NCBI GenBank assembly: GCA_024742875.1
Contig: JANSXP010000009.1
Span: 1-64,000 of the forward strand
Reading direction: 5' to 3'
Source: Planctomycetaceae bacterium
GTDB taxonomy: Bacteria; Planctomycetota; Planctomycetia; Planctomycetales; Planctomycetaceae
DNA: 64,000 bases
In this document: piece by piece, positions 1 through 64,000 of the stretch
How positions within the stretch are numbered: position 1 is the first letter of the stretch
Layout: each line of letters opens with the position of its first letter
The notes under the pieces: model-generated
Database searches by the model: none
What the model saw: the letters and a program-made list of their open reading frames with translations, nothing else
Told to the model about the DNA's origin: nothing
Program-made: the position numbers and the translations under genes

Positions 1-2
1 AC

Positions 3-1304
3 TGGCTGCGCAATCCGGACATCGCTCCGGCCGAACTGCAGGAGGAGATCAAAGCCACCTGGGCTGTGATGAGCGAATTCGCGACAGAGCAGTTCGCCGG
101 TCGATTTCAAAACATCCTGTGGATCGGCATCGGAGGCTCAGGGCTGGGTCCCCAGTTGATGTATGACGCTCTGCGTGTTCCCGGCAAAACGCCGTCAATG
201 TACTTTTTCGACAACACGGACCCGTTTGGCTTTCAGCGATCACTTCAGGACATTGCCCACAACGGCGGACTGCAGCAAACGCTGACCGTGGTGGTCTCAA
301 AGTCGGGCGGCACTCCGGAAACGGCTAATGGCATGAAGGTCGCCATGGCAGAGTACGAGAAAGCGGGACTGAAGTTTGAGGACCACGCCGCGGCCGTCAC
401 GATGTCCGGCAGCAAACTGTTCAATCTCGCCGAATCATGGCTGCAGAGGTTCACGATCTGGGACTGGGTGGGAGGACGGACATCACTGTTCTCCGCCGTC
501 GGCCTTTTGCCAGCCGCTCTGCTGGGCTTCGACTCAGAGAAATTCATCGCCGGGGCCCGCGCCATGGATGATGCCACTCGCTCGGACGACCTGGCCACCA
601 ATCCCGCGTTGCAGCTGGCGGCCACCTGGTTTCACACCGTGGAAACCACGGGGCTCAAGAACATGGTGGTGCTGCCGTACTGCGATCGCATTTCCATGAT
701 GGCCAAGTACCTGCAGCAGCTGGTGATGGAGTCCATCGGCAAAGAAGGCAAAGGCATCTCTGTCTTTGGCAATAAAGGATCCACCGATCAGCACTCTTAC
801 ATTCAGCAGCTGCGTGACGGCTATAAGGACTTTTTTGCGGTGTTCCTGCGCGTGCTCGATCCGGAAGCGGACCACTGGGAAGTGGAGCCGGGGGTCACCG
901 CCGGTGATTATCTGATGGCCTTCCAGCGGGGCACAGCGCAGGCACTGAGTGAAACCGGACGCCCCTCGCTGTGTATCACCGTGGAACGATTCGACGAGTC
1001 GATTCTGGGAGCCCTGATCGCCCTGTTTGAACGCACGGTCGGTTATTACGGAGCCATGCTGGGCGTCAACTCCTATCACCAGCCTGGAGTGGAAGCCGGC
1101 AAGAAGGCAGCAGGCGCCGTGCTGGCCGCTCAGGCGGCGATTCTCAAACACGTTCCGGCCGATGTCAGTGCCCTCACCGATGACGCGGCCGCTCTGCGGG
1201 CGTTTGTGGACACGGTTCAGTCAGCGGAAGGCCTGGAGACACTCAGCGCCGAGTTCGTCACGGACCTTCTCCACCGATTTCAGGTCTGTGGACGTCTTCA
1301 ATAG
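3..1304 (+). CDS. pgi: Glucose-6-phosphate isomerase, 5'-truncated by window edge
   Basis: Frame is open from nt 3 (WLRNPDIAPAELQEEIKATWAVM...). Translation has IGIGGSGLGPQLMYDAL, SKSGGTPETANG and VGGRTSLFSAVG typical of PGI. Neighbours are glgP and malQ. Confidence 0.9.
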   Translation, partial: WLRNPDIAPAELQEEIKATWAVMSEFATEQFAGRFQNILWIGIGGSGLGPQLMYDALRVPGKTPSMYFFDNTDPFGFQRSLQDIAHNGGLQQTLTVVVSKSGGTPETANGMKVAMAEYEKAGLKFEDHAAAVTMSGSKLFNLAESWLQRFTIWDWVGGRTSLFSAVGLLPAALLGFDSEKFIAGARAMDDATRSDDLATNPALQLAATWFHTVETTGLKNMVVLPYCDRISMMAKYLQQLVMESIGKEGKGISVFGNKGSTDQHSYIQQLRDGYKDFFAVFLRVLDPEADHWEVEPGVTAGDYLMAFQRGTAQALSETGRPSLCITVERFDESILGALIALFERTVGYYGAMLGVNSYHQPGVEAGKKAAGAVLAAQAAILKHVPADVSALTDDAAALRAFVDTVQSAEGLETLSAEFVTDLLHRFQVCGRLQ

Positions 1305-1579
1305 ACGAACGACGCCCCTGCTGGCCATCCCGCTGCTGAAATCCGCCAAGGGAACCTGATGAGCGATTCTCCTCCCAGCCCCGGACAAAACCGCCCGCAT
1401 CGGCCTGTTTTGCCCGCGGGAATGTGAATTGCCGGGTCGGGATCGCCGGATCTACTAAAATTCGTGTGTAGCCCAGTTTGCCGACGCCCGATAAGCATTA
1501 ACGGTTAGGCAAAAAGTGCGCGTCACGTGCGCGCTGCCGGTTGATCTGCTCATCCTGTCTCGAACATCTGTGCTGACTC

Positions 1580-4033
1580 ATGAATCCAGTAACGTTTACC
1601 ACTGCTGACATCCTGAACAACTTCGACGATGAGATTGATCGACACCTGCGAATCACGCTTGGCTGTCACGCGGACAAAGTCGACAGCGACTATCTCGCCC
1701 GAGCGCTGATGATCGCTGTGCGTGATCGGCTCGTGCAGGCATGGAGCAACACTCAGGCCCGACAGACGGCGAATGCAAAACGGCAGGTGTATTATCTGTC
1801 TTTGGAATTTCTGATTGGCCGTTCGCTGTCCAATGCAGTCGCCAATCTGGACCTGGAAGACACCATTCGTCAGACGCTGCACAAGTACGGCGTGGAACTG
1901 GAAGAAGTGGCCAGCCAGGAACACGACGCGGGACTGGGCAACGGCGGACTGGGAAGACTGGCCGCCTGCTTTCTGGACAGCTGCGCTAACCTGCAGCTGC
2001 CCGTTGTGGGCTATGGGCTGCGATACGAATATGGCATGTTCCATCAGGAAGTAGAGAACGGCCGGCAGATTGAGAAACCAGATCACTGGCTGCGCAACGG
2101 CAATCCGTGGGAGCTGGAACGTCCCGACCACATGCGGCGTGTGCACTTTTACGGCCACACAGAACACTATCATGATCGTACCGGTCGGCCGAAGGTGCGC
2201 TGGGCCAACTCCCAGGACGTCCTGGCGATGCCCTTCGACATGCCGATTCCCGGCTACCGCAATGACACGGTCAACACGCTGAGACTCTGGAAGGCGACGG
2301 CCACCGACGAATTCGATCTGCAGGAATTCAACGCCGGCAGTTACACCGAAGCGGTCGCCGCCAAGAACATGGCGGAGCAGATCACGATGGTCCTCTACCC
2401 GAATGACTCCAGCGAAAACGGCAAGGAACTGCGTCTGAAGCAGCAGTACTTCCTGGTGTCGGCCAGCCTGCAGGACGTCATCTCCAACTGGGTGGACCGC
2501 CACGGCAATGACTTTACGGAATTTGGAGCCGCCAACTGTTTCCAGCTGAACGACACTCACCCGGCGTGTGCCGTTCCGGAACTAATGCGACTTCTGATGG
2601 ATGACTACGATTTTGAATGGGATGATGCCTGGAAGGTCACCCAGCAGTGCATGGCGTATACCAACCACACACTGCTGCCTGAAGCACTCGAACGCTGGTC
2701 GGTGGGACTGTTCAGCAATCTGCTGCCGCGCCTGATGGAGATTATCCACGAAATCAACAACCGCTTCCTGGTCAGTGTCGCGCAGATGTATCCCAGCGAC
2801 GAAGGCCTGCTGCGTCGTGTTTCGCTGATTGAAGACGGCGAGCATCCGCACGTGCGGATGGCCTACCTGGCGATCGTGGGCAGCTTTTCAGTCAACGGAG
2901 TGGCCGGCCTGCATACCGACCTGCTGAAGTCGGGCCTGTTTCGTGACTTTCACCAGATCTGGCCCAACAAATTCAACAACAAGACCAACGGTGTGACCCA
3001 GCGGCGATGGCTGGCGCACTGCAACCCGGCCCTTTCCAGTCTGCTGACTTCGCGGATCGGCGATGAGTGGATTACCCGACTGGAAAAAATTTCCGACATT
3101 CGGCCGTTTGCGGAAGAGGCCGATTTCCGCGCCGAATGGCGGGTCGCCCGACAGGAAAACAAACAGCGACTGATCGACTTTGTTGAGCAGGAAACGGGAA
3201 TCGTGATGATGCCTGAGGCGTTGTTTGACATTCAGGTTAAACGCATCCATGAATACAAACGGCAGTTGCTCAACGTGCTGCATGTGATTCATCTGTACGA
3301 TCGCATCCAGCGGGGCGACACGGTAGGCATGGTGCCACGCTGCGTGCTGATCGGGGGCAAAGCCGCGCCGGGCTACTATATTGCCAAACTGATTGTCAAA
3401 CTGATCAACAACGTGGCTCGCGTGGTTAATGTAGATGAGAAGTGCCAGAAACTTCTGAAGCTGATCTTCCTGCCCAACTACCGCGTGACCGCCATGGAAG
3501 TTATCTGCCCGGCAACCGAACTGTCGGAGCAGATTTCCACCGCTGGCAAAGAAGCATCCGGCACCGGAAACATGAAGTTCATGATGAACGGCGCTTTGAC
3601 AATCGGCACGCTGGACGGGGCAAATATCGAAATCCGTGAGAATACGGGCGACGAGAACTTTTTCCTGTTCGGCATGGACGCCGCTGAGGTGGCCCGATGT
3701 CGCGAGAACTACAACCCGGATGCCATCATCGCGGCCGACCCGCAGATCGACACCATCATGCGAATGCTCGAGGGTGGGCGTTTCAGCGCGGACGAGCCGG
3801 GGGTCTTCAGCGCACTCACTGAAGGCCTGCGAAATCCTTACGACTCGTGGCTGACCATTGCCGACCTGCGAAGCTTTATCGACGCTCAACAGCGAGTAAA
3901 TCAGGCGTACAAGGACCAGGACGCGTGGACTCGAATGAGCATCCTGAATACCGCATCCAGCGGCTGGTTTTCCAGTGACCGCACGATCAGTCAGTATGCG
4001 GACGACATCTGGAAGGTACAGCCAGTCAAATAG
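1580..4033 (+). CDS. glgP: Glycogen/starch phosphorylase
   Basis: 817 aa. YYLSLEFLIGRSL, GNGGLGRLAACFLDS, KRIHEYKRQLLN, PLP-site region EASGTGNMKFMMNGALTIGTLDGANIEI. Confidence 0.96.
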   Translation: MNPVTFTTADILNNFDDEIDRHLRITLGCHADKVDSDYLARALMIAVRDRLVQAWSNTQARQTANAKRQVYYLSLEFLIGRSLSNAVANLDLEDTIRQTLHKYGVELEEVASQEHDAGLGNGGLGRLAACFLDSCANLQLPVVGYGLRYEYGMFHQEVENGRQIEKPDHWLRNGNPWELERPDHMRRVHFYGHTEHYHDRTGRPKVRWANSQDVLAMPFDMPIPGYRNDTVNTLRLWKATATDEFDLQEFNAGSYTEAVAAKNMAEQITMVLYPNDSSENGKELRLKQQYFLVSASLQDVISNWVDRHGNDFTEFGAANCFQLNDTHPACAVPELMRLLMDDYDFEWDDAWKVTQQCMAYTNHTLLPEALERWSVGLFSNLLPRLMEIIHEINNRFLVSVAQMYPSDEGLLRRVSLIEDGEHPHVRMAYLAIVGSFSVNGVAGLHTDLLKSGLFRDFHQIWPNKFNNKTNGVTQRRWLAHCNPALSSLLTSRIGDEWITRLEKISDIRPFAEEADFRAEWRVARQENKQRLIDFVEQETGIVMMPEALFDIQVKRIHEYKRQLLNVLHVIHLYDRIQRGDTVGMVPRCVLIGGKAAPGYYIAKLIVKLINNVARVVNVDEKCQKLLKLIFLPNYRVTAMEVICPATELSEQISTAGKEASGTGNMKFMMNGALTIGTLDGANIEIRENTGDENFFLFGMDAAEVARCRENYNPDAIIAADPQIDTIMRMLEGGRFSADEPGVFSALTEGLRNPYDSWLTIADLRSFIDAQQRVNQAYKDQDAWTRMSILNTASSGWFSSDRTISQYADDIWKVQPVK

Positions 4034-4126
4034 CGCTGGGCATTCGCCTGTTCCCGGGGCAGGTACCTCCAGTCCGCCGAGAATTTGTGGACCATTTTCA
4101 TTCTGTGTTTCGCATCGGAAGTTCGC

Positions 4127-5638
4127 ATGCGTCTGCCACGCTCATCCGGCATTCTGATGCCGGTGTTCAGCCTGCCGGCGTCGGGGGGGATCGGAGATCT
4201 TGGCCCGTGCGCCTATCGCTTCGTGGATTTCCTGCGGTCGGCGGGTCAGACCATCTGGCAACTGCTTCCACTGGGACCACCAGCCCTTGGCAACTCACCG
4301 TACAGCAGCTATTCGGCATTCGCCGGCAACCCGCTGCTGATTAGCCTGGAGACGCTCATTGAGCAGGGTTTGCTGCCGCAGGACTACCCTGTCGAGATCT
4401 CTGACCTGACCGATCAGATCAACTACGATCAGGTCGCCGCTCACAAACGACCGGCACTGCGACAGGCATTTGCCTGTTTCCAGGCAGGAGATTTCGCTGA
4501 ACTGGACGCAGCATTCGCCACATTTCGACAGGACAATGCCAGCTGGCTGGGCGACTTTGTGCTGTACGAAGCGCTGGTCGCAGACACCGGCAGCCCGGAC
4601 TGGTCCGCCTGGCCTGACGCACTGGTTCGGTATGAGCACGAGGCCATCTCTGCTGCCCGCGCCCGACTGACGTCACAGATGGAACAGTCCACATTTGAGC
4701 AGTTTCTGTTCCATCAGCAGTGGCAGCGTCTGAAGCAGTACGCCAACGCGGCAAACGTTCGACTGTATGGTGACATGCCAATATTCGTGGCCTGGGAAAG
4801 TGTCGACGTGTGGCGTCATCAGGACCTGTTTGAACTGGATGAGTCCGGCCGCCCCACGGTGGTTGCGGGAGTCCCGCCGGACTACTTCAGCGCGACCGGA
4901 CAGATGTGGGGCAATCCGCTGTATCGCTGGGATCGTCTGCAGGAAACCAATTTCGACTGGTGGCTGGCACGTCTGGAGCAGGCGTTTGCCGCCTTTGACA
5001 TTCTGCGTCTGGACCACTTTCGTGGCTTTGAATCGTACTGGGAAATTCCGGCGGACGCAGAAAACGCCATCCATGGCGTCTGGAAGCCGGGCCCGAAAAC
5101 GAGCCTGTTCGAGGCGGCCCGTGCACAATTCGGCCATGTGTGCATTGTCGCCGAGGACCTCGGACTGATCACCGAGCAGGTGCATCAGCTGCGCGACACC
5201 CTGAACTTTCCGGGTATGCGGGTCTTGCAGTTCGGATACGACTCTGTCGAAGACAACTACCATCGCCCGGAAGCCTGGCCGCCCCACAGCGTGGCTTATA
5301 CGGGAACGCACGATAATGAAACGGTGGCAGGCTGGTACCGACGACGCTGCGACGAAGGACTGGACAACAGCCTGTTGACCGGTTTGCTGCGCGACGACCA
5401 GCCGGTACACATGAGTCTGATTCAGGCAGTCATGATGTCGGCAGCAGACACAGTCGTGATCCCCGTGCAGGATCTCATCGGACTGGACAACGGGTCGCGG
5501 ACCAACACGCCTGGCGTCTCCGCGGGCAACTGGATTTTCCGCTGCACCAGTGAAGCACAGTACACGACACTGACAGACACACTGCGGCAGATGACGGTCC
5601 AGTCGGAACGCTCGAGCCGTCTCGATAACACCGACTGA
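4127..5638 (+). CDS. malQ: 4-alpha-glucanotransferase (amylomaltase)
   Basis: RSSGILMPVFSLPASGGIGDLGPCAYRFVDFL, LGPPALGNSPYSSYSAFAGNPLLISL, LRLDHFRGFESYW, VAEDLGLIT, TGTHDNET. Internal ATG at 4127 preferred over 4085. Confidence 0.95.
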   Translation: MRLPRSSGILMPVFSLPASGGIGDLGPCAYRFVDFLRSAGQTIWQLLPLGPPALGNSPYSSYSAFAGNPLLISLETLIEQGLLPQDYPVEISDLTDQINYDQVAAHKRPALRQAFACFQAGDFAELDAAFATFRQDNASWLGDFVLYEALVADTGSPDWSAWPDALVRYEHEAISAARARLTSQMEQSTFEQFLFHQQWQRLKQYANAANVRLYGDMPIFVAWESVDVWRHQDLFELDESGRPTVVAGVPPDYFSATGQMWGNPLYRWDRLQETNFDWWLARLEQAFAAFDILRLDHFRGFESYWEIPADAENAIHGVWKPGPKTSLFEAARAQFGHVCIVAEDLGLITEQVHQLRDTLNFPGMRVLQFGYDSVEDNYHRPEAWPPHSVAYTGTHDNETVAGWYRRRCDEGLDNSLLTGLLRDDQPVHMSLIQAVMMSAADTVVIPVQDLIGLDNGSRTNTPGVSAGNWIFRCTSEAQYTTLTDTLRQMTVQSERSSRLDNTD

Positions 5639-5880
5639 GCCATCGGCGCCAGCGAAAGTCGCTGAGCGAGAACGTCGGGCATTCTGATCAGCCCCAGCGG
5701 CGGCGAAGCGAACTGCAGGGCGGAAATGAATCGACCACACAGACCGCGCGGGACGACTCCTGTTCCCTCGTGCTCAAACACGGGATCCCGGGCGCGACCC
5801 CGTCAGAATTGGCGGGCCCCGACCGGGCTGCACGGCAGTTCCCCCAAAACTACTTGTGTCACCGCAGTGCGCCAAACGGT

Positions 5881-5950
5881 CATAGACAAACGGTCATAGA
5901 CAAACGGTCATAGACAAACGGTCATAGACAGACGGTCATAGACAGACGGT
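5881..5950. repeat. 14-bp direct tandem repeat, 5 copies (catagacaaacggt x3, catagacagacggt x2)
   Basis: Copies start at 5881, 5895, 5909, 5923 and 5937. A partial unit (aaacggt) precedes them. Confidence 0.97.
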
Positions 5951-6123
5951 TGGGGAACGGAGGTTGGCAAACGGCATGTTATTGCGTCGCGAGCCGTATC
6001 GTGATGCGCGCTGAGTCGATCCGGACCAGATCATGCGGGCAGGGCAGTTCTGCTTTCGCATTGCTGCCAGCTCGTGTTAGACTGGTTGCCCCTCCTTCTG
6101 CCCGTTCACACGCGGAAACCACC

Positions 6124-8319
6124 ATGCCAGCTACCTGCTCTCAGTCAGTTTGTCGCCCCTGGCACACATCTCGACGCCGGGGCCCCCTGCTGAGCCCGCT
6201 GGCGGGCAGACTGATCGTGCTACTGTGCGTCACGGCCGTCACCAACACCAGTCGGGCGCATTTCAGTAGTCGGCCGCAGAGCGAGGACAACGTCGCCTCA
6301 CTGGTGCAGTCCAACTGCCTGCTGTGCCACGGCGAAGATGCGACGGAAGGCGACATTGATCTGCGGTCACTGACGGACTCCACGAGTGCTCCGGATGCCG
6401 ATCTGATCCGTCGGGTCATCAGAGTTCTTGACCTGCGTGAGATGCCGCCGGAAGACGAAGAGCAGCCATCGCCTGACGCACGCACCGCGGCTGTCTCCCA
6501 GCTGACGTCGCGACTGGAGATTCTCGTCGGGCAGGAAGCCGTGCAGACGGCCCCGATTCGTCGCATGAACCGCTTTCAGTATCATAACGCCGTGCAGGAC
6601 CTGTTTGATCTGAAGTGCATTGTTTACACGCTGCCCGAACGCATGATGCGGGAGCACGGCGGATACTTTCAGCCCGCTTCCGGCGTCATGCCCGAGAAGG
6701 TCATGGTGGGCAGTCGCCCATTGGGAAAGTCACAGATGATCGAGCCACGCCTCGCGGGTGTGGCCGCGTTTCCGCAGGACCTGCGAGCCGAACACGGCTT
6801 TGATAACCAGGGCGATCATCTGTCGCTGTCGCCGCTGCTGATGGAGGCATTTCTGAAACTGGGTCAGTCGATCACCCAAAGCAAAGACTTCGGCCCCCGC
6901 AACGTTGGCATCTGGAAGACCTTCTTTGACGCCCCGGCGAAGAACGAAGACGTGTCGCAGCAGGTCAGACAGCGGCTGCTGCCGTTTCTGCGGCGGGCCT
7001 TCCGAAGGCCGATTCGCGAAGCCACCGCCGAACGGTATGTGTCGTTTGTGGTAAAGCAGCTGGAGCAGGGCACGCCCTTCCCGGAGGCGATGAAGACCGT
7101 TGCCGCGGCCGTCATTTCTTCACCCCGTTTTCTGTATCTGTATTCTCCTGAGCGTTCGGGGGCCGAAGACAGTCAGCCGGACAACTTTGAACTGGCCGGT
7201 CGGCTGAGTTTTTTCCTGTGGGGCAGCATCCCCGATGACAGGCTGCTGGATCTGGCGGCGGACGGTCGACTCGCTCAGTCAGACGTACTGGACGACGAGT
7301 TTCGCCGGATGCTGCAGGACAGAAAACTGAAACGATTCTGCGACAGTTTTCCGGCTCAGTGGCTGCAGCTGGAACGCATCATTTCTTCGGTCCCTAATCG
7401 CAGCAAGTTCCCGCAGTTCTACTTTTCCAAGTATCGCGACAGCATGCACATGATGATGGAACCGCTGCTGCTGTTTGAAACAGTCCTGATTGAAAACCGA
7501 TCCGTGACGCAGCTGGTCGATCCGGACTTCAGCTATCGGTCCGTTTTGCTGGATGAGGCCTACGGCGATCTCAAAGTGGACCTGCGAGCTCAGAAAAAGA
7601 AGGGGGGCGGTTCCGTGACGCAGCTGCCGTTTTATCGCATTCCTATCAAAGATCGACGCACGGGCGGTGTCATCACCAACACGGCCGTGATGACGATGAC
7701 CTCCGGTCCGGAAAGAACGCAGCCCATCACCCGCGGAGCCTGGATCGCCACGGTGATCTTCAACAATCCTCCCGATCCTCCTCCGGCGGATGTGCCACCA
7801 CTCGGTGAGAAACCGGCAGACGGAGAAGAACATTTCACACTTCGGGAACGGCTCGCCGCGCACCGCGAACGATCCGATTGCCGCGGCTGTCACGAGCAGA
7901 TTGACCCACTGGGCTTTGCCCTGGAGAACTTTGATCCGGTCGGAGCCTGGCGGGACCGCTATGAGAACGATCGCGATATCGATATGGCGGGAACCCTGTT
8001 TCGTCAGCACACGTTTTCTGATGTGGTCCAGTTCAAGGATGCCATCATGCAGGAGAAGCATCGCTTTGCCGAAGCATTGGGCGGGCATCTGCTGCGATTT
8101 GCCCTTGGACGCCAGTTGACCGCGGCCGATGAACTGGCCGTCGGCCGCATCGCTGAGCAGGCGAAAAACGAAGACTATCGCCTGCACAGCCTGTTGCGGG
8201 CCGTTGTCCGCAGCCGACCGTTTCTGGCCGGAGAACTGGTGGCCGCGCCGACTGTGGCCCGGTCCGCCACTGACATCTCGCCGTCTGACACCGCCGGAAA
8301 TCCCCAAAGTTCCCCATAG
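6124..8319 (+). CDS. Planctomycete-type DUF1592/DUF1588/DUF1585-family protein with cytochrome c-like heme motifs
   Basis: Signal-like N-terminus; CLLCHGEDATEGDIDLRS; FRRPIREATAERYVSFV; FELAGRLSFFLWGSIPDD; CRGCHEQIDPLGFALENFDPVGAWR. ORF extends to 5950; ATG 6124 preferred. Confidence 0.85.
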   Translation: MPATCSQSVCRPWHTSRRRGPLLSPLAGRLIVLLCVTAVTNTSRAHFSSRPQSEDNVASLVQSNCLLCHGEDATEGDIDLRSLTDSTSAPDADLIRRVIRVLDLREMPPEDEEQPSPDARTAAVSQLTSRLEILVGQEAVQTAPIRRMNRFQYHNAVQDLFDLKCIVYTLPERMMREHGGYFQPASGVMPEKVMVGSRPLGKSQMIEPRLAGVAAFPQDLRAEHGFDNQGDHLSLSPLLMEAFLKLGQSITQSKDFGPRNVGIWKTFFDAPAKNEDVSQQVRQRLLPFLRRAFRRPIREATAERYVSFVVKQLEQGTPFPEAMKTVAAAVISSPRFLYLYSPERSGAEDSQPDNFELAGRLSFFLWGSIPDDRLLDLAADGRLAQSDVLDDEFRRMLQDRKLKRFCDSFPAQWLQLERIISSVPNRSKFPQFYFSKYRDSMHMMMEPLLLFETVLIENRSVTQLVDPDFSYRSVLLDEAYGDLKVDLRAQKKKGGGSVTQLPFYRIPIKDRRTGGVITNTAVMTMTSGPERTQPITRGAWIATVIFNNPPDPPPADVPPLGEKPADGEEHFTLRERLAAHRERSDCRGCHEQIDPLGFALENFDPVGAWRDRYENDRDIDMAGTLFRQHTFSDVVQFKDAIMQEKHRFAEALGGHLLRFALGRQLTAADELAVGRIAEQAKNEDYRLHSLLRAVVRSRPFLAGELVAAPTVARSATDISPSDTAGNPQSSP

Positions 8320-8411
8320 CAGGTCGCCGAATTCCGCTTCGCCAACAACAGACCAGCCGACGGCACCTGCCGACAACAACACGCGGCAACGACCGCAGGA
8401 GAATCACAATC

Positions 8412-9755
8412 ATGCCCGTAAACTCACGACGCAATTTTCTCCGTGGACTGGGAGGCGCCGCGCTGTCGCTGCCGTGGCTGGAAAGCGTGGCGGCTCACAC
8501 GTCGGCTGCCGCTCCACTCAAGATGGCCCATTACTACGTACCAATCGGCGTGGTTCGGCGTGGCTTTTTTCCCGGCGAAGCAAACGACGTCATTCCGAAG
8601 GGCAACCTGGGCAATGTGATGAAGTCCCTGGGGAAACAGGACCCCGACTTTCGTGTCGGCCCGCTGGAAACTCTCACACCCACGATGCAGCCACTGGAGA
8701 AGTTTCGTAACCGGATCAACCTCATCACCGGTATGGACCGCACATTTCAGCAGGGAACCGACGTGCATGCCCAGTGTGCTTCGTGTTATCTGAGCAGTGC
8801 TCGCCCCTACACAATTGAAGGCACCGCCTGGCCTCTGGCCCGCACCCTGGATCATATTGTTGCCGATCAGATCGGCGGCAACACGCCGTTTCCCACACTG
8901 GAGTTCAGTTGCAACAGTCACAAAGACAACAAAGAGTCGATCTACTTCGACAACATATCCTGGTATGGCACCGGGCATCTGGCTCCGTCAATTCGGGACC
9001 CGAGAAAGATGTATCGGCGGTTGTTTTCCACATCAGAAATTGATCGCTACCGGGACATCACCGACCTCGTGCTCGAAGACGCCAAAGTCCTGCAGCGGCA
9101 ACTGGGCAAATCTGATCGGCACAAATTTGAAGAGTACTTCGATTCGATCCGATCCATCGAAACTCAAATGGATCGTCTGGAACGCATGAAAGGGCGGCTG
9201 ACCAGCGTTGGCCTGGAAGAGCCACCGGAAGCCTATCTGCCTCGTGGTGAATACATTCGACTCATGGGCGACCTGATGGTTGTCGCCCTGCAAACCGGGC
9301 TCACGAACGTCGCGACGTTTATGGTGGGCCCGGAACGCTGGGACACCCCCTTCCTGTATGAGAGTCTGTTCGACAAACCGCGCAGTCACCACGGCATGTC
9401 ACACAATCAGACGAAGATGATTGATGACCTGCTGAAGGTGGATCGATTCCACATGGAGCAGTTTGTCTACATCATGAACAAGATGGATCAGATCGAGCAG
9501 GCAGACGGTCGCTCACTGCTGGACAACACTCTGCTGACCTATGGTTCCGGTCTGGGCGATGGCTCCACACACCAGTACAACGACCTGCCGATTATTGTGG
9601 CCGGCGGCGGACATCGTACGAAGTCGGGACAGCACATAAACATGCCTGAAGGCACCCCCCTGGCGAATCTGTGGCTGACCCAGGCGCGCCTTTGTGGCCT
9701 GAAACGGGATGCCTTTGCTGACAGCACCGGAACCATCGACTCGATCATCGCATAA
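8412..9755 (+). CDS. DUF1552 domain-containing protein
   Basis: N-terminus MPVNSRRNFLRGLGGAALSLPWLES; body typical of DUF1552 proteins that pair with DUF1592 genes (NRINLITGMDRTFQQGTDVHAQCASCYLS). Confidence 0.85.
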   Translation: MPVNSRRNFLRGLGGAALSLPWLESVAAHTSAAAPLKMAHYYVPIGVVRRGFFPGEANDVIPKGNLGNVMKSLGKQDPDFRVGPLETLTPTMQPLEKFRNRINLITGMDRTFQQGTDVHAQCASCYLSSARPYTIEGTAWPLARTLDHIVADQIGGNTPFPTLEFSCNSHKDNKESIYFDNISWYGTGHLAPSIRDPRKMYRRLFSTSEIDRYRDITDLVLEDAKVLQRQLGKSDRHKFEEYFDSIRSIETQMDRLERMKGRLTSVGLEEPPEAYLPRGEYIRLMGDLMVVALQTGLTNVATFMVGPERWDTPFLYESLFDKPRSHHGMSHNQTKMIDDLLKVDRFHMEQFVYIMNKMDQIEQADGRSLLDNTLLTYGSGLGDGSTHQYNDLPIIVAGGGHRTKSGQHINMPEGTPLANLWLTQARLCGLKRDAFADSTGTIDSIIA

Positions 9756-9803
9756 TATCTCCACCCCAAATTTCCGAATCTTCTGTTGTTCACGACTGAT
9801 ACA

Positions 9804-11255
9804 ATGACCGCACTGAGACTGTTTCCCGTTCTGCTGCTCCACATTTGCTTCCTGCCGTGGAGCGAGGCCGGCGAACGGACCCGCCAAAAGCCAAATGTCC
9901 TGATCCTGATGACGGACGACATGAGCCGTCACTGTGTCACGGCCACCGGCGGCCGGCAATCGCTGACCCCGCACATTGATGCCATTGCGGCGCGCGGAAC
10001 GGTCATGGAAAACGTGGTCCATCAGGGTGGGTTCAGCGGGGCCATCTGCACGTGCAGCCGCGCGATGATTCTCACCGGGCGACCGCTCTGGTCGGTCACG
10101 CCGGACAACCTCACGTATGCAGGCCCGGCTCAGTTGAACACGGACGATGAGCTGTTTCCCGAGTTATTTCGCCGCAGCGGCTGGCAGACATTCGCCACCG
10201 GCAAATGGCACAACGGAAACGCGGCTCTGCTGAAATCGTTTGATCATGCCGAAGCCATCACGGGCGGGATGCTGCCGTTCAACAGCCGGGATCGCGGCGG
10301 AGCGCGCGACAATGCGATCGAGATTGGCATGCGGAATCCCGACTGCATCCGCATCACGGCCGATCGCAAAACGGAGAAACACAGCACCCAGGGGTGGAGC
10401 ACTGACGTTTTTTATGACGCAGCGGAATCGTTTCTGGACAGCAGCTGGGATCGCGACAGGCCGTTTCTGATGTATGTGTCCACCAACGCCCCGCATGATC
10501 CGCGCCATGTTCCGGATGACATCCTGCAGCGGTTCTCGAACGTCCACGAACCTCCCAGTTTTCTGCCCCGGCACCCGTTCGACAATGGTGATATGAAAGT
10601 CCGTGACGAAATGGTCTACAAGCCTCCGCATACGCCGGAAGTTGTGCGGCGCGAGCGAGCCATCTATCTGGCCATGTGCGCCCAGATTGATGACCGTGTT
10701 GGACGCCTGACGGCCAAACTGCACCAGATGGGGGAACTCGACAACACCATCGTCGTGTTCACTTCGGACCATGGACTGGCGGCCGGGGAACACGGACTGT
10801 TAGGCAAACAGAATCTCTACGACGGTTCATGGCGAGTCCCCATGATCTTCGCCGGCCCTGGAATTCCAGTCGGACAGCGACGAACGGGCCTGGCCTATCT
10901 GCACGGTGTGCTGACCACACTGACGCACTTCGCCGGGCTTGAAGCACCGGACTACAGTCAGCCGTTTGATTTCTCCGGCACCATCCTCGGCCAGGACGAA
11001 GGGCAGGGAACGGTTTTCGGAGCCTACATGCCCAATGTCAAAGTCCCCAAAGGCGTGCGTGCCGTTCGCCGAGACAACATGAAGCTGTTGATGTATACCC
11101 ACAGCGGTCGGCGACAGTTGTTTGATGTTGCGGCGGATCCCTGGGAAACCAACGACCTGATAGGGGACCCCGCGTTTGCAGAAGCAGCCAGTGAATTGTC
11201 CGACAGTCTGGCGGAGTGGATGTCGACAGCAGGAGATCCGCTGGCAAAGAATTAG
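9804..11255 (+). CDS. Secreted sulfatase (alkaline phosphatase superfamily) with CTCSR at the FGly position
   Basis: KPNVLILMTDDMSRH, AICTCSRAMILTGR, FATGKWHNGNAALL, VFTSDHGLAAGEHGLLGKQNLYDGSWRVPMI. ORF begins 9786; ATG 9804 gives a signal peptide. Confidence 0.88.
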   Translation: MTALRLFPVLLLHICFLPWSEAGERTRQKPNVLILMTDDMSRHCVTATGGRQSLTPHIDAIAARGTVMENVVHQGGFSGAICTCSRAMILTGRPLWSVTPDNLTYAGPAQLNTDDELFPELFRRSGWQTFATGKWHNGNAALLKSFDHAEAITGGMLPFNSRDRGGARDNAIEIGMRNPDCIRITADRKTEKHSTQGWSTDVFYDAAESFLDSSWDRDRPFLMYVSTNAPHDPRHVPDDILQRFSNVHEPPSFLPRHPFDNGDMKVRDEMVYKPPHTPEVVRRERAIYLAMCAQIDDRVGRLTAKLHQMGELDNTIVVFTSDHGLAAGEHGLLGKQNLYDGSWRVPMIFAGPGIPVGQRRTGLAYLHGVLTTLTHFAGLEAPDYSQPFDFSGTILGQDEGQGTVFGAYMPNVKVPKGVRAVRRDNMKLLMYTHSGRRQLFDVAADPWETNDLIGDPAFAEAASELSDSLAEWMSTAGDPLAKN

Positions 11256-11402
11256 CCGTTGAGACGCAACACAACGGTTGAACACTAGGGAATTCCCGAG
11301 GTGTGACATTCGCCCCTTTTGCAAATAACTAAGTATGTTCAGGTACCAACGCACGTGTCTCCCGGTACAAACCGTGATCGCCGATCGCCGCGGGAGGACA
11401 GC

Positions 11403-11762
11403 ATGCCGACACTCACTGACCAGCGCCTGGCCATCATTGCTCCGTTGTTGAACAGGCTGATCGACCGTCTGCGAATCGGACGATCGCCCGCTGTCCGTGC
11501 GGACATTCAAATCCGCGCCGTGACCGCACTTTCTCACTCAGCGATCCTCAGGTTAATGCTTGAGCTGCTGGAGGACGAACGCTTCGCACCGGTGGCCGCC
11601 TATGTGCTGGAGTGCGATGGGACACACGGCCGGGCCCGCAGCAGGTTCCTGCCGTCGCTGGCTGCTGTTTACAATGTGCCACACATCGATTCCTACGACG
11701 AATCGCGGGCAAAATGGTTTCTGCAGTACGGGATCAACTTCGACGAGCTCGTTTTGACGTGA
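11403..11762 (+). CDS. Hypothetical protein, about 119 aa
   Basis: ATG at 11403 preceded by cgggagga (Shine-Dalgarno-like). No family recognised. Confidence 0.6.
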   Translation: MPTLTDQRLAIIAPLLNRLIDRLRIGRSPAVRADIQIRAVTALSHSAILRLMLELLEDERFAPVAAYVLECDGTHGRARSRFLPSLAAVYNVPHIDSYDESRAKWFLQYGINFDELVLT

Positions 11763-11940
11763 TACGTTCCCCTCAGGGGCTACACACACGCCAGTCAGCC
11801 GTCCACGGCGGCGTCCATTTTGCGGCAATTTACGGTTTTTCAAATTTCTCGCGGAATTCGGCGATGTGTGTGTCCCGCCCTATGTTGAGCCCACCGGAGA
11901 GTGTGCGCACCTGGTCGAATGAATTGACACGAATTTCCCT

Positions 11941-13323
11941 ATGCTGCGGCGATTGATCCACTGGCACAAAACCTCAAAGCGGCGATCGCAGTCTCTTCGC
12001 CCGGCTGAGGTCGCCCAGTTGGAAGCCGGCGTCCAGGGGCAACTGGAATCTCGGGTGCTGCTGGCAGCCGGCGGACTGCTGCCGCCAATTGTTGACACGG
12101 ATTCGGCGGCGAGTGCGGCAGCGAACAACGGTCTGGAGGCAGGCGACGATGCCTCTGTCGACGCACCGACAGCGGCAACCATCGACGACACGACCGCAGC
12201 CCCTTTTGCGCCGAATGTGGCCCCTGCGACCATTGACACATTCGATGCCACTGGATTTGTGGCAGGTGCTGCCGGCAGCCACGACGGCGTGACAGTTGCA
12301 TCCACCTCGCAGAGTTTCCCGAACGAATCTCGCCGGGACAAACCTCACGTCCTTCCGCCGACTGCCGTCATGGAGGATGACTCAGGCACCGCGTCGGATG
12401 ATCAGTCAGATCATGCATTATTCTGGGCAGCCCCTCTGCAGGTAGATCTGCTGCTCAACGACCAAACCAAATCGCCGGTCTCTGTCCGTACGACGACGGC
12501 ACCACGGGAGTCATCACGTCCGCCCGCTCGGGACGCAGCCGACCCCGCGTCACCACAACCGCCAGCGGATCGCCAGCACGTCAGTGCGGCGCCTACGCAC
12601 GTCGCACCCTCCGAGCGGCCGGTCCGCGCCCTGGGGAACAGCATTGCCGATTCCCGCGGGCGCAGCTTCGAACACAGCGCGTCGCGCCGACTGCTGCTGC
12701 CGTCCATCAGTTCTGCGCACTGGCGGCCCCTGTTGTCGATGCTGCATGACGCAGGGCTGCCCATTCTGCAGGCAGACACCGATGCCCCACCGATCGCGGC
12801 GGCCGTCTCTGAAATCTTGCCGGATCCCCAGGCGTCTCGGATGCCGCACCGTTCCACGCACCCGGAAGGAGTGCTCGGCTGGTTATCTGCCACAGTGCCG
12901 CAGGCGTGGTCATCTCCGCATATTCACTTCACCGACGAAGATTCTGACGAACAGGCGAACGCCCACGACTGGGCGGAAAGTCGGCGATCCAGCCAGCGTG
13001 ACGATTCGACGCCGCAGCGAAGACATCTGTGGGCGGGAAGGGAATCGCATCTGACGCAGTCCCGTGAACAGCGGCTGCCATCAGACAGTCCGCCGGAACC
13101 GCCGGAGACAGACAGTGCAATTCACTGGTTTCAGGTGCTGTGTCACCCGCGAGGCCCGCCTGACAGTGAATCACACTCGAGCACAAATCAAAGTCTGTGT
13201 GGACGCTCGTCTGTGCTGCAGCGGCTCAGACATCGCATCGCTCCACGAGGACCATCGCTGGCACGCCTCACGTACTGTGACCGTGCCATTCAGATTCCTC
13301 ATGAAGCCGAGTGTTCCCGCTGA
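11941..13323 (+). CDS. Hypothetical protein with N-terminal LEPR-XLL-like motif (LESRVLLAAGG); low-complexity body
   Basis: VQGQLESRVLLAAGGLLPP near the N-terminus; Ser/Asp/Pro/Arg-rich remainder with no recognisable domain. Confidence 0.6.
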   Translation: MLRRLIHWHKTSKRRSQSLRPAEVAQLEAGVQGQLESRVLLAAGGLLPPIVDTDSAASAAANNGLEAGDDASVDAPTAATIDDTTAAPFAPNVAPATIDTFDATGFVAGAAGSHDGVTVASTSQSFPNESRRDKPHVLPPTAVMEDDSGTASDDQSDHALFWAAPLQVDLLLNDQTKSPVSVRTTTAPRESSRPPARDAADPASPQPPADRQHVSAAPTHVAPSERPVRALGNSIADSRGRSFEHSASRRLLLPSISSAHWRPLLSMLHDAGLPILQADTDAPPIAAAVSEILPDPQASRMPHRSTHPEGVLGWLSATVPQAWSSPHIHFTDEDSDEQANAHDWAESRRSSQRDDSTPQRRHLWAGRESHLTQSREQRLPSDSPPEPPETDSAIHWFQVLCHPRGPPDSESHSSTNQSLCGRSSVLQRLRHRIAPRGPSLARLTYCDRAIQIPHEAECSR

Positions 13324-13386
13324 ACCTGATCCGTCACCAAACCGGGTGACATGTTCCGCTCGGCTTCACCCTCACTGGAGCCGACC

Positions 13387-13872
13387 ATGATGACTTTGAA
13401 CTCTGATGATTCCGTCATGCGGAATCTCGCTCGATACCACTATTTTCGTCATCGGCATCTCTCGCCTGCGCAGGATGCGGATGATCTGTATCAGGACGCC
13501 TGGCTGGCGCTGCACCATGACAGCGGTGTGGCGGACAACGGAACACCCGTTAGTCATGCTGTCCGTCTGAGAAAAGCCGTTCGCCGAGCCACAGACCGTG
13601 CCTTCGGCCGGCTGCGAAAACGGAATCTTCGAGGCGGTCCCTCGGAGACAACAATGGAATTCGATCCGGCCGAACGTGCGCCGGATCCCGATCTCGTCAT
13701 TGACCTGAAACAACAAATCGAAAGCCTGCCGCTCGATGAGCGACTGGTGATCGAATTGCTGCGACGGGGCTACGAGGGGATCGAGATTGCCGGACTTCTG
13801 GAACTGTCGCCGCAGGCGGTGACGCGTCGGAAGCAAAAGGCGATCGAAAAACTGCGACAGAAAATGGGCTGA
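13387..13872 (+). CDS. ECF-type RNA polymerase sigma factor
   Basis: Region 2-like DADDLYQDAWLALH; region 4-like LPLDERLVIELLRRGYEGIEIAGLLELSPQAVTRRKQKAIEKLRQK. Confidence 0.8.
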   Translation: MMTLNSDDSVMRNLARYHYFRHRHLSPAQDADDLYQDAWLALHHDSGVADNGTPVSHAVRLRKAVRRATDRAFGRLRKRNLRGGPSETTMEFDPAERAPDPDLVIDLKQQIESLPLDERLVIELLRRGYEGIEIAGLLELSPQAVTRRKQKAIEKLRQKMG

Positions 13873-13875
13873 TTC

Positions 13876-14121
13876 ATGACACCGTCCCGACACACCGACA
13901 GCCACATCACCGATGCGGCAAAGTCGTTCGCGTCAGTTCCCGAATCGGAACTGACCTGTGCCAGTGTACGGCCATGGTTGCCCGTTTTCGCGATGGAAGA
14001 AAACACAGACGACGCGACGCCGTCTGCCGTGCTTACCCATCTGAGCCAGTGCCGCCCGTGCCTGAAGGTGTTGATCGCACTTCAGGCCGCGGCGGACATG
14101 GCATCTCCGCTGCCGGGCTAA
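13876..14121 (+). CDS. Small protein with ZAS-like zinc motif (HLSQCRPC), possible minimal anti-sigma factor
   Basis: 81 aa ORF 3 nt after the sigma stop; LTHLSQCRPCLKVLIALQ matches HxxxCxxC. Confidence 0.6.
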   Translation: MTPSRHTDSHITDAAKSFASVPESELTCASVRPWLPVFAMEENTDDATPSAVLTHLSQCRPCLKVLIALQAAADMASPLPG

Positions 14122-14143
14122 CCGAAAGTCTGTTCTGCGCGAA

Positions 14144-15973
14144 TTACCTGCGCGTAAGAATCACCTGATGCGGCCCCTGAATGTCTCCATCGAAATCGAC
14201 ATCCACCGACAGCTTCTGATTGCCTTCGGGGATGGTAATGGTCGTGCGAGTGCCCCGAACTGCGCCGGCTGGGATCGGCACTTCTTTTTGGGTGCCGCCA
14301 ATTGAGACAACGGCCGTGCCGGCAGGATGCCCCTGCTTGAAAATCAGCTCCACATCAAACGAAGTCGCGGCCCGTGCGTTCAGCAGCCAGAACCCATTGG
14401 AGTTGCCGGCCCACGGACCTCCCTTTTTGTGACGCCAGTCCTGCCGTGTCAGCACGGTTTCCGGTTCGTGGTCAGTGCCAACCACGATCCGTGGTGGCGC
14501 ATAGTTGCTGGCGCGTGTTGTGCTCACGTCCTCAAACCATCGTTGATAGCTGTCCTTCAGGCGAGAGGCGATTTCCGGACGCTCGGCCGAGAGTTCGTTT
14601 TGCTGCCGGGGATCGTCCTGCAGGTTATACAGTTCCAGCTTCGCCGGCCCGCTCATGCGTTCACGACCAAATCCACTGGGATGCACGAGTTTCCACGGAT
14701 GCTCATGCAGTGCAAAGTGATGAAACGCCTGAGGCTCATCGCCTCGATGAGACTGAAACACAAACTGTCGCACGGGCGCTTCGGTTGCCTTTCCGGTGAG
14801 CAGCGGCAGCAGGCTCTGCCCGTCAATTTTCCGATCCGTGGGCAGGGCCACGTCGCACGCATCCAGCAGTGTGGGCATCACGTCAATATGCGCGCACATC
14901 ACGTCCGAAGCCATGCCCGCTTTGACGGCAGCCGGCCAGTGCACAATCAGCGGGGAGCGAATGCCGCCATCGTCGACATGCGTCTTCATGCCTCGCATGT
15001 TGCCGACGTACCGCATCGTGTTGGGGCCGTTATCATTCATGTAGACCACGATCGTATTTTCCGCGACACCCAGGCGGTCCAGCCGATCGAACAGTCGTCC
15101 CACGTTGTCATCGATGTTGGTAATCATGGCTGCGATTCGGGCCAGCTTGTCGTTTTCTGACTTACGGCGTTTGTCGTTGAGCTTGCCGACCATGATGGGA
15201 GAGAAATCGACTTTGCTGTATTGCTCGTACAGTTCGGGCGGTACGTCATGAAACGGACCGTGTGGCGCATTGGTGGCGACGTAGGTAAAAAAGCTTTGAT
15301 CAGCCTTCACGCTGGCGTCAATAAATTCCATGGCCGCATCAAAATAAATGTCCGTGCAGTACCCCTGCATGGCCGTCTCTTTGCCGTTTCTGATCAGCAC
15401 AGGATTCGTGTATTTGCCTTCGGCCCCGACGGGGTCTGAGGGCTGGCCGATACCACCGCCGCGGTGCACCAGACTGTCTTCAAACCCCTGATCCATGGCC
15501 CGCAGGGGATAGTTGTCGCCCAGGTGCCACTTGCCGTAAATCCCCGTCCGATATCCGGCATCGCGCAAACACTCAGCGATGGTGACTTCCTGCGAGTCCA
15601 TCATGGCGCGACCGATGTAGGTGTCGATGCAGCGGGTCCGATAGTTGTATCGCCCCGTCATCAGGCTCGCGCGGGTGGGGGCACAAACCGGACTGACATA
15701 AAACCGGGTCATCAGGCCGCCACGACTGCGCATCGCGTCCAGGTGAGGTGTGCGAATCAGGTCATTTCCACAGAAGCCGTAGTCCGCGCCTCCCTGATCA
15801 TCACTCATGATGAGGACGACGTTCGGTCGGTCGGCAGCAGGCACAGTCGGAAGTAAAGCGAGCAGTAAACACCAGCGAAGGCTGGCAGCGGAACAGGTCA
15901 CAGTAATCTCCGGGCAGGTGAATTCTTGGAGGCAGGCCGCACGCCTGGTGGAGGGACAATGCCGCTCTACCAT
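14144..15973 (-). CDS. Arylsulfatase
   Basis: RPNVVLIMSDDQGGADYGFCG, VCAPTRASLMTGRYNYRTR (canonical CxPxR), GIYGKWHLGDNYPL. Start uncertain. Confidence 0.92.
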   Translation of the reverse strand: MVERHCPSTRRAACLQEFTCPEITVTCSAASLRWCLLLALLPTVPAADRPNVVLIMSDDQGGADYGFCGNDLIRTPHLDAMRSRGGLMTRFYVSPVCAPTRASLMTGRYNYRTRCIDTYIGRAMMDSQEVTIAECLRDAGYRTGIYGKWHLGDNYPLRAMDQGFEDSLVHRGGGIGQPSDPVGAEGKYTNPVLIRNGKETAMQGYCTDIYFDAAMEFIDASVKADQSFFTYVATNAPHGPFHDVPPELYEQYSKVDFSPIMVGKLNDKRRKSENDKLARIAAMITNIDDNVGRLFDRLDRLGVAENTIVVYMNDNGPNTMRYVGNMRGMKTHVDDGGIRSPLIVHWPAAVKAGMASDVMCAHIDVMPTLLDACDVALPTDRKIDGQSLLPLLTGKATEAPVRQFVFQSHRGDEPQAFHHFALHEHPWKLVHPSGFGRERMSGPAKLELYNLQDDPRQQNELSAERPEIASRLKDSYQRWFEDVSTTRASNYAPPRIVVGTDHEPETVLTRQDWRHKKGGPWAGNSNGFWLLNARAATSFDVELIFKQGHPAGTAVVSIGGTQKEVPIPAGAVRGTRTTITIPEGNQKLSVDVDFDGDIQGPHQVILTRR

Positions 15974-16191
15974 AGCGCCTCAGCTGGGGGAAAACGATTC
16001 CACGAGCCCTCTAAGGCTGCATTTTTCGCGACGCAACCTCATGATTCATATCAAGTTACGGTAATTCACAGACCAGTTGAAATAGATTCACGGTGGCAAA
16101 CGTCGCCTTAGCGGTCACACTACGTAAGTCTTTCCCCACACCACCGCATTTGGGCTGCCTCCCCACTCAGCCACCCGCCTGAAAGATTGCT

Positions 16192-17517
16192 ATGCTGAAT
16201 CGTCGAAATCTGCTCCGAGGACTGGCCACCGGCATGGGAGCAACCAGCATTCTTGGTGCTCCGCACGCATTCGCCAGCCGGCCCAACTTCAGCATCAAGA
16301 CCGGCGGCGCCAAACGCGTCATCTTCTTCCTTCAGAATCAGGGGTTCGCTCCAGAAACCTGCATTCCCGAAGGAATGACTGAGAGTGGTTCGCTGGATGG
16401 GGTCACCCTGCCAGAGCCCATCCAGGCGCTCGATCCGTACAAAGATCGCATGCATATCATCACCGGTTTGCATGGGCGTCACACCAGTCCGTCACACAGC
16501 GCTTACTTTGGTGCGCTCGGCGGATACCGCGGTGGCATCGGTGTTGCTCCTGGCGGTGCCACCATTGACCACGTCATCAGTGGCCTGCTTCCGGAAACCA
16601 TCATGCCGCACCTGCGTCTGGGAATGGACGCTTTGGAAAACATGATTTCCCGCCCCACTCTTGCCACACTGTCGGCATCAGACGCAGGCAAGCCGCTGTA
16701 CATGCACTCCAACCCCGTCAATCTGTACCGCCTGCTGTTTGGTGGCATCGCCACCGGAGATGTCAAACGACGCTACGAAGCACGATCGCGTGTTTTTGAC
16801 AGTATCGAATCACTGGCCGGGCAGGGAGTCGATCGACTGCCGGCCGGCGAACGCGAACGTTACAGCAGCTACGTCAATGGGTTTCGTGACATCAATGGTC
16901 TGCGGGAACGTCTGCACGATGTCTCAGATCATCTGACGAACTTCGCTCCGGAGTACGACGAAAGATTCACACAGCCCGAATTCGAAACCGACTGGCATGA
17001 CGCGCTGCTGGACATTGGGATCGCATCCCTGAAGGCCGGCCTGACCAGCGTACTGACGATCGGTTCCGGACGTGGTGAGATCTTTGGCTCGTGGAAGGGG
17101 CTGGGCATCACAGAGCAGGGGCACAACCTGGGCCACATGAAACAGCCCGACAACCCCATCTGGGTGAAGATTCGCCAGTACAACTGCGACATGCTCGTTC
17201 GTCTGATGCAGGCCCTGGAAAGCATGCCCGAAGGCGACGGCACCATGATGGACAACACACTGATTGTTTACACCAGCAACAATGCAGACAAGCAGCACAC
17301 GAACGGAGCCAACTGGCCGTTCATTCTGCTGGGCAACTGCAGCGGTGCATTCCGCACGGGGCAGTACACGCGACTCACCTCCAGCCGCCCGCTGAACGAC
17401 CTGTACGCCACTATGCTGCACGCCATCGGTGCTCCGCACGACCACTTCAACGTGTCCCGGGCGCAGGCCAGCCAGTACAGATCTGTGGCCGGCCCCATCG
17501 AAGAACTGCTGGCCTAA
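16192..17517 (+). CDS. DUF1552 domain-containing protein
   Basis: [28 protein letters not shown] Tat-like leader; [27 protein letters not shown]. Confidence 0.82.
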
Positions 17518-17621
17518 CCGTGCCACCGCGACAACCAGCGTCCTGAATCCGGGCTGTCCCCTGCGCGATGAGTTGTCCGTCGAAACCGTTCATTCGTCAT
17601 TGTGAATCTGGAATTCCTGCC

Positions 17622-20009
17622 GTGAACAAAACGCAACTGCGAGCGATCCTCACCCTCATTCCGTTGTGCTGTCCGACCGCCCTGGCTGCTGGCGACGGAC
17701 CGGAAGCCGCATTCGGCAGCGAGATCGTCCCGTTCCTGAATCAGCACTGCATGGACTGCCACAGTGCGGACGCCGCTGAAGGCGAAATCGTGCTGGAAGG
17801 GGTAAGCCGGGTCACGTCCGATAACGTCGAACTGTGGAAACGTGTGTGGGAGCAGGTGGCGCTGCGTCAGATGCCTCCCCGCGGGACAGACGATCCTCCT
17901 GAGCCTCTCGCCCGACTGAAATTTGCTGACGAAATCACCCGCCAGATTGAATCGGCAATGGTCGATGCCGGCGGGTTTGATCGTCACCATCATCCGTCCA
18001 AAGGCAACCACATCGATCACGACCTGCTGTTTGGACCGCTGCCGAAAGACCTGTCGCCCACGTCCACACCGGCACGGCTTTATCGCGTGCACCCCATGGA
18101 GCATCTCACGCGACTGAGCTCGTTGATCAATCAGGACCCGCCGTATGATCCGGCAAAACCGGGCGTGCGATCTCAAGGTGACTTTATCAACCCCAACAAA
18201 GAGGGCGAGATTAAGGTCTACTATGGTCTCGATCGCGTAATTGGCTGGGTGGGCGGCACGGCCGCATACGCGGCGTCCATCACCGGTTTTCCGCCCGCGC
18301 TGTCCCTTGAGGATGCCCATGGCCTGCGAAGCTACCCCAACCTGTATACGGTCAACGGCGCAGAAGCCACGCAGATCGCGTCCACTGCGGAAGACATTCT
18401 GCGATTCATGGCGTTTGGCCCGGATGCGGAACCTTACCAGTTTGCCGCCAGCGTCAAAGATATCGACAAGAAGTACAAACATGAGAGTCTGCGGGGACTG
18501 GCTCAAAGTCTCTTTTACGGACTGGAGCCCAAACGCCCGTTGACGCCTGTGTATGATCTGACGCAGATCGAACAGCCGGGGGATGAAGACCTGGCCAGGG
18601 CTGTCCGATTTTTGTTTACCGAACTGACCTGTCGCCGCCCCACCGAAGACGAAACTCAGCGGTACACGGCCATCCTCAGAACCGCCATGACGGATCTGGG
18701 TCGGGACGACGGCATCGTGCTGGGTCTGACGCCCATTTTTCTGGATCGCGCCGCGCTGTTTCGCAGTGAGCTGGCGCAGGCCGGTCGGCCGGACTCCCAC
18801 GGCCGCGTGATGCTGCAGGACGCGGAACTGGCCCTGGCCATCAATGCCGCATTCTCTTACCTGCGTCCCGGCGATGATCTTCTGGATGCCGCGGCAAATG
18901 GCAAACTGCGGACAAGGGCCGATGTGGAACGCGAGGTTGATCGTATCCTCGCTGATGATTCGATTCGCAAGCCCCGTATGCTGCAGTTCTTTCGCGAGTA
19001 CTTTGACTACGATCGCGCTGGCAAAATCTGCAAAGATACGGCCGCGCTGCAGGCCGCCGGTGGCGACACGCGAACCGATCAGCACTATCGGGCCATGTGG
19101 AACATGACGGCCAGTACCGATCGTCTGATTGAACTGATTCTGGCGGAGGACAGGGACGTCCTCAAAGAACTGCTGACGACAAATCGCATTGTTTCCAGCC
19201 AGAAAGAAGACGCACCATACCTGGGCAGTTATCTCAGCGATAAACGCCCGAAGAAAGACCCCAAAGCCAAACGTGGGCCCAATCGCTCGGTCACGATCGC
19301 ACCTTACAACTCTCCCAAAGGCACCGCTATTCACGTGCGAGTGGCCAGGGTTGTCAAACCCAACAAAACCAATCGCGTTCTGACCACAGTGGATGAATCC
19401 CAAAGGAAGGGAATCCTGACGCATCCGGTCTGGCTGGTGGCGCATTCTGACGCCATGGACAATCACGCCATACATCGTGGTCGCTGGATTCGTGAACGAC
19501 TGCTCGGCGACGCCGTCCCCGACGTGCCCATCACCGTCGACGCCATGCTGCCCGACGAGCCGAACGCAACACTGCGGCATCGCATGAGAGTCACCAAAGA
19601 AGAATACTGCTGGAAATGTCACCAGAAGATGGATCCGCTTGGGCTGCCCTTTGAGATGTACAATCATGCGGGCCTGTATCGCACGACCGAGTTGAAGCAG
19701 CCCGTCATCACCAGCGGTGAAATTATCGACAGCGGCGACCCTGAACTGGATGGGCCAGTCAAAGACGCGCTCGAAATGATCGACCGTCTGGCAGCCAGCG
19801 AACGTGTCGAGCAGGTCTTTGTGCGGCACGCATTTCGATTCTGGATGGGCCGCAATGAGACGATTGACGATGCCCCCGTTTTGCAGGACGCCTGGCACGC
19901 CTATCGTGACAGTGGTGGCAGCATGAAGGCGCTCGTTCGGTCGCTGATGCTCTCTGACGCCTGGCTGTATCGTCGCGTCGACCGGGAAGCTCTGGCAGGC
20001 ACACGCTAG
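17622..20009 (+). CDS. DUF1592/DUF1588-family protein with cytochrome c-like heme motif (second paralogue)
   Basis: HCMDCHSADAAEGEIVLEGV; CWKCHQKMDPLGLPFEMYNHAGLYR; RHAFRFWMGRNETIDDAPVL. GTG 17622 plausible start; ORF from 17568. Confidence 0.83.
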   Translation: MNKTQLRAILTLIPLCCPTALAAGDGPEAAFGSEIVPFLNQHCMDCHSADAAEGEIVLEGVSRVTSDNVELWKRVWEQVALRQMPPRGTDDPPEPLARLKFADEITRQIESAMVDAGGFDRHHHPSKGNHIDHDLLFGPLPKDLSPTSTPARLYRVHPMEHLTRLSSLINQDPPYDPAKPGVRSQGDFINPNKEGEIKVYYGLDRVIGWVGGTAAYAASITGFPPALSLEDAHGLRSYPNLYTVNGAEATQIASTAEDILRFMAFGPDAEPYQFAASVKDIDKKYKHESLRGLAQSLFYGLEPKRPLTPVYDLTQIEQPGDEDLARAVRFLFTELTCRRPTEDETQRYTAILRTAMTDLGRDDGIVLGLTPIFLDRAALFRSELAQAGRPDSHGRVMLQDAELALAINAAFSYLRPGDDLLDAAANGKLRTRADVEREVDRILADDSIRKPRMLQFFREYFDYDRAGKICKDTAALQAAGGDTRTDQHYRAMWNMTASTDRLIELILAEDRDVLKELLTTNRIVSSQKEDAPYLGSYLSDKRPKKDPKAKRGPNRSVTIAPYNSPKGTAIHVRVARVVKPNKTNRVLTTVDESQRKGILTHPVWLVAHSDAMDNHAIHRGRWIRERLLGDAVPDVPITVDAMLPDEPNATLRHRMRVTKEEYCWKCHQKMDPLGLPFEMYNHAGLYRTTELKQPVITSGEIIDSGDPELDGPVKDALEMIDRLAASERVEQVFVRHAFRFWMGRNETIDDAPVLQDAWHAYRDSGGSMKALVRSLMLSDAWLYRRVDREALAGTR

Positions 20010-20036
20010 ACTGGCAAACGGATGTGCGCAGGAAAA

Positions 20037-20063
20037 CGCCACGACTCGTCATGAGCCGTGGCG
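20037..20063. terminator. Hairpin (7 bp + mismatch + 3 bp stem, 5-nt loop) between convergent genes
   Basis: cgccacg-a-ctc-gtcat-gag-c-cgtggcg, 28 bp after the stop of the + strand gene. No U-tract. Confidence 0.4.
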
Positions 20064-20092
20064 TGCTGCAGGCCACCGGACGCGGACACCCC

Positions 20093-20114
20093 GCAACCTG
20101 CGTTCTCAGGTTGC
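20093..20114. terminator. Perfect hairpin gcaacctg-cgttct-caggttgc between convergent genes
   Basis: 8-bp perfect stem, 6-nt loop, just past the stop (20126) of the - strand gene. Confidence 0.4.
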
Positions 20115-20125
20115 CATCCTCGCTA

Positions 20126-21784
20126 TTAGCCAACCGAGCCAAAGTAGGTCACCGTATAGGCACCGGCATGCTTTGGCTCAACGCTGATGCCGTCTCGCCC
20201 TGCACCGCCGGCATGCTGCGAACCACTCGGATAATAGAACAGCACCTGACTGGTCACGATGTATTGTCCGGTGTTGCAGTTGTAGATCGTGGTTGTCTTC
20301 ACCAGCCCCCACTCGGGCGCAAACACGTTCTCCTCAACCTTCAGATTGCCATTGCGGAAATTCTCCACGAACTGCTGGAAGTTTGAAACATTGTCAAACA
20401 GATCACTCATGGCCCCCAGCAGTGGAAACAGGTTCGTCAGCTGATCCCAGGCCATGCCAAACAGCGTGTAACCCAGTGTGCTGATGGCCTCGATCGTGGA
20501 TTGTGCATTTAGTGCCTTCATCACGGCCGCCTGAGCCAGTTGCTCGCCGTCCGGGTCGTCGGGCACGATCGAGCCCCCCTGTTCGCCCAGCAATCTGTTG
20601 ATGTCACCGGGCGTCAGGTCACCCGGCTCTGTGTTGTCCGGCAACTCCAGATCCTGCCCGATCACCTCGTTGTGCGCTTCAAAGTGGTCGGCAAGACGTT
20701 CTTCTTCCGCCTGTTCCTGGCGACGCCGCTCTGCATCAGCTTCCTCCTGTTCGCGCTGCTGCCTGCGCGTTTGTCCCTCGGCAACTGCCCCCACGGCGGC
20801 CGCATGCGCCCCATCGTCTCCCAGGTAGTCGTTCTGTTTGTCCGTGAGCAGCTGACAGAGCCGCTCACATTCTGCTTTGGCCTCATTCAGCCGTCGAACC
20901 GCATCGTCATAGGCGTCCTGAGCCGTCTGCGTGGCGGCCTGTGCCGCGGTCAAACGCTGCTGCGCTGTTTGCAGTGCGCGATTTGCCTGACGCGACTCAC
21001 GGCGGGCCTGGCGAATGTCGGTCCGTGTTTCCCGAATCTGCTGTTTCAACTCGCGAATGCGATCAACCTGCTGCTGGTATCGGCGAAAGTTGACGCCCAC
21101 CTGACGGCCCAGCCCTTCTGCAGTGGCGTGATCTCCGCGGCGCCGCGCCTGCCGGGACATACGCCCGGCGATGCTGATGGCCCGAGCATATTCGTTGCGA
21201 GCGCGACGAGCCGCGGCCAGTTGTGACTGCAGGTCTCGCAATCGTTTCTCACTGTCCTGCTGTTTTTTCTGCGCCTGATCGGCCTGCTGCGTGGCCTGAT
21301 CATAGTCTGACTGAGCGTCCGTCTGGCGGTCTTTGGCGGCATCCAGATCCTGCCGGCGGTCGGCAACCTCCTGTTCCAGACGAGCCACATCTTCTTCACA
21401 GTCTGCTTTCTGCGTCCGCAGCGCGGTGATGTCACCGTGCAAAGTCTGGGCGGCGGCCACAGCCGTTGTGCCCGCCTCACTCATGTCCCCCTTCAGACCA
21501 GCAGGAACCGTGGGAGGTTCGGGCAGGGGCACCGGGGCAGCGAAGACGTCCGGGTTGTCCGGTAACTGCGTGCCGGCAGCGAACAGCTCATCGATAGCCG
21601 ACTCATCAGCAACCGCGGCCGAGTGCTCAGTTGACGCAGGCTCAGTGTTTTCATCACCCGCTTCACTGCTCACCACGCTGGTCGCGGTTAACAACAGACG
21701 AGCCTCCATTGGCTCCAGCGGGCCCAGGGAGGTTCGGGATCCCGTCAGAGTAAAACGTCGTCGATTCTTTCGGCTGGTGAACAT
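20126..21784 (-). CDS. LEPR-type exported coiled-coil protein of unknown function
   Basis: N-term SLGPLEPMEARLLLTATSV; long heptad-rich helix (about aa 100-350); globular C-term with TTTIYNCNTGQYIVTSQVLFYYPSGSQHAGGAGRDG. Confidence 0.7.
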   Translation of the reverse strand: MFTSRKNRRRFTLTGSRTSLGPLEPMEARLLLTATSVVSSEAGDENTEPASTEHSAAVADESAIDELFAAGTQLPDNPDVFAAPVPLPEPPTVPAGLKGDMSEAGTTAVAAAQTLHGDITALRTQKADCEEDVARLEQEVADRRQDLDAAKDRQTDAQSDYDQATQQADQAQKKQQDSEKRLRDLQSQLAAARRARNEYARAISIAGRMSRQARRRGDHATAEGLGRQVGVNFRRYQQQVDRIRELKQQIRETRTDIRQARRESRQANRALQTAQQRLTAAQAATQTAQDAYDDAVRRLNEAKAECERLCQLLTDKQNDYLGDDGAHAAAVGAVAEGQTRRQQREQEEADAERRRQEQAEEERLADHFEAHNEVIGQDLELPDNTEPGDLTPGDINRLLGEQGGSIVPDDPDGEQLAQAAVMKALNAQSTIEAISTLGYTLFGMAWDQLTNLFPLLGAMSDLFDNVSNFQQFVENFRNGNLKVEENVFAPEWGLVKTTTIYNCNTGQYIVTSQVLFYYPSGSQHAGGAGRDGISVEPKHAGAYTVTYFGSVG

Positions 21785-22003
21785 AGGCGGTGATCCTTCG
21801 CGATGATGTGGGGAAGCGAGTCACACAGGCATTGCAGTCGCCGACAGGATCAGACAGCAAATCGCCAATGTTTCCGGGAAAACAGCGGAGAACGCTGAAA
21901 CACTGTGTTTTTCTGGTGCAGATTGCGTCTACTCGTGTGGCGAAAGCCAGACGGACCCTCCAGAATCCAGGCAGGGGTGGATATCGATTTGCGGGCGGAA
22001 CGA

Positions 22004-24679
22004 ATGAGCGGCGAAACACGACTTCAGCTGGTGGATGAAGACTGTTGCGCAGAATTTGAATCCGCGTGGCGCAGCGGCATCCGGCGGGAAATTCACGATT
22101 GCCTGCCGGCCCCCGATTCCAGCCGTTATCTGCCCACGCTGGAAGAATTGGTGTGCATCCGTATGGAACTGCAGTGGCAGGCCCTGCGGCGTTCGCGGGA
22201 ACGCACGACCGTTGCCGGATCGGCTGAAACGGTGGCCGCTGCGTGGCCTCAGAAGGTCGAAGATTATGTGAGGCAGTTTCCGCAGCTGGCAACTGCTCCG
22301 ATTTACCAGCGACTGATCCGGCAGGAGTATTTGATTCGTCGTCAGTGCGGCGATCACGTGGATCCGGCCGAATACTCAAGGCGATTTCCAGATCGAAAAA
22401 TCGAAGACCTGCTGGGTACGGAAAACCTTGCGACCGCCGACGGTCTTTACGAGTCGCGTGCGCCCCTGGCCGAGGCGCCATTGCCGAAGATTGACGGGTA
22501 CGAATTTGTCCGTCAGCTGGGGTCCGGCGGAATGGGGGTGGTCTTTCTCGCGCGGCAGCTGGCGGCCGACCGTCTGGTGGCTGTCAAGCTGATCCGGCTG
22601 GACCGCCTGCAAACGGTCTCCACCGAGGATCGCTCAGAGATTCTGGAGCGGTTTCGCACGGAAGCCCAGGCCACGGCGAAGCTCGAACATCCTCACGTCG
22701 TTTCGGTGTACGAGGTGGACGTGGGAGACACACAGCAGCCATGGTTTTCCATGCAGTATGTGGAGGGCACGACATTGCAGCGTGAACTGTCGGAAGGGCC
22801 TTTGACGCCGCGACAGTGTGCCGCCTACACACAGCAGATCGCTGCAGCCGTCTCGGCCGCACATGACCGCGGCATCCTGCATCGGGATCTGAAGCCACAG
22901 AACGTGTTCGTCCGTCAGGATGGACGATTGCTGGTGGGCGATTTTGGACTGGCGAAGCTCGTCACCAGTGACGCCCAGCAAACCAGCGCTGATCGCATTC
23001 TTGGTACGCCCGCTTATATGTCTCCCGAACAGATCAAAGATGCGTCAACGGTGACAGCGGCCACCGACATCTGGTCCATCGGCACGATTCTGTATCGAAT
23101 GCTCACCGGTCGCCCGCCGTTTCAGGCGGCAGGCGTCATGGAGACCCTGCGGCAGGTCACCGAACATCAGCCGGTGGCCCCACGGGAGATCAATCCGCAG
23201 CTGGATCGTGACATCGACACCATCTGCATGAAGTGCCTGCAGAAGGACGCCGATCAGCGTTACGCCAGCGTGGCAGATCTGCAGGAAGACCTGCGACGAT
23301 ATCTGGACGGACACGCCATCGTGGCGCGGCCCGTCAGTCGGCTTGAACACTCCGTGCGCTGGTGCCGCCGCAATCCCCTGACGGCCGCCATGATTCTGCT
23401 GGCCGCCGTGGGAGCGGCCGCAGCGATCACCGGGCTGGCCATCGGCTACCACACCGCATCGGTGGCGCTGGCCGAATCTGATCGCAGTCACGATATGGCG
23501 CGAGCCACCGTCAACGACCTGCTGACAGAAGTCAGCGAAACCATGCTGTTTGACCGACCCGGTCTGCAGCCCCTCAGACGCCGTCTGCAGCAAAAGACGC
23601 TGGGCTACTATCGGCAGTTCGTTAGCACCGGCCGGGACTCACCGCTGGTCAAACGTGAACTGGCAGAAGTGTGGTATCGCATTGCGAGGATCGAACAGGA
23701 ACTCGGGCACGACAGCGAAGCCGAGCGGGCGTTTCGGGAGTCCACCGCAATCCTGCGTCCGCTCAGCCGTGCAGAACAGCCGGCGGAACTACTGGCGTTA
23801 TCGACCACTCTCAATGGCCACGCCGCGCTGCACATCGCCAAAGGGGAATGGACGGTCGCAACGTCCCTGCTGCAGGAAGCTTTGGCACTGCGAACGCGGC
23901 TGGTGGAGCGGGACGAACACAATGTGGAATACGGTCGCCTGCGGGCGAATACCGTGATGAATCAGGGGGCCGTCTTCCGCAACACTGAAGACGTCAACCA
24001 GGCCATCGACTGCTTTTCCACGGCGCGGAAGGCCTATGAGGCTCTGCTGACCTTGCCCATGAGCGATGAGCAGTCCGCACTGGTCCGCCGTGATCTGGCC
24101 AAAGCCTGCTACAACCTGGCCAACGCGGCGTTCGATGCGAATCACGAAGACATCACCTCGCAGCTGCCTGACTATCTGAATCGCGCGATCGAATTGTTCA
24201 CCCAGCTGTGCGATGAGTTCCCCGACAGCTATGGGGATCGTCGTCGGCTGATTCTCTGTCAGCAGCTGCAGGCAGAAACCGCCATTGTCCGCACTGACGC
24301 GATGCTGGCGATTGAAGCGGCCCAGCGCAGTATGGAAACGCTGATCGCGCAGAATCCCGCCGTCCCGCAGCTGCTCGAAGAACGCCAGCAGCTGGTACTG
24401 GCCAAAGTGGACGTTCTGCTGGACCTGCAGGAATTTGACGCCGCCATCGCGCTGCTCGATGCCCAGGCGCAGCAGGGCGATGGAGACCCGCAGCAGCGAC
24501 TAATCATGCGCTGCGAAGCCGCGCTGCTGTGCTGCCAGCTGCGGCGGGACGATGCGGCCTCACGACTGGCTGCGGTTACGGACCAACTCAAGACAGCTGT
24601 GGCGAAATCCGCCGATGACGAACAGCTGCAGATGTTGCTGGAAGATGTCCAGCAGGCCGTCGCCTCTTTGTCGCCATGA
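22004..24679 (+). CDS. Membrane-anchored Ser/Thr protein kinase with C-terminal TPR-like region
   Basis: LGSGGMGVVFLARQ, AVKLI, HRDLKPQNVF, DFGLAKL, GTPAYMSPEQI; TM segment LTAAMILLAAVGAAAAITGLAIGY; helical repeats after. Start chosen at 22004; ORF from 21905. Confidence 0.92.
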   Translation: MSGETRLQLVDEDCCAEFESAWRSGIRREIHDCLPAPDSSRYLPTLEELVCIRMELQWQALRRSRERTTVAGSAETVAAAWPQKVEDYVRQFPQLATAPIYQRLIRQEYLIRRQCGDHVDPAEYSRRFPDRKIEDLLGTENLATADGLYESRAPLAEAPLPKIDGYEFVRQLGSGGMGVVFLARQLAADRLVAVKLIRLDRLQTVSTEDRSEILERFRTEAQATAKLEHPHVVSVYEVDVGDTQQPWFSMQYVEGTTLQRELSEGPLTPRQCAAYTQQIAAAVSAAHDRGILHRDLKPQNVFVRQDGRLLVGDFGLAKLVTSDAQQTSADRILGTPAYMSPEQIKDASTVTAATDIWSIGTILYRMLTGRPPFQAAGVMETLRQVTEHQPVAPREINPQLDRDIDTICMKCLQKDADQRYASVADLQEDLRRYLDGHAIVARPVSRLEHSVRWCRRNPLTAAMILLAAVGAAAAITGLAIGYHTASVALAESDRSHDMARATVNDLLTEVSETMLFDRPGLQPLRRRLQQKTLGYYRQFVSTGRDSPLVKRELAEVWYRIARIEQELGHDSEAERAFRESTAILRPLSRAEQPAELLALSTTLNGHAALHIAKGEWTVATSLLQEALALRTRLVERDEHNVEYGRLRANTVMNQGAVFRNTEDVNQAIDCFSTARKAYEALLTLPMSDEQSALVRRDLAKACYNLANAAFDANHEDITSQLPDYLNRAIELFTQLCDEFPDSYGDRRRLILCQQLQAETAIVRTDAMLAIEAAQRSMETLIAQNPAVPQLLEERQQLVLAKVDVLLDLQEFDAAIALLDAQAQQGDGDPQQRLIMRCEAALLCCQLRRDDAASRLAAVTDQLKTAVAKSADDEQLQMLLEDVQQAVASLSP

Positions 24680-24804
24680 CGTGAGGACACAGGGACGATA
24701 ACTTCGTGGGGCCCTAAGCACGAGTGCGCGCCCCACTGCCAGTCAGCAATCATGGGTGGAGCGATCGCATGGCCGCCGGAGCCTTCCAATCTGATGTCAG
24801 AACA

Positions 24805-26358
24805 ATGCGTAAAACGCGTCGTACCGTGTGGTTACAAATCATCGTGGTGCTGATGGCCAGCATCGCACACGTGAAAGCGCAGAATACGTCAGACGTTCGC
24901 TCTGGTTCGTCCGCCGACACCGCCTCTCGACAAGCTCTCCAGCCGAGAGAGTCCAGCGCACAGCCCCCCGTTCGGCAGACGGATCCCTCAGGGTCAAGTC
25001 GCCCAAAAACAAACCTCCCCCCGACACAATCCCCCGCGCGGCAGAACGCTGCACAGCCTCCGAATCAATCACCAACCGACCGACCGCGCACAGGAGTCAA
25101 CAGTTCGGATTCCGGGGGCAGTACCCTTCCCGGAAATCGTCCGCCTGCTGCCGGAACCGCGTCTCAGAGTCAGTCGCCTGCCGCAACCGCTCCGCGGCCT
25201 GGTCGCCCGACGATCCGTCGGCCTCCTGCTCCGCGACTGACCTCGTATTCGTTTCGACGCCGGCGGCTGGCCCGCACTCCTGATATGCTGGGAGACAGTT
25301 TTCTGCCGCCCGTGCAGTTCACACTGCAGCCGCAGAATCCCACCAATGAAATCACCAGTCGTCTGCAACTGGCCGTGGCCGGTGGGGGAGCCAGAGCAAA
25401 GCTGGCCGAACACAATAAGGCGTTGCCCGTCGATCGCATCTATGCCAGCTACAATCATTTTCACAACGCCGCACAGCGGGGCAGTTTCGCATTCGGTCCC
25501 GGTCCGGCCATTGGAGGCACCCGTTCGGTCGACCGGTTTACGCTGGGCCTGGAACGGACGCTGCAGAATGGCAACTCGTCACTGGAGGTGCGGCTGCCGC
25601 TGACAGGCTACCCCGACCTGGGCGGGAGCTTTCCTGGCTTCGGCCCCAATGCCGTGTTCTCCACTGACACCGGCACCCTGGGAAATCTGTCACTGGTCGG
25701 CAAGCGACTGCTGCTGAGTGCAGATGATCTGACGGTCTCCGCTGGTCTTGGTATCGAAGTGCCCGTGGGCGACGATGCCTGGGCCCAGTCCGGCAATTTT
25801 GTTTTTCATGTCGAAAATCAGGCCGTGTATCTGCAGCCCTTCCTTGCGGCCACTCTGGACAACGGCAACACGTTTGTGCACTCGTTTCTGCAGGTTGACA
25901 TTGAAGCCAGTTCCAACCCGCTCCGTGTGCAGATGAACGGGCTAGGGTCCTTTGGACCTCCCTCACCAGGCCCTCTGCCTGGAGGCCCGCCGTTTGAGAC
26001 GATTGGGCGACTGGATCAGCCCACGCTGATCCACTGGGACACGAGCCTTGGCCAGTGGCTGTTCCGATCCGAAGAGGATCGCGGCATCACGGGAATCGCA
26101 GCGATCGTCGAGTTTCACCTGACAGCCAGCGCGTCCGGTTCCGAGCAGATCAGCGGAACACTGCCCAGTGACAGTGGGCCGATTGATTTTCTGTCTCAGT
26201 CCGGCCGACAATTTCCTGCCACCTACTTTACGACGGGCCTGCATATGGAAATCTCGCGGGACACAACACTGCGTGTGGCCGGCGTGTTCCCTGTGGCTTC
26301 CTCGCAGCGACGGCTGTTTGACTCGGAAGTGCTGGTCCAGATCGGTCGTCGCTATTAG
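24805..26358 (+). CDS. Exported protein with Pro/Ser/Gln-rich N-terminal region and putative beta-barrel
   Basis: MRKTRRTVWLQIIVVLMASIAHVKAQ signal; alternating strand-like segments (SLEVRLPLTGYPDLG, LTVSAGLGIEVPVGDD, TLRVAGVFPVASSQRRLFDSEVLVQIGRRY) ending in an aromatic residue. Confidence 0.6.
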   Translation: MRKTRRTVWLQIIVVLMASIAHVKAQNTSDVRSGSSADTASRQALQPRESSAQPPVRQTDPSGSSRPKTNLPPTQSPARQNAAQPPNQSPTDRPRTGVNSSDSGGSTLPGNRPPAAGTASQSQSPAATAPRPGRPTIRRPPAPRLTSYSFRRRRLARTPDMLGDSFLPPVQFTLQPQNPTNEITSRLQLAVAGGGARAKLAEHNKALPVDRIYASYNHFHNAAQRGSFAFGPGPAIGGTRSVDRFTLGLERTLQNGNSSLEVRLPLTGYPDLGGSFPGFGPNAVFSTDTGTLGNLSLVGKRLLLSADDLTVSAGLGIEVPVGDDAWAQSGNFVFHVENQAVYLQPFLAATLDNGNTFVHSFLQVDIEASSNPLRVQMNGLGSFGPPSPGPLPGGPPFETIGRLDQPTLIHWDTSLGQWLFRSEEDRGITGIAAIVEFHLTASASGSEQISGTLPSDSGPIDFLSQSGRQFPATYFTTGLHMEISRDTTLRVAGVFPVASSQRRLFDSEVLVQIGRRY

Positions 26359-26397
26359 ACTCTCCTGCCGTAAGTTGTCCTCGGTGCGGAGAATGTC

Positions 26398-26967
26398 ATG
26401 TCTGCCGACTTTGAGCTCGATGAGAACTGGCTGAACGACCTGGTGCAGGGGCGGGGCACAGCCGCAGAAGATTTCGTCGCCGCCTTTGGGCCGGGACTGG
26501 AAAAAATCGCGGCCAGCAACATGACACCCGCGCTGCAGCAGCGAGTGGGGGCAGACGACGTCTTTCAGTCCGTTTGTCGAACGTTTTTGCGACGCGCCGC
26601 CCAGGGGCAGTTCGCGGTGCCCGATCGGGACAGTCTGTGGCGGCTGTTGTGCGCAATCACCCTGAACAAAGTCCGGATGCAGGCCCGGTTCCACTCAGCA
26701 CAGCGGCGCGGTCGCATGGAATCCACGCCGCTGGAGGCAGGCGACGCGCGGCAGACAGGTGTCACTGCAGAACAGGCGGTGGAATTTGCGGACGAGTTTG
26801 CGAAACTGCTCGAGTCACTCCCCGAAGCAGAAGGACGCATCATCCGCCTGAAACTCGACGGGCACTCACACACAGAAATTGCCACGAAGCTGCAATGCAC
26901 GGAGCGAACCGTCGGGCGTCTGCTCGTCAAGGCCAGGGCCGCTCTGGCATCGATGCTGGAGGAGTAG
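26398..26967 (+). CDS. ECF-family RNA polymerase sigma factor
   Basis: VGADDVFQSVCRTFLRRAAQGQF...LWRLLCAITLNKVRMQARFHSAQRR; SLPEAEGRIIRLKLDGHSHTEIATKLQCTERTVGRLLVKARAAL. Confidence 0.85.
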   Translation: MSADFELDENWLNDLVQGRGTAAEDFVAAFGPGLEKIAASNMTPALQQRVGADDVFQSVCRTFLRRAAQGQFAVPDRDSLWRLLCAITLNKVRMQARFHSAQRRGRMESTPLEAGDARQTGVTAEQAVEFADEFAKLLESLPEAEGRIIRLKLDGHSHTEIATKLQCTERTVGRLLVKARAALASMLEE

Positions 26968-27183
26968 TCGCCGCTGCCGCCGAATGCTGGAAAGCCCAAC
27001 GGCGACTGGTGTGGTGCCAGCCGGTGGAGTGGAACCCACGCAGGGGCGGGCGGACAAATTTGTCACGACTCCCGATTGTCCGTTTTCTGACGATTATCCG
27101 TCCTGGAGAATATCGGGGCTTCCCGCACGCGTCTGCGATTCCTGACCTAAGCTTCCAGCAGATGCTCTCTCCCATAGCCGGTT

Positions 27184-28662
27184 GTGTCTGACGTGACTCG
27201 TCGATTTCTCAAATCTCACCAACTGCTGGTGCTTACTCTGATGGCGTTGGCCGCCGGAGTCTGCGGCTGGCTCATTGGTGATGCGGGTGCCATCCTGCGG
27301 TATTCCCTGTTTCCCATGGTCACCGTATGCGGTGTGCTGCTTGGCTGGCTGCGCGCCAGTGGAATAGCGCTGACAGGCATCTGCCTGCTGCTGTGCATTT
27401 CCACTTCGGAATATCGCAACGCCGGCACGACAGGACGGCTGGACCTCATGATGTGGGCCACGTCGGTGGGAATGACGGGAGCCATTGCCGGACTGTACGC
27501 CCGAAACCGCGAAAGAAAGTTTCGCCGTCGCGTGACAGATTTGCGGCGACTGGCCGAGACTGATCCCCTCACCGGACTGCCCAATCGCCGCGTGCTGCTG
27601 CGTGCGATTGATACCGAATTTCGACAGCGGCACACGGAATCTCGACACTGCCATCTGCTGTTGCTGGATGTCGATCGCTTCAAGTCCTTCAATGATCGCT
27701 ACGGCCACGATGTCGGCGATGAAGTGCTGCGGGAAGTGGCCCGCGCCGTTTCGTCCACCATTCGCCACCACGACCTGGCCGCACGATATGGCGGAGAAGA
27801 ATTTGCCATACTGCTGCCCGATACCAATCGCGAAGGCGCCATGCGGGTGGCCGAACGAATGCGTTCCGCGGTGGAGAGACTTCGTATTCGGACCGGCCCT
27901 TCCACCGTATCCGTCACCATCAGCGTGGGCGGTGCCGATGCATTTGAAGTGACCACGCCTGCGGAATTGCTGGAAGTCAGCGACGCGCGGCTGTATGCGG
28001 CGAAAGCCGCCGGACGAAACCTGGTCAGATTTTCCGGACACGCCCGCGATGAAACGCGTGTGAAAGCGTCCTGCGAATCGGCGGAGCTGTCCTTCATCAA
28101 GTTCACGTCGGAATGCCGACTCGACGACGCCCTCACCGGGCTGCCATCATTCCAGGTGTTTTCTGCCGAGCTGCGTCGACGTGTGATGGAGTATCGCCGA
28201 TACGGCACACGATTTTCCCTGGCAATCTGCCGGGTCACGCCGCCTGAGGCGTCACCGGAGTCCTTTGATGACGTCTTTCTGAACCTCGTCACCACGATGC
28301 GACGCAATATGCGGGAGACTGACCTGATGAGCTGGATCAGCGCTCAGGAGGTCGGCATCCTGCTGCCGCAAACGAGTGAGGAGCGAGCCGCCGTTCCGAT
28401 TCGGCGGGCACTTACGGCACACATCGCGATGGAAAATCGGCAGCCATGCGGGGCCGACTGGATTCAGTTTCGCATCGCGGAAGTTTCCGCAGAAGATTCG
28501 GGAGACTCTCTGCTGGCACGCTGTCGCGCGGCTGCAGCCCGGACGGTTTCTGATCCAGTCGAAAATCATGCGGCCAGAGACAACCGAACCGCCAGTGAAC
28601 AGGCCGCCGATAAACGGGCCGCCGATCAGCAGGCCGCCGACACTTCCCGTGTGCCCGCCTGA
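27184..28662 (+). CDS. Membrane-bound diguanylate cyclase with an active GGEEF domain and a second degenerate GGDEF-like domain
   Basis: GTG start; N-terminal TM helices; DPLTGLPNRRVLL...DRFKSFNDRYGHDVGDEVL...RHHDLAARYGGEEFAILLPDT; second copy LDDALTGLPSFQVF...SAQEVGILLPQT. Confidence 0.9.
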   Translation: MSDVTRRFLKSHQLLVLTLMALAAGVCGWLIGDAGAILRYSLFPMVTVCGVLLGWLRASGIALTGICLLLCISTSEYRNAGTTGRLDLMMWATSVGMTGAIAGLYARNRERKFRRRVTDLRRLAETDPLTGLPNRRVLLRAIDTEFRQRHTESRHCHLLLLDVDRFKSFNDRYGHDVGDEVLREVARAVSSTIRHHDLAARYGGEEFAILLPDTNREGAMRVAERMRSAVERLRIRTGPSTVSVTISVGGADAFEVTTPAELLEVSDARLYAAKAAGRNLVRFSGHARDETRVKASCESAELSFIKFTSECRLDDALTGLPSFQVFSAELRRRVMEYRRYGTRFSLAICRVTPPEASPESFDDVFLNLVTTMRRNMRETDLMSWISAQEVGILLPQTSEERAAVPIRRALTAHIAMENRQPCGADWIQFRIAEVSAEDSGDSLLARCRAAAARTVSDPVENHAARDNRTASEQAADKRAADQQAADTSRVPA

Positions 28663-28699
28663 GCGGCAGTCAGCAGCCGCCCGGCCCCGACGAGACGCG

Positions 28700-29113
28700 T
28701 CACTCCAGTTCAATCACCAGTTCATTCGCGTGCGTTGCGCTGACGGTCACCGAAAGCGGCGACGAACCGTAGTCCGCGTAACGCACAGGCACCGGCCTGC
28801 CATGATCCACGGTATGCAGAAACGAACCGTCTGCGACGACAATCTGTACAACGATCGCTCGATGCGATCCCGCCACTGCGCCGTCGTCGGCCGTGTAAGT
28901 TCCCAGGACGAAACTGCCGTCATGCTGAATCGTGCCGGTAGCTGTTAAGCCATGCTCAATGGATTCCAGTTCCACCTTTCCGTGTCGAACCGGCACGCCA
29001 CCGAGGAACTGCACCCTGCCTGACACTGGATACACGGGCGGACGACCATCGCTGCATCCCGCCAGCATAAAGACGACCGCAGACAGAAGAAGAATGGACG
29101 GGCGACTTGTCAA
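28700..29113 (-). CDS. Small lipoprotein of the type found next to DUF1559 genes
   Basis: MTSRPSILLLSAVVFMLAGCSDGRPPVYPVSGRVQFLGGVPV: lipobox LAGC; start overlaps the upstream gene's stop by 4 nt. Confidence 0.72.
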   Translation of the reverse strand: MTSRPSILLLSAVVFMLAGCSDGRPPVYPVSGRVQFLGGVPVRHGKVELESIEHGLTATGTIQHDGSFVLGTYTADDGAVAGSHRAIVVQIVVADGSFLHTVDHGRPVPVRYADYGSSPLSVTVSATHANELVIELE

Positions 29114-30123
29114 AACTCGCTCACCACTCGGCCGTCCTGACGGTTTGACAGATCGCCCAGCAGACGCGTGCTGATAGACGTTGACACCGCGCGCACGCTG
29201 CCATCAGCCAGAGCGAACTGCACGATCCCCGGATGAGCGCTGCCAAATGAATACACGCTGCCGCGCTGATCCCGGGGGCTGTGGGCCAGCGGCACACCCG
29301 GCCCGGCAATGCGACAGAAGTTGGTCAGATGTCGACCAAAATAGGCCGGGCCGTTATACGGCGTGGTCAAATCCTGATCTGCAGGCACGTGAGACTCGCC
29401 AATCATCAGCGTGTTGCTTGTCCCGTCAACAACATCTGCCATCGCCACTTTATCAGCCCAGTCACGCTGTATGCTGTCGACCACGCCGACGGGCCGGCTG
29501 GAGACGATCACGCCGGTCCCGTTGCCGCCCCAGTAAAAATCAGTATCGCGGTTGATGGCGCCGGGAGTCAGGTCCCCGTGGTTGGCGACGTAGTCAGAAA
29601 CGGCTCCACCAGCCACAAACTGAACACCCGTGGGACACCCACACAGCGACTGGATATCCACAAACTGCTCGACCGCCACAGCCGCATCGGCCGAATGGCG
29701 ATCAGGACACAGAAAGACGGGCAGCACCGTGTCGCGAACTTTTTTGGGATGGTAAGCGTAGGCGCGATACTCGTCCCACTGCTGATGAAAGGCTGACTGC
29801 TCCAGCCACGGCAGCAGGCGCACAACCCACGATGGCTCGTCCATTCCGGACCACGAGGCCGAGTTGGTCTGCAGCCGGGGAACATTCAAAATCAATCGGG
29901 CCGGCGGAAACGCCCCATGAGTGTCATGAAAACCATGAGTGGCCAGACCGAGTTGCTTCAGGTTATTGCGGCATTGAATTCTCCGAGCGGCGGCACGAGC
30001 CTGCTGCACGGCCGGCATCAACAGCGCAATCAGGACGGCGATGATCGCGATCACGACCAGCAGTTCGATCAGTGTGAATCCAGAGCGTTGGCGCTGACAA
30101 GGCGAACCTGCTGTCAAATTCAT
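29110..30123 (-). CDS. DUF1559 domain-containing protein with prepilin-type N-terminal methylation site
   Basis: QRSGFTLIELLVVIAIIAVLIALLMPAVQQARAAARRIQCRNNLKQLGLATHGFHDTHGAFPPA; C-terminal FALADGSVRAVS. Confidence 0.95.
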   Translation of the reverse strand: MNLTAGSPCQRQRSGFTLIELLVVIAIIAVLIALLMPAVQQARAAARRIQCRNNLKQLGLATHGFHDTHGAFPPARLILNVPRLQTNSASWSGMDEPSWVVRLLPWLEQSAFHQQWDEYRAYAYHPKKVRDTVLPVFLCPDRHSADAAVAVEQFVDIQSLCGCPTGVQFVAGGAVSDYVANHGDLTPGAINRDTDFYWGGNGTGVIVSSRPVGVVDSIQRDWADKVAMADVVDGTSNTLMIGESHVPADQDLTTPYNGPAYFGRHLTNFCRIAGPGVPLAHSPRDQRGSVYSFGSAHPGIVQFALADGSVRAVSTSISTRLLGDLSNRQDGRVVSEF

Positions 30124-30405
30124 GGATGCGATGTCCTGACGTCAATGGGTGTCAACTCAAGATGGCTGTGATGTCTGAGGACATTTTGCGTGCGTGTGCC
30201 CAACATGCAAGCAGACCGAGTCCCGCCGTCCATCCCCGCCCGGCAATTGTGTCCTGCATCACACTTAGTTCCTGATCACACGTCGCCCAAAGCTGGGAAT
30301 TCCGGTGCGGGATCAGGCCGTTGTCCACTTGTCGACCGCCCTTGTCCGTTCGAAAATGAGAGAACAGGGACCGCCAGGCGGATCGGCGAACAGAGAATAC
30401 GGACC

Positions 30406-31377
30406 ATGATGATTGCCGCTGCATGCATTGTGTCAGCACTGACGCACGAACTGGATACACTGCGGGAGATGCAGGCCGCGTTCCGACGGCGGCAGGCCAT
30501 CACGACCTTTGAGGTGCAGTGGAACGCTGAGCTGACCGTCATTGAGAATCACGATGCGGTTCGCGCGGACCGATGCCCCAGGGTGATTACCTGTCCGCCA
30601 CAGTCGTTTGCCGTCCAGGGGGACTGCGTCTGCTACCGCGGATTTCGCGACCCCTTCTATGAAAAGGTGGGATCGGAGCTCACCGACTACATTTGCTACT
30701 TCAATGGGCAGGACTCCATCACCTGCCGCATCACGCCAGCACCAGGACGAGAACGTGTGGCCGAGGTGCATCAGAAAAACGCCTTCGACGACAGGCAAAA
30801 CCTTACGTTCGCGCCCTTATGGATGCACTTTTGCACCAACCATCACATGGGTATTCCTCTGCGTGCTGATCAGTTGACGCTGCTGCCTGAGGGAGAAAAC
30901 ATCAATGGAGTTCCCTGCCGAGTGCTGACCGGGCAGCGCAGACGGCAGACCTTTCGGATTTTCGTTGCGCCCGATCTCGACTTCGCCATCGTGCGCTACA
31001 TCGAAATGTCTGAGGGCGGCATACTGCGGGCCTACCAGGTCGACACACAGTACAAAACACTTGAAGGTCATAAGGTCCCTCTGGCATGGCACGCGCAATG
31101 GTATTCCGGAGGTATGATCCGCCAGTCCTTAAAGGCCAGCGTCCAGCAGGTGGCGCTTGATCGAAAACCGGATCGTGATCACCTGCGACCCACATTCCCA
31201 ACAGGAACAAAGGTCCACGACATTTCGGAGGGGATTATTTACCAGGTGGCGGATGACGGCAGTTATCAGTTGCAACGCCGCACAGTGCGGTCCTCTCGCA
31301 TCGTACGCCCCCGTCCTGCCAACTTCCGGCATGTCAACCTGCTTCCGCTGGGCATCATTCCGGACGTTCCCAACTGA
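30406..31377 (+). CDS. Hypothetical exported protein
   Basis: ATG 30406 gives MMIAAACIVSALTHELDTL; coding-like ORF of 323 codons, family not recognised. Confidence 0.55.
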   Translation: MMIAAACIVSALTHELDTLREMQAAFRRRQAITTFEVQWNAELTVIENHDAVRADRCPRVITCPPQSFAVQGDCVCYRGFRDPFYEKVGSELTDYICYFNGQDSITCRITPAPGRERVAEVHQKNAFDDRQNLTFAPLWMHFCTNHHMGIPLRADQLTLLPEGENINGVPCRVLTGQRRRQTFRIFVAPDLDFAIVRYIEMSEGGILRAYQVDTQYKTLEGHKVPLAWHAQWYSGGMIRQSLKASVQQVALDRKPDRDHLRPTFPTGTKVHDISEGIIYQVADDGSYQLQRRTVRSSRIVRPRPANFRHVNLLPLGIIPDVPN

Positions 31378-31491
31378 GCTCCTGCAAATTGCGAAACGTG
31401 CCGGTATCTGCATAATCATTGGATCGACCGGTAACGATTCGCACCTCAAACCGGCTCGTCGCCCCTGTGGGTTTTCGGTAGGCCATCAATC

Positions 31492-32589
31492 ATGAACAAC
31501 CAGCGCGGACTTTCTATCCTGATCCCGCTGGGAATGCTCGGTCTGGCGTTCGTTGTTGGCAATGTATTTTCCGAGTCGGACGTGCGTTATTCTCGAACAG
31601 ACGCCGTCTTCCGCCACGATGGCTGGGCGGATTCCGCATCCTGCGGTGAATGCCATGAGCAGGCAGAAGAATTTGACCAGACCGGCCACGCCCAAACTCT
31701 GCTGCCGGCGACCGCACCGCACAGCGTTCAGCTGCTGCAGATGCTCGAGGACTCAGACATCGGTCAGAAGCAGCGGGTCACGATCGACGCCGCTGGTGAG
31801 CAACTGCTGCTGGCCCGCACAACGGAAAGTGGGACTACGCGGGCAGCCGTCGGCTGGTGTGTGGGCAGTGGCACCCATGCACGAACATGGGTTTCCATAC
31901 TGCCGGACTCAATGGGGGCCACGGATCTTCTGGAATATCGGTGGACATGGTTTCGTGACGGTCAGGATTTTGCCGTGACTCCGGGACATCCGGATGTGGT
32001 GCCCCCCACCGGTGCTGGCTGTCTGGGGCTTCAGTTTGACGGCCCACGTGCCGTTCGCTGTTTCAGCTGCCACGCCACGAGACTTGGAACACGCGAGGAC
32101 CGCGTGGACGAAGCGCATTTGGTCGCTGGTGTTCGCTGCCAGCGGTGTCACGGTCCCCGCGGTGAGCATGTCGCCTCTGGCGGCGAAATCACAAATGACA
32201 GCTGGCGTTTTGAAGACCGTGAAGAAAGCGTCCGCCGCTGCGGCCAGTGTCATCGAAATGCGGAAGAATTTACGGCGGAAGAACTTCGCCCGAACAACAC
32301 CGTCCTGCCACGGTTTCAGCCTGTCGGGCTGACACAGTCTTCGTGTTATCTGCTCTCTGAATTGAGCTGCACCAGTTGCCACGATCCACACAAGCCACTG
32401 TCCGCTCAGGACTCACTGGGGGACTGGCAGTGCGTGCAGTGCCATAGCCCCGAACACAACAGTCAGACGCTGTGTGCCGCGGGCCATTCGGCGGACTGTG
32501 TTCGCTGCCATATGCCCAAAGTCCGGCAGCCGGATTCTCCGCTGAAGTTTACCGATCACTGGATCCGCATCAGAAAAGAAGCGCCCTGA
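31492..32589 (+). CDS. Multiheme cytochrome c, seven CXXCH motifs
   Basis: CGECH, CFSCH, CQRCH, CGQCH, CTSCH, CVQCH, CVRCH; N-terminal TM/signal segment. Confidence 0.88.
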   Translation: MNNQRGLSILIPLGMLGLAFVVGNVFSESDVRYSRTDAVFRHDGWADSASCGECHEQAEEFDQTGHAQTLLPATAPHSVQLLQMLEDSDIGQKQRVTIDAAGEQLLLARTTESGTTRAAVGWCVGSGTHARTWVSILPDSMGATDLLEYRWTWFRDGQDFAVTPGHPDVVPPTGAGCLGLQFDGPRAVRCFSCHATRLGTREDRVDEAHLVAGVRCQRCHGPRGEHVASGGEITNDSWRFEDREESVRRCGQCHRNAEEFTAEELRPNNTVLPRFQPVGLTQSSCYLLSELSCTSCHDPHKPLSAQDSLGDWQCVQCHSPEHNSQTLCAAGHSADCVRCHMPKVRQPDSPLKFTDHWIRIRKEAP

Positions 32590-33122
32590 TGGCGGAACTG
32601 ACCCGAAGACATTTGCGCCGCGACAAGTGGCTTCTGCTGACGTGTGTGGCTGTCCTGACAGCGATGCGAATTCTCTGTCATCCCGAGCCAGCCGTCTGCC
32701 TGGTGGCCCCTCCTCACGAGTCTCTTCTGGATCATGACGTCGCGTGGAATGTTCCCGTCACCACACTGCCGGACGCTGCGTCGCTCTATCAGGTGCCACC
32801 GGAATACGCTCTTTGTGCTCTTTCGATAGCAGCATCCTTTTGCCTGCTCTGCCTGCCCCGGACATCCACGAGCGGTCTTCTTTTGCTGGGACTAACGGCC
32901 GCCCTGCCGCCGCAGGACGTCATCATCGGCTGGACCATCGTTGTGGCGGCGATGGGCACCTCTGTGTCGACACGGCTGGCCCTTCGGGCCGTCATTCTGC
33001 TGATCGGTATCTGTTTCAGTCTGGAAACGGGGTTCCTTGTCGCTGCCTGCCTGCTGCTGGATTTGGCAGACGGGCAGACTCACAGACGGGCGGCCCCAGC
33101 ATGCGGACCGCGCAGGCTCTGA
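32589..33122 (+). CDS. Hypothetical membrane protein, possibly with a chimeric C-terminus
   Basis: Start overlaps the cytochrome stop by 1 nt (tgatgg); hydrophobic segments ALCALSIAASFCLLCL, VIIGWTIVVAAMG, AVILLIGICFSLETGFLVAACLLLDLA; C-terminus runs into the FBPase remnant. Confidence 0.55.
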   Translation: MAELTRRHLRRDKWLLLTCVAVLTAMRILCHPEPAVCLVAPPHESLLDHDVAWNVPVTTLPDAASLYQVPPEYALCALSIAASFCLLCLPRTSTSGLLLLGLTAALPPQDVIIGWTIVVAAMGTSVSTRLALRAVILLIGICFSLETGFLVAACLLLDLADGQTHRRAAPACGPRRL

Positions 33123-33471
33123 TCTGCTCAGACGTCTGCAGTGTTTCGGTCAGCCGCTGAGTCACCTCCGCCGGATAAAAAATCAGCTTCAGAAATTCGG
33201 CCCGTTCGGACTCGTCCATCGACTCAGCAAAGATCCTCTGCACCAGTGGCCGCAGTGTCCCGCTGGCGTTGTTGATGACGTGCTGCAGCTTTTTGTCTTC
33301 TCCGTGGATGTCACTGATGACATGCACGGCTCCTTTGGGAAGCGTCTGAACGGCGGCCAGCCGGGCGGTTTCCGAAATCGCGGCATCCACATTGGGAAAC
33401 TGTCCGGCCAGCAGCTCCAGCATGGAAAGGTCAGCTTCAGGACGTTTGAAGGTGTGTGTCGTCGTACTCAT
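33016..33471 (-). pseudogene. Truncated class III fructose-1,6-bisphosphatase, N-terminal fragment only
   Basis: LELLAGQFPNVDAAISETARLAAVQTLPKGAVHVISDIHGEDKKLQHVINNASGTLRPLVQRIF...ELKLIFYPAEVTQRL resembles the start of the roughly 650-aa FBPase class III, but the ORF stops at 151 aa. Confidence 0.72.
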
Positions 33472-33521
33472 GAACCGTGGGTCTGCACTGCGAGGTGGCT
33501 TACAGAGAAGTGAATCGAGCG

Positions 33522-34985
33522 TTACCTGTTCCGTTTTCGGGCAGCGGGAACGGGCGGGCGGGCTGGACGTTCATCGAGCGGATCAAAAAATCGCATATTC
33601 CTGCCAACACGATCAAAGTCCCCCAGGTCGTCACGCATGTGTTCCGCGAGCTCGAGTAAACGTGCGACCACGTGTGGATGATCGTCGGCCACATTTTTTG
33701 TTTCACCCGGGTCTTGCTGCAGATTCACCAGAAACGGCTCCGCAAAGCCAACCCGGTCCGCAGCCGCAATGTGAGTGTTGCGACTGAACGGCGCGGCCCC
33801 CGCCGGTTCTTTGTCCCGCGGCAGATGGAGTTTCCAGCGCCCCTGCCGCACAGCCTGCAGGTGAACGCGAAGATAATAGAAGTACGTTTTTTCGGCACTG
33901 GCCTGATCAAAGTCGCCGTGAAACAAATGGCGGATATCTTCTCCATCGATGACGCGATCTGTCGGAGGCAAAGTTCCGGCCAGTGCCGCCAGCGTGGGCA
34001 TCACGTCCATCGTGGAAGCAAGTGAGTCGCACACGCTCCCGGCAGGCACGCGGCCCGGCCCCCACAGGATTGTGGGCACCCGCACTCCGCCCTCAAATGT
34101 TGACACTTTTCCGCTGCGCAGCGGCCCCGCCGACCCGCCGTGATCGCCCGGCAGTCGGCCATCAGCCCGGTCTTTGTTTTTAATCAGCCACGGACCGTTG
34201 TCGCTGGTGAACAGCACGTATGTATTGTCCGCCAGGTTCATGTCCTCCAGAGCATCCAGAAGTCGTCCCACGTTAAAATCAATTTCCTCAATCACATCCC
34301 CATACAGGCCACGCGAACTCTTCCCGCGAAACCGCTCCGACGCAGCGAGCCGCGTGTGTGGCATTGTGTGGGGGATGTAAACAAAGAACGGCTGTTCACG
34401 ATTTGTGCGGATAAAACCGATGGCCTCGTCTGTGTACCGCTGTGTCAAAGTGGCCATCTCCGTGGCCGGTTCGATCAGCTCTTCGTTACGATAGAGGTTG
34501 GCGATGCGGTCGTTGCTCGTCGGCGTGCCGAAAAAGTAGTCGAACCCCTGGCGGGTCGGAAACAGGTCCATGTAGAACCCGGACTGAGCGTGCTTTGCCA
34601 GATCCCATTTGCCAAAACACGCCGTCGCGTATCCGGCGTCTTTGAGCACTTCCGCCACCGTCACCTCACGCTCATGCAGAATTGGGTGAACCTGCTTGGT
34701 GTGTCCGCGTTCGGCGACGCGCATCGGGTAGCATCCCGTCATCAGAGCGGCTCGGGACGGACCACAGATTGGCTGAGCATAGAAGTGTGTGAACTTCATT
34801 CCCTCGGCAGCCATCTGATCCAGACGCGGCGTGCGAATATCGGGGGAACCAAAACAGCCCACGTCCTGATAGCCCTGGTCATCCGTAAAGATCACAACAA
34901 AATTGGGGGGCGCAGCGGCAGGCAACCGAGTACAGCTGAGCACAGCAGAGACAAAAATCAGGTTTCTTACGTCAGCAAATCCCAT
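33522..34985 (-). CDS. Arylsulfatase A-type sulfatase
   Basis: PNFVVIFTDDQGYQDVGCFG, ICGPSRAALMTGCYP, ACFGKWDLAKH, FTSDNGPWL. ATG 34985 gives a signal peptide; the longer ORF to 35684 is probably over-extended. Confidence 0.9.
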   Translation of the reverse strand: MGFADVRNLIFVSAVLSCTRLPAAAPPNFVVIFTDDQGYQDVGCFGSPDIRTPRLDQMAAEGMKFTHFYAQPICGPSRAALMTGCYPMRVAERGHTKQVHPILHEREVTVAEVLKDAGYATACFGKWDLAKHAQSGFYMDLFPTRQGFDYFFGTPTSNDRIANLYRNEELIEPATEMATLTQRYTDEAIGFIRTNREQPFFVYIPHTMPHTRLAASERFRGKSSRGLYGDVIEEIDFNVGRLLDALEDMNLADNTYVLFTSDNGPWLIKNKDRADGRLPGDHGGSAGPLRSGKVSTFEGGVRVPTILWGPGRVPAGSVCDSLASTMDVMPTLAALAGTLPPTDRVIDGEDIRHLFHGDFDQASAEKTYFYYLRVHLQAVRQGRWKLHLPRDKEPAGAAPFSRNTHIAAADRVGFAEPFLVNLQQDPGETKNVADDHPHVVARLLELAEHMRDDLGDFDRVGRNMRFFDPLDERPARPPVPAARKRNR

Positions 34986-35234
34986 CGATGGCTCCTGAAG
35001 AGAAAACTCGCCCATTGTCGACCGGCTGCTGATGTTAACGCGAAGACGACGATCGACGTAGTGTGCGAGTGTCGTGAGTGAGGGGATCTGTGGTCGGTTT
35101 CCTGCCGCAATCAGGAAATTGCCCATTGTCAGTCGCGATTCCCAGCAGTCCCCGAAACAATGCCTCACGGTCGCGAGCGATCGCGGCGATTCTGGACTCG
35201 GTCTTCGTCTGTTCTTATCAAGGTCAGAACTGTG

Positions 35235-38200
35235 GTGACGGTTAGTGATGCCTCCGATTCGTGGAAGCGAATTTTGAAAATCAGTCTGATCCTCGGCATT
35301 TTCCTTCCGGAATTCGGGGAGATCACTGCCAGTGAAGATTGGCCCGGATTTCGCGGACCGCAGGGGAGTGGTCTGGCAGATGGCCACGAAACGGCCGTTC
35401 GCTGGGACGCGACTGACCCAGACGACGCATCGGTCCTGTGGCGGACTCCCATTCCCGGGCTGGGTCACTCGTGTCCAATTATCGCAGGCGATCGACTGTT
35501 TGTGGCGACGGCCAGGCCGGACGACGATGCGGAAACGGACGTGCAGATTGGCCGTGGCGGCAATGTGGATACGGCCAGCGACGACAGCGAGCACACATGG
35601 AGCGTCCTTTGCCTGGACAAGAATTCCGGGCAGTTGCTGTGGCAGCAGGAGGCACATGCCGGTGTCCCGCAGACGACGCGGCACACCAAGTCTTCACACG
35701 CCAATCCCACAGTGGCGGTCAGCGGCGATAACGTGGTTGCCTTCTTCGGGTCGGAAGGACTGTTCTGCTACAGCCTCGATGGTGAGCTGAAATGGAAACG
35801 GGACCTGGGTGTCATCGACGTCACCTGGTCCGGCATTGGCTGGGGTTATTCCAGTTCCCCCGCTGTGTTTAAAGATCACATCGTGCTCGTCTGCGACGTG
35901 GCTGACGATCCGTACGTGATGGCATTGAGCCTGAAGGATGGAGAACAGCTCTGGCGTACATCCCGCAGGGATGACTGTGAGGGTAGTTGGGGCAGTCCGT
36001 TCATTTACACCACCGACGGTCAGCAGCGAGTGGTGATCAACGGCTGGCCGTGGATTGTGGCCTACGACCTGAACAGTGGTGAGGAAGTGTGGCGGGTGAA
36101 AGGCGGCGGTGACATTCCCGTGCCGACTCCGTTTGTGGCCCGCGAGACGGTCTATATGACGAACGCTCACGGCGGCAAGTCCCCGATCATCGCAGTGCGC
36201 ACTGATGCGGACGGCAACCTGACGGAATCCGAATCGCCCGAACAGGCGGGACTGGCCTGGCGTGTCGAACGGGGTGGCTCGTATATGTCAACACCTGTCG
36301 TGGTGGGCGATTACATTTACCTTGCCACCACCAACGGCGTGATTCGATGTTTTGATGCCGGGACAGGTGAAAAGATCTACGAGAAACGACTGGGCAGCGG
36401 CGCTTACATTGTCTCTTCGCTGGTCGCTGCCAACGAGCGAATTTATGTACCGTCAGAAGATGGAACGGTCTACGTCGTCGCCGCCGGGCCACAGTACAAA
36501 CTGCTGTCGAAGAATCGCCTTGGGGCCCCCTGCCTGGCCACACCGGCCATCAGCGAAGGCGTTATCTACTTTCGCACCACAGAGGGTCTGCTGGCGATCG
36601 GTCCCGACAAACAGCCGGCTGCACCGACCAGCAATCGCAAACCCAACGTGCTGTTTATCGCGGTCGATGACCTGCGTCCCACGCTTGGCTGTTATGGTGA
36701 CCCGCTGGCGATCTCGCCCAACATCGACCGCCTCGCGTCACAGGGCGTACGTTTTCAACGCGCGTATTGTCAGGTGGCAGTCTGCAATCCGTCACGCGCC
36801 AGCCTGATGACCGGGCTGCGCCCGGACAACCTGGGCGTGTGGACGCTCCCCATTCACTTTCGCGAAGCGCAGCCGGATGCCGTCACGCTGCCGCAATGGC
36901 TGCGAAAATCGGGCTACACTGCCATCAGTCACGGTAAGATTTATCATAATCCGACCCCCGATCCCCAGTCGTGGAGTGAACCGATTCGAGACCTGCCATC
37001 GCTGCCGTATTTTTATCCTGACGGCACCAGGGAATCTGTTCGATCGGCCATGGAGAAACTTCCCGCAGGAGACTGGCGGAAGAACAACCTGCGCGGGCCA
37101 GCCACAGCAGCACCGGAACTGGCGGACAACCAGTTACTGGACGGTGCCCGCACAGACCTGTGTATCGAAGACCTGCAGCGACTGGCCAGAGCCGACGCCC
37201 CCTTCTTTCTGGCGATGGGCTACATTCGTCCCCACCTGTCGTTTGTCGCACCCAAAAAATACTGGGACATGTACGATCCTGAAAAACTGCCCGTGCTGCG
37301 GCAGCAGAAACAGCCCGTCGATGCCCCGCCGTATGCTCTGGCCAACAACAGCGAAGTGTCTCACTACGTCGACATGATGGAAATGCCCAAACCGTGGGAT
37401 GACAGGGAGTTGTCCGCAGAGCAGGCCCAGCGACTGGTTCATGGCTATCACGCCTGCGTCAGTTACATCGATGCTCAGATCGGCCGGCTGCTGGACGCAC
37501 TTGAAGCCTCGGGCGCTGCCGACAACACCATCGTGGTGCTGTGGAGCGATCATGGGTACAAGCTGGGGGAGTACCGCGGCTGGGGCAAAATGTCGAACTA
37601 CGAAATCGACACCCGCGTCCCACTCATCATCCGCGCTCCGTCCATGCCGAAGACGGCCGGTCAGTCATCAGAGGCTCTGGCCGAACTGCTGGACGTGTAT
37701 CCGACGCTGTGTGAACTGACGGGTGTCGAGACGCCCGATTTTGTGGACGGCAAAAGTCTCGTTCCCGTGCTGCATAACACAAAGACCCGTGTGCATCAGG
37801 CGGCCGTCAGTCAGTACTACCGCCGGCACGAAGGCGACGCCTACATGGGTTACGCTCTGCGGACCGATCGCTGGCGCTACGTGGAATGGCGGGACTTTGA
37901 AAGCGGTGAAATCAAGGAGCGAGAACTGTACGACCACTCTCAGGAAGCAGCTTCTCACCTGGGGGGCGCGGAAGAGGCCAATCTGGCGGAATCGGCTGAC
38001 GAAGACATCATCCGTAAACTCAGCGTGATGCTGTGGTCCACGCATCCTCCCCGCAAGCTGGACTTGACGCCCGCCGTCCACACCAGCCCCAGCGGCACAG
38101 GTCGCCTGGCTGTCGACATCAGCTTCCGGAACACCCATGACGGGGCAGTCACCGTTTATCCCATTCAGCCCACCGGCAAACGCAGTCGAGGGCGCAAACT

Positions 38201-38327
38201 CAATCCGGGAGAGTCAGTCACGTACAACGCACGGCTCGGCGGCGTCTATGTGGTGGAAAGCGAAGACGGCACCATTCACCAGATTCACTCACCCGCCTGG
38301 CCGGCGAAGACGATCGAAGTGCACTGA
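35235..38327 (+). CDS. Fusion protein: N-terminal PQQ-type beta-propeller and C-terminal iduronate-2-sulfatase-like sulfatase
   Basis: Propeller WPGFRGPQGSGLADG...VLWRTPIPGLGHSCPIIAGDRLFVATARPD...; sulfatase KPNVLFIAVDDLRPTLGCYGD...AVCNPSRASLMTGLRPDNLGVW...LWSDHGYKLGEY, all in one frame. Start uncertain (ORF from 35160). Confidence 0.88.
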   Translation: MTVSDASDSWKRILKISLILGIFLPEFGEITASEDWPGFRGPQGSGLADGHETAVRWDATDPDDASVLWRTPIPGLGHSCPIIAGDRLFVATARPDDDAETDVQIGRGGNVDTASDDSEHTWSVLCLDKNSGQLLWQQEAHAGVPQTTRHTKSSHANPTVAVSGDNVVAFFGSEGLFCYSLDGELKWKRDLGVIDVTWSGIGWGYSSSPAVFKDHIVLVCDVADDPYVMALSLKDGEQLWRTSRRDDCEGSWGSPFIYTTDGQQRVVINGWPWIVAYDLNSGEEVWRVKGGGDIPVPTPFVARETVYMTNAHGGKSPIIAVRTDADGNLTESESPEQAGLAWRVERGGSYMSTPVVVGDYIYLATTNGVIRCFDAGTGEKIYEKRLGSGAYIVSSLVAANERIYVPSEDGTVYVVAAGPQYKLLSKNRLGAPCLATPAISEGVIYFRTTEGLLAIGPDKQPAAPTSNRKPNVLFIAVDDLRPTLGCYGDPLAISPNIDRLASQGVRFQRAYCQVAVCNPSRASLMTGLRPDNLGVWTLPIHFREAQPDAVTLPQWLRKSGYTAISHGKIYHNPTPDPQSWSEPIRDLPSLPYFYPDGTRESVRSAMEKLPAGDWRKNNLRGPATAAPELADNQLLDGARTDLCIEDLQRLARADAPFFLAMGYIRPHLSFVAPKKYWDMYDPEKLPVLRQQKQPVDAPPYALANNSEVSHYVDMMEMPKPWDDRELSAEQAQRLVHGYHACVSYIDAQIGRLLDALEASGAADNTIVVLWSDHGYKLGEYRGWGKMSNYEIDTRVPLIIRAPSMPKTAGQSSEALAELLDVYPTLCELTGVETPDFVDGKSLVPVLHNTKTRVHQAAVSQYYRRHEGDAYMGYALRTDRWRYVEWRDFESGEIKERELYDHSQEAASHLGGAEEANLAESADEDIIRKLSVMLWSTHPPRKLDLTPAVHTSPSGTGRLAVDISFRNTHDGAVTVYPIQPTGKRSRGRKLNPGESVTYNARLGGVYVVESEDGTIHQIHSPAWPAKTIEVH

Positions 38328-38367
38328 AAAATCCTGTGCGTTGCGAGAGCAGTACAGGGCACCGAAT

Positions 38368-39333
38368 TTATTTTTCAACAGGTTTCCCCGCCGTCTTCCC
38401 CTGAACAGACTTGATCTGCTGATCAAGCATCTGCTGCATCACGGCGTTGCCCGCCATGCGTTTCTTCAGTTCCTGCAGTTGCCGAATCATTCTGTCACGC
38501 GACGCCGGCATGCCCCCGATCCCTCCCTGGGAACTGAACGAAAACGCCTGACCAGCGTTCTGAACGTTGCCCGGAACGCCTGCACCAAACGGCAACCCAC
38601 CGAGTTGGCCAAATGCCATGCCACCGACAGGCTGGCCACTGGTGTACTGCTGATAGACGGCGTGAACCTCCGGCAGACGTTTTTTCAGATCGTCCGCATT
38701 TTTGGCCAGCAGTTCTATCGGCTCCCCGCCACCCGTGCGGCGAACGGCAATGCCTGTACCCGGTCGTTCTTCAATCACAAGATTCTGACCGTCTTCCTGA
38801 ATCCTGATCGTCCGCACGCCATTCACGCTGGACACCGAGACACTCCTGTTGCTGCCGCCACCAGCTAACGGATTGCCAGCCTGATCCCAGCCTGCAAATG
38901 GCTGAATCCCGTCAGCCGGTTTTGTATTGAGCGTGCGACGGGCCCGCTCCGCCGTGGAAGGACGGTCGCTCTCACTGAGCATCTGCAGCGTCACGCGTGC
39001 TGCCGTGGCCGCTTCATTATCCTCCGACTGCGACAGACTGCCCAGCACGTCAATCGAGCGTTCAATGGCCTCGCGTTTGTCGGACAAAGCGGCTTTGGCC
39101 AGCGCTGGCACAGCGCTGCTGCCAGCTGCCAGCAGCTTCTTTTTGGCCTGAACGCGTTTGGTGAGCCGCTGATGATCCAGTTGCTGCACCCAGGAATCGA
39201 TCTGGCTGCGTTCGGCATCCGTGAGCGTTTGCTTTTCCATCGGCTGTTTGGGGTTGGGTTGCTCGTCTGCCACAGCACAACAGGGCGACAGCAGCAGTGT
39301 CAGCAGCAGACAGGGAACGGAATTCGTTTTCAT
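38368..39333 (-). CDS. Secreted protein with HEAT-like N-terminal region
   Basis: MKTNSVPCLLLTLLLSPCCAVADEQ signal; HQRLTKRVQAKKKLLAAGSSAVPALAKAALSDKREAIERSIDVLGSL helical-repeat pattern. Confidence 0.65.
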   Translation of the reverse strand: MKTNSVPCLLLTLLLSPCCAVADEQPNPKQPMEKQTLTDAERSQIDSWVQQLDHQRLTKRVQAKKKLLAAGSSAVPALAKAALSDKREAIERSIDVLGSLSQSEDNEAATAARVTLQMLSESDRPSTAERARRTLNTKPADGIQPFAGWDQAGNPLAGGGSNRSVSVSSVNGVRTIRIQEDGQNLVIEERPGTGIAVRRTGGGEPIELLAKNADDLKKRLPEVHAVYQQYTSGQPVGGMAFGQLGGLPFGAGVPGNVQNAGQAFSFSSQGGIGGMPASRDRMIRQLQELKKRMAGNAVMQQMLDQQIKSVQGKTAGKPVEK

Positions 39334-39375
39334 GGGTCTCTCCACGATATTGAAAGGGGGGATGAGTAACGGTCG

Positions 39376-40488
39376 CTATTCTTCACGCTGGTAAATCGGC
39401 AACTGTCGCGCAGAGACCGTGAGTGTCAGAATCGCCAGAGCCGTTGGGTAACTGGTGTTGTAACGAAAGGCGCCGTCCGGATAGGACCAGCTGCCGTCCG
39501 CCTTCTGGTCAGCCAGCAGCGCGTCATACATCAGCGGGGCAAACTCCTGCCACTGTCTGCCGCCCAGCTGAAACATGGCCTGGCCACAGTAATAAAAGGC
39601 GTAGTATCGAAAGTTCTGCGGCCGCCCGCCGGCATCCGTCATTCGTGGCGGCCGAGCAAGAATGTAGTGACCGGCCGCCGTCAGTTCGTCGCTGCCGTGC
39701 TCACCGCACAGCTCCAGACAAAGTACGCCGATCCCCGTCATGGCCGTGCTGGAAGCCGGGCGGGACGGCATATAGGCAAAGCCGCCATCCTGCCGATGGC
39801 AGTTGAGAATGTAGGAAACGGCCATTTCGATATGCTCATCGGGAATCGCGGCGCCGTTCAGCCGCGCGGCCCGCAGCGCCATAATGGACCAGCCGGTCAG
39901 CGACAAATCACTGTCGGTTGTGCCCGGCGTGTACCGCCAGCCTCCCGTCTTTTCGTCACTGCGGGGTACTTTCTGAGCCTGCAGCAGCACCAGCAGTGCC
40001 CGCGGAAGAACCTGATCAATCTGCTGCTGTCGCTTACCGTCAACCATGCCTGACACTTCACACAGCAGCAGGGTGGCGATGCTGTGTTCATACATCAGGC
40101 CAGTCGTGCGACCGGCGTTGAGCTGACAGACGAGCAGACCATTGTCGAGCTGCTGGCTGAGCACATAGTCGATGCCCCGGTTAATCACCCGTCCGTAGCG
40201 ACCGCGCCCCGGTAAATGGCCTTTCGCCAGAAACGCCATGACAGCCAGCGATGTGATTCCCGTATTGCCGGGCACAGCGGCTGTCTGAAACGAACCGGCC
40301 AGTTGCGGCTGCCCCAGTTGCTGCGCGGCCGCCTCATCCAGTTGCTGTGAAGCCAGATACACCAGGCCCCGCGCGACGGCATCATCCAGACGGGCCTGGT
40401 AACGCCCCTGGAGAGCGGTCGCATTCTGAGCGTTTGCTGTCCAGGGCAGGAGTGCCCCCAAAACACACACCATCATGCCCCGTCTCAT
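39376..40488 (-). CDS. Prenyltransferase/squalene-hopene cyclase-repeat protein
   Basis: LDDAVARGLVYLASQQ, INRGIDYVLSQQLDNGLL, MAVSYILNCHRQDGGFAYMPSRP, ADQKADGSWSYPDG repeats. Confidence 0.78.
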   Translation of the reverse strand: MRRGMMVCVLGALLPWTANAQNATALQGRYQARLDDAVARGLVYLASQQLDEAAAQQLGQPQLAGSFQTAAVPGNTGITSLAVMAFLAKGHLPGRGRYGRVINRGIDYVLSQQLDNGLLVCQLNAGRTTGLMYEHSIATLLLCEVSGMVDGKRQQQIDQVLPRALLVLLQAQKVPRSDEKTGGWRYTPGTTDSDLSLTGWSIMALRAARLNGAAIPDEHIEMAVSYILNCHRQDGGFAYMPSRPASSTAMTGIGVLCLELCGEHGSDELTAAGHYILARPPRMTDAGGRPQNFRYYAFYYCGQAMFQLGGRQWQEFAPLMYDALLADQKADGSWSYPDGAFRYNTSYPTALAILTLTVSARQLPIYQREE

Positions 40489-43400
40489 TTGGCCGCCTCC
40501 TGTTCGTTGTCATTTTCCATGTGGGACAAATGTTTGAAGTAGTCTTCGACGACACCCCGATAGGCCTGCGGAATACGGTCCGCGGTGCCTTCCAGCACAT
40601 TGCCCCGCAGACGATTGCGACGACGCGTCCAGTCAGAACTCGACGGTCCCCGCAGCCGGGTGGCTGGAGCATTCGTTGACGCACCTGCGCCTTCACCGGC
40701 AGCTTTCGCGGGGGAGCCCGCCTGACCTTTGCTTTGCTGGCCGGCCGATCCGGCCTGATCGGCTGACTGACCATTGGCGGGCTTTGCACCATCCTTTTGC
40801 TGTGCGTCGCCCCTGCCCGCTGAAGTCCCCGGTTTTCCTTCTTTGCCGGCGGGCGTCTCCTTTCTCCAGGGCGCTCGACTGTTTCGCGCGGCGTCATCGG
40901 CCAGTTGCTCAAGCTGTCGGGCCAGCTTCTCAGCCGTCTTTGCCTCTGGCTGATTTGCTGCACGTTCAGCATCATCGGCGGCTTTGGCTAACTGTCGACT
41001 GGTCCCGTCATTCGACGGTGTTGAAGGCTGACCGCCAGGTGAGTGGGACTTCTGGCCGGTGCCTCCGGGGGACGACTGACCAGATTTGCCGGGCTTCCCA
41101 GACTTGCCGGAGGCAGCAGATCGCCCCGATTTTCCCGAAGGGCTGCCCCCGGAACAGTTGCGACACGATTTACAGAACTGCTTCAAAGACTTCGCGGCCT
41201 GCTGCAGTGACTGAGCTGCCTGCTGCGGTTTGTCCTGGCGCGGCGAAGGCCTGGCCGCTGCAGCGGGATCGCCGGGAGGCTTCTGTTCCTGAGCAGCGTT
41301 CTGTTGCTGCTCGCCAGCCCTGGCTGGCGGCTTGTCGGCCTTCGTGTTCGCCTGGTCGGCAGCTTTTTGCGGGCCGGCCGCTGCAGCCGGTTCGGCCGGC
41401 GGCATCTGTTCCTGAGCAGCGTTCTGTTGCTGCTCGCCATCCTTTGCTGGCCGTTTGTCGGCCTTCGCGTTCGCCTTGTCGGCAGCTTTCTGCGGGCCGG
41501 CCGCTGCAGCCGGTTCGGCCGGCGGCTTCTGTTCCTGAGCGGCATTCTGTTGCTGCTCGCCATCCTTTGCTGGCGGTTTGTCGGCCTTCGCGTTCGCCTT
41601 GTCGGCAGCTTTCTGCGGGCCGGCCGCTGCAGCCGGATCGCCGGGCGGCTTCTGTTCCTGAGCGGCGTTCTGTTGTTGAGCGGCATTCTGTTGCTGCTCG
41701 CCATCCTTTGCCTGCGGCTTGTCGGCCTTCGCGTTCGCTTTGTCGGCAACTTTCTGCTGGGTGGCCGCTGCAGCCGGCTGAGCGGGCTCCGTATTTTTGC
41801 GGCGCGGGTTCCCCTTCGGCCCCTCAACCGGGGACTTCCGTTCGTCTGTTCTGCCTTTTTGATCGGCAGGCTGACCACTCTGCTGCGACTGGTCAGCCGC
41901 CTGACGGGAATCCTCCAGAGCCTGTTTCAGGTCCTGCTGCGCATCGCGAGCCGCCTGTCTGTTCTGCTCATCGGCCGTTGGAAGCTCTGTCACTTCGCGA
42001 GCCTGCTCTGCCATCTGCTGCACCCGATCGGTGATTAGCTGCTGCAGCTGGGCCTGCGCCTCATCGTGGTCATCTTCTCTGACGGCCTCGATGGCCTTTT
42101 CAATTTGCCCCTGTCGTTTCTCCAGACCGCCCCGTGGCTGCGTACTCGCCTGCTGTGCGGGCCGAGCCGGATCCTCGTCATTGCGGTCGGGACGCGCGGC
42201 CTCGGCAGCCAGACTATTTTTTGCCTGCCGAGCATTCTGCTGAGCCTGTTCCAGCCGTTCATCGGCCAGATCTCTGACCACCTGCGCCATCCGCTCCTGT
42301 GCTGTCTTATCCTGTTTGTCATTCGCGTCGGGTGCTGCTTCGTTCTGCGTGGCCGCTTCGTCCGCCAGTTGCCGCTGTTCTTCCGCGATCATCTTCAGCA
42401 GCTGCTTTCGCCGCTGTTCGGGCGGGGCGGCCGTCACATCGGAAAGTTGTTCCTGCTGCTGCGTCAGATTGTCGGCCGTCAGAGCGAGGTCTTCCGCCCG
42501 ATCTGCGCGCTGCCGCATCTGCTCACGCCGCACCGCCTCGTCGCCTTGTGCGAGATCTGTCAGTTCGTCGGCGATCTGCTGTTGCTCTCGTGTTTCGACA
42601 GCAGGGTCGCGGTTTTCTTCCTGCATCGCCACAGCCAGCTGCTGTTGCTGACGCGCCAGTTCATCAAGCTGAGCGGCGCGCTGCAGTTGTACCATCCGCT
42701 GCTCCAGCTGATCGCGCAGGTCCAGCAGCGACCGCTGTGCCTCATCGATGTTATCCTGTGACTGCTGCGTAACACGCTGTTTCTCCAGCGGATCGTCCGT
42801 CAGCGGGATCCGTCGAGCCTGAGCTGTGGCCAGCTCGACGCTGCGGACGACGTCCTGCAGCTGTCGCTGTTCTTCTTCTGTCAGCGGGGAGTGCGGCGAC
42901 GCCTGATCGGCAATGTGTTCCAGCCGGTCACGGGCTGCCTGAAGCTCTTTTTGCAGCTGGCGAATTCTGTCTTCTCGCCTTTCCTCCGGCTGCAGAACTT
43001 CTGCGTCGGCAACACGCTCCTGCTGTTCCGTCAGAGAGAGCGTCTGTTCGGCCATTTCCCCAGCCGCTTGCAGATGTTTCAAAGCAGAATTTACGCCGGA
43101 CAATACCTCATCCTGCCCAAGCGCCATCTGCTGCTGACGAACAGACCCCGCCTCCTCTGTCACGGAAATCGTCAGTCGACGCGATGCGCTCGACTGAGCG
43201 CCGCCGAATTCGGCGGAACGAGCGTCACGAGCCACCAGCCACATCACCACATCGTCACCAGACTGCAGCCCCCGCTCAGCCGGATCAAAGAATACTTCTG
43301 ACGTCAGCGTGGCCACGTCTCCCTGTTCCCAGACAGATTCGCGAGTCACCTCTCCGCTGGCTCTTTGAACAACCAGCTGCACCGAACCCAGCCGGAAATC

Positions 43401-44702
43401 ATCGGCAGCCGAAAACCCGATCTCCAGTGGGCGATCGGGCGCTAACGCAAGATGTGAAAGCGCGGGTGTCTCGATGGAAATCTCCGGCCGCTGATCGGGT
43501 ACGCTGCGCAGCTCCCATGAGAAAGGTGTGCTGCTCACATTGTGATTGCTGATCAGCGCTAACTCGCCAGTCTGCACCGCTTCCTGTCCCACGGTCACTT
43601 CCGCGTCGACCCACCACAGTCCATCACGAAGCTGTGCCGGAGTCACATCGCCGGCACCGTCAAACGCCAGTTGACCCCGAGCCAGCGGAACGTCACTGGC
43701 CATCGAGAGCCGCAGCGTGGAGCCCACCAAAGCTTCGACCGGCACGGACAGTTCCTCAATTGCGATCGGAATCTGCCCGGTATATTCGGGAAACTCCAGC
43801 ACCGCCTGGCTGTGAGTCACACGCGGCCGCGGACGAACGGTGACACCGAAGACATCGGAAACAAGTCGCCCGGAACGCACGCGGTAGGCCTGATCGCTCG
43901 TCAATCCCGACAACAGCCAGCGATCATCGTCCACCGGACTGACCACCTGAGTGACCTCGCTCCCTCGCGTCTTATCACTCAACAGTTCCACCACGCAGTC
44001 GTTCGCCGGCATTCCCAGAATTTTCACTTCCAAAGACTCACCTTCAGCAATGGTGGCATCACCTGGCAAAATGGCGGCCGCCAGCCAGGGCGGTTGACGC
44101 GGCTCCCACACTAACACCAGATTGCGCAGCGAAGGTATCAGGTAGTGGGGCCACAGCAGCAGGCAAACAGCGGCCAGCGTCAAGCATCCAGTCGATGCCG
44201 CCAGGGCACGTCGCGGATCGCACCGGGTCGCCGCATCTTCCTGACAGTCGGCCAGCCCTCTCCGGGCCTGATCAGCGACCGCTTTGACAAGTGCTCCACC
44301 GGCCGCCTGGTTGTCGCCGTCCAGCAGCAGAGACGACGTCAGACGTTCTTCCAGCTCGGGGCGGGCATCTTCCAGAGACCAGGCGAGCGAAAGACGGCTG
44401 CAGCGTTCGCGCAATGGCCGCCCGACAAACGCCATCCAGGCAATGACGGGCACGGCGAACAACACGGAGGCCAGCAGCGTCCGCCAGACAACAAACACTG
44501 GCTGACAGATGACATCAACTGCAGCGACGGCCAGCAGCACTGCTGCGGAAACGCCAGCCACGGCCAGCCAGCCGGTGATTCTGATATCCCGCTGCAGCTG
44601 TCCGGTCAGTGAGTCGAGTTCTTCAGCAAGCTCATCCGGGGCAGACTGCCGCCGCGTTCGGATCAGCGAATCAGTTGTGATACTCACAGGATCATTCCTC
44701 AT
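40485..44702 (-). CDS. Very large membrane-anchored Gln/Ala/Pro-rich coiled-coil protein (DUF4175-like)
   Basis: N-terminal TM segments (ITGWLAVAGVSAAVLLAVAAV, TLLASVLFAVPVIAWMAFVG), Ig-like middle, long coiled coil, A/P/K/Q repeats. ATG 44702 preferred over 44762. Confidence 0.75.
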   Translation of the reverse strand: MRNDPVSITTDSLIRTRRQSAPDELAEELDSLTGQLQRDIRITGWLAVAGVSAAVLLAVAAVDVICQPVFVVWRTLLASVLFAVPVIAWMAFVGRPLRERCSRLSLAWSLEDARPELEERLTSSLLLDGDNQAAGGALVKAVADQARRGLADCQEDAATRCDPRRALAASTGCLTLAAVCLLLWPHYLIPSLRNLVLVWEPRQPPWLAAAILPGDATIAEGESLEVKILGMPANDCVVELLSDKTRGSEVTQVVSPVDDDRWLLSGLTSDQAYRVRSGRLVSDVFGVTVRPRPRVTHSQAVLEFPEYTGQIPIAIEELSVPVEALVGSTLRLSMASDVPLARGQLAFDGAGDVTPAQLRDGLWWVDAEVTVGQEAVQTGELALISNHNVSSTPFSWELRSVPDQRPEISIETPALSHLALAPDRPLEIGFSAADDFRLGSVQLVVQRASGEVTRESVWEQGDVATLTSEVFFDPAERGLQSGDDVVMWLVARDARSAEFGGAQSSASRRLTISVTEEAGSVRQQQMALGQDEVLSGVNSALKHLQAAGEMAEQTLSLTEQQERVADAEVLQPEERREDRIRQLQKELQAARDRLEHIADQASPHSPLTEEEQRQLQDVVRSVELATAQARRIPLTDDPLEKQRVTQQSQDNIDEAQRSLLDLRDQLEQRMVQLQRAAQLDELARQQQQLAVAMQEENRDPAVETREQQQIADELTDLAQGDEAVRREQMRQRADRAEDLALTADNLTQQQEQLSDVTAAPPEQRRKQLLKMIAEEQRQLADEAATQNEAAPDANDKQDKTAQERMAQVVRDLADERLEQAQQNARQAKNSLAAEAARPDRNDEDPARPAQQASTQPRGGLEKRQGQIEKAIEAVREDDHDEAQAQLQQLITDRVQQMAEQAREVTELPTADEQNRQAARDAQQDLKQALEDSRQAADQSQQSGQPADQKGRTDERKSPVEGPKGNPRRKNTEPAQPAAAATQQKVADKANAKADKPQAKDGEQQQNAAQQQNAAQEQKPPGDPAAAAGPQKAADKANAKADKPPAKDGEQQQNAAQEQKPPAEPAAAAGPQKAADKANAKADKRPAKDGEQQQNAAQEQMPPAEPAAAAGPQKAADQANTKADKPPARAGEQQQNAAQEQKPPGDPAAAARPSPRQDKPQQAAQSLQQAAKSLKQFCKSCRNCSGGSPSGKSGRSAASGKSGKPGKSGQSSPGGTGQKSHSPGGQPSTPSNDGTSRQLAKAADDAERAANQPEAKTAEKLARQLEQLADDAARNSRAPWRKETPAGKEGKPGTSAGRGDAQQKDGAKPANGQSADQAGSAGQQSKGQAGSPAKAAGEGAGASTNAPATRLRGPSSSDWTRRRNRLRGNVLEGTADRIPQAYRGVVEDYFKHLSHMENDNEQEAAK
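41282..41773. repeat. 123-bp in-frame tandem repeat (about 4 copies) encoding NAAQEQKPPAEPAAAAGPQKAADKANAKADKPPAKDGEQQQ
   Basis: tctgttcctgagc recurs at 41282, 41405, 41528 and 41651, exactly 123 bp apart. Confidence 0.95.
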
Positions 44703-44728
44703 TAATGGCGTGAACCGATGGGAGCAGG

Positions 44729-47266
44729 TCAGACCCGCCCGATGACTTTTCTGAGCGTCCATTCCAGGCTAAGGCAGCACAGGAACATGGCCATGACGGG
44801 CCACGAGTTCCAGACGGGTACCGACCAGCGACGCCGCTCGAATGACGACGGCGGACCAAATGATGACAGCACCCGGTCGGCCTGTGCTGAAGTGACCACG
44901 GTGCCTCCCGTCCAGTCAGCCAGCTGTCGGGAAACGGTGTCGTCGGCAACGACATCCAGTCGCTCCCGGGCCGAGTCCGTTGCCCGCACGGCGATTTCCA
45001 TCCCGACCGAATCCACGTCAGCGGCATCCCGCTGCAGCAAACGATCGACGTCCGCCCCCGCCAGTGAAAGTTGATACCGGCCGCCGCCAGGCAGATCGCC
45101 AATTCGGCCCGTCAGCAGGCCCGTCCCCGACTCATCGGCCGACAGTTCGACAGCCGCCACCACCTCATCGTCGCGGGTGAGCACGGCTCGAATATCACCT
45201 GTCACAACAGGCTGACGCTGTTCGTCAAGCAGTCGTGCTTTCACACGAATGACATCACCAGGCGTGTACATCAGGCGATCAGTTCCCATCCGCACCAGAT
45301 CAGTGCCAACAGACAGGCGGTCACTGGCAAACCAGCGGACAATCTGCCCCCAGAACTGATGGTGAATGCGGTCCCCCACACCGTAGCGCAATCGCCACGA
45401 CTCATCGAAGTTCAGCTGCAGCACACGTCCGGCCCCGCAGCGATGCCACAGCATCAGGGACCGCTGCCGCTGCTGTTGCAAGTCGACATTCTGCTCCGCG
45501 GCATCCGCCGCCCACGCAAGAACCTCCGCTCCCACTTTCGCGCGGCCGGCGGGATGACGCCACGTCAGCGCTGGAAAGGACGACCACGCCTGCTCGGTCG
45601 CCATACCGGCTCGCTGCAGCACTACGTGATTCTGACCAGCTTTCGTTGGACGAAAACGCAGCGGTGTCTGCGGCGCCATCAGTGGTGGAGCGTTCGCGAT
45701 CAGAGCCGGAGAGAGGTCTTCCAGTTGAGTGCCCTGATAGGCATGCGGCATGTGGCTGGGACCGGCCATCAGCACCAGCGAACCTCCCTGGTCCTGAACA
45801 AAACGCTGCAGGGCCCGCAGACCATCTGCACCGAGCCGCTGTGGCGACACATCCCCAAGCATGATCACGTCAAATTTCAGCCAGTCGTCGATGGAGTCGG
45901 GCAGGGCATTGGCCTGACAGTCGTCAAACGCCCGCAGTGCAGAGGCGCGGACGATCGCGGGTGCCGGAACCCCCGCCAGACGGTCGGGCGCCAGCAGGGC
46001 CGCCTGCAGGTAGATGCTGCGGTCGCGACCGGCCAGCAAATTCCTCAGATAACGAAACTCCCAGCGCGGTCGCTCATCCACGAGCAGCACACGCAGGCGA
46101 TCACTGGAGACCCATGTTTGCACGGCTGCGGAGTTGTTTTGCGACGTCTCTTCATCCACCAGTCCGGACAGCTCCGCCCGATAGCCGTGCATGCCCGCAT
46201 CCTCCGGGCGGTGCCGAAAACTCACGTTCTCTCGCTGACGATCGCTGTTGATGGGCAGGCTGCGTTCGTCAATGAGCTCGTCATCTGCGTAAAGACGCAC
46301 CACGGCCGTCTGCCCCGATAGCTGGTCGGCCCGGATCACGGCCGTCAGTTCCAGTCCGTCACCGTGATAGATCTGAGAGGGCGCCTGTAAAGAAACAATT
46401 TCCCCATCGCGGACCGGCGCACGACTGCCGATCACCACGGAGCTGCAGGGGACGGTGTTGTTCCGCAGCGGAGCCGCCGCGTTCTGCAGGTCGATCTCAG
46501 AATGGTCACAGCCGTCTGTCAGCAGCAGCACGCCGGACAGTTCTGAGAGGGCCACGTCACCGTGAATTCGCCGCAGCGTCGCTGCAACACGGGTGGACCT
46601 GGACCAGTCCGGAGTCTCGACAGTCCAGTCTTCCGGAAACGCGCCTGCGCTGGCAGCCAGGGGTCGGGCCGTTGCTCCCATCAGATACACGTTGACGTTG
46701 TAACGCTGCCGCAACGACTCAAGCAGCCCCGGTTTTCCGGCTCCGACCAGCAGTTGATCGGCGACCTGTCGTCGGGTTTGTTTGTCGTCTGGTCTTCGGC
46801 GAGCCGGCAGATTCATCGAATCAGAAATATCCAGAACCACGGCCACGGTGCGTGCAGACTCGGTCACTTCTTCGAAAAAGAACGTCGGCTGCAGCAGCAT
46901 GAAGCCGAGGATGCCAATGGCCAGCCAGCGCGGCACTGGCAAAAGTCGTGCAATCCACCTGGTACGTGATGCAGGCTCCGCGGTTGCTGACTCGGCCGTA
47001 CTGCACAGAAACACGGTCTCCGTCACAATGGCAACCAGCATGGCCAGCCACCACTCCGGCAGCGCGGCTGACGTTTCCCACACAGTGGCAACGGCCTGCA
47101 GCATCATTTTCCAGAATGCCACAGCCAGGAACACGCGGACCACCACAGCAGTGAACTGCAGCACGCGGCCCACTCGACGATGCAGCCATGCGACTGTCAG
47201 CCAGATGGTGAGAATCAGCAGACACAAGATTATGCCAGTGGCAGAATGGATGGCAGGCAGAATCAT
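44729..47266 (-). CDS. VWA/glutamine-amidotransferase-like membrane protein
   Basis: N-terminal TM helices; VVLDISDSMNLPARRRPDD; SGVLLLTDGCDHSEIDL; LRVLLVDERPRWEFRYLRNLLAGRD. Confidence 0.8.
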   Translation of the reverse strand: MILPAIHSATGIILCLLILTIWLTVAWLHRRVGRVLQFTAVVVRVFLAVAFWKMMLQAVATVWETSAALPEWWLAMLVAIVTETVFLCSTAESATAEPASRTRWIARLLPVPRWLAIGILGFMLLQPTFFFEEVTESARTVAVVLDISDSMNLPARRRPDDKQTRRQVADQLLVGAGKPGLLESLRQRYNVNVYLMGATARPLAASAGAFPEDWTVETPDWSRSTRVAATLRRIHGDVALSELSGVLLLTDGCDHSEIDLQNAAAPLRNNTVPCSSVVIGSRAPVRDGEIVSLQAPSQIYHGDGLELTAVIRADQLSGQTAVVRLYADDELIDERSLPINSDRQRENVSFRHRPEDAGMHGYRAELSGLVDEETSQNNSAAVQTWVSSDRLRVLLVDERPRWEFRYLRNLLAGRDRSIYLQAALLAPDRLAGVPAPAIVRASALRAFDDCQANALPDSIDDWLKFDVIMLGDVSPQRLGADGLRALQRFVQDQGGSLVLMAGPSHMPHAYQGTQLEDLSPALIANAPPLMAPQTPLRFRPTKAGQNHVVLQRAGMATEQAWSSFPALTWRHPAGRAKVGAEVLAWAADAAEQNVDLQQQRQRSLMLWHRCGAGRVLQLNFDESWRLRYGVGDRIHHQFWGQIVRWFASDRLSVGTDLVRMGTDRLMYTPGDVIRVKARLLDEQRQPVVTGDIRAVLTRDDEVVAAVELSADESGTGLLTGRIGDLPGGGRYQLSLAGADVDRLLQRDAADVDSVGMEIAVRATDSARERLDVVADDTVSRQLADWTGGTVVTSAQADRVLSSFGPPSSFERRRWSVPVWNSWPVMAMFLCCLSLEWTLRKVIGRV

Positions 47267-49947
47267 TTGAGGTGTCCCCCCGTGTTTCCATCCGGCTGCG
47301 CGGAATGCTCCTGCGACAGGCGCGTCGGTCGCGAATTCTTCTGCGATCGCCGCCGCCGCACTCTGGCTGTCTCGGTCCGCCTCTCGAGGTGGGCTGACGC
47401 CGTTGCGACCGACCCAGTTCCGTCTGGCAATGTCTCCGGCGACGCACTCCCGCCCGACACACTCCCGCCCGACACACTCCCGCCCGACTCACCCCCAATC
47501 AACGGCTGTGGTGCGAATGCAGTCGGCAAAGACAATGTCTGTGGTGGCGAGAAGGCTCTTCGCCGACGTACCCAGAAGGCCAGCAGGGACTCGACCGCCA
47601 AAAGGCACAGGACGCACACGAGCAATGCCGGAGCAATCTCGCGGACCGCCGGTCCGGCCATTGCGGAGAACTGCAGCTGATCGGCTGAAGTCATCCACTG
47701 CAGGCCGCAGGTCTGCCCCAACGTCAGAAGTTTCTCGTGAGCTGCGACGCTCAAGTCAGATTCACGGGCGTCACGTGACACGGCGAAGGTCTGACGCAGC
47801 GCCGCGTCACCAGAGGATTCCAGCTGATAGATTCCTGACTGGCGGGCACCGGGCACCCGCGCCAGCATGCGCGGGCCCTCGTTGAGCACACGGACAGTTT
47901 GAGTTGTGGAGGACGGATCGATGAGCTGCAGAAACTTTGTCCCGCGCTCCTCGAGAAACGAACTGATGACAGGAGACAACGGAACCGACAGTTCGGCAGC
48001 CGGCTGAAACTGATCTGCACGGGTTTGTGACGTGGCCAGGTGGCAGGCCCACATATGCATCATCACAGGAAAGCTAATGCGGTGCAGCAGATTCCCATCG
48101 CTGAGCGCCGGGCCGGCCGTCTGCAGCAGCACCCGCCCCTGCCCAGCGGCCTGCTCAACAAAAAGTGGATCGCCGCTGGTCAGCTTCATGCCAGCGACGG
48201 CCGTCTCGCGGACCGCCACCTGACGCCACGCGGCGAACTGAACCTGTGCCAGATCGTGCCGGCCACCTTCCACCAGGTCGCTGAGGAGATCGCTCTGTGT
48301 GGTCAGATCGATGCCGGAAGGCAACGCACGATCGTCCCCGCGACGCAGCTGGTGGTCCTGCAGCACGGCCGGCAGCAGCGCGGCGTGCGAATCACTCTGC
48401 GTCCAGTCGTTGTAGAACCGGGCATTTGCATGGGCGTCGGGCAGGATCCACAGACTTCCGCCGTCGTGCACGTATTCTGCCAGACGCTCGGCCTGACGCT
48501 GCGGCAGTTGAGGCACTTCACACAGCAGGACGATGTCAAATTCTGCCAGAGACGTCTGATCGCGGAAAGTCTCGGCCGCCACACGCTGCACGTGAATGGG
48601 CCGCTGCGCCGGCGGCTGCTTTCCGTCGACCGGCTGCTGCCCACCGCCAGCCGGATCGAGCGCGAGATTCATCAGCAAAGCGGCCTGTTCACCAGGCTTT
48701 GCCGTCGTGTTGCCATTGACCAGCAGCACAGACAGGCCCGCCCGCACGGTCACCACAGTGTCGCAGCGGTCGTCATCTGACATCGCATCCGTAACGTCCG
48801 CGTGAACGGAGACGGTGTGCTGCCCGGCCGCCGGGAAAGCATACGGGAAACGGACCGTTTTTGTGGTGGCCGGAGCAATGACAAGGGGTGACTGGGTGGA
48901 AACAGAGGCACCGTCAATCTGCAGATCCGCCTGGATCCCCTCTGCCATCTGGCCTCCATGGTTTGTCAGCTCCGCCACGATCATCAGTTGGCGTCCCACG
49001 CTCAATAACGGAGATTCCACGCGGACGTCGTCGACGGAAACATTCTGTCGGTCTCGCGGCAGACGAGTCAGGTGCACGGCCACACGGACGGCCTGATTGT
49101 CGGTCGCCTGCTCCGAAGCTTCAGCTCGCGCTGTCGTTCCCGCAGCCACCAGGGAAGATCCTTCCACCGCTTCCCATGTCGTTAGCTGATCATCCGTGAA
49201 CAGCACGATCTGCCGACAGGCGTTCTCTCCTTTTTCTGCAAGGAGCCGAGCCCGATCGAGAGCCGCGGCCATGTCCGCGCCGCCACCGGCTGGCTGCAGC
49301 TCAGAAAGTGCCCGGCTGGCAGCCCGCAGGTTACGAAAAGGCGAACCTGTCACTGTCTCGACAACCGGACCGCAGCGAACAATGGAAACCGTCGACGAAC
49401 CGGAAAGCCGGTCCACCAGCCGCTGAGCCTGCTCCACCACCTGATCAAAACGAACACCGCCATCGCGTTCGATCTGCATGCTTGACGTTTCGTCGAGGAC
49501 GATCACCAGATCACAGCGGGATGTCGGCTCTGCTGAGATCTCAGCGCTACGACTCAGTTGGCAGTATGCGGCAGGCAACAACAGCACGGCCAGCACTGTG
49601 CCGGCCAGTCGGCCCCACAGAGAGAACGATCGAACCAGGGCTGCGGATAACCCCAGCAGCCCGCCCAGCGTCAGCACAAAAAACGTGAACAGACGGACGC
49701 TGCCGCCCTCCGGCAGCACGGGCTGGGCCATTGCCAGGGCAAACAGGAGAACAAGGCAGCAGCGAACAAACAGCAGCAGGAGATTTTCCAAAGCCAGCCC
49801 CCGGCGACGACTGGCCTGGCTGACTGTCAGAAACTGCATGGCGGACCACTGCACGACAGGCGCTCGCCGCCGTCGGTGCAGATGAATCACAATGGGCACA
49901 AGAACGCCCAGGGCCGTCGCCAGTGCGGTCGCATTCAGAATCGTCAT
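47263..49947 (-). CDS. BatA/VWA-domain membrane protein
   Basis: MTILNATALATALGVLVPIVIHLHRRRRAPVVQWSAMQFLTVS (BatA N-term); DLVIVLDETSSMQIERDGGVRFDQ; 4-nt overlaps with both neighbours. Confidence 0.87.
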   Translation of the reverse strand: MTILNATALATALGVLVPIVIHLHRRRRAPVVQWSAMQFLTVSQASRRRGLALENLLLLFVRCCLVLLFALAMAQPVLPEGGSVRLFTFFVLTLGGLLGLSAALVRSFSLWGRLAGTVLAVLLLPAAYCQLSRSAEISAEPTSRCDLVIVLDETSSMQIERDGGVRFDQVVEQAQRLVDRLSGSSTVSIVRCGPVVETVTGSPFRNLRAASRALSELQPAGGGADMAAALDRARLLAEKGENACRQIVLFTDDQLTTWEAVEGSSLVAAGTTARAEASEQATDNQAVRVAVHLTRLPRDRQNVSVDDVRVESPLLSVGRQLMIVAELTNHGGQMAEGIQADLQIDGASVSTQSPLVIAPATTKTVRFPYAFPAAGQHTVSVHADVTDAMSDDDRCDTVVTVRAGLSVLLVNGNTTAKPGEQAALLMNLALDPAGGGQQPVDGKQPPAQRPIHVQRVAAETFRDQTSLAEFDIVLLCEVPQLPQRQAERLAEYVHDGGSLWILPDAHANARFYNDWTQSDSHAALLPAVLQDHQLRRGDDRALPSGIDLTTQSDLLSDLVEGGRHDLAQVQFAAWRQVAVRETAVAGMKLTSGDPLFVEQAAGQGRVLLQTAGPALSDGNLLHRISFPVMMHMWACHLATSQTRADQFQPAAELSVPLSPVISSFLEERGTKFLQLIDPSSTTQTVRVLNEGPRMLARVPGARQSGIYQLESSGDAALRQTFAVSRDARESDLSVAAHEKLLTLGQTCGLQWMTSADQLQFSAMAGPAVREIAPALLVCVLCLLAVESLLAFWVRRRRAFSPPQTLSLPTAFAPQPLIGGESGGSVSGGSVSGGSASPETLPDGTGSVATASAHLERRTETARVRRRRSQKNSRPTRLSQEHSAQPDGNTGGHLK

Positions 49948-50867
49948 TGGCGGGTCCCCCACCGCTGATCACAGTACCGCCTCAGGGCCGCATCATAGGC
50001 CTGGTGGGTGTTGAACAGCGTGTACTCTGCAGGCACGCTTTGACAGACGCGTTCCAGTTGCTGCAGATACGTATGAAAACGCTCGAGATACTCGCGGCGA
50101 ATGCCTTCCGGATCCACGTCGCATTCTGTCGCGGGATCCTCGAGATCCTGAAAACGTGTGGCCGAGGAATAGGGAAATGTGAGTTCCTCGTCAGCGAGGG
50201 TATGCAGCACGCTGATCTGGTGGCGACGCTCCCTCAGGTGATGCAGCCCGTCGGACAGGCTGTCGTGACCGGACAGCAGATCACTGATCAGAAACACCAC
50301 TCCACGGCCGGGCAGCCGCTCCGCCACCTGGTGCATCACCGACGCCGGTGCGGACGTTCCCCGGGGGCGCGCCGCGTGGAGTGTCTGGAGAATTGTTCGC
50401 AGCTGATTCATCCGGCTGCCTGCCGGCAGCCACGTGGCAACGCATCTGTCAAACAGGACCAGTCCCACGGCATCGCCGGCCGACAGAAAGATGCTGGAAA
50501 GCAGTGCGGCCAGACGGCACGCGTAATCCAGCCGGGAGAATCCGCTGTCGGCCCGCTGCCCCCGAAACCCCATGGAGGCCGAGGTATCCAGCATCAGAGT
50601 GACACGCAGATTCGTTTCCTCAACGTACTGCCTGACATAGTAGCGATCCAGTTTTCCAAAGACGCGCCAGTCCAGATCCGCCGGATCGTCGCCCGGGCTG
50701 TATTCTCGATGCTCGGCGAACTCGGTCGATGTGCCCAGTGCCGGACTGCGGTGCACGCCCGCTTTCGCGCCCAGCATTTGTCTGTTCGGTGAAAATGCCA
50801 CGCGGGAGAACTGCGCCTGGATTTCGGACGGCAGCAGCTGCATGTATTCAGGAGTTTTCTGCCTCAT
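49944..50867 (-). CDS. DUF58 domain-containing protein
   Basis: GTSTEFAEHREYSPGDDPADLDWRVFGKLDRYYVRQYVEETNLRVTLMLDTSASMGF. ATG 50867 preferred over 51089. Confidence 0.92.
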   Translation of the reverse strand: MRQKTPEYMQLLPSEIQAQFSRVAFSPNRQMLGAKAGVHRSPALGTSTEFAEHREYSPGDDPADLDWRVFGKLDRYYVRQYVEETNLRVTLMLDTSASMGFRGQRADSGFSRLDYACRLAALLSSIFLSAGDAVGLVLFDRCVATWLPAGSRMNQLRTILQTLHAARPRGTSAPASVMHQVAERLPGRGVVFLISDLLSGHDSLSDGLHHLRERRHQISVLHTLADEELTFPYSSATRFQDLEDPATECDVDPEGIRREYLERFHTYLQQLERVCQSVPAEYTLFNTHQAYDAALRRYCDQRWGTRQ

Positions 50868-50925
50868 TCCAACCTCTCGCATCACCAAACCCACAAGCTG
50901 AACGTCTGCATGAGTCTCGCGCCTG

Positions 50926-52287
50926 TCACGAGACTGTCGTCGACCTGTCTGCACGACGAGGTCGCTGAGGACGAACCTGCTCCAGAAGCATTCGCACGAG
51001 GTCTTCCCGTGTGATTCCCGCGGACTCCGCATGAAACGTCGTGGCGATGCGATGTCTGAGCACCGGAGCCGCGACCGCCGCAATGTCACCGGTCGTCACA
51101 TGCAGTCGGCCACGCAGCACGGCCCGCGCCTTGGCGGACATCACCAAAGCAATGCCCGCACGGGGACCGGCCCCCCAGCCCACCATTTCCTTCACAAAAT
51201 CGGGCGCGGTGGATCCGGCTGGTCGCGTGGCCTGCACGAGATCCCGCGCGTATCGAATCACGTGGTCTGCCGCGGGAACCCTGCGAACGGTCTGCTGAAG
51301 ATGAACAATCTGGCGGGCATTGAGTACCGTTTCAAGCTGCACGGACTGCTGCGACGTGGCCTGCCGGATGATCTGAAACTCATCGTCAGAACAGGGGTAG
51401 TCCAGCAACACATTGAACAGGAACCGATCGAGCTGCGCTTCGGGCAGCGGGTACGTTCCTTCCTGCTCGATCGGATTGCGGGTGGCCATCACAAAAAACG
51501 GAGCCGGCAGTTTCATCGTCTTCCCCGCCACCGAAACATGTCGTTCCTGCATGGCTTCCAGCAGCGCCGCCTGTGTTTTCGGTGGGGCGCGGTTGATCTC
51601 GTCGGCCAGAACCATGTTGCTGAAGATGGGACCTTCCACAAACTGAAACTGACGCGTTCCGGTCGTGCGATCTTCCTGCAGGACTTCGGTCCCGGTGATA
51701 TCGGCCGGCATCAGATCCGGCGTAAACTGGATGCGTCGGAACTCAAGGTCCAGCACCCGCGCTACACTGTCGACCAGGAGCGTCTTGGCCAGGCCCGGAA
51801 CACCAGTCAACAACACGTGTCCGCGGCAGAAAACAGAAATCAGGACCTGTTCCACGACGTCCTGCTGACCAACAATCACCTCGGACAGCTGTGCACTGAT
51901 CTGCCGACTGGCTTCCCGCAGGATTCCCACGGCCCGCAGGTCATCTGAGGAAGGTCGGCCAGACGGCTGGCCTCGATCCTCGTGGCGGCCTCGATCCTCG
52001 TGGCGGCCCCGATCCTCGCGGCTGCTCCGATCCTCGCGGTGCTGGGGGGATTCCGGACGTGCGGGCGAATCAGGAATGCCCTGATCCTGCGACAAGCCAT
52101 TCGAATCATTGGAATCAGTCGAATCAGTCGAAAAACCCGCTCCGGCAGGCAGATGGGCGGGCTGGACAACCGTCACATGGCCGCAGCGGCATTTGACGTT
52201 CCGTCCCACATTTTCGCTGCTGACTCGCCGGATCCGTCCGCAGGCCTCACACTGAATCGAGGCTTCCTGAAGGGCAGTCGTCTTCAT
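50926..52287 (-). CDS. MoxR-family AAA ATPase with N-terminal zinc-ribbon-like module
   Basis: VLLTGVPGLAKTLLVDSVARVL (Walker A), MVLADEINRAPPKTQAALLEAMQERHVSV (Walker B); N-term QCEACGRIRRVSSENVGRNVKCRCGH. Confidence 0.93.
   Translation of the reverse strand: MKTTALQEASIQCEACGRIRRVSSENVGRNVKCRCGHVTVVQPAHLPAGAGFSTDSTDSNDSNGLSQDQGIPDSPARPESPQHREDRSSREDRGRHEDRGRHEDRGQPSGRPSSDDLRAVGILREASRQISAQLSEVIVGQQDVVEQVLISVFCRGHVLLTGVPGLAKTLLVDSVARVLDLEFRRIQFTPDLMPADITGTEVLQEDRTTGTRQFQFVEGPIFSNMVLADEINRAPPKTQAALLEAMQERHVSVAGKTMKLPAPFFVMATRNPIEQEGTYPLPEAQLDRFLFNVLLDYPCSDDEFQIIRQATSQQSVQLETVLNARQIVHLQQTVRRVPAADHVIRYARDLVQATRPAGSTAPDFVKEMVGWGAGPRAGIALVMSAKARAVLRGRLHVTTGDIAAVAAPVLRHRIATTFHAESAGITREDLVRMLLEQVRPQRPRRADRSTTVS
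51971..52040. repeat. 18-bp in-frame tandem repeat (4 degenerate copies) in the MoxR linker, encoding (R/H)EDRG(R/S)
   Basis: gatcctcg occurs at 51975, 51993, 52011 and 52029. Confidence 0.9.
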
Positions 52288-52519
52288 GGGGATTTCCGTT
52301 TTTGCTCGGTACACTAAACAAACAGGACACAGACTGATCACGAGTCGTTGTCAGAAGACTGGTGTCCTGGCGAGCACAACTGTCACGATTTTTTTGAATC
52401 AACTTTCTGAGATGGCGAGACGTGAGCGTGACCGGAAACAACTTTGGGTCGTTGCCCCGATTTTTGAAATTTTCCCCGTGACGTTCGGCGTGCTGAGGAA
52501 ACCCTCTTCCTGACAACCT

Positions 52520-53134
52520 GTGTGGCCGGAAAAAAGCTTGCCTGACAACGAACAACTCACCCAGTGCGATCTGGCGGCGCGGATTCAGGACAATGAGCCT
52601 GGCGCGTTTGAAGAACTCGTGCGCACCTACCAGGCCGACGTTCGCATCATGACGCGACGTCATCTGGGGCGGACCGCAGCCGCGGAGGAAGTGGCTCAGG
52701 AAGTGTTTGTCCAGCTGTTCGGAAGCATTGGCGGGTTTCGTGGTGACAGCAGTCTTAAAACATGGATCCGCAGCGTGACCCGCAATCAGATACGCCTGCA
52801 CCTAAGAAACGAAACACGGCGTCTGCGAAGGACGGCAACCGTGGTGTCACCCGAACTGCTGGAGTCAGAGCAGGCGCTGCATGACCACGATCCGTTTCGA
52901 CTGGCCAGCGCAGAAAGCGAACTGGACGCTCTGCGGAACTGCCTTGAGCAGCTGGGAGAACGTCCGGGAAAAATTGTCCACGATTTTTACTTTCAAAGAC
53001 GATCGGCGGAATCCATCGCAGCCGACCAGCGGCAGTCAGCGGGCGCCATTCGGATGCTGCTGATGCGGGTCCGCAAACGACTGGGCGAATGTATCCGGTC
53101 TCAGATTCCTGACCACGAAAAGGCACTTCCATGA
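52520..53134 (+). CDS. ECF RNA polymerase sigma factor
   Basis: FEELVRTYQADVRIMTRRHLGRTAAAEEVAQEVFVQLFGSIGGFRGDSSLKTWIRSVTRNQIRLHLR. Confidence 0.92.
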   Translation: MWPEKSLPDNEQLTQCDLAARIQDNEPGAFEELVRTYQADVRIMTRRHLGRTAAAEEVAQEVFVQLFGSIGGFRGDSSLKTWIRSVTRNQIRLHLRNETRRLRRTATVVSPELLESEQALHDHDPFRLASAESELDALRNCLEQLGERPGKIVHDFYFQRRSAESIAADQRQSAGAIRMLLMRVRKRLGECIRSQIPDHEKALP

Positions 53135-54774
53135 CCAGTTCCTGCAATGGAATCCGCGAATTGTGGTGCCGCCAGCTGGCCGGTGGATCACTGAGCGATG
53201 ACGAAACACGGCAGCTCGATCAGTCAATCCGTGACCTGCCGGAGGTCGCCGCGGAACTGGGGGAGGACGCCACGTCGCACGCCTTGCTGCTGTCACTTTC
53301 CGATGTTCAGCAGACAGAAGAGGACTTCGTTCAGGCCGTGCTGGAAAGATCCCAGTCGGCTGCCGCCAGCCCTTCGGCAGACAATGAGCTCCCTTCCGAG
53401 CCGGCATCCGCATCACCACCCCCGAACAGCCACGGCGAACCGCTCCTGATTCCCGAGACTGCGATCCATTTGAGTCGCCGGCCGCAGAAACACTCACCAC
53501 CATGGCTGGCGCTGTCACTGACGCTGTTGCTGTTTGCCTGTCTGGGGGTGATGTTCTGGTTTCAGGATCGGAATGCGCCTCGGATCGTCGACACCGAGCC
53601 TGGGACACCGCCTCAGATGGACCACATCGCGCTCCCCAATCCGGCAGAAGATCTCCGCGAGAATGAATCTGATCAGAACACGGCCAGACCAGAATCGACA
53701 GATCTGGCAGCCCATCAGACCGAACTGGCACCGCCAGGACTGCCCGGTGACGAGCTAGCGCCACAGGTGGCAGATCAGGGAAATCGGCCGGGGATGACTC
53801 AGGCCCCAGAGCCACCTTTTCGCCGCAGAGACAAAGAGACGGACGTGGCGCCGCGGCAGGATGCCATGTTTGCGACACTGACGCGAGCTCAGTCTCCTGT
53901 CTGGGAAAGAGAAGACACTGTCGGCACACGGCTTGGCGATGAGGCGATTCGCCTGTTTGCCGGTGAGATTGAACTGACATTCGACGACGGAGCCGTCGTC
54001 ACGCTGGAAGGCCCCGTCGAGTTTCAGCCGCGTTCTTCCGGGCAGCTGCTGCTCAGGCGCGGACGACTGTCGGCCACCGTGCCGCAGCCCGCCATTGGAT
54101 TCACGGTCAAAACGCCGACGGCAGAAGTGGTGGACCTGGGCACAGAATTTGATGTCACCGTGAAGGAAACGGGCGCATCGGATGTGATTGTACGCAAAGG
54201 AGAAGTGGAAGTGGGCTCGTCACGACCGGACGGAGGCGGCCTGCGACGCTGGCGTCTGAAGCCCGAAGGCCTGAATCAGGCGGCCTTTCAGCCGGCGGCT
54301 GGGCCGGGTAGAGCGGGGCCCCTTTCTGCGACTGTGAAGGGTCGGGACGGGCAGTTTCGAGGTGTTATCTCGGTCAACGGCCGGTCGGCCGAGTTTCGTT
54401 CGGCGGCCGCTTTTCAAAGTGTGCGTGATCGGGTCCAGGCCGAATTCCAGACGTCACGCGAGAGTGCGCAGCAGCAGTGGCAGGAGTTTGTCGATTCGAT
54501 GCAGCAGAACATGCGTGGCTCCATGCGACTAAACGGCTCTGAGGTTCAGTTTGGCAGTATGCAGGACGTCATGAAACTGCACGACCAGATGCGACAGCAA
54601 CTCAATCAGGCCACCGGCAATTCGCCGCAGTCAAATTTTCGCGGTTCCATCAATGTGAATGGCCGGGTCCTGAATTTCACGTCCCGTGAAGAATATGAAG
54701 CGGCCCGGCGTGCGGCCTTTGGGTCAGCGGCCACATTCGGTGCCGGTGATGTGCTGAATCCCGGCAGTCGCTAA
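53131..54774 (+). CDS. FecR-domain transmembrane anti-sigma-like protein with repeated C-terminal motif
   Basis: 4-nt overlap with the sigma gene; TM LALSLTLLLFACLGVMFWF; FecR TPTAEVVDLGTEFDVTVKETGASDVIVRKGEVEV. Confidence 0.85.
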   Translation: MTSSCNGIRELWCRQLAGGSLSDDETRQLDQSIRDLPEVAAELGEDATSHALLLSLSDVQQTEEDFVQAVLERSQSAAASPSADNELPSEPASASPPPNSHGEPLLIPETAIHLSRRPQKHSPPWLALSLTLLLFACLGVMFWFQDRNAPRIVDTEPGTPPQMDHIALPNPAEDLRENESDQNTARPESTDLAAHQTELAPPGLPGDELAPQVADQGNRPGMTQAPEPPFRRRDKETDVAPRQDAMFATLTRAQSPVWEREDTVGTRLGDEAIRLFAGEIELTFDDGAVVTLEGPVEFQPRSSGQLLLRRGRLSATVPQPAIGFTVKTPTAEVVDLGTEFDVTVKETGASDVIVRKGEVEVGSSRPDGGGLRRWRLKPEGLNQAAFQPAAGPGRAGPLSATVKGRDGQFRGVISVNGRSAEFRSAAAFQSVRDRVQAEFQTSRESAQQQWQEFVDSMQQNMRGSMRLNGSEVQFGSMQDVMKLHDQMRQQLNQATGNSPQSNFRGSINVNGRVLNFTSREEYEAARRAAFGSAATFGAGDVLNPGSR

Positions 54775-54960
54775 CACTGTTATCACGGGACACACAACAT
54801 TTTGTGTCCGATATTCGGCCACGTTATGCGCCCGGCACGCGAGGCATTACGATGACGGTCCCTGCGGGACACCGACGCATGACTGTGCGCAGCAGCGGAC
54901 GACAGATACGCCTGGACATCCCGTGCCCTGAAACCTGCCGGACAGAACAGAGACCTCAGG

Positions 54961-56382
54961 ATGACAACCACAGGACAGACTCTCACGGCCGCCACCTTAC
55001 TGATCTCTGGTGTGCTGGCAGCCACTCCCGAATCTGCCGCGGCCGACGCGGCCAGGGCACAGCCGAATATTGTGCTCATCATGGCCGATGATCTGGGCTG
55101 GAAAGATCTGCACTGCTACGGCAACGAACGGCTGGATACTCCGCACATCGATCAGCTGGCGAAGGAGGGTCTGCTGTTCACAGACGCCTACTCCGCCGCA
55201 CCGGTGTGCACGCCGACCCGCGCGGCTCTGATGACGGGCGAATCTCCTGCGCGTCTGAACATCACCAATCACGCTGGCGGACACCCGCCCAATTTCGTCA
55301 AACCCGGCACCGATCTGGTCACACCAACGTGGCTGCGGCACCTGCCACTGGAACGGGTCACGCTGGCTGAGCAACTGAAAGAAGCGGGTTATGCCACCGG
55401 CTTCGTGGGCAAGTGGCACCTGTCACATCGTTCACCGTCCGATGAAAACGCTGCCAGCCTGCCCAGCGAACCGCAGCTGCGTCCCGAACATCAGGGCTTT
55501 GATATCAATCGAGGCGGATGTCGCTTTGGAGGACCGCCGAGCTATTTTGGTCCGTACCGAATTCCCAATCTGGTGGCCAAATCGGACGGCGAATATCTGC
55601 CGGATCGCTGTGCGGATGAGTGCGTGGAGTTCATTCACAGCGCCACCAGCAATCACGCGCCATTCTTTCTGTGCTGGTGGAATTACTCGGTGCATTATCC
55701 GTTTGAGGCGCCGCAGCAGCTGATTGACAGGTACGAGCAGAGAAAGGGGCCTGGCATCGAGAACCCGACCTACGCCGCGATGATTGAAGGCATGGATGCG
55801 TCGATCGGCAAACTGATGTCCGCTCTCGATCAACAGGGCCTGCGCGACAGCACACTGGTGGTCTTCACCTCCGATAACGGGCCATTTGCCGCCAACGTCA
55901 AACCACTGCGTGGTGAGAAGGGTTATCTGTACGAGGGAGGCATCCGCGTGCCGATGATTGTTCGCTGGCCCGGACGCGTGCGACCAGCCACGACATCCGT
56001 TCCCGTGGTGACCATGGACATCCATGCCACCATACTTGAGGCCGCCGGGCTGAAACCACACTCCTCCAACACCCCGGACGGTGTCTCCCTGATATCACTG
56101 CTGGAGGACAACGTTGCTCCGGATCGTGAGGCAATCACGTTTCACTATCCCAATTATGCGTTTCATAAGAAGAACCGAATGGCCAGCGCGATTCGCAGCG
56201 GCGATCACAAACTCATCTGGTTTTACGACAGCGACACCGTTGAGCTGTACGATTTGGCTGAGGATATTGGCGAGACGCAGAATCTGGCGGAACAACAGCC
56301 TCTGCTGGCCAGCCGACTGCTGGCCGAACTGCAATCTCAGTTGCGCAACGTGGGCGCCAGTCGGCCGCAAAAAGAACGCTAG
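54961..56382 (+). CDS. Arylsulfatase
   Basis: QPNIVLIMADDLGWKDLHCYGNERLDTPHIDQLA, PVCTPTRAALMTGESPAR, FVGKWHLSHRSP, FTSDNGPFA. Confidence 0.94.
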   Translation: MTTTGQTLTAATLLISGVLAATPESAAADAARAQPNIVLIMADDLGWKDLHCYGNERLDTPHIDQLAKEGLLFTDAYSAAPVCTPTRAALMTGESPARLNITNHAGGHPPNFVKPGTDLVTPTWLRHLPLERVTLAEQLKEAGYATGFVGKWHLSHRSPSDENAASLPSEPQLRPEHQGFDINRGGCRFGGPPSYFGPYRIPNLVAKSDGEYLPDRCADECVEFIHSATSNHAPFFLCWWNYSVHYPFEAPQQLIDRYEQRKGPGIENPTYAAMIEGMDASIGKLMSALDQQGLRDSTLVVFTSDNGPFAANVKPLRGEKGYLYEGGIRVPMIVRWPGRVRPATTSVPVVTMDIHATILEAAGLKPHSSNTPDGVSLISLLEDNVAPDREAITFHYPNYAFHKKNRMASAIRSGDHKLIWFYDSDTVELYDLAEDIGETQNLAEQQPLLASRLLAELQSQLRNVGASRPQKER

Positions 56383-56456
56383 ACATCGCTCACGGTGCAG
56401 ACTTTGAAGCACGCCTGTTGGGAAAAATGGATGTGCATGCCGGGCGCCTGTCGGAA

Positions 56457-57140
56457 TCACTCACGTGAAGCGGCAGCTCTTGCCTCCAATGAACTGCGTC
56501 GGCGAACGATACAGCAGGCAACGGCGAGCAAAGCCGCCATGACACCGAACTGCCCAGGCTCTGGCACAGCCGTCATCTGGTTCCTGTAAAAGCCGCTTTG
56601 ACTGGCATCCCCGGTGTCCAGAATGTGCACCTTTGCTCGCAGGGTGCTGTCCCCTTGCACTCCCAGGTCAAAGGAAGAGACAAGCAGTTTTTCGGAGTCG
56701 TGATCAATGAGAATCCGGCTCACCTCATCCGCACTGAACTTGTCGTGGGCCGAAGTTCGATACTCCACGCCCAGATCAAACCTGCCCACACCGTGTCGGG
56801 GCCCCACACGATCTTCTTTCTGCTCAAACTTCTTGACCGAAGGGCCTGACATGGCGGTGAAGCTCAGGTCGTCGATCGAGACGCCCGCCTGAAAGAAGTT
56901 GAAAAACAGACTCTTCAGCTTGTCGGTGTTTGTGGGCATCCCCGCCGTATCGACAGTCAGCTCCACGGCATTTCCCTCGGCACGCTGCTGAAATCGAATG
57001 CTGACGGCATCGTCTGGAATTTCTGCGCCTGATTCTGTAACGGGCGCACCGCCGATCTGAAAAATCAGATCGTCAGCAAGCGCCACATCAGTGACCAGGA
57101 GCAGGCAGGGCATTAGAAGCCGTCGTGGAAAATGATTCAC
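56457..57140 (-). CDS. PEP-CTERM sorting-domain protein
   Basis: C-terminus AVPEPGQFGVMAALLAVACCIVRRR; GTG 57140 gives VNHFPRRLLMPCLLLVTDVALADD leader. ORF to 57236 would overlap the putative promoter. Confidence 0.78.
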   Translation of the reverse strand: MNHFPRRLLMPCLLLVTDVALADDLIFQIGGAPVTESGAEIPDDAVSIRFQQRAEGNAVELTVDTAGMPTNTDKLKSLFFNFFQAGVSIDDLSFTAMSGPSVKKFEQKEDRVGPRHGVGRFDLGVEYRTSAHDKFSADEVSRILIDHDSEKLLVSSFDLGVQGDSTLRAKVHILDTGDASQSGFYRNQMTAVPEPGQFGVMAALLAVACCIVRRRSSLEARAAASRE

Positions 57141-57220
57141 AGCAGGGTTCTTTTCGGGGATGACAGGCAGGTGATGCTGGCGGTTACGCTTGCACGCCGC
57201 TCGCGTTGGGACTTCTGCAC

Positions 57221-57235
57221 GCAATGGCCATACCA
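57221..57235 (-). promoter_or_regulatory. Sigma54-like promoter on the - strand (TGGTAT-N5-TTGC) upstream of the PEP-CTERM gene
   Basis: + strand gcaatggccatacca; on the - strand TGGTATGGCCATTGC, with GG and GC at canonical spacing. Confidence 0.5.
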
Positions 57236-57304
57236 AACAACAAAGTCAGACGGCAATCGGCGCCCGCCCTTCAAAGAGGGGATTCGGTGAGCCGCGATCA
57301 CCTG

Positions 57305-57346
57305 GCCCCCCTGTAGAGTTTTCCGTGGCCAGACCGCCCCCCTGTA
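57305..57346. repeat. Two identical 11-mers GCCCCCCTGTA at 57305-57315 and 57336-57346 (31-bp spacing), candidate activator sites
   Basis: Direct reading; located between the two opposed sigma54-like promoters. Confidence 0.55.
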
Positions 57347-57399
57347 ACATTTACTGCGGGAATGTCGCAGGGGCGGCCGGAACAGACGGACCGAGCGAA

Positions 57400-57414
57400 T
57401 GGCACACGGGTTGC
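57400..57414 (+). promoter_or_regulatory. Sigma54 (-24/-12) promoter TGGCAC-acggg-TTGC
   Basis: Matches TGGCAC-N5-TTGC exactly; 39 bp between its end and the ATG at 57454; gaggt precedes the ATG. Confidence 0.75.
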
Positions 57415-57453
57415 GGAGGGAGAACCGCCCACCGTTCCTTCTTCGAGGTACTC

Positions 57454-58326
57454 ATGAAACGTTCTTTCTTTCCCGCCGCACTGATGGTGCCGCTCATCGC
57501 AATTCCGATTGCCATAGCGTCCACCGCCAGCGCTGCCGGCGATGTGATGGCTGCGCCACCGTCACCTGACTGGGGATCGCTGTCGGTCACCGCCCCCGTA
57601 TTTCCTCCATCCGTCAGGCAGGAACGTATCCAGAAGCGACGACTGCCCCGCCCGGCGGGCGCTCCAGCGGAGTCTTCGCTTGCCGTCTCGCCGGCCCCGC
57701 CAGTACGACTCAACCGCCTGTCGACTCCCGCCAACATCACGCAATCGGCAGGCCAGGTCACTACGTGGTTTGCTGCAGGGATCTGCAGTCTGCTGGCAAT
57801 TGTTGTCGCGTTATTGATTGACGCACTGCGCCCCGCTCCGTCGGACAAACGTCTGACACTTACACCGGATGACACCCAGCTTCCGTCTCTCACTCCCACC
57901 GCCGTCGCCGTGGAGCAGTCGGCTGCCGATGCAAACGAACTCTCGACAGCAAACGACAGGGCTCCGCAGCGACCTCCCAGAATCTACCGCTTCGATCCTC
58001 AGGTTCTGACGACCGCAGATGGCGCGTCCGTACTGGTGACATGCCGCCTGATCGTGGAACGTCCCCCGGGAGCCGTGCAGTCAATGCCGGATGCGAATGT
58101 CTTTTCCTGGTATCTTCGCTGGGCGGTCAGTACGTCGAACAGCACACAGGCTCAGTCGTCCGAGGATCACGTGAGCAAACAAATGATGCGACTGGCCGAG
58201 GCGGAATTTCTGCTCAAGGGCATCGTCATCCGGACCATTCAAACCACCGTGACAGCCGTCGCCTCATCCCGTCCGTCCACCCCCGTCCATCCCGAGCAGA
58301 TGATCAAGGAACTATGCGCAAACTGA
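57454..58326 (+). CDS. Hypothetical membrane protein, first gene of putative sigma54 operon
   Basis: MKRSFFPAALMVPLIAIPIAIASTASAAG leader; TM TTWFAAGICSLLAIVVALLIDAL; no recognised domain. Confidence 0.7.
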   Translation: MKRSFFPAALMVPLIAIPIAIASTASAAGDVMAAPPSPDWGSLSVTAPVFPPSVRQERIQKRRLPRPAGAPAESSLAVSPAPPVRLNRLSTPANITQSAGQVTTWFAAGICSLLAIVVALLIDALRPAPSDKRLTLTPDDTQLPSLTPTAVAVEQSAADANELSTANDRAPQRPPRIYRFDPQVLTTADGASVLVTCRLIVERPPGAVQSMPDANVFSWYLRWAVSTSNSTQAQSSEDHVSKQMMRLAEAEFLLKGIVIRTIQTTVTAVASSRPSTPVHPEQMIKELCAN

Positions 58327-59087
58327 ACTACGAACGCGACCATTTTCGCCGCGGCATCGCGATCGCACTGCGGCAACGTATCAGTCAGTGCCTAACCGCT
58401 CTGGCCAGACGCACGGTATCGGGAAACTGGACAGGTCGTCCGGGATACCTGCTCGCCATCGCCGCCGCCCCGCTGTTGACAGCCATGCTGCTGCAGTCCC
58501 AGCAACAGGCACCGCAGGAGCTGCTGTTTCGTGACCAGGCGGGCCAGTTGCGTTTGCGAATTGGGATGTCGGAAGACACCACCGGCGAACGGGTTCCCGC
58601 CGTCGCCTTCTATGACAGCGATGGCGATACCGAAGTGATGACTCTGGCGGTCAGCAGCGATGGCCCCGAGGTTCGCCTTGTCTGTACGGAAGGCGAAATT
58701 CGACTGGCAGGATCCGATGCCCCGCAGGTCGCGTTGCTGGATCAGCAGGGGCGTCCCAGGTTTGAAGTGTCGACCGGTCCGAATGGCAGCATGGTCAGCC
58801 TGAGTGACCGCCGTGGACTGCCGCGCGTTTGCCTGGCCGACGGCCAGCGGGACATCGCCGGTATGGTCATTGGCGACAGTTCAGGCGGGGCCCGGGCGGG
58901 CGTTTTTGTAGGCACTGACGGCCCGACTGTGCTGTTGAGAGACGCTCAGCAAAACTCTCGAGTCTTCCTCAGCGTGGACAACACGGGGGGACGCATAACC
59001 ACCCTCGACTCGCAGGGAAATCCTCGCGATTTTCACCAGGCTGGCACAAACGTCTCCCCGGCACTGACGGCGGAGCGAACTCAGTGA
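58314..59087 (+). CDS. Hypothetical single-TM protein with degenerate beta-strand repeats
   Basis: Overlaps upstream gene by 13 nt; TM YLLAIAAAPLLTAMLL; repeated V.LLD..G.PR / V.L.D.RG.PRV / VLLRDAQQNSRVFL. Confidence 0.7.
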   Translation: MRKLNYERDHFRRGIAIALRQRISQCLTALARRTVSGNWTGRPGYLLAIAAAPLLTAMLLQSQQQAPQELLFRDQAGQLRLRIGMSEDTTGERVPAVAFYDSDGDTEVMTLAVSSDGPEVRLVCTEGEIRLAGSDAPQVALLDQQGRPRFEVSTGPNGSMVSLSDRRGLPRVCLADGQRDIAGMVIGDSSGGARAGVFVGTDGPTVLLRDAQQNSRVFLSVDNTGGRITTLDSQGNPRDFHQAGTNVSPALTAERTQ

Positions 59088-59275
59088 ACGTTGGATTTTT
59101 GCACCCATGATGCCGTTTGCAGACTTTGTGTGTCGCTTCGTATCCGGTCGACCTTTGCTCCTCTGCCAAACGTGCAGCAATCAGCTTGATCCTCAAGAAA
59201 ATGGTGGAAAACCCCCACAATACTCCTTGGCAGTTTCTGATGCGTTCTACGCTTCTATCAGACAAGGAGTACGAT

Positions 59276-60649
59276 GTGATCAGCCATTCCGAAGCCGAGA
59301 CGGTGTTCATCATTGATGACGATCCCGTCATTCGTACGACATTCTGCAAGTCACTGGAAGATGCTGGATTTCAGGTCCATGCATTCGCCGACGCGGAAAG
59401 CGCGCTACTGCAAATGACCGACTCTGTGGCCGCTGTCCTGCTGGACCTGCGTCTGCCGCAGACTCAGGGACTGCAGTGTCTGAAACTCCTGCGGCGACAG
59501 TTTCCCGACACGTGCGTGATCGTCGTCAGCGGTTCAGCTGACGTGGGGGATATCGTGAGCTCCATGAAGGGCGGAGCGGTCAACTACCTGCGCAAGCCGG
59601 TGGATGCAGGGGAAATGGTCCAGGCGACCGTCGCGGCCCTCCAGGATCATTCATCAAGGCACGGCGCAGCGTTGACAGATTTGAGCGCCTCCTCTCCCGA
59701 AGAACTGCTGATTGGGCCCGCCCTGCTGTCCGACATGGGGCAGGCCGCCAAACTGAATTCCAGTGTCTTCCTTATGGGCGAAAGCGGCACGGGAAAAACG
59801 CTGGCCGCAAACTGGATTCACAATCGCAGTCCGCGGGCCGATTTTCGCATGGTCTCGCTGAACTGCGCGGCGCTTCCCCATGAGCTGGCGGAATCGGAAT
59901 TGTTCGGCCACACGAAGGGTGCGTTCACAGGAGCCGATCGCCATCGGCCGGGCAAAGTGGAACATGCTGACCGCGGGACGCTGTTCCTCGATGAGATTGG
60001 CGACCTGCCTCTCGCCGTGCAGCCCAAACTGCTCACCTTTCTGCAGGATCGCCGTGCCTCCCGTGTGGGAAGCAATGACGCCTACTCGTGCGATGTTCGC
60101 ATTATCTGCGCGACACATCGCAACCTTGCCAGCATGTGCGAGCAGGGAGAATTTCGGGAAGACCTCTACTATCGTCTGAATGTGCTTCCGGTCCACCTCC
60201 CGCCACTGCGTGAACGTCACGAGGAACTCGCCGGTATCTGTCGGATTCTGATCGCCCGAATCTGTCGGCGGTTTCAGTGCCGGGAACCGTTCCTGAGTGA
60301 TCCGGCGCTGCACATGCTGACCAGACACAACTGGCCGGGGAACATTCGCGAACTGGAAAACGTGCTTGAGCGAGCTGTGGCCTTCCTCCGCGGTGATGTC
60401 ATCGAGCACACCGACATTCGCATTCTTTCCGCCAATCGCAATGACGACAGCCCTCGCCCGTCGAGTGCGGCGGCTGGTGTCCGGACTTTGGTGGAACTTG
60501 AGCGTCAGGCGATTATTGACGCCCTGAACCAGTTCGGGGGCAACAAAGCGCAGACCGCTCGTGAACTGGGGATCAGTGAGAAGTCCATCTACAACAAGAT
60601 GAAGCGGCTGGGAATTCGCGCCGGCTCTACTTCCAGCGACAGTCGCTAA
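59276..60649 (+). CDS. NtrC-family sigma54-dependent response regulator (REC-AAA-Fis HTH)
   Basis: REC FIIDDDP...LLDLRLPQ...RKPVDAGEM; AAA GESGTGKT, ELFGHTKGAFTGADRHRPGKVEHADRGTLFLDEIGDLP; HTH NKAQTARELGISEKSIYNKMKRLGI. GTG 59276 with aaggag 6-7 nt upstream. Confidence 0.95.
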   Translation: MISHSEAETVFIIDDDPVIRTTFCKSLEDAGFQVHAFADAESALLQMTDSVAAVLLDLRLPQTQGLQCLKLLRRQFPDTCVIVVSGSADVGDIVSSMKGGAVNYLRKPVDAGEMVQATVAALQDHSSRHGAALTDLSASSPEELLIGPALLSDMGQAAKLNSSVFLMGESGTGKTLAANWIHNRSPRADFRMVSLNCAALPHELAESELFGHTKGAFTGADRHRPGKVEHADRGTLFLDEIGDLPLAVQPKLLTFLQDRRASRVGSNDAYSCDVRIICATHRNLASMCEQGEFREDLYYRLNVLPVHLPPLRERHEELAGICRILIARICRRFQCREPFLSDPALHMLTRHNWPGNIRELENVLERAVAFLRGDVIEHTDIRILSANRNDDSPRPSSAAAGVRTLVELERQAIIDALNQFGGNKAQTARELGISEKSIYNKMKRLGIRAGSTSSDSR

Positions 60650-60668
60650 ACGCATCAGAAGGCCCACT

Positions 60669-63284
60669 ATGGACGTTCCCTCCTCCCCGGCAACCGGTGA
60701 CACTTTGGCGCTGCAGACGCGATACAGGACGCTTATGGAAAGCTGTCCGGACCCCGTGCTGATCATCGACAGGAACGGAGGGCTTCTCGAATCCAGCCGC
60801 TCCGCCACAGACCTGTTTGGCGGGGCGGGCGGCAGCGTGCCGGTTGACGATGTCCGCGAACTGTTCGACGAATTCCCGCTGGAACAGACCCTCAGACAGA
60901 CTGACGACCAGCCGGTCGTCCAGCATGTGACAGCGCGTGATTCCCGCCGCAACACTTTTCCCGCTCGGATTCAGATTTCACGCGCCGCGGGCAATGGTCA
61001 GCCTTTCTGGATTGTGCATGTGCGAAATCTGACCGACCTGCAGTCCAGTCAGGCCGATCTGTTCGCTGCACGGGAGGCGTGGGCGCAGTGCTTTAACGCG
61101 CTGCCCGACCACATTTGCCTGCTCGATCTCACCGGCGCCATCCTCAAGGCCAATACGTCGATGAAGAATCGCTTTGAGCCAACTCACGGTCCGCTTGAGG
61201 GTGTCGACTACCGGCTCATCTACTGTGGCACGGCCACCCCCGACCCACAGCCACCATGCGCGGCCGTCCTGTGCGGAGGGCCTTCTGTCACTCTCGAGAC
61301 CGCACTGCCCGCTGTCCCCGGCTGGTTTGTTGTCTCCAGTTATCCCCTGCACAACTCCGCCGGTGAACTCTGGGGCGCGGTTTCGGTCGTGAAAGATGTG
61401 ACGGAAAGACGTCAGGCACAACTTGACCTGGACCGCCTGTTTGAAACGTCGATTGATGCCTGCTGCATTATGGAACGCAACACGCAGCTGAAACGGGTCA
61501 ATCAATCGTTCTGTGAGTCGTTCGGGATACCGAAAGACTGCGAACCACACAGCCTCCTGGAACTGGTTCACCCGGATGATGCGCTGGAAACCCGGCAGCG
61601 ACTGGAACGTCTGGAAGCGGGAGTCGAAATTCGCGGGTATCGCATTCGGTGCATGACGAATTCCGGAGAGTACCGCTGGTTTTCGTGGAGCATTCCGCCG
61701 GCAACTCCTGAGGAGTCTGCGGTGTGCGCCATTGGCCGAGATGTGACGGAACTGGAGTTGAGCGAGCAGCTGCTGAGGGTGGCCAGGCAGAAGGCTGAAG
61801 ATGCCAATGCGGCCAAGTCACAGTTCCTGGCGACCGTCAGCCACGAAATGCGGACTCCACTGCACGCAATCAACGGAGCACTGGAACTGATTGTGACGGC
61901 ATCAGACTCAGATGACGGTCTGCTTCAGACATGTCAGGAATCAGCCACCTCACTGCGTCGGCTGATCGACGACATTCTCGACTGCTCTCAGATGGAATCC
62001 GGGCACCTGCGGCTGAAGAACGCTCCGCTGCTGATCCGGGATGTCGTGGACCAGTGTGTGCGCAGATTCGCAAAGGCGGCGGACGCAGCGGGCATCAGGA
62101 TTGATGCGATCATTGATGAGTCGGTCCCCGAAAGCGTGCAGGGGGATGCCGAACGCCTGATTCAGGTTTTGACAAACCTGCTTTCCAATTCCCTGAAGTT
62201 CACCACCCAGGGAAGCGTTTCTCTGGCTGTCCGACTGGAACACAGATCCAGGGATCGATGTCGACTGTGTTTTGAAGTCATCGACACCGGAGTGGGCATT
62301 CATCCCGACCACAAAGATCGCATCTTCCGGATATTTCAGCAGGCGGACAATTCCATGCATCGCCCCGCCGGTGGGCTGGGGCTGGGGCTGTGGATCAGCC
62401 GTCGCATCGTCGAATCGATGAAAGGCACAATCGACGTCGAGAGTCAGCCGGACAGAGGCACGCATTTTCGGGTGGAACTGCCGTTTCGCATCATCGCTCC
62501 GCCGCATCCGGATCTGTCACCGGACAGCGATCACGCCGCGAGAAGAAGGCTGCGCATTCTGCTGGCAGACGATGACCGCGTGGGCGCGCGCATCACACGT
62601 GCGATGCTCGAATACCGTCACCACACCGTCGACTATTTCCCTGACGGCCGGTCTGTCTTGACAGCGATGTCGCAGAATGACGCGCATTATGATCTGATCC
62701 TGATGGACCTGATGATGCCTGAAATCGACGGCATACAGACGACTCAGCAGATTCGCCGTGGCGTTGAAAAATTTCGCAGCATTCCCATTTTGGCGGTGAG
62801 CGCTCATGCGATGCCGGATGCCGCCGGACTGTGCCGGCGGGCCGGCATCAACGGCTATCTGGCCAAACCATTCTCGCGCAGGCAGCTTGAAGACGCCATG
62901 GGAGCCGTCCTGAGCATCGGGACCACCACCGAACAGCCGGCTGTCGACCGACAGGAACTGCTCCAAAGGTGCAACGGAGACATCGCACTGATCAATTCAC
63001 TAACGGACATTTTTGAGCAGGCCGCATCCGGAGACGTCACGACCATCCGTCAGGCCCTTGAAGACAGAGACCATGAACAGATTCGCGCGGTCTCACATCG
63101 GCTGAAGGGAACACTGCAGCACCTGTGCGCCCACCAGGCGGCACTTGTAATCGTGCAGATTTCAGAGCTGAGCCTCAGCGACCGTGCGAAATCCGAACAG
63201 CTGCTTCAGGATCTGGAACTTCAGATCGCACGCATTGGCGAGGAGTTGCGGTCTGTCAGCAGTGTGCCGACAGACTGTCCCTAA
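60669..63284 (+). CDS. Hybrid sensor histidine kinase (multiple PAS, HisKA, HATPase_c, REC, HPt)
   Basis: H-box FLATVSHEMRTPLHAINGALELI; VLTNLLSNSLKFT; GGLGLGLWISRRIVESMKG; REC LLADDDRVG...LILMDLMMPEIDG; HPt VSHRLKGTLQHL. Confidence 0.95.
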   Translation: MDVPSSPATGDTLALQTRYRTLMESCPDPVLIIDRNGGLLESSRSATDLFGGAGGSVPVDDVRELFDEFPLEQTLRQTDDQPVVQHVTARDSRRNTFPARIQISRAAGNGQPFWIVHVRNLTDLQSSQADLFAAREAWAQCFNALPDHICLLDLTGAILKANTSMKNRFEPTHGPLEGVDYRLIYCGTATPDPQPPCAAVLCGGPSVTLETALPAVPGWFVVSSYPLHNSAGELWGAVSVVKDVTERRQAQLDLDRLFETSIDACCIMERNTQLKRVNQSFCESFGIPKDCEPHSLLELVHPDDALETRQRLERLEAGVEIRGYRIRCMTNSGEYRWFSWSIPPATPEESAVCAIGRDVTELELSEQLLRVARQKAEDANAAKSQFLATVSHEMRTPLHAINGALELIVTASDSDDGLLQTCQESATSLRRLIDDILDCSQMESGHLRLKNAPLLIRDVVDQCVRRFAKAADAAGIRIDAIIDESVPESVQGDAERLIQVLTNLLSNSLKFTTQGSVSLAVRLEHRSRDRCRLCFEVIDTGVGIHPDHKDRIFRIFQQADNSMHRPAGGLGLGLWISRRIVESMKGTIDVESQPDRGTHFRVELPFRIIAPPHPDLSPDSDHAARRRLRILLADDDRVGARITRAMLEYRHHTVDYFPDGRSVLTAMSQNDAHYDLILMDLMMPEIDGIQTTQQIRRGVEKFRSIPILAVSAHAMPDAAGLCRRAGINGYLAKPFSRRQLEDAMGAVLSIGTTTEQPAVDRQELLQRCNGDIALINSLTDIFEQAASGDVTTIRQALEDRDHEQIRAVSHRLKGTLQHLCAHQAALVIVQISELSLSDRAKSEQLLQDLELQIARIGEELRSVSSVPTDCP

Positions 63285-64000
63285 CGGCTGCCGGACAACG
63301 GGACTGGCAACGGCGCAATAACGGCAGCCAGTGGCCGATGATCGCTCTTCTTTGGTCCGTCCGGGAAGTCGCCAGCACGCACAATGACCGTTGCCGTGGC
63401 GTCCCAGGAACGCGCAGCAGCGCCGAGGAAGACGAAATCCAGAAATGAATCCGGGTAGTCATCTTCTCCATCACGATCGCCGTCGTACCAGTTCGTGTCC
63501 TGCAGTTCTCCCACAATCTCGACGTGTCGGGCACCGCCTCGACCCACAACAGTGACTTCCGTATCCGGAATCACCCAATTCCAGGCAAACCGACCGCCTT
63601 CGCTGGCCGGGTCACGAAGGAAGATGGACATGGCCTGATTGCCCGTCAGGTGCTGAAAGTCAAAGTCAAAGTTGTAATCGCCCGCAGCAATCACTGGCAG
63701 CGTCTGGACCTTAACCCACTCTCGCAGCAGGCGGGCCTGCGTCTGACGCGTGCGATTCGTGCCGCGATTCAGATGGTTGCCCATAAACAGAAACTCCAGA
63801 TCATCGTTTCGCACGTCCTTCAGTTTCACCAGACACGGCCGGCGATTTCCACCAGCCGGAAACGTCTCGCCCGCGTGCGAGGTGAGTTCGGCTGGACGAC
63901 CGTTCCCGGTTCCGGAATCAATCCGACGAAAACGATCCCTGCGGTAGAGCAGGGCAATGCGATCATCATTCCCTGTGGACGACAGGAGCAGTTCATAGTC
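63281..64000 (-). CDS. Endonuclease/exonuclease/phosphatase family protein, N-terminus beyond window edge
   Basis: Frame open to the window end (DYELLLSSTGNDDRIALLYRRDRFRRIDSG...); FLFMGNHLNRGTNRTRQTQARLLREWV, PVIAAGDYNFDFDF, DFVFLGAAA, KKSDHRPLAAVI. Confidence 0.85.
   Translation of the reverse strand, partial: DYELLLSSTGNDDRIALLYRRDRFRRIDSGTGNGRPAELTSHAGETFPAGGNRRPCLVKLKDVRNDDLEFLFMGNHLNRGTNRTRQTQARLLREWVKVQTLPVIAAGDYNFDFDFQHLTGNQAMSIFLRDPASEGGRFAWNWVIPDTEVTVVGRGGARHVEIVGELQDTNWYDGDRDGEDDYPDSFLDFVFLGAAARSWDATATVIVRAGDFPDGPKKSDHRPLAAVIAPLPVPLSGSR

Follow-up and report, generated by a model that had tools for sequence, protein, structure and literature searches.

Does the exact sigma-54 core upstream of two genes in the window, the 64-kb stretch of planctomycete DNA that was analysed, mark a working promoter, and does the NtrC-type regulator encoded behind these genes act on it? 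The reading that we favour, with a probability of roughly 0.55, is that a sigma-54 promoter serves genes A and B, that the local regulator is its activator and that read-through into the regulator and kinase genes provides feedback. The features concerned, in coordinates of the window, are as follows.

56457–57141, minus strand: divergent gene with a PEP-CTERM-like tail (PF07589, E = 0.026, below the cut-off)
57305–57328, plus strand: extra half-site copy GCCCCCCTGTAGAGTTT, a direct repeat 75% identical to 57336–57359
57339–57373: candidate activator-binding dyad CCCCTGTAACATT-N9-AATGTCGCAGGGG, an inverted repeat with 11 of 13 positions paired, with its centre near −70 relative to the predicted start site
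57400–57414, plus strand: sigma-54 −24/−12 promoter element TGGCACACGGGTTGC, zero mismatches to TGGCACN5TTGC
57454–58326, plus strand: gene A, 290 aa, with an N-terminal signal-like hydrophobic segment and one internal hydrophobic helix
58314–59087, plus strand: gene B, 257 aa, membrane anchor and repeated beta-strand domain
59088–59275, plus strand: gap between gene B and the regulator gene, 188 nt, 48% G+C
59276–60649, plus strand: NtrC-type response regulator with REC, AAA+ and Fis-type HTH domains
60669–63284, plus strand: hybrid histidine kinase with PAS, HisKA, HATPase, REC and Hpt domains

The earlier note had described the element as a −24/−12 match with exact GG/GC spacing, and this was confirmed for the core, in which GG and GC are separated by ten bases. 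The extended sigma-54 consensus has G after TGGCAC and A or T after TTGC; at 57400–57414 these outer positions hold A and G, and the word perfect therefore applies to the core. When both strands of the window were scanned, TGGCACACGGGTTGC was the sole exact match to TGGCACN5TTGC, and matches with up to two mismatches were found at chance level (83 observed versus 91 expected). The element sits inside a 312-bp divergent intergenic region and is codirectional with gene A. The predicted start site near 57426, the Shine-Dalgarno-like GAGG (57445–57448) and the ATG at 57454, 28 nt beyond the predicted start, all lie where they had previously been placed.

The whole genome (8.18 Mb in 168 contigs, planctomycete-like in its gene content) was scanned with the same consensus, which occurs 34 times, versus 20 occurrences of the reversed pattern. 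All 54 sites were placed with a gene finder, a codon-phase Markov model trained on the long ORFs of this genome; it leaves gene A uncalled and may overlook further genes, and the true and reversed sets were handled alike. Outside predicted genes lay 25 of the 34 true matches versus 2 of the 20 reversed controls (Fisher p = 1.1e-5), and leaving out five copies in one dispersed repeat gave 20/29 versus 2/20 (p = 4e-5). At 7 of the 20 non-repeat, non-coding sites a codirectional ORF of at least 100 aa with a Shine-Dalgarno-like start begins 5–100 nt past the predicted start site, versus 5.7% of random positions. One exact match precedes a PII (glnB/glnK) gene (L035), which starts 80 nt past the predicted start site; PII genes are textbook sigma-54 targets. 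Further exact matches precede a class-I fructose-1,6-bisphosphatase-like gene (L146) and a glycosyltransferase-like gene (L053), all three gene names having been assigned by inspecting the sequence rather than by family searches. RpoN is encoded in the genome (DNA-binding domain PF04552, E = 3.3e-63, G000:C50). Because of the enrichment outside genes, the site at the PII gene, the excess of downstream ORFs and the presence of rpoN, the promoter reading is strong; together with the neighbouring activator gene, they uphold the previous assignment to sigma-54. We consider it very likely that 57400–57414 is a functional sigma-54 promoter.

The genes behind this promoter are new. The start of gene B overlaps the end of gene A by 13 nt, and the two are very probably coupled. 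Gene A has a weak coding score, yet the highest of the six frames over its length. It has no Pfam or NCBIfam match and no homologue in 39 relatives, apart from two marginal class-level matches; among 170 family genomes, a single marginal match (E = 6e-4), with internal stops, was found besides gene A itself. Gene B likewise belongs to no curated Pfam or NCBIfam family and has no homologue besides itself in the 170 family genomes at E ≤ 1e-3. A search of 84,980 species genomes returned no match to either gene. Thus, A and B are lineage-specific membrane-anchored proteins without a family match. Neither gene offers an orthologue for phylogenetic footprinting of the promoter, which counts against the favoured reading. 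The C-terminal region of the gene A product has a strand-strand-strand-helix order. Its single-sequence structure model is of low confidence (pLDDT 54), and a remote Band-7-like C-terminus, suspected from the sequence, was dropped with so poor a model. In the model of the gene B product, a membrane anchor is followed by successive beta strands, with pLDDT mostly 75–88 over residues 70–240, and the solved structures that it matches best, all at low TM-scores (about 0.2–0.5; 0.3–0.5 for single-layer sheets such as OspA), are OspA variants with a single-layer sheet and Rhs-type repeats. This model suggests at most an envelope-exposed repeat domain. Gene B is weakly similar to repeat proteins of other planctomycete families. 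Anchored proteins of this kind, with repeats of the form LxLxDxxGxxRxxLGxxxxGxPxL, were seen at L102–L105 (G024), L099, L100 and L101; one class-level relative has several of them, and in others the repeats stand behind coiled-coil-like N-termini.

The regulator carries all domains of a sigma-54 activator (Pfam Response_reg, 8e-22; Sigma54_activat, 1.3e-63; HTH_8, 1.8e-13) and the motifs GESGTGKT and FLDEIGD. The GAFTGA motif that the earlier note had reported two genes downstream of the promoter was found at 59918–59935. The regulator most likely starts at the GTG at 59276, after AAGGAG. It scores below the curated cut-offs of PrsR (TIGR02915, 343.4 bits, cut-off 502.6), NtrC (TIGR01818, 359 bits, cut-off 558.6), ZraR (NF007689, 325 bits, cut-off 760) and also AtoC. 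The kinase, too, falls short of the cut-offs of all curated NCBIfam kinase families among the matches listed. On paper, regulator and kinase would make up a complete phosphorelay.

An inverted repeat upstream of the promoter offers a candidate site for this regulator. Taken alone the dyad is weak, since an equally good one arises in 13 of 300 dinucleotide shuffles of the 258-bp region (about 4%). The pattern of its symmetric core occurs once in the genome, even when three mismatches are allowed, which fits a dedicated local regulator. Activator sites are usually placed at least 100 bp from the promoter (PMC4641369), and the centre of this dyad lies nearer. The extra half-site copy is situated 31 bp upstream of the left copy, the one that makes up a dyad arm. 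Elsewhere in the genome, close copies of the half-site lie mostly in sequence that appears to be coding and have no exact sigma-54 core close by, and none was found in a comparable promoter setting. From these sequence features we infer that the dyad is a candidate site bound by the downstream regulator.

Whether the regulator gene is reached from the same promoter depends on the gap behind gene B. A consensus scan of its plus strand found no intrinsic terminator and no sigma-70-type promoter, a second sigma-54 site was not present between 58900 and 59290, and the gap folds no better than its shuffles. The lack of such signals in the gap and the one-off dyad at about −70 favour autoregulation, which the earlier note had suggested and which is plausible. 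Against a single operon, the gap is richer in A+T than its surroundings (genes B, regulator and kinase have about 59–63% G+C) and could hold a separate promoter. Co-transcription of regulator and kinase from 57400–57414 is thus put forward tentatively, at somewhat short of even odds.

The following course of events is proposed. The sigma-54 promoter would transcribe genes A and B. The adjacent hybrid kinase would phosphorylate the regulator through a His-Asp-His-Asp relay ending on Asp57 of the REC domain, and the phosphorylated regulator would bind the dyad, its AAA+ ring opening the sigma-54 polymerase via the GAFTGA loop. Read-through over the 188-nt gap would also transcribe regulator and kinase, closing a positive feedback. 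That the downstream NtrC-type regulator activates this promoter is, in our judgement, probable.

The closest regulator-kinase pair belongs to a second species of the genus (G006:C269). Here the kinase PAS region is 75% identical and the regulator 58% identical over the aligned part. This pair has neither A nor B and no sigma-54 site upstream, which indicates that regulator and kinase form an evolutionary unit separate from A and B. A TATAAT sequence lies just upstream of its regulator gene. This regulator gene (L068:943–2327) is split into two ORFs at about 1443–1455 by a frameshift, which could reflect either a genuine interruption or a mistake in the assembly. Among the kinase relatives (nine loci in eight genomes), the regulator is adjacent in G006:C269 only; the remaining ones have other regulators or a very long protein as neighbours. 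Regulator homologues of 46–57% identity (L003–L008) were considered as carriers of A and B and rejected, their neighbourhoods being unrelated and containing neither gene. One homologue of 57% identity (L062:5216–7975, G006:C27) directly precedes a gene that looks SPFH-type by sequence.

Three other accounts of the locus have to be weighed. The adjacent regulator may activate the promoter for A and B only, with regulator and kinase using a housekeeping promoter in the gap and no feedback. Both the low G+C content of the gap relative to the flanking genes and the G006 pair, which stands alone behind its TATAAT, speak for this arrangement, but the consensus scan of the gap revealed no sigma-70-type site and no plus-strand terminator follows gene B; we hold it to be unlikely, though of some weight. 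Alternatively, the match at 57400–57414 could be a chance occurrence and gene A be transcribed by another sigma factor. The reversed pattern does arise about 20 times per genome by chance. Such matches, however, are almost all located inside genes (18/20), and with 20 reversed matches in 2 x 8.18 Mb the probability of a chance match is about 4e-4 per 312-bp upstream strand, which makes this account very improbable.

The remaining account accepts the promoter and assigns it to another sigma-54 regulator, or places the divergent gene and A-B in a PrsK/PrsR-like regulon. The local regulator has matches at about 40 further places in the genome, any of which could encode the activator, and TIGR02915 (PrsR) ranks among its top NCBIfam matches. 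The divergent gene product has a visible VPEP-hydrophobic-RRR tail, and RpoN-dependent PEP-CTERM genes are known (PMC9850573). The locus resembles PrsK-PrsR regulation (PMC9850573) in its sigma-54 promoter, its NtrC-type regulator and the PEP-CTERM-like gene nearby. Unlike that system, the regulator here is far under the PrsR cut-off (343 versus 503 bits), and PrsK is not among the best kinase matches listed. Moreover, the weak sigma-54-like site TGGTATGGCCATTGC upstream of the divergent gene (57235–57221, minus strand) belongs to a class found at chance frequency, and a dyad unique in the genome fits a local activator. A foreign activator thus appears improbable. If the TGGTATGGCCATTGC site were real, the dyad could serve both directions.

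Returning to activation by the local regulator with read-through feedback, the regulatory design is familiar and ordinary in kind, as comparable designs have been reported (PMC12316311, PMC4641369); the cargo genes A and B are new. Planctomycetota are reported to be one of several phyla in which NtrC-family regulator genes with a predicted sigma-54 promoter are enriched, and feedback has been proposed for these genes (PMC12316311). The Planctomycetota cases, COG2204 ZraR-like regulator genes, have in common with the present locus the phylum and a sigma-54 promoter ahead of a regulator of this kind (PMC12316311). At the present locus, in contrast, it is two lineage-specific membrane-protein genes that follow the promoter, and the kinase is of the hybrid phosphorelay type with PAS domains. 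In Desulfovibrio, the activator operons of DVU1949 and DVU2894 are predicted to be autoregulated (PMC4641369). There, too, an activator is predicted to control the operon or gene that encodes it, in one instance along with a hypothetical gene, from a motif upstream; those predictions rest on motifs conserved across orthologues (PMC4641369), whereas A and B have no orthologues. In NmpRSTU of Myxococcus xanthus an NtrC-type regulator is likewise clustered with sensor kinases (PMC6211767). Its sensor, however, has a protoglobin and its targets concern type IV pili (PMC6211767), and the kinase found here, a single PAS hybrid with Hpt, is built differently.

The locus supports a concrete set of sigma-54 promoters in a planctomycete lineage that is rich in sigma-54 activators and has few known targets, and it provides a regulator and a promoter that can be tested as a compact pair, with a specific candidate site for binding. 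In a stricter version, the PAS hybrid kinase and the NtrC-type regulator would be a dedicated relay serving one promoter genome-wide, that controlling A and B. We find this version doubtful. If it were true, two lineage-specific envelope proteins, one of them bearing a repeat domain of the single-layer-sheet type, might in turn act on the kinase as feedback.

Two further observations concern the other core matches in the genome. Three exact cores in one orientation lie within 8 kb (L051, L052 and L053; G000:C117 at 74984, 78201 and 82665), a group that looks like a sigma-54 regulon cluster; the glycosyltransferase at L053 resembles a sucrose-synthase relative. In addition, a dispersed repeat (...CGCTATCGACAACCGAGG-TGGCACCGCGCTTGC-CGCGAGCCGCGGCGG...) includes a match to the sigma-54 core at five or more loci (L037, L050, L054, L058 and L059).
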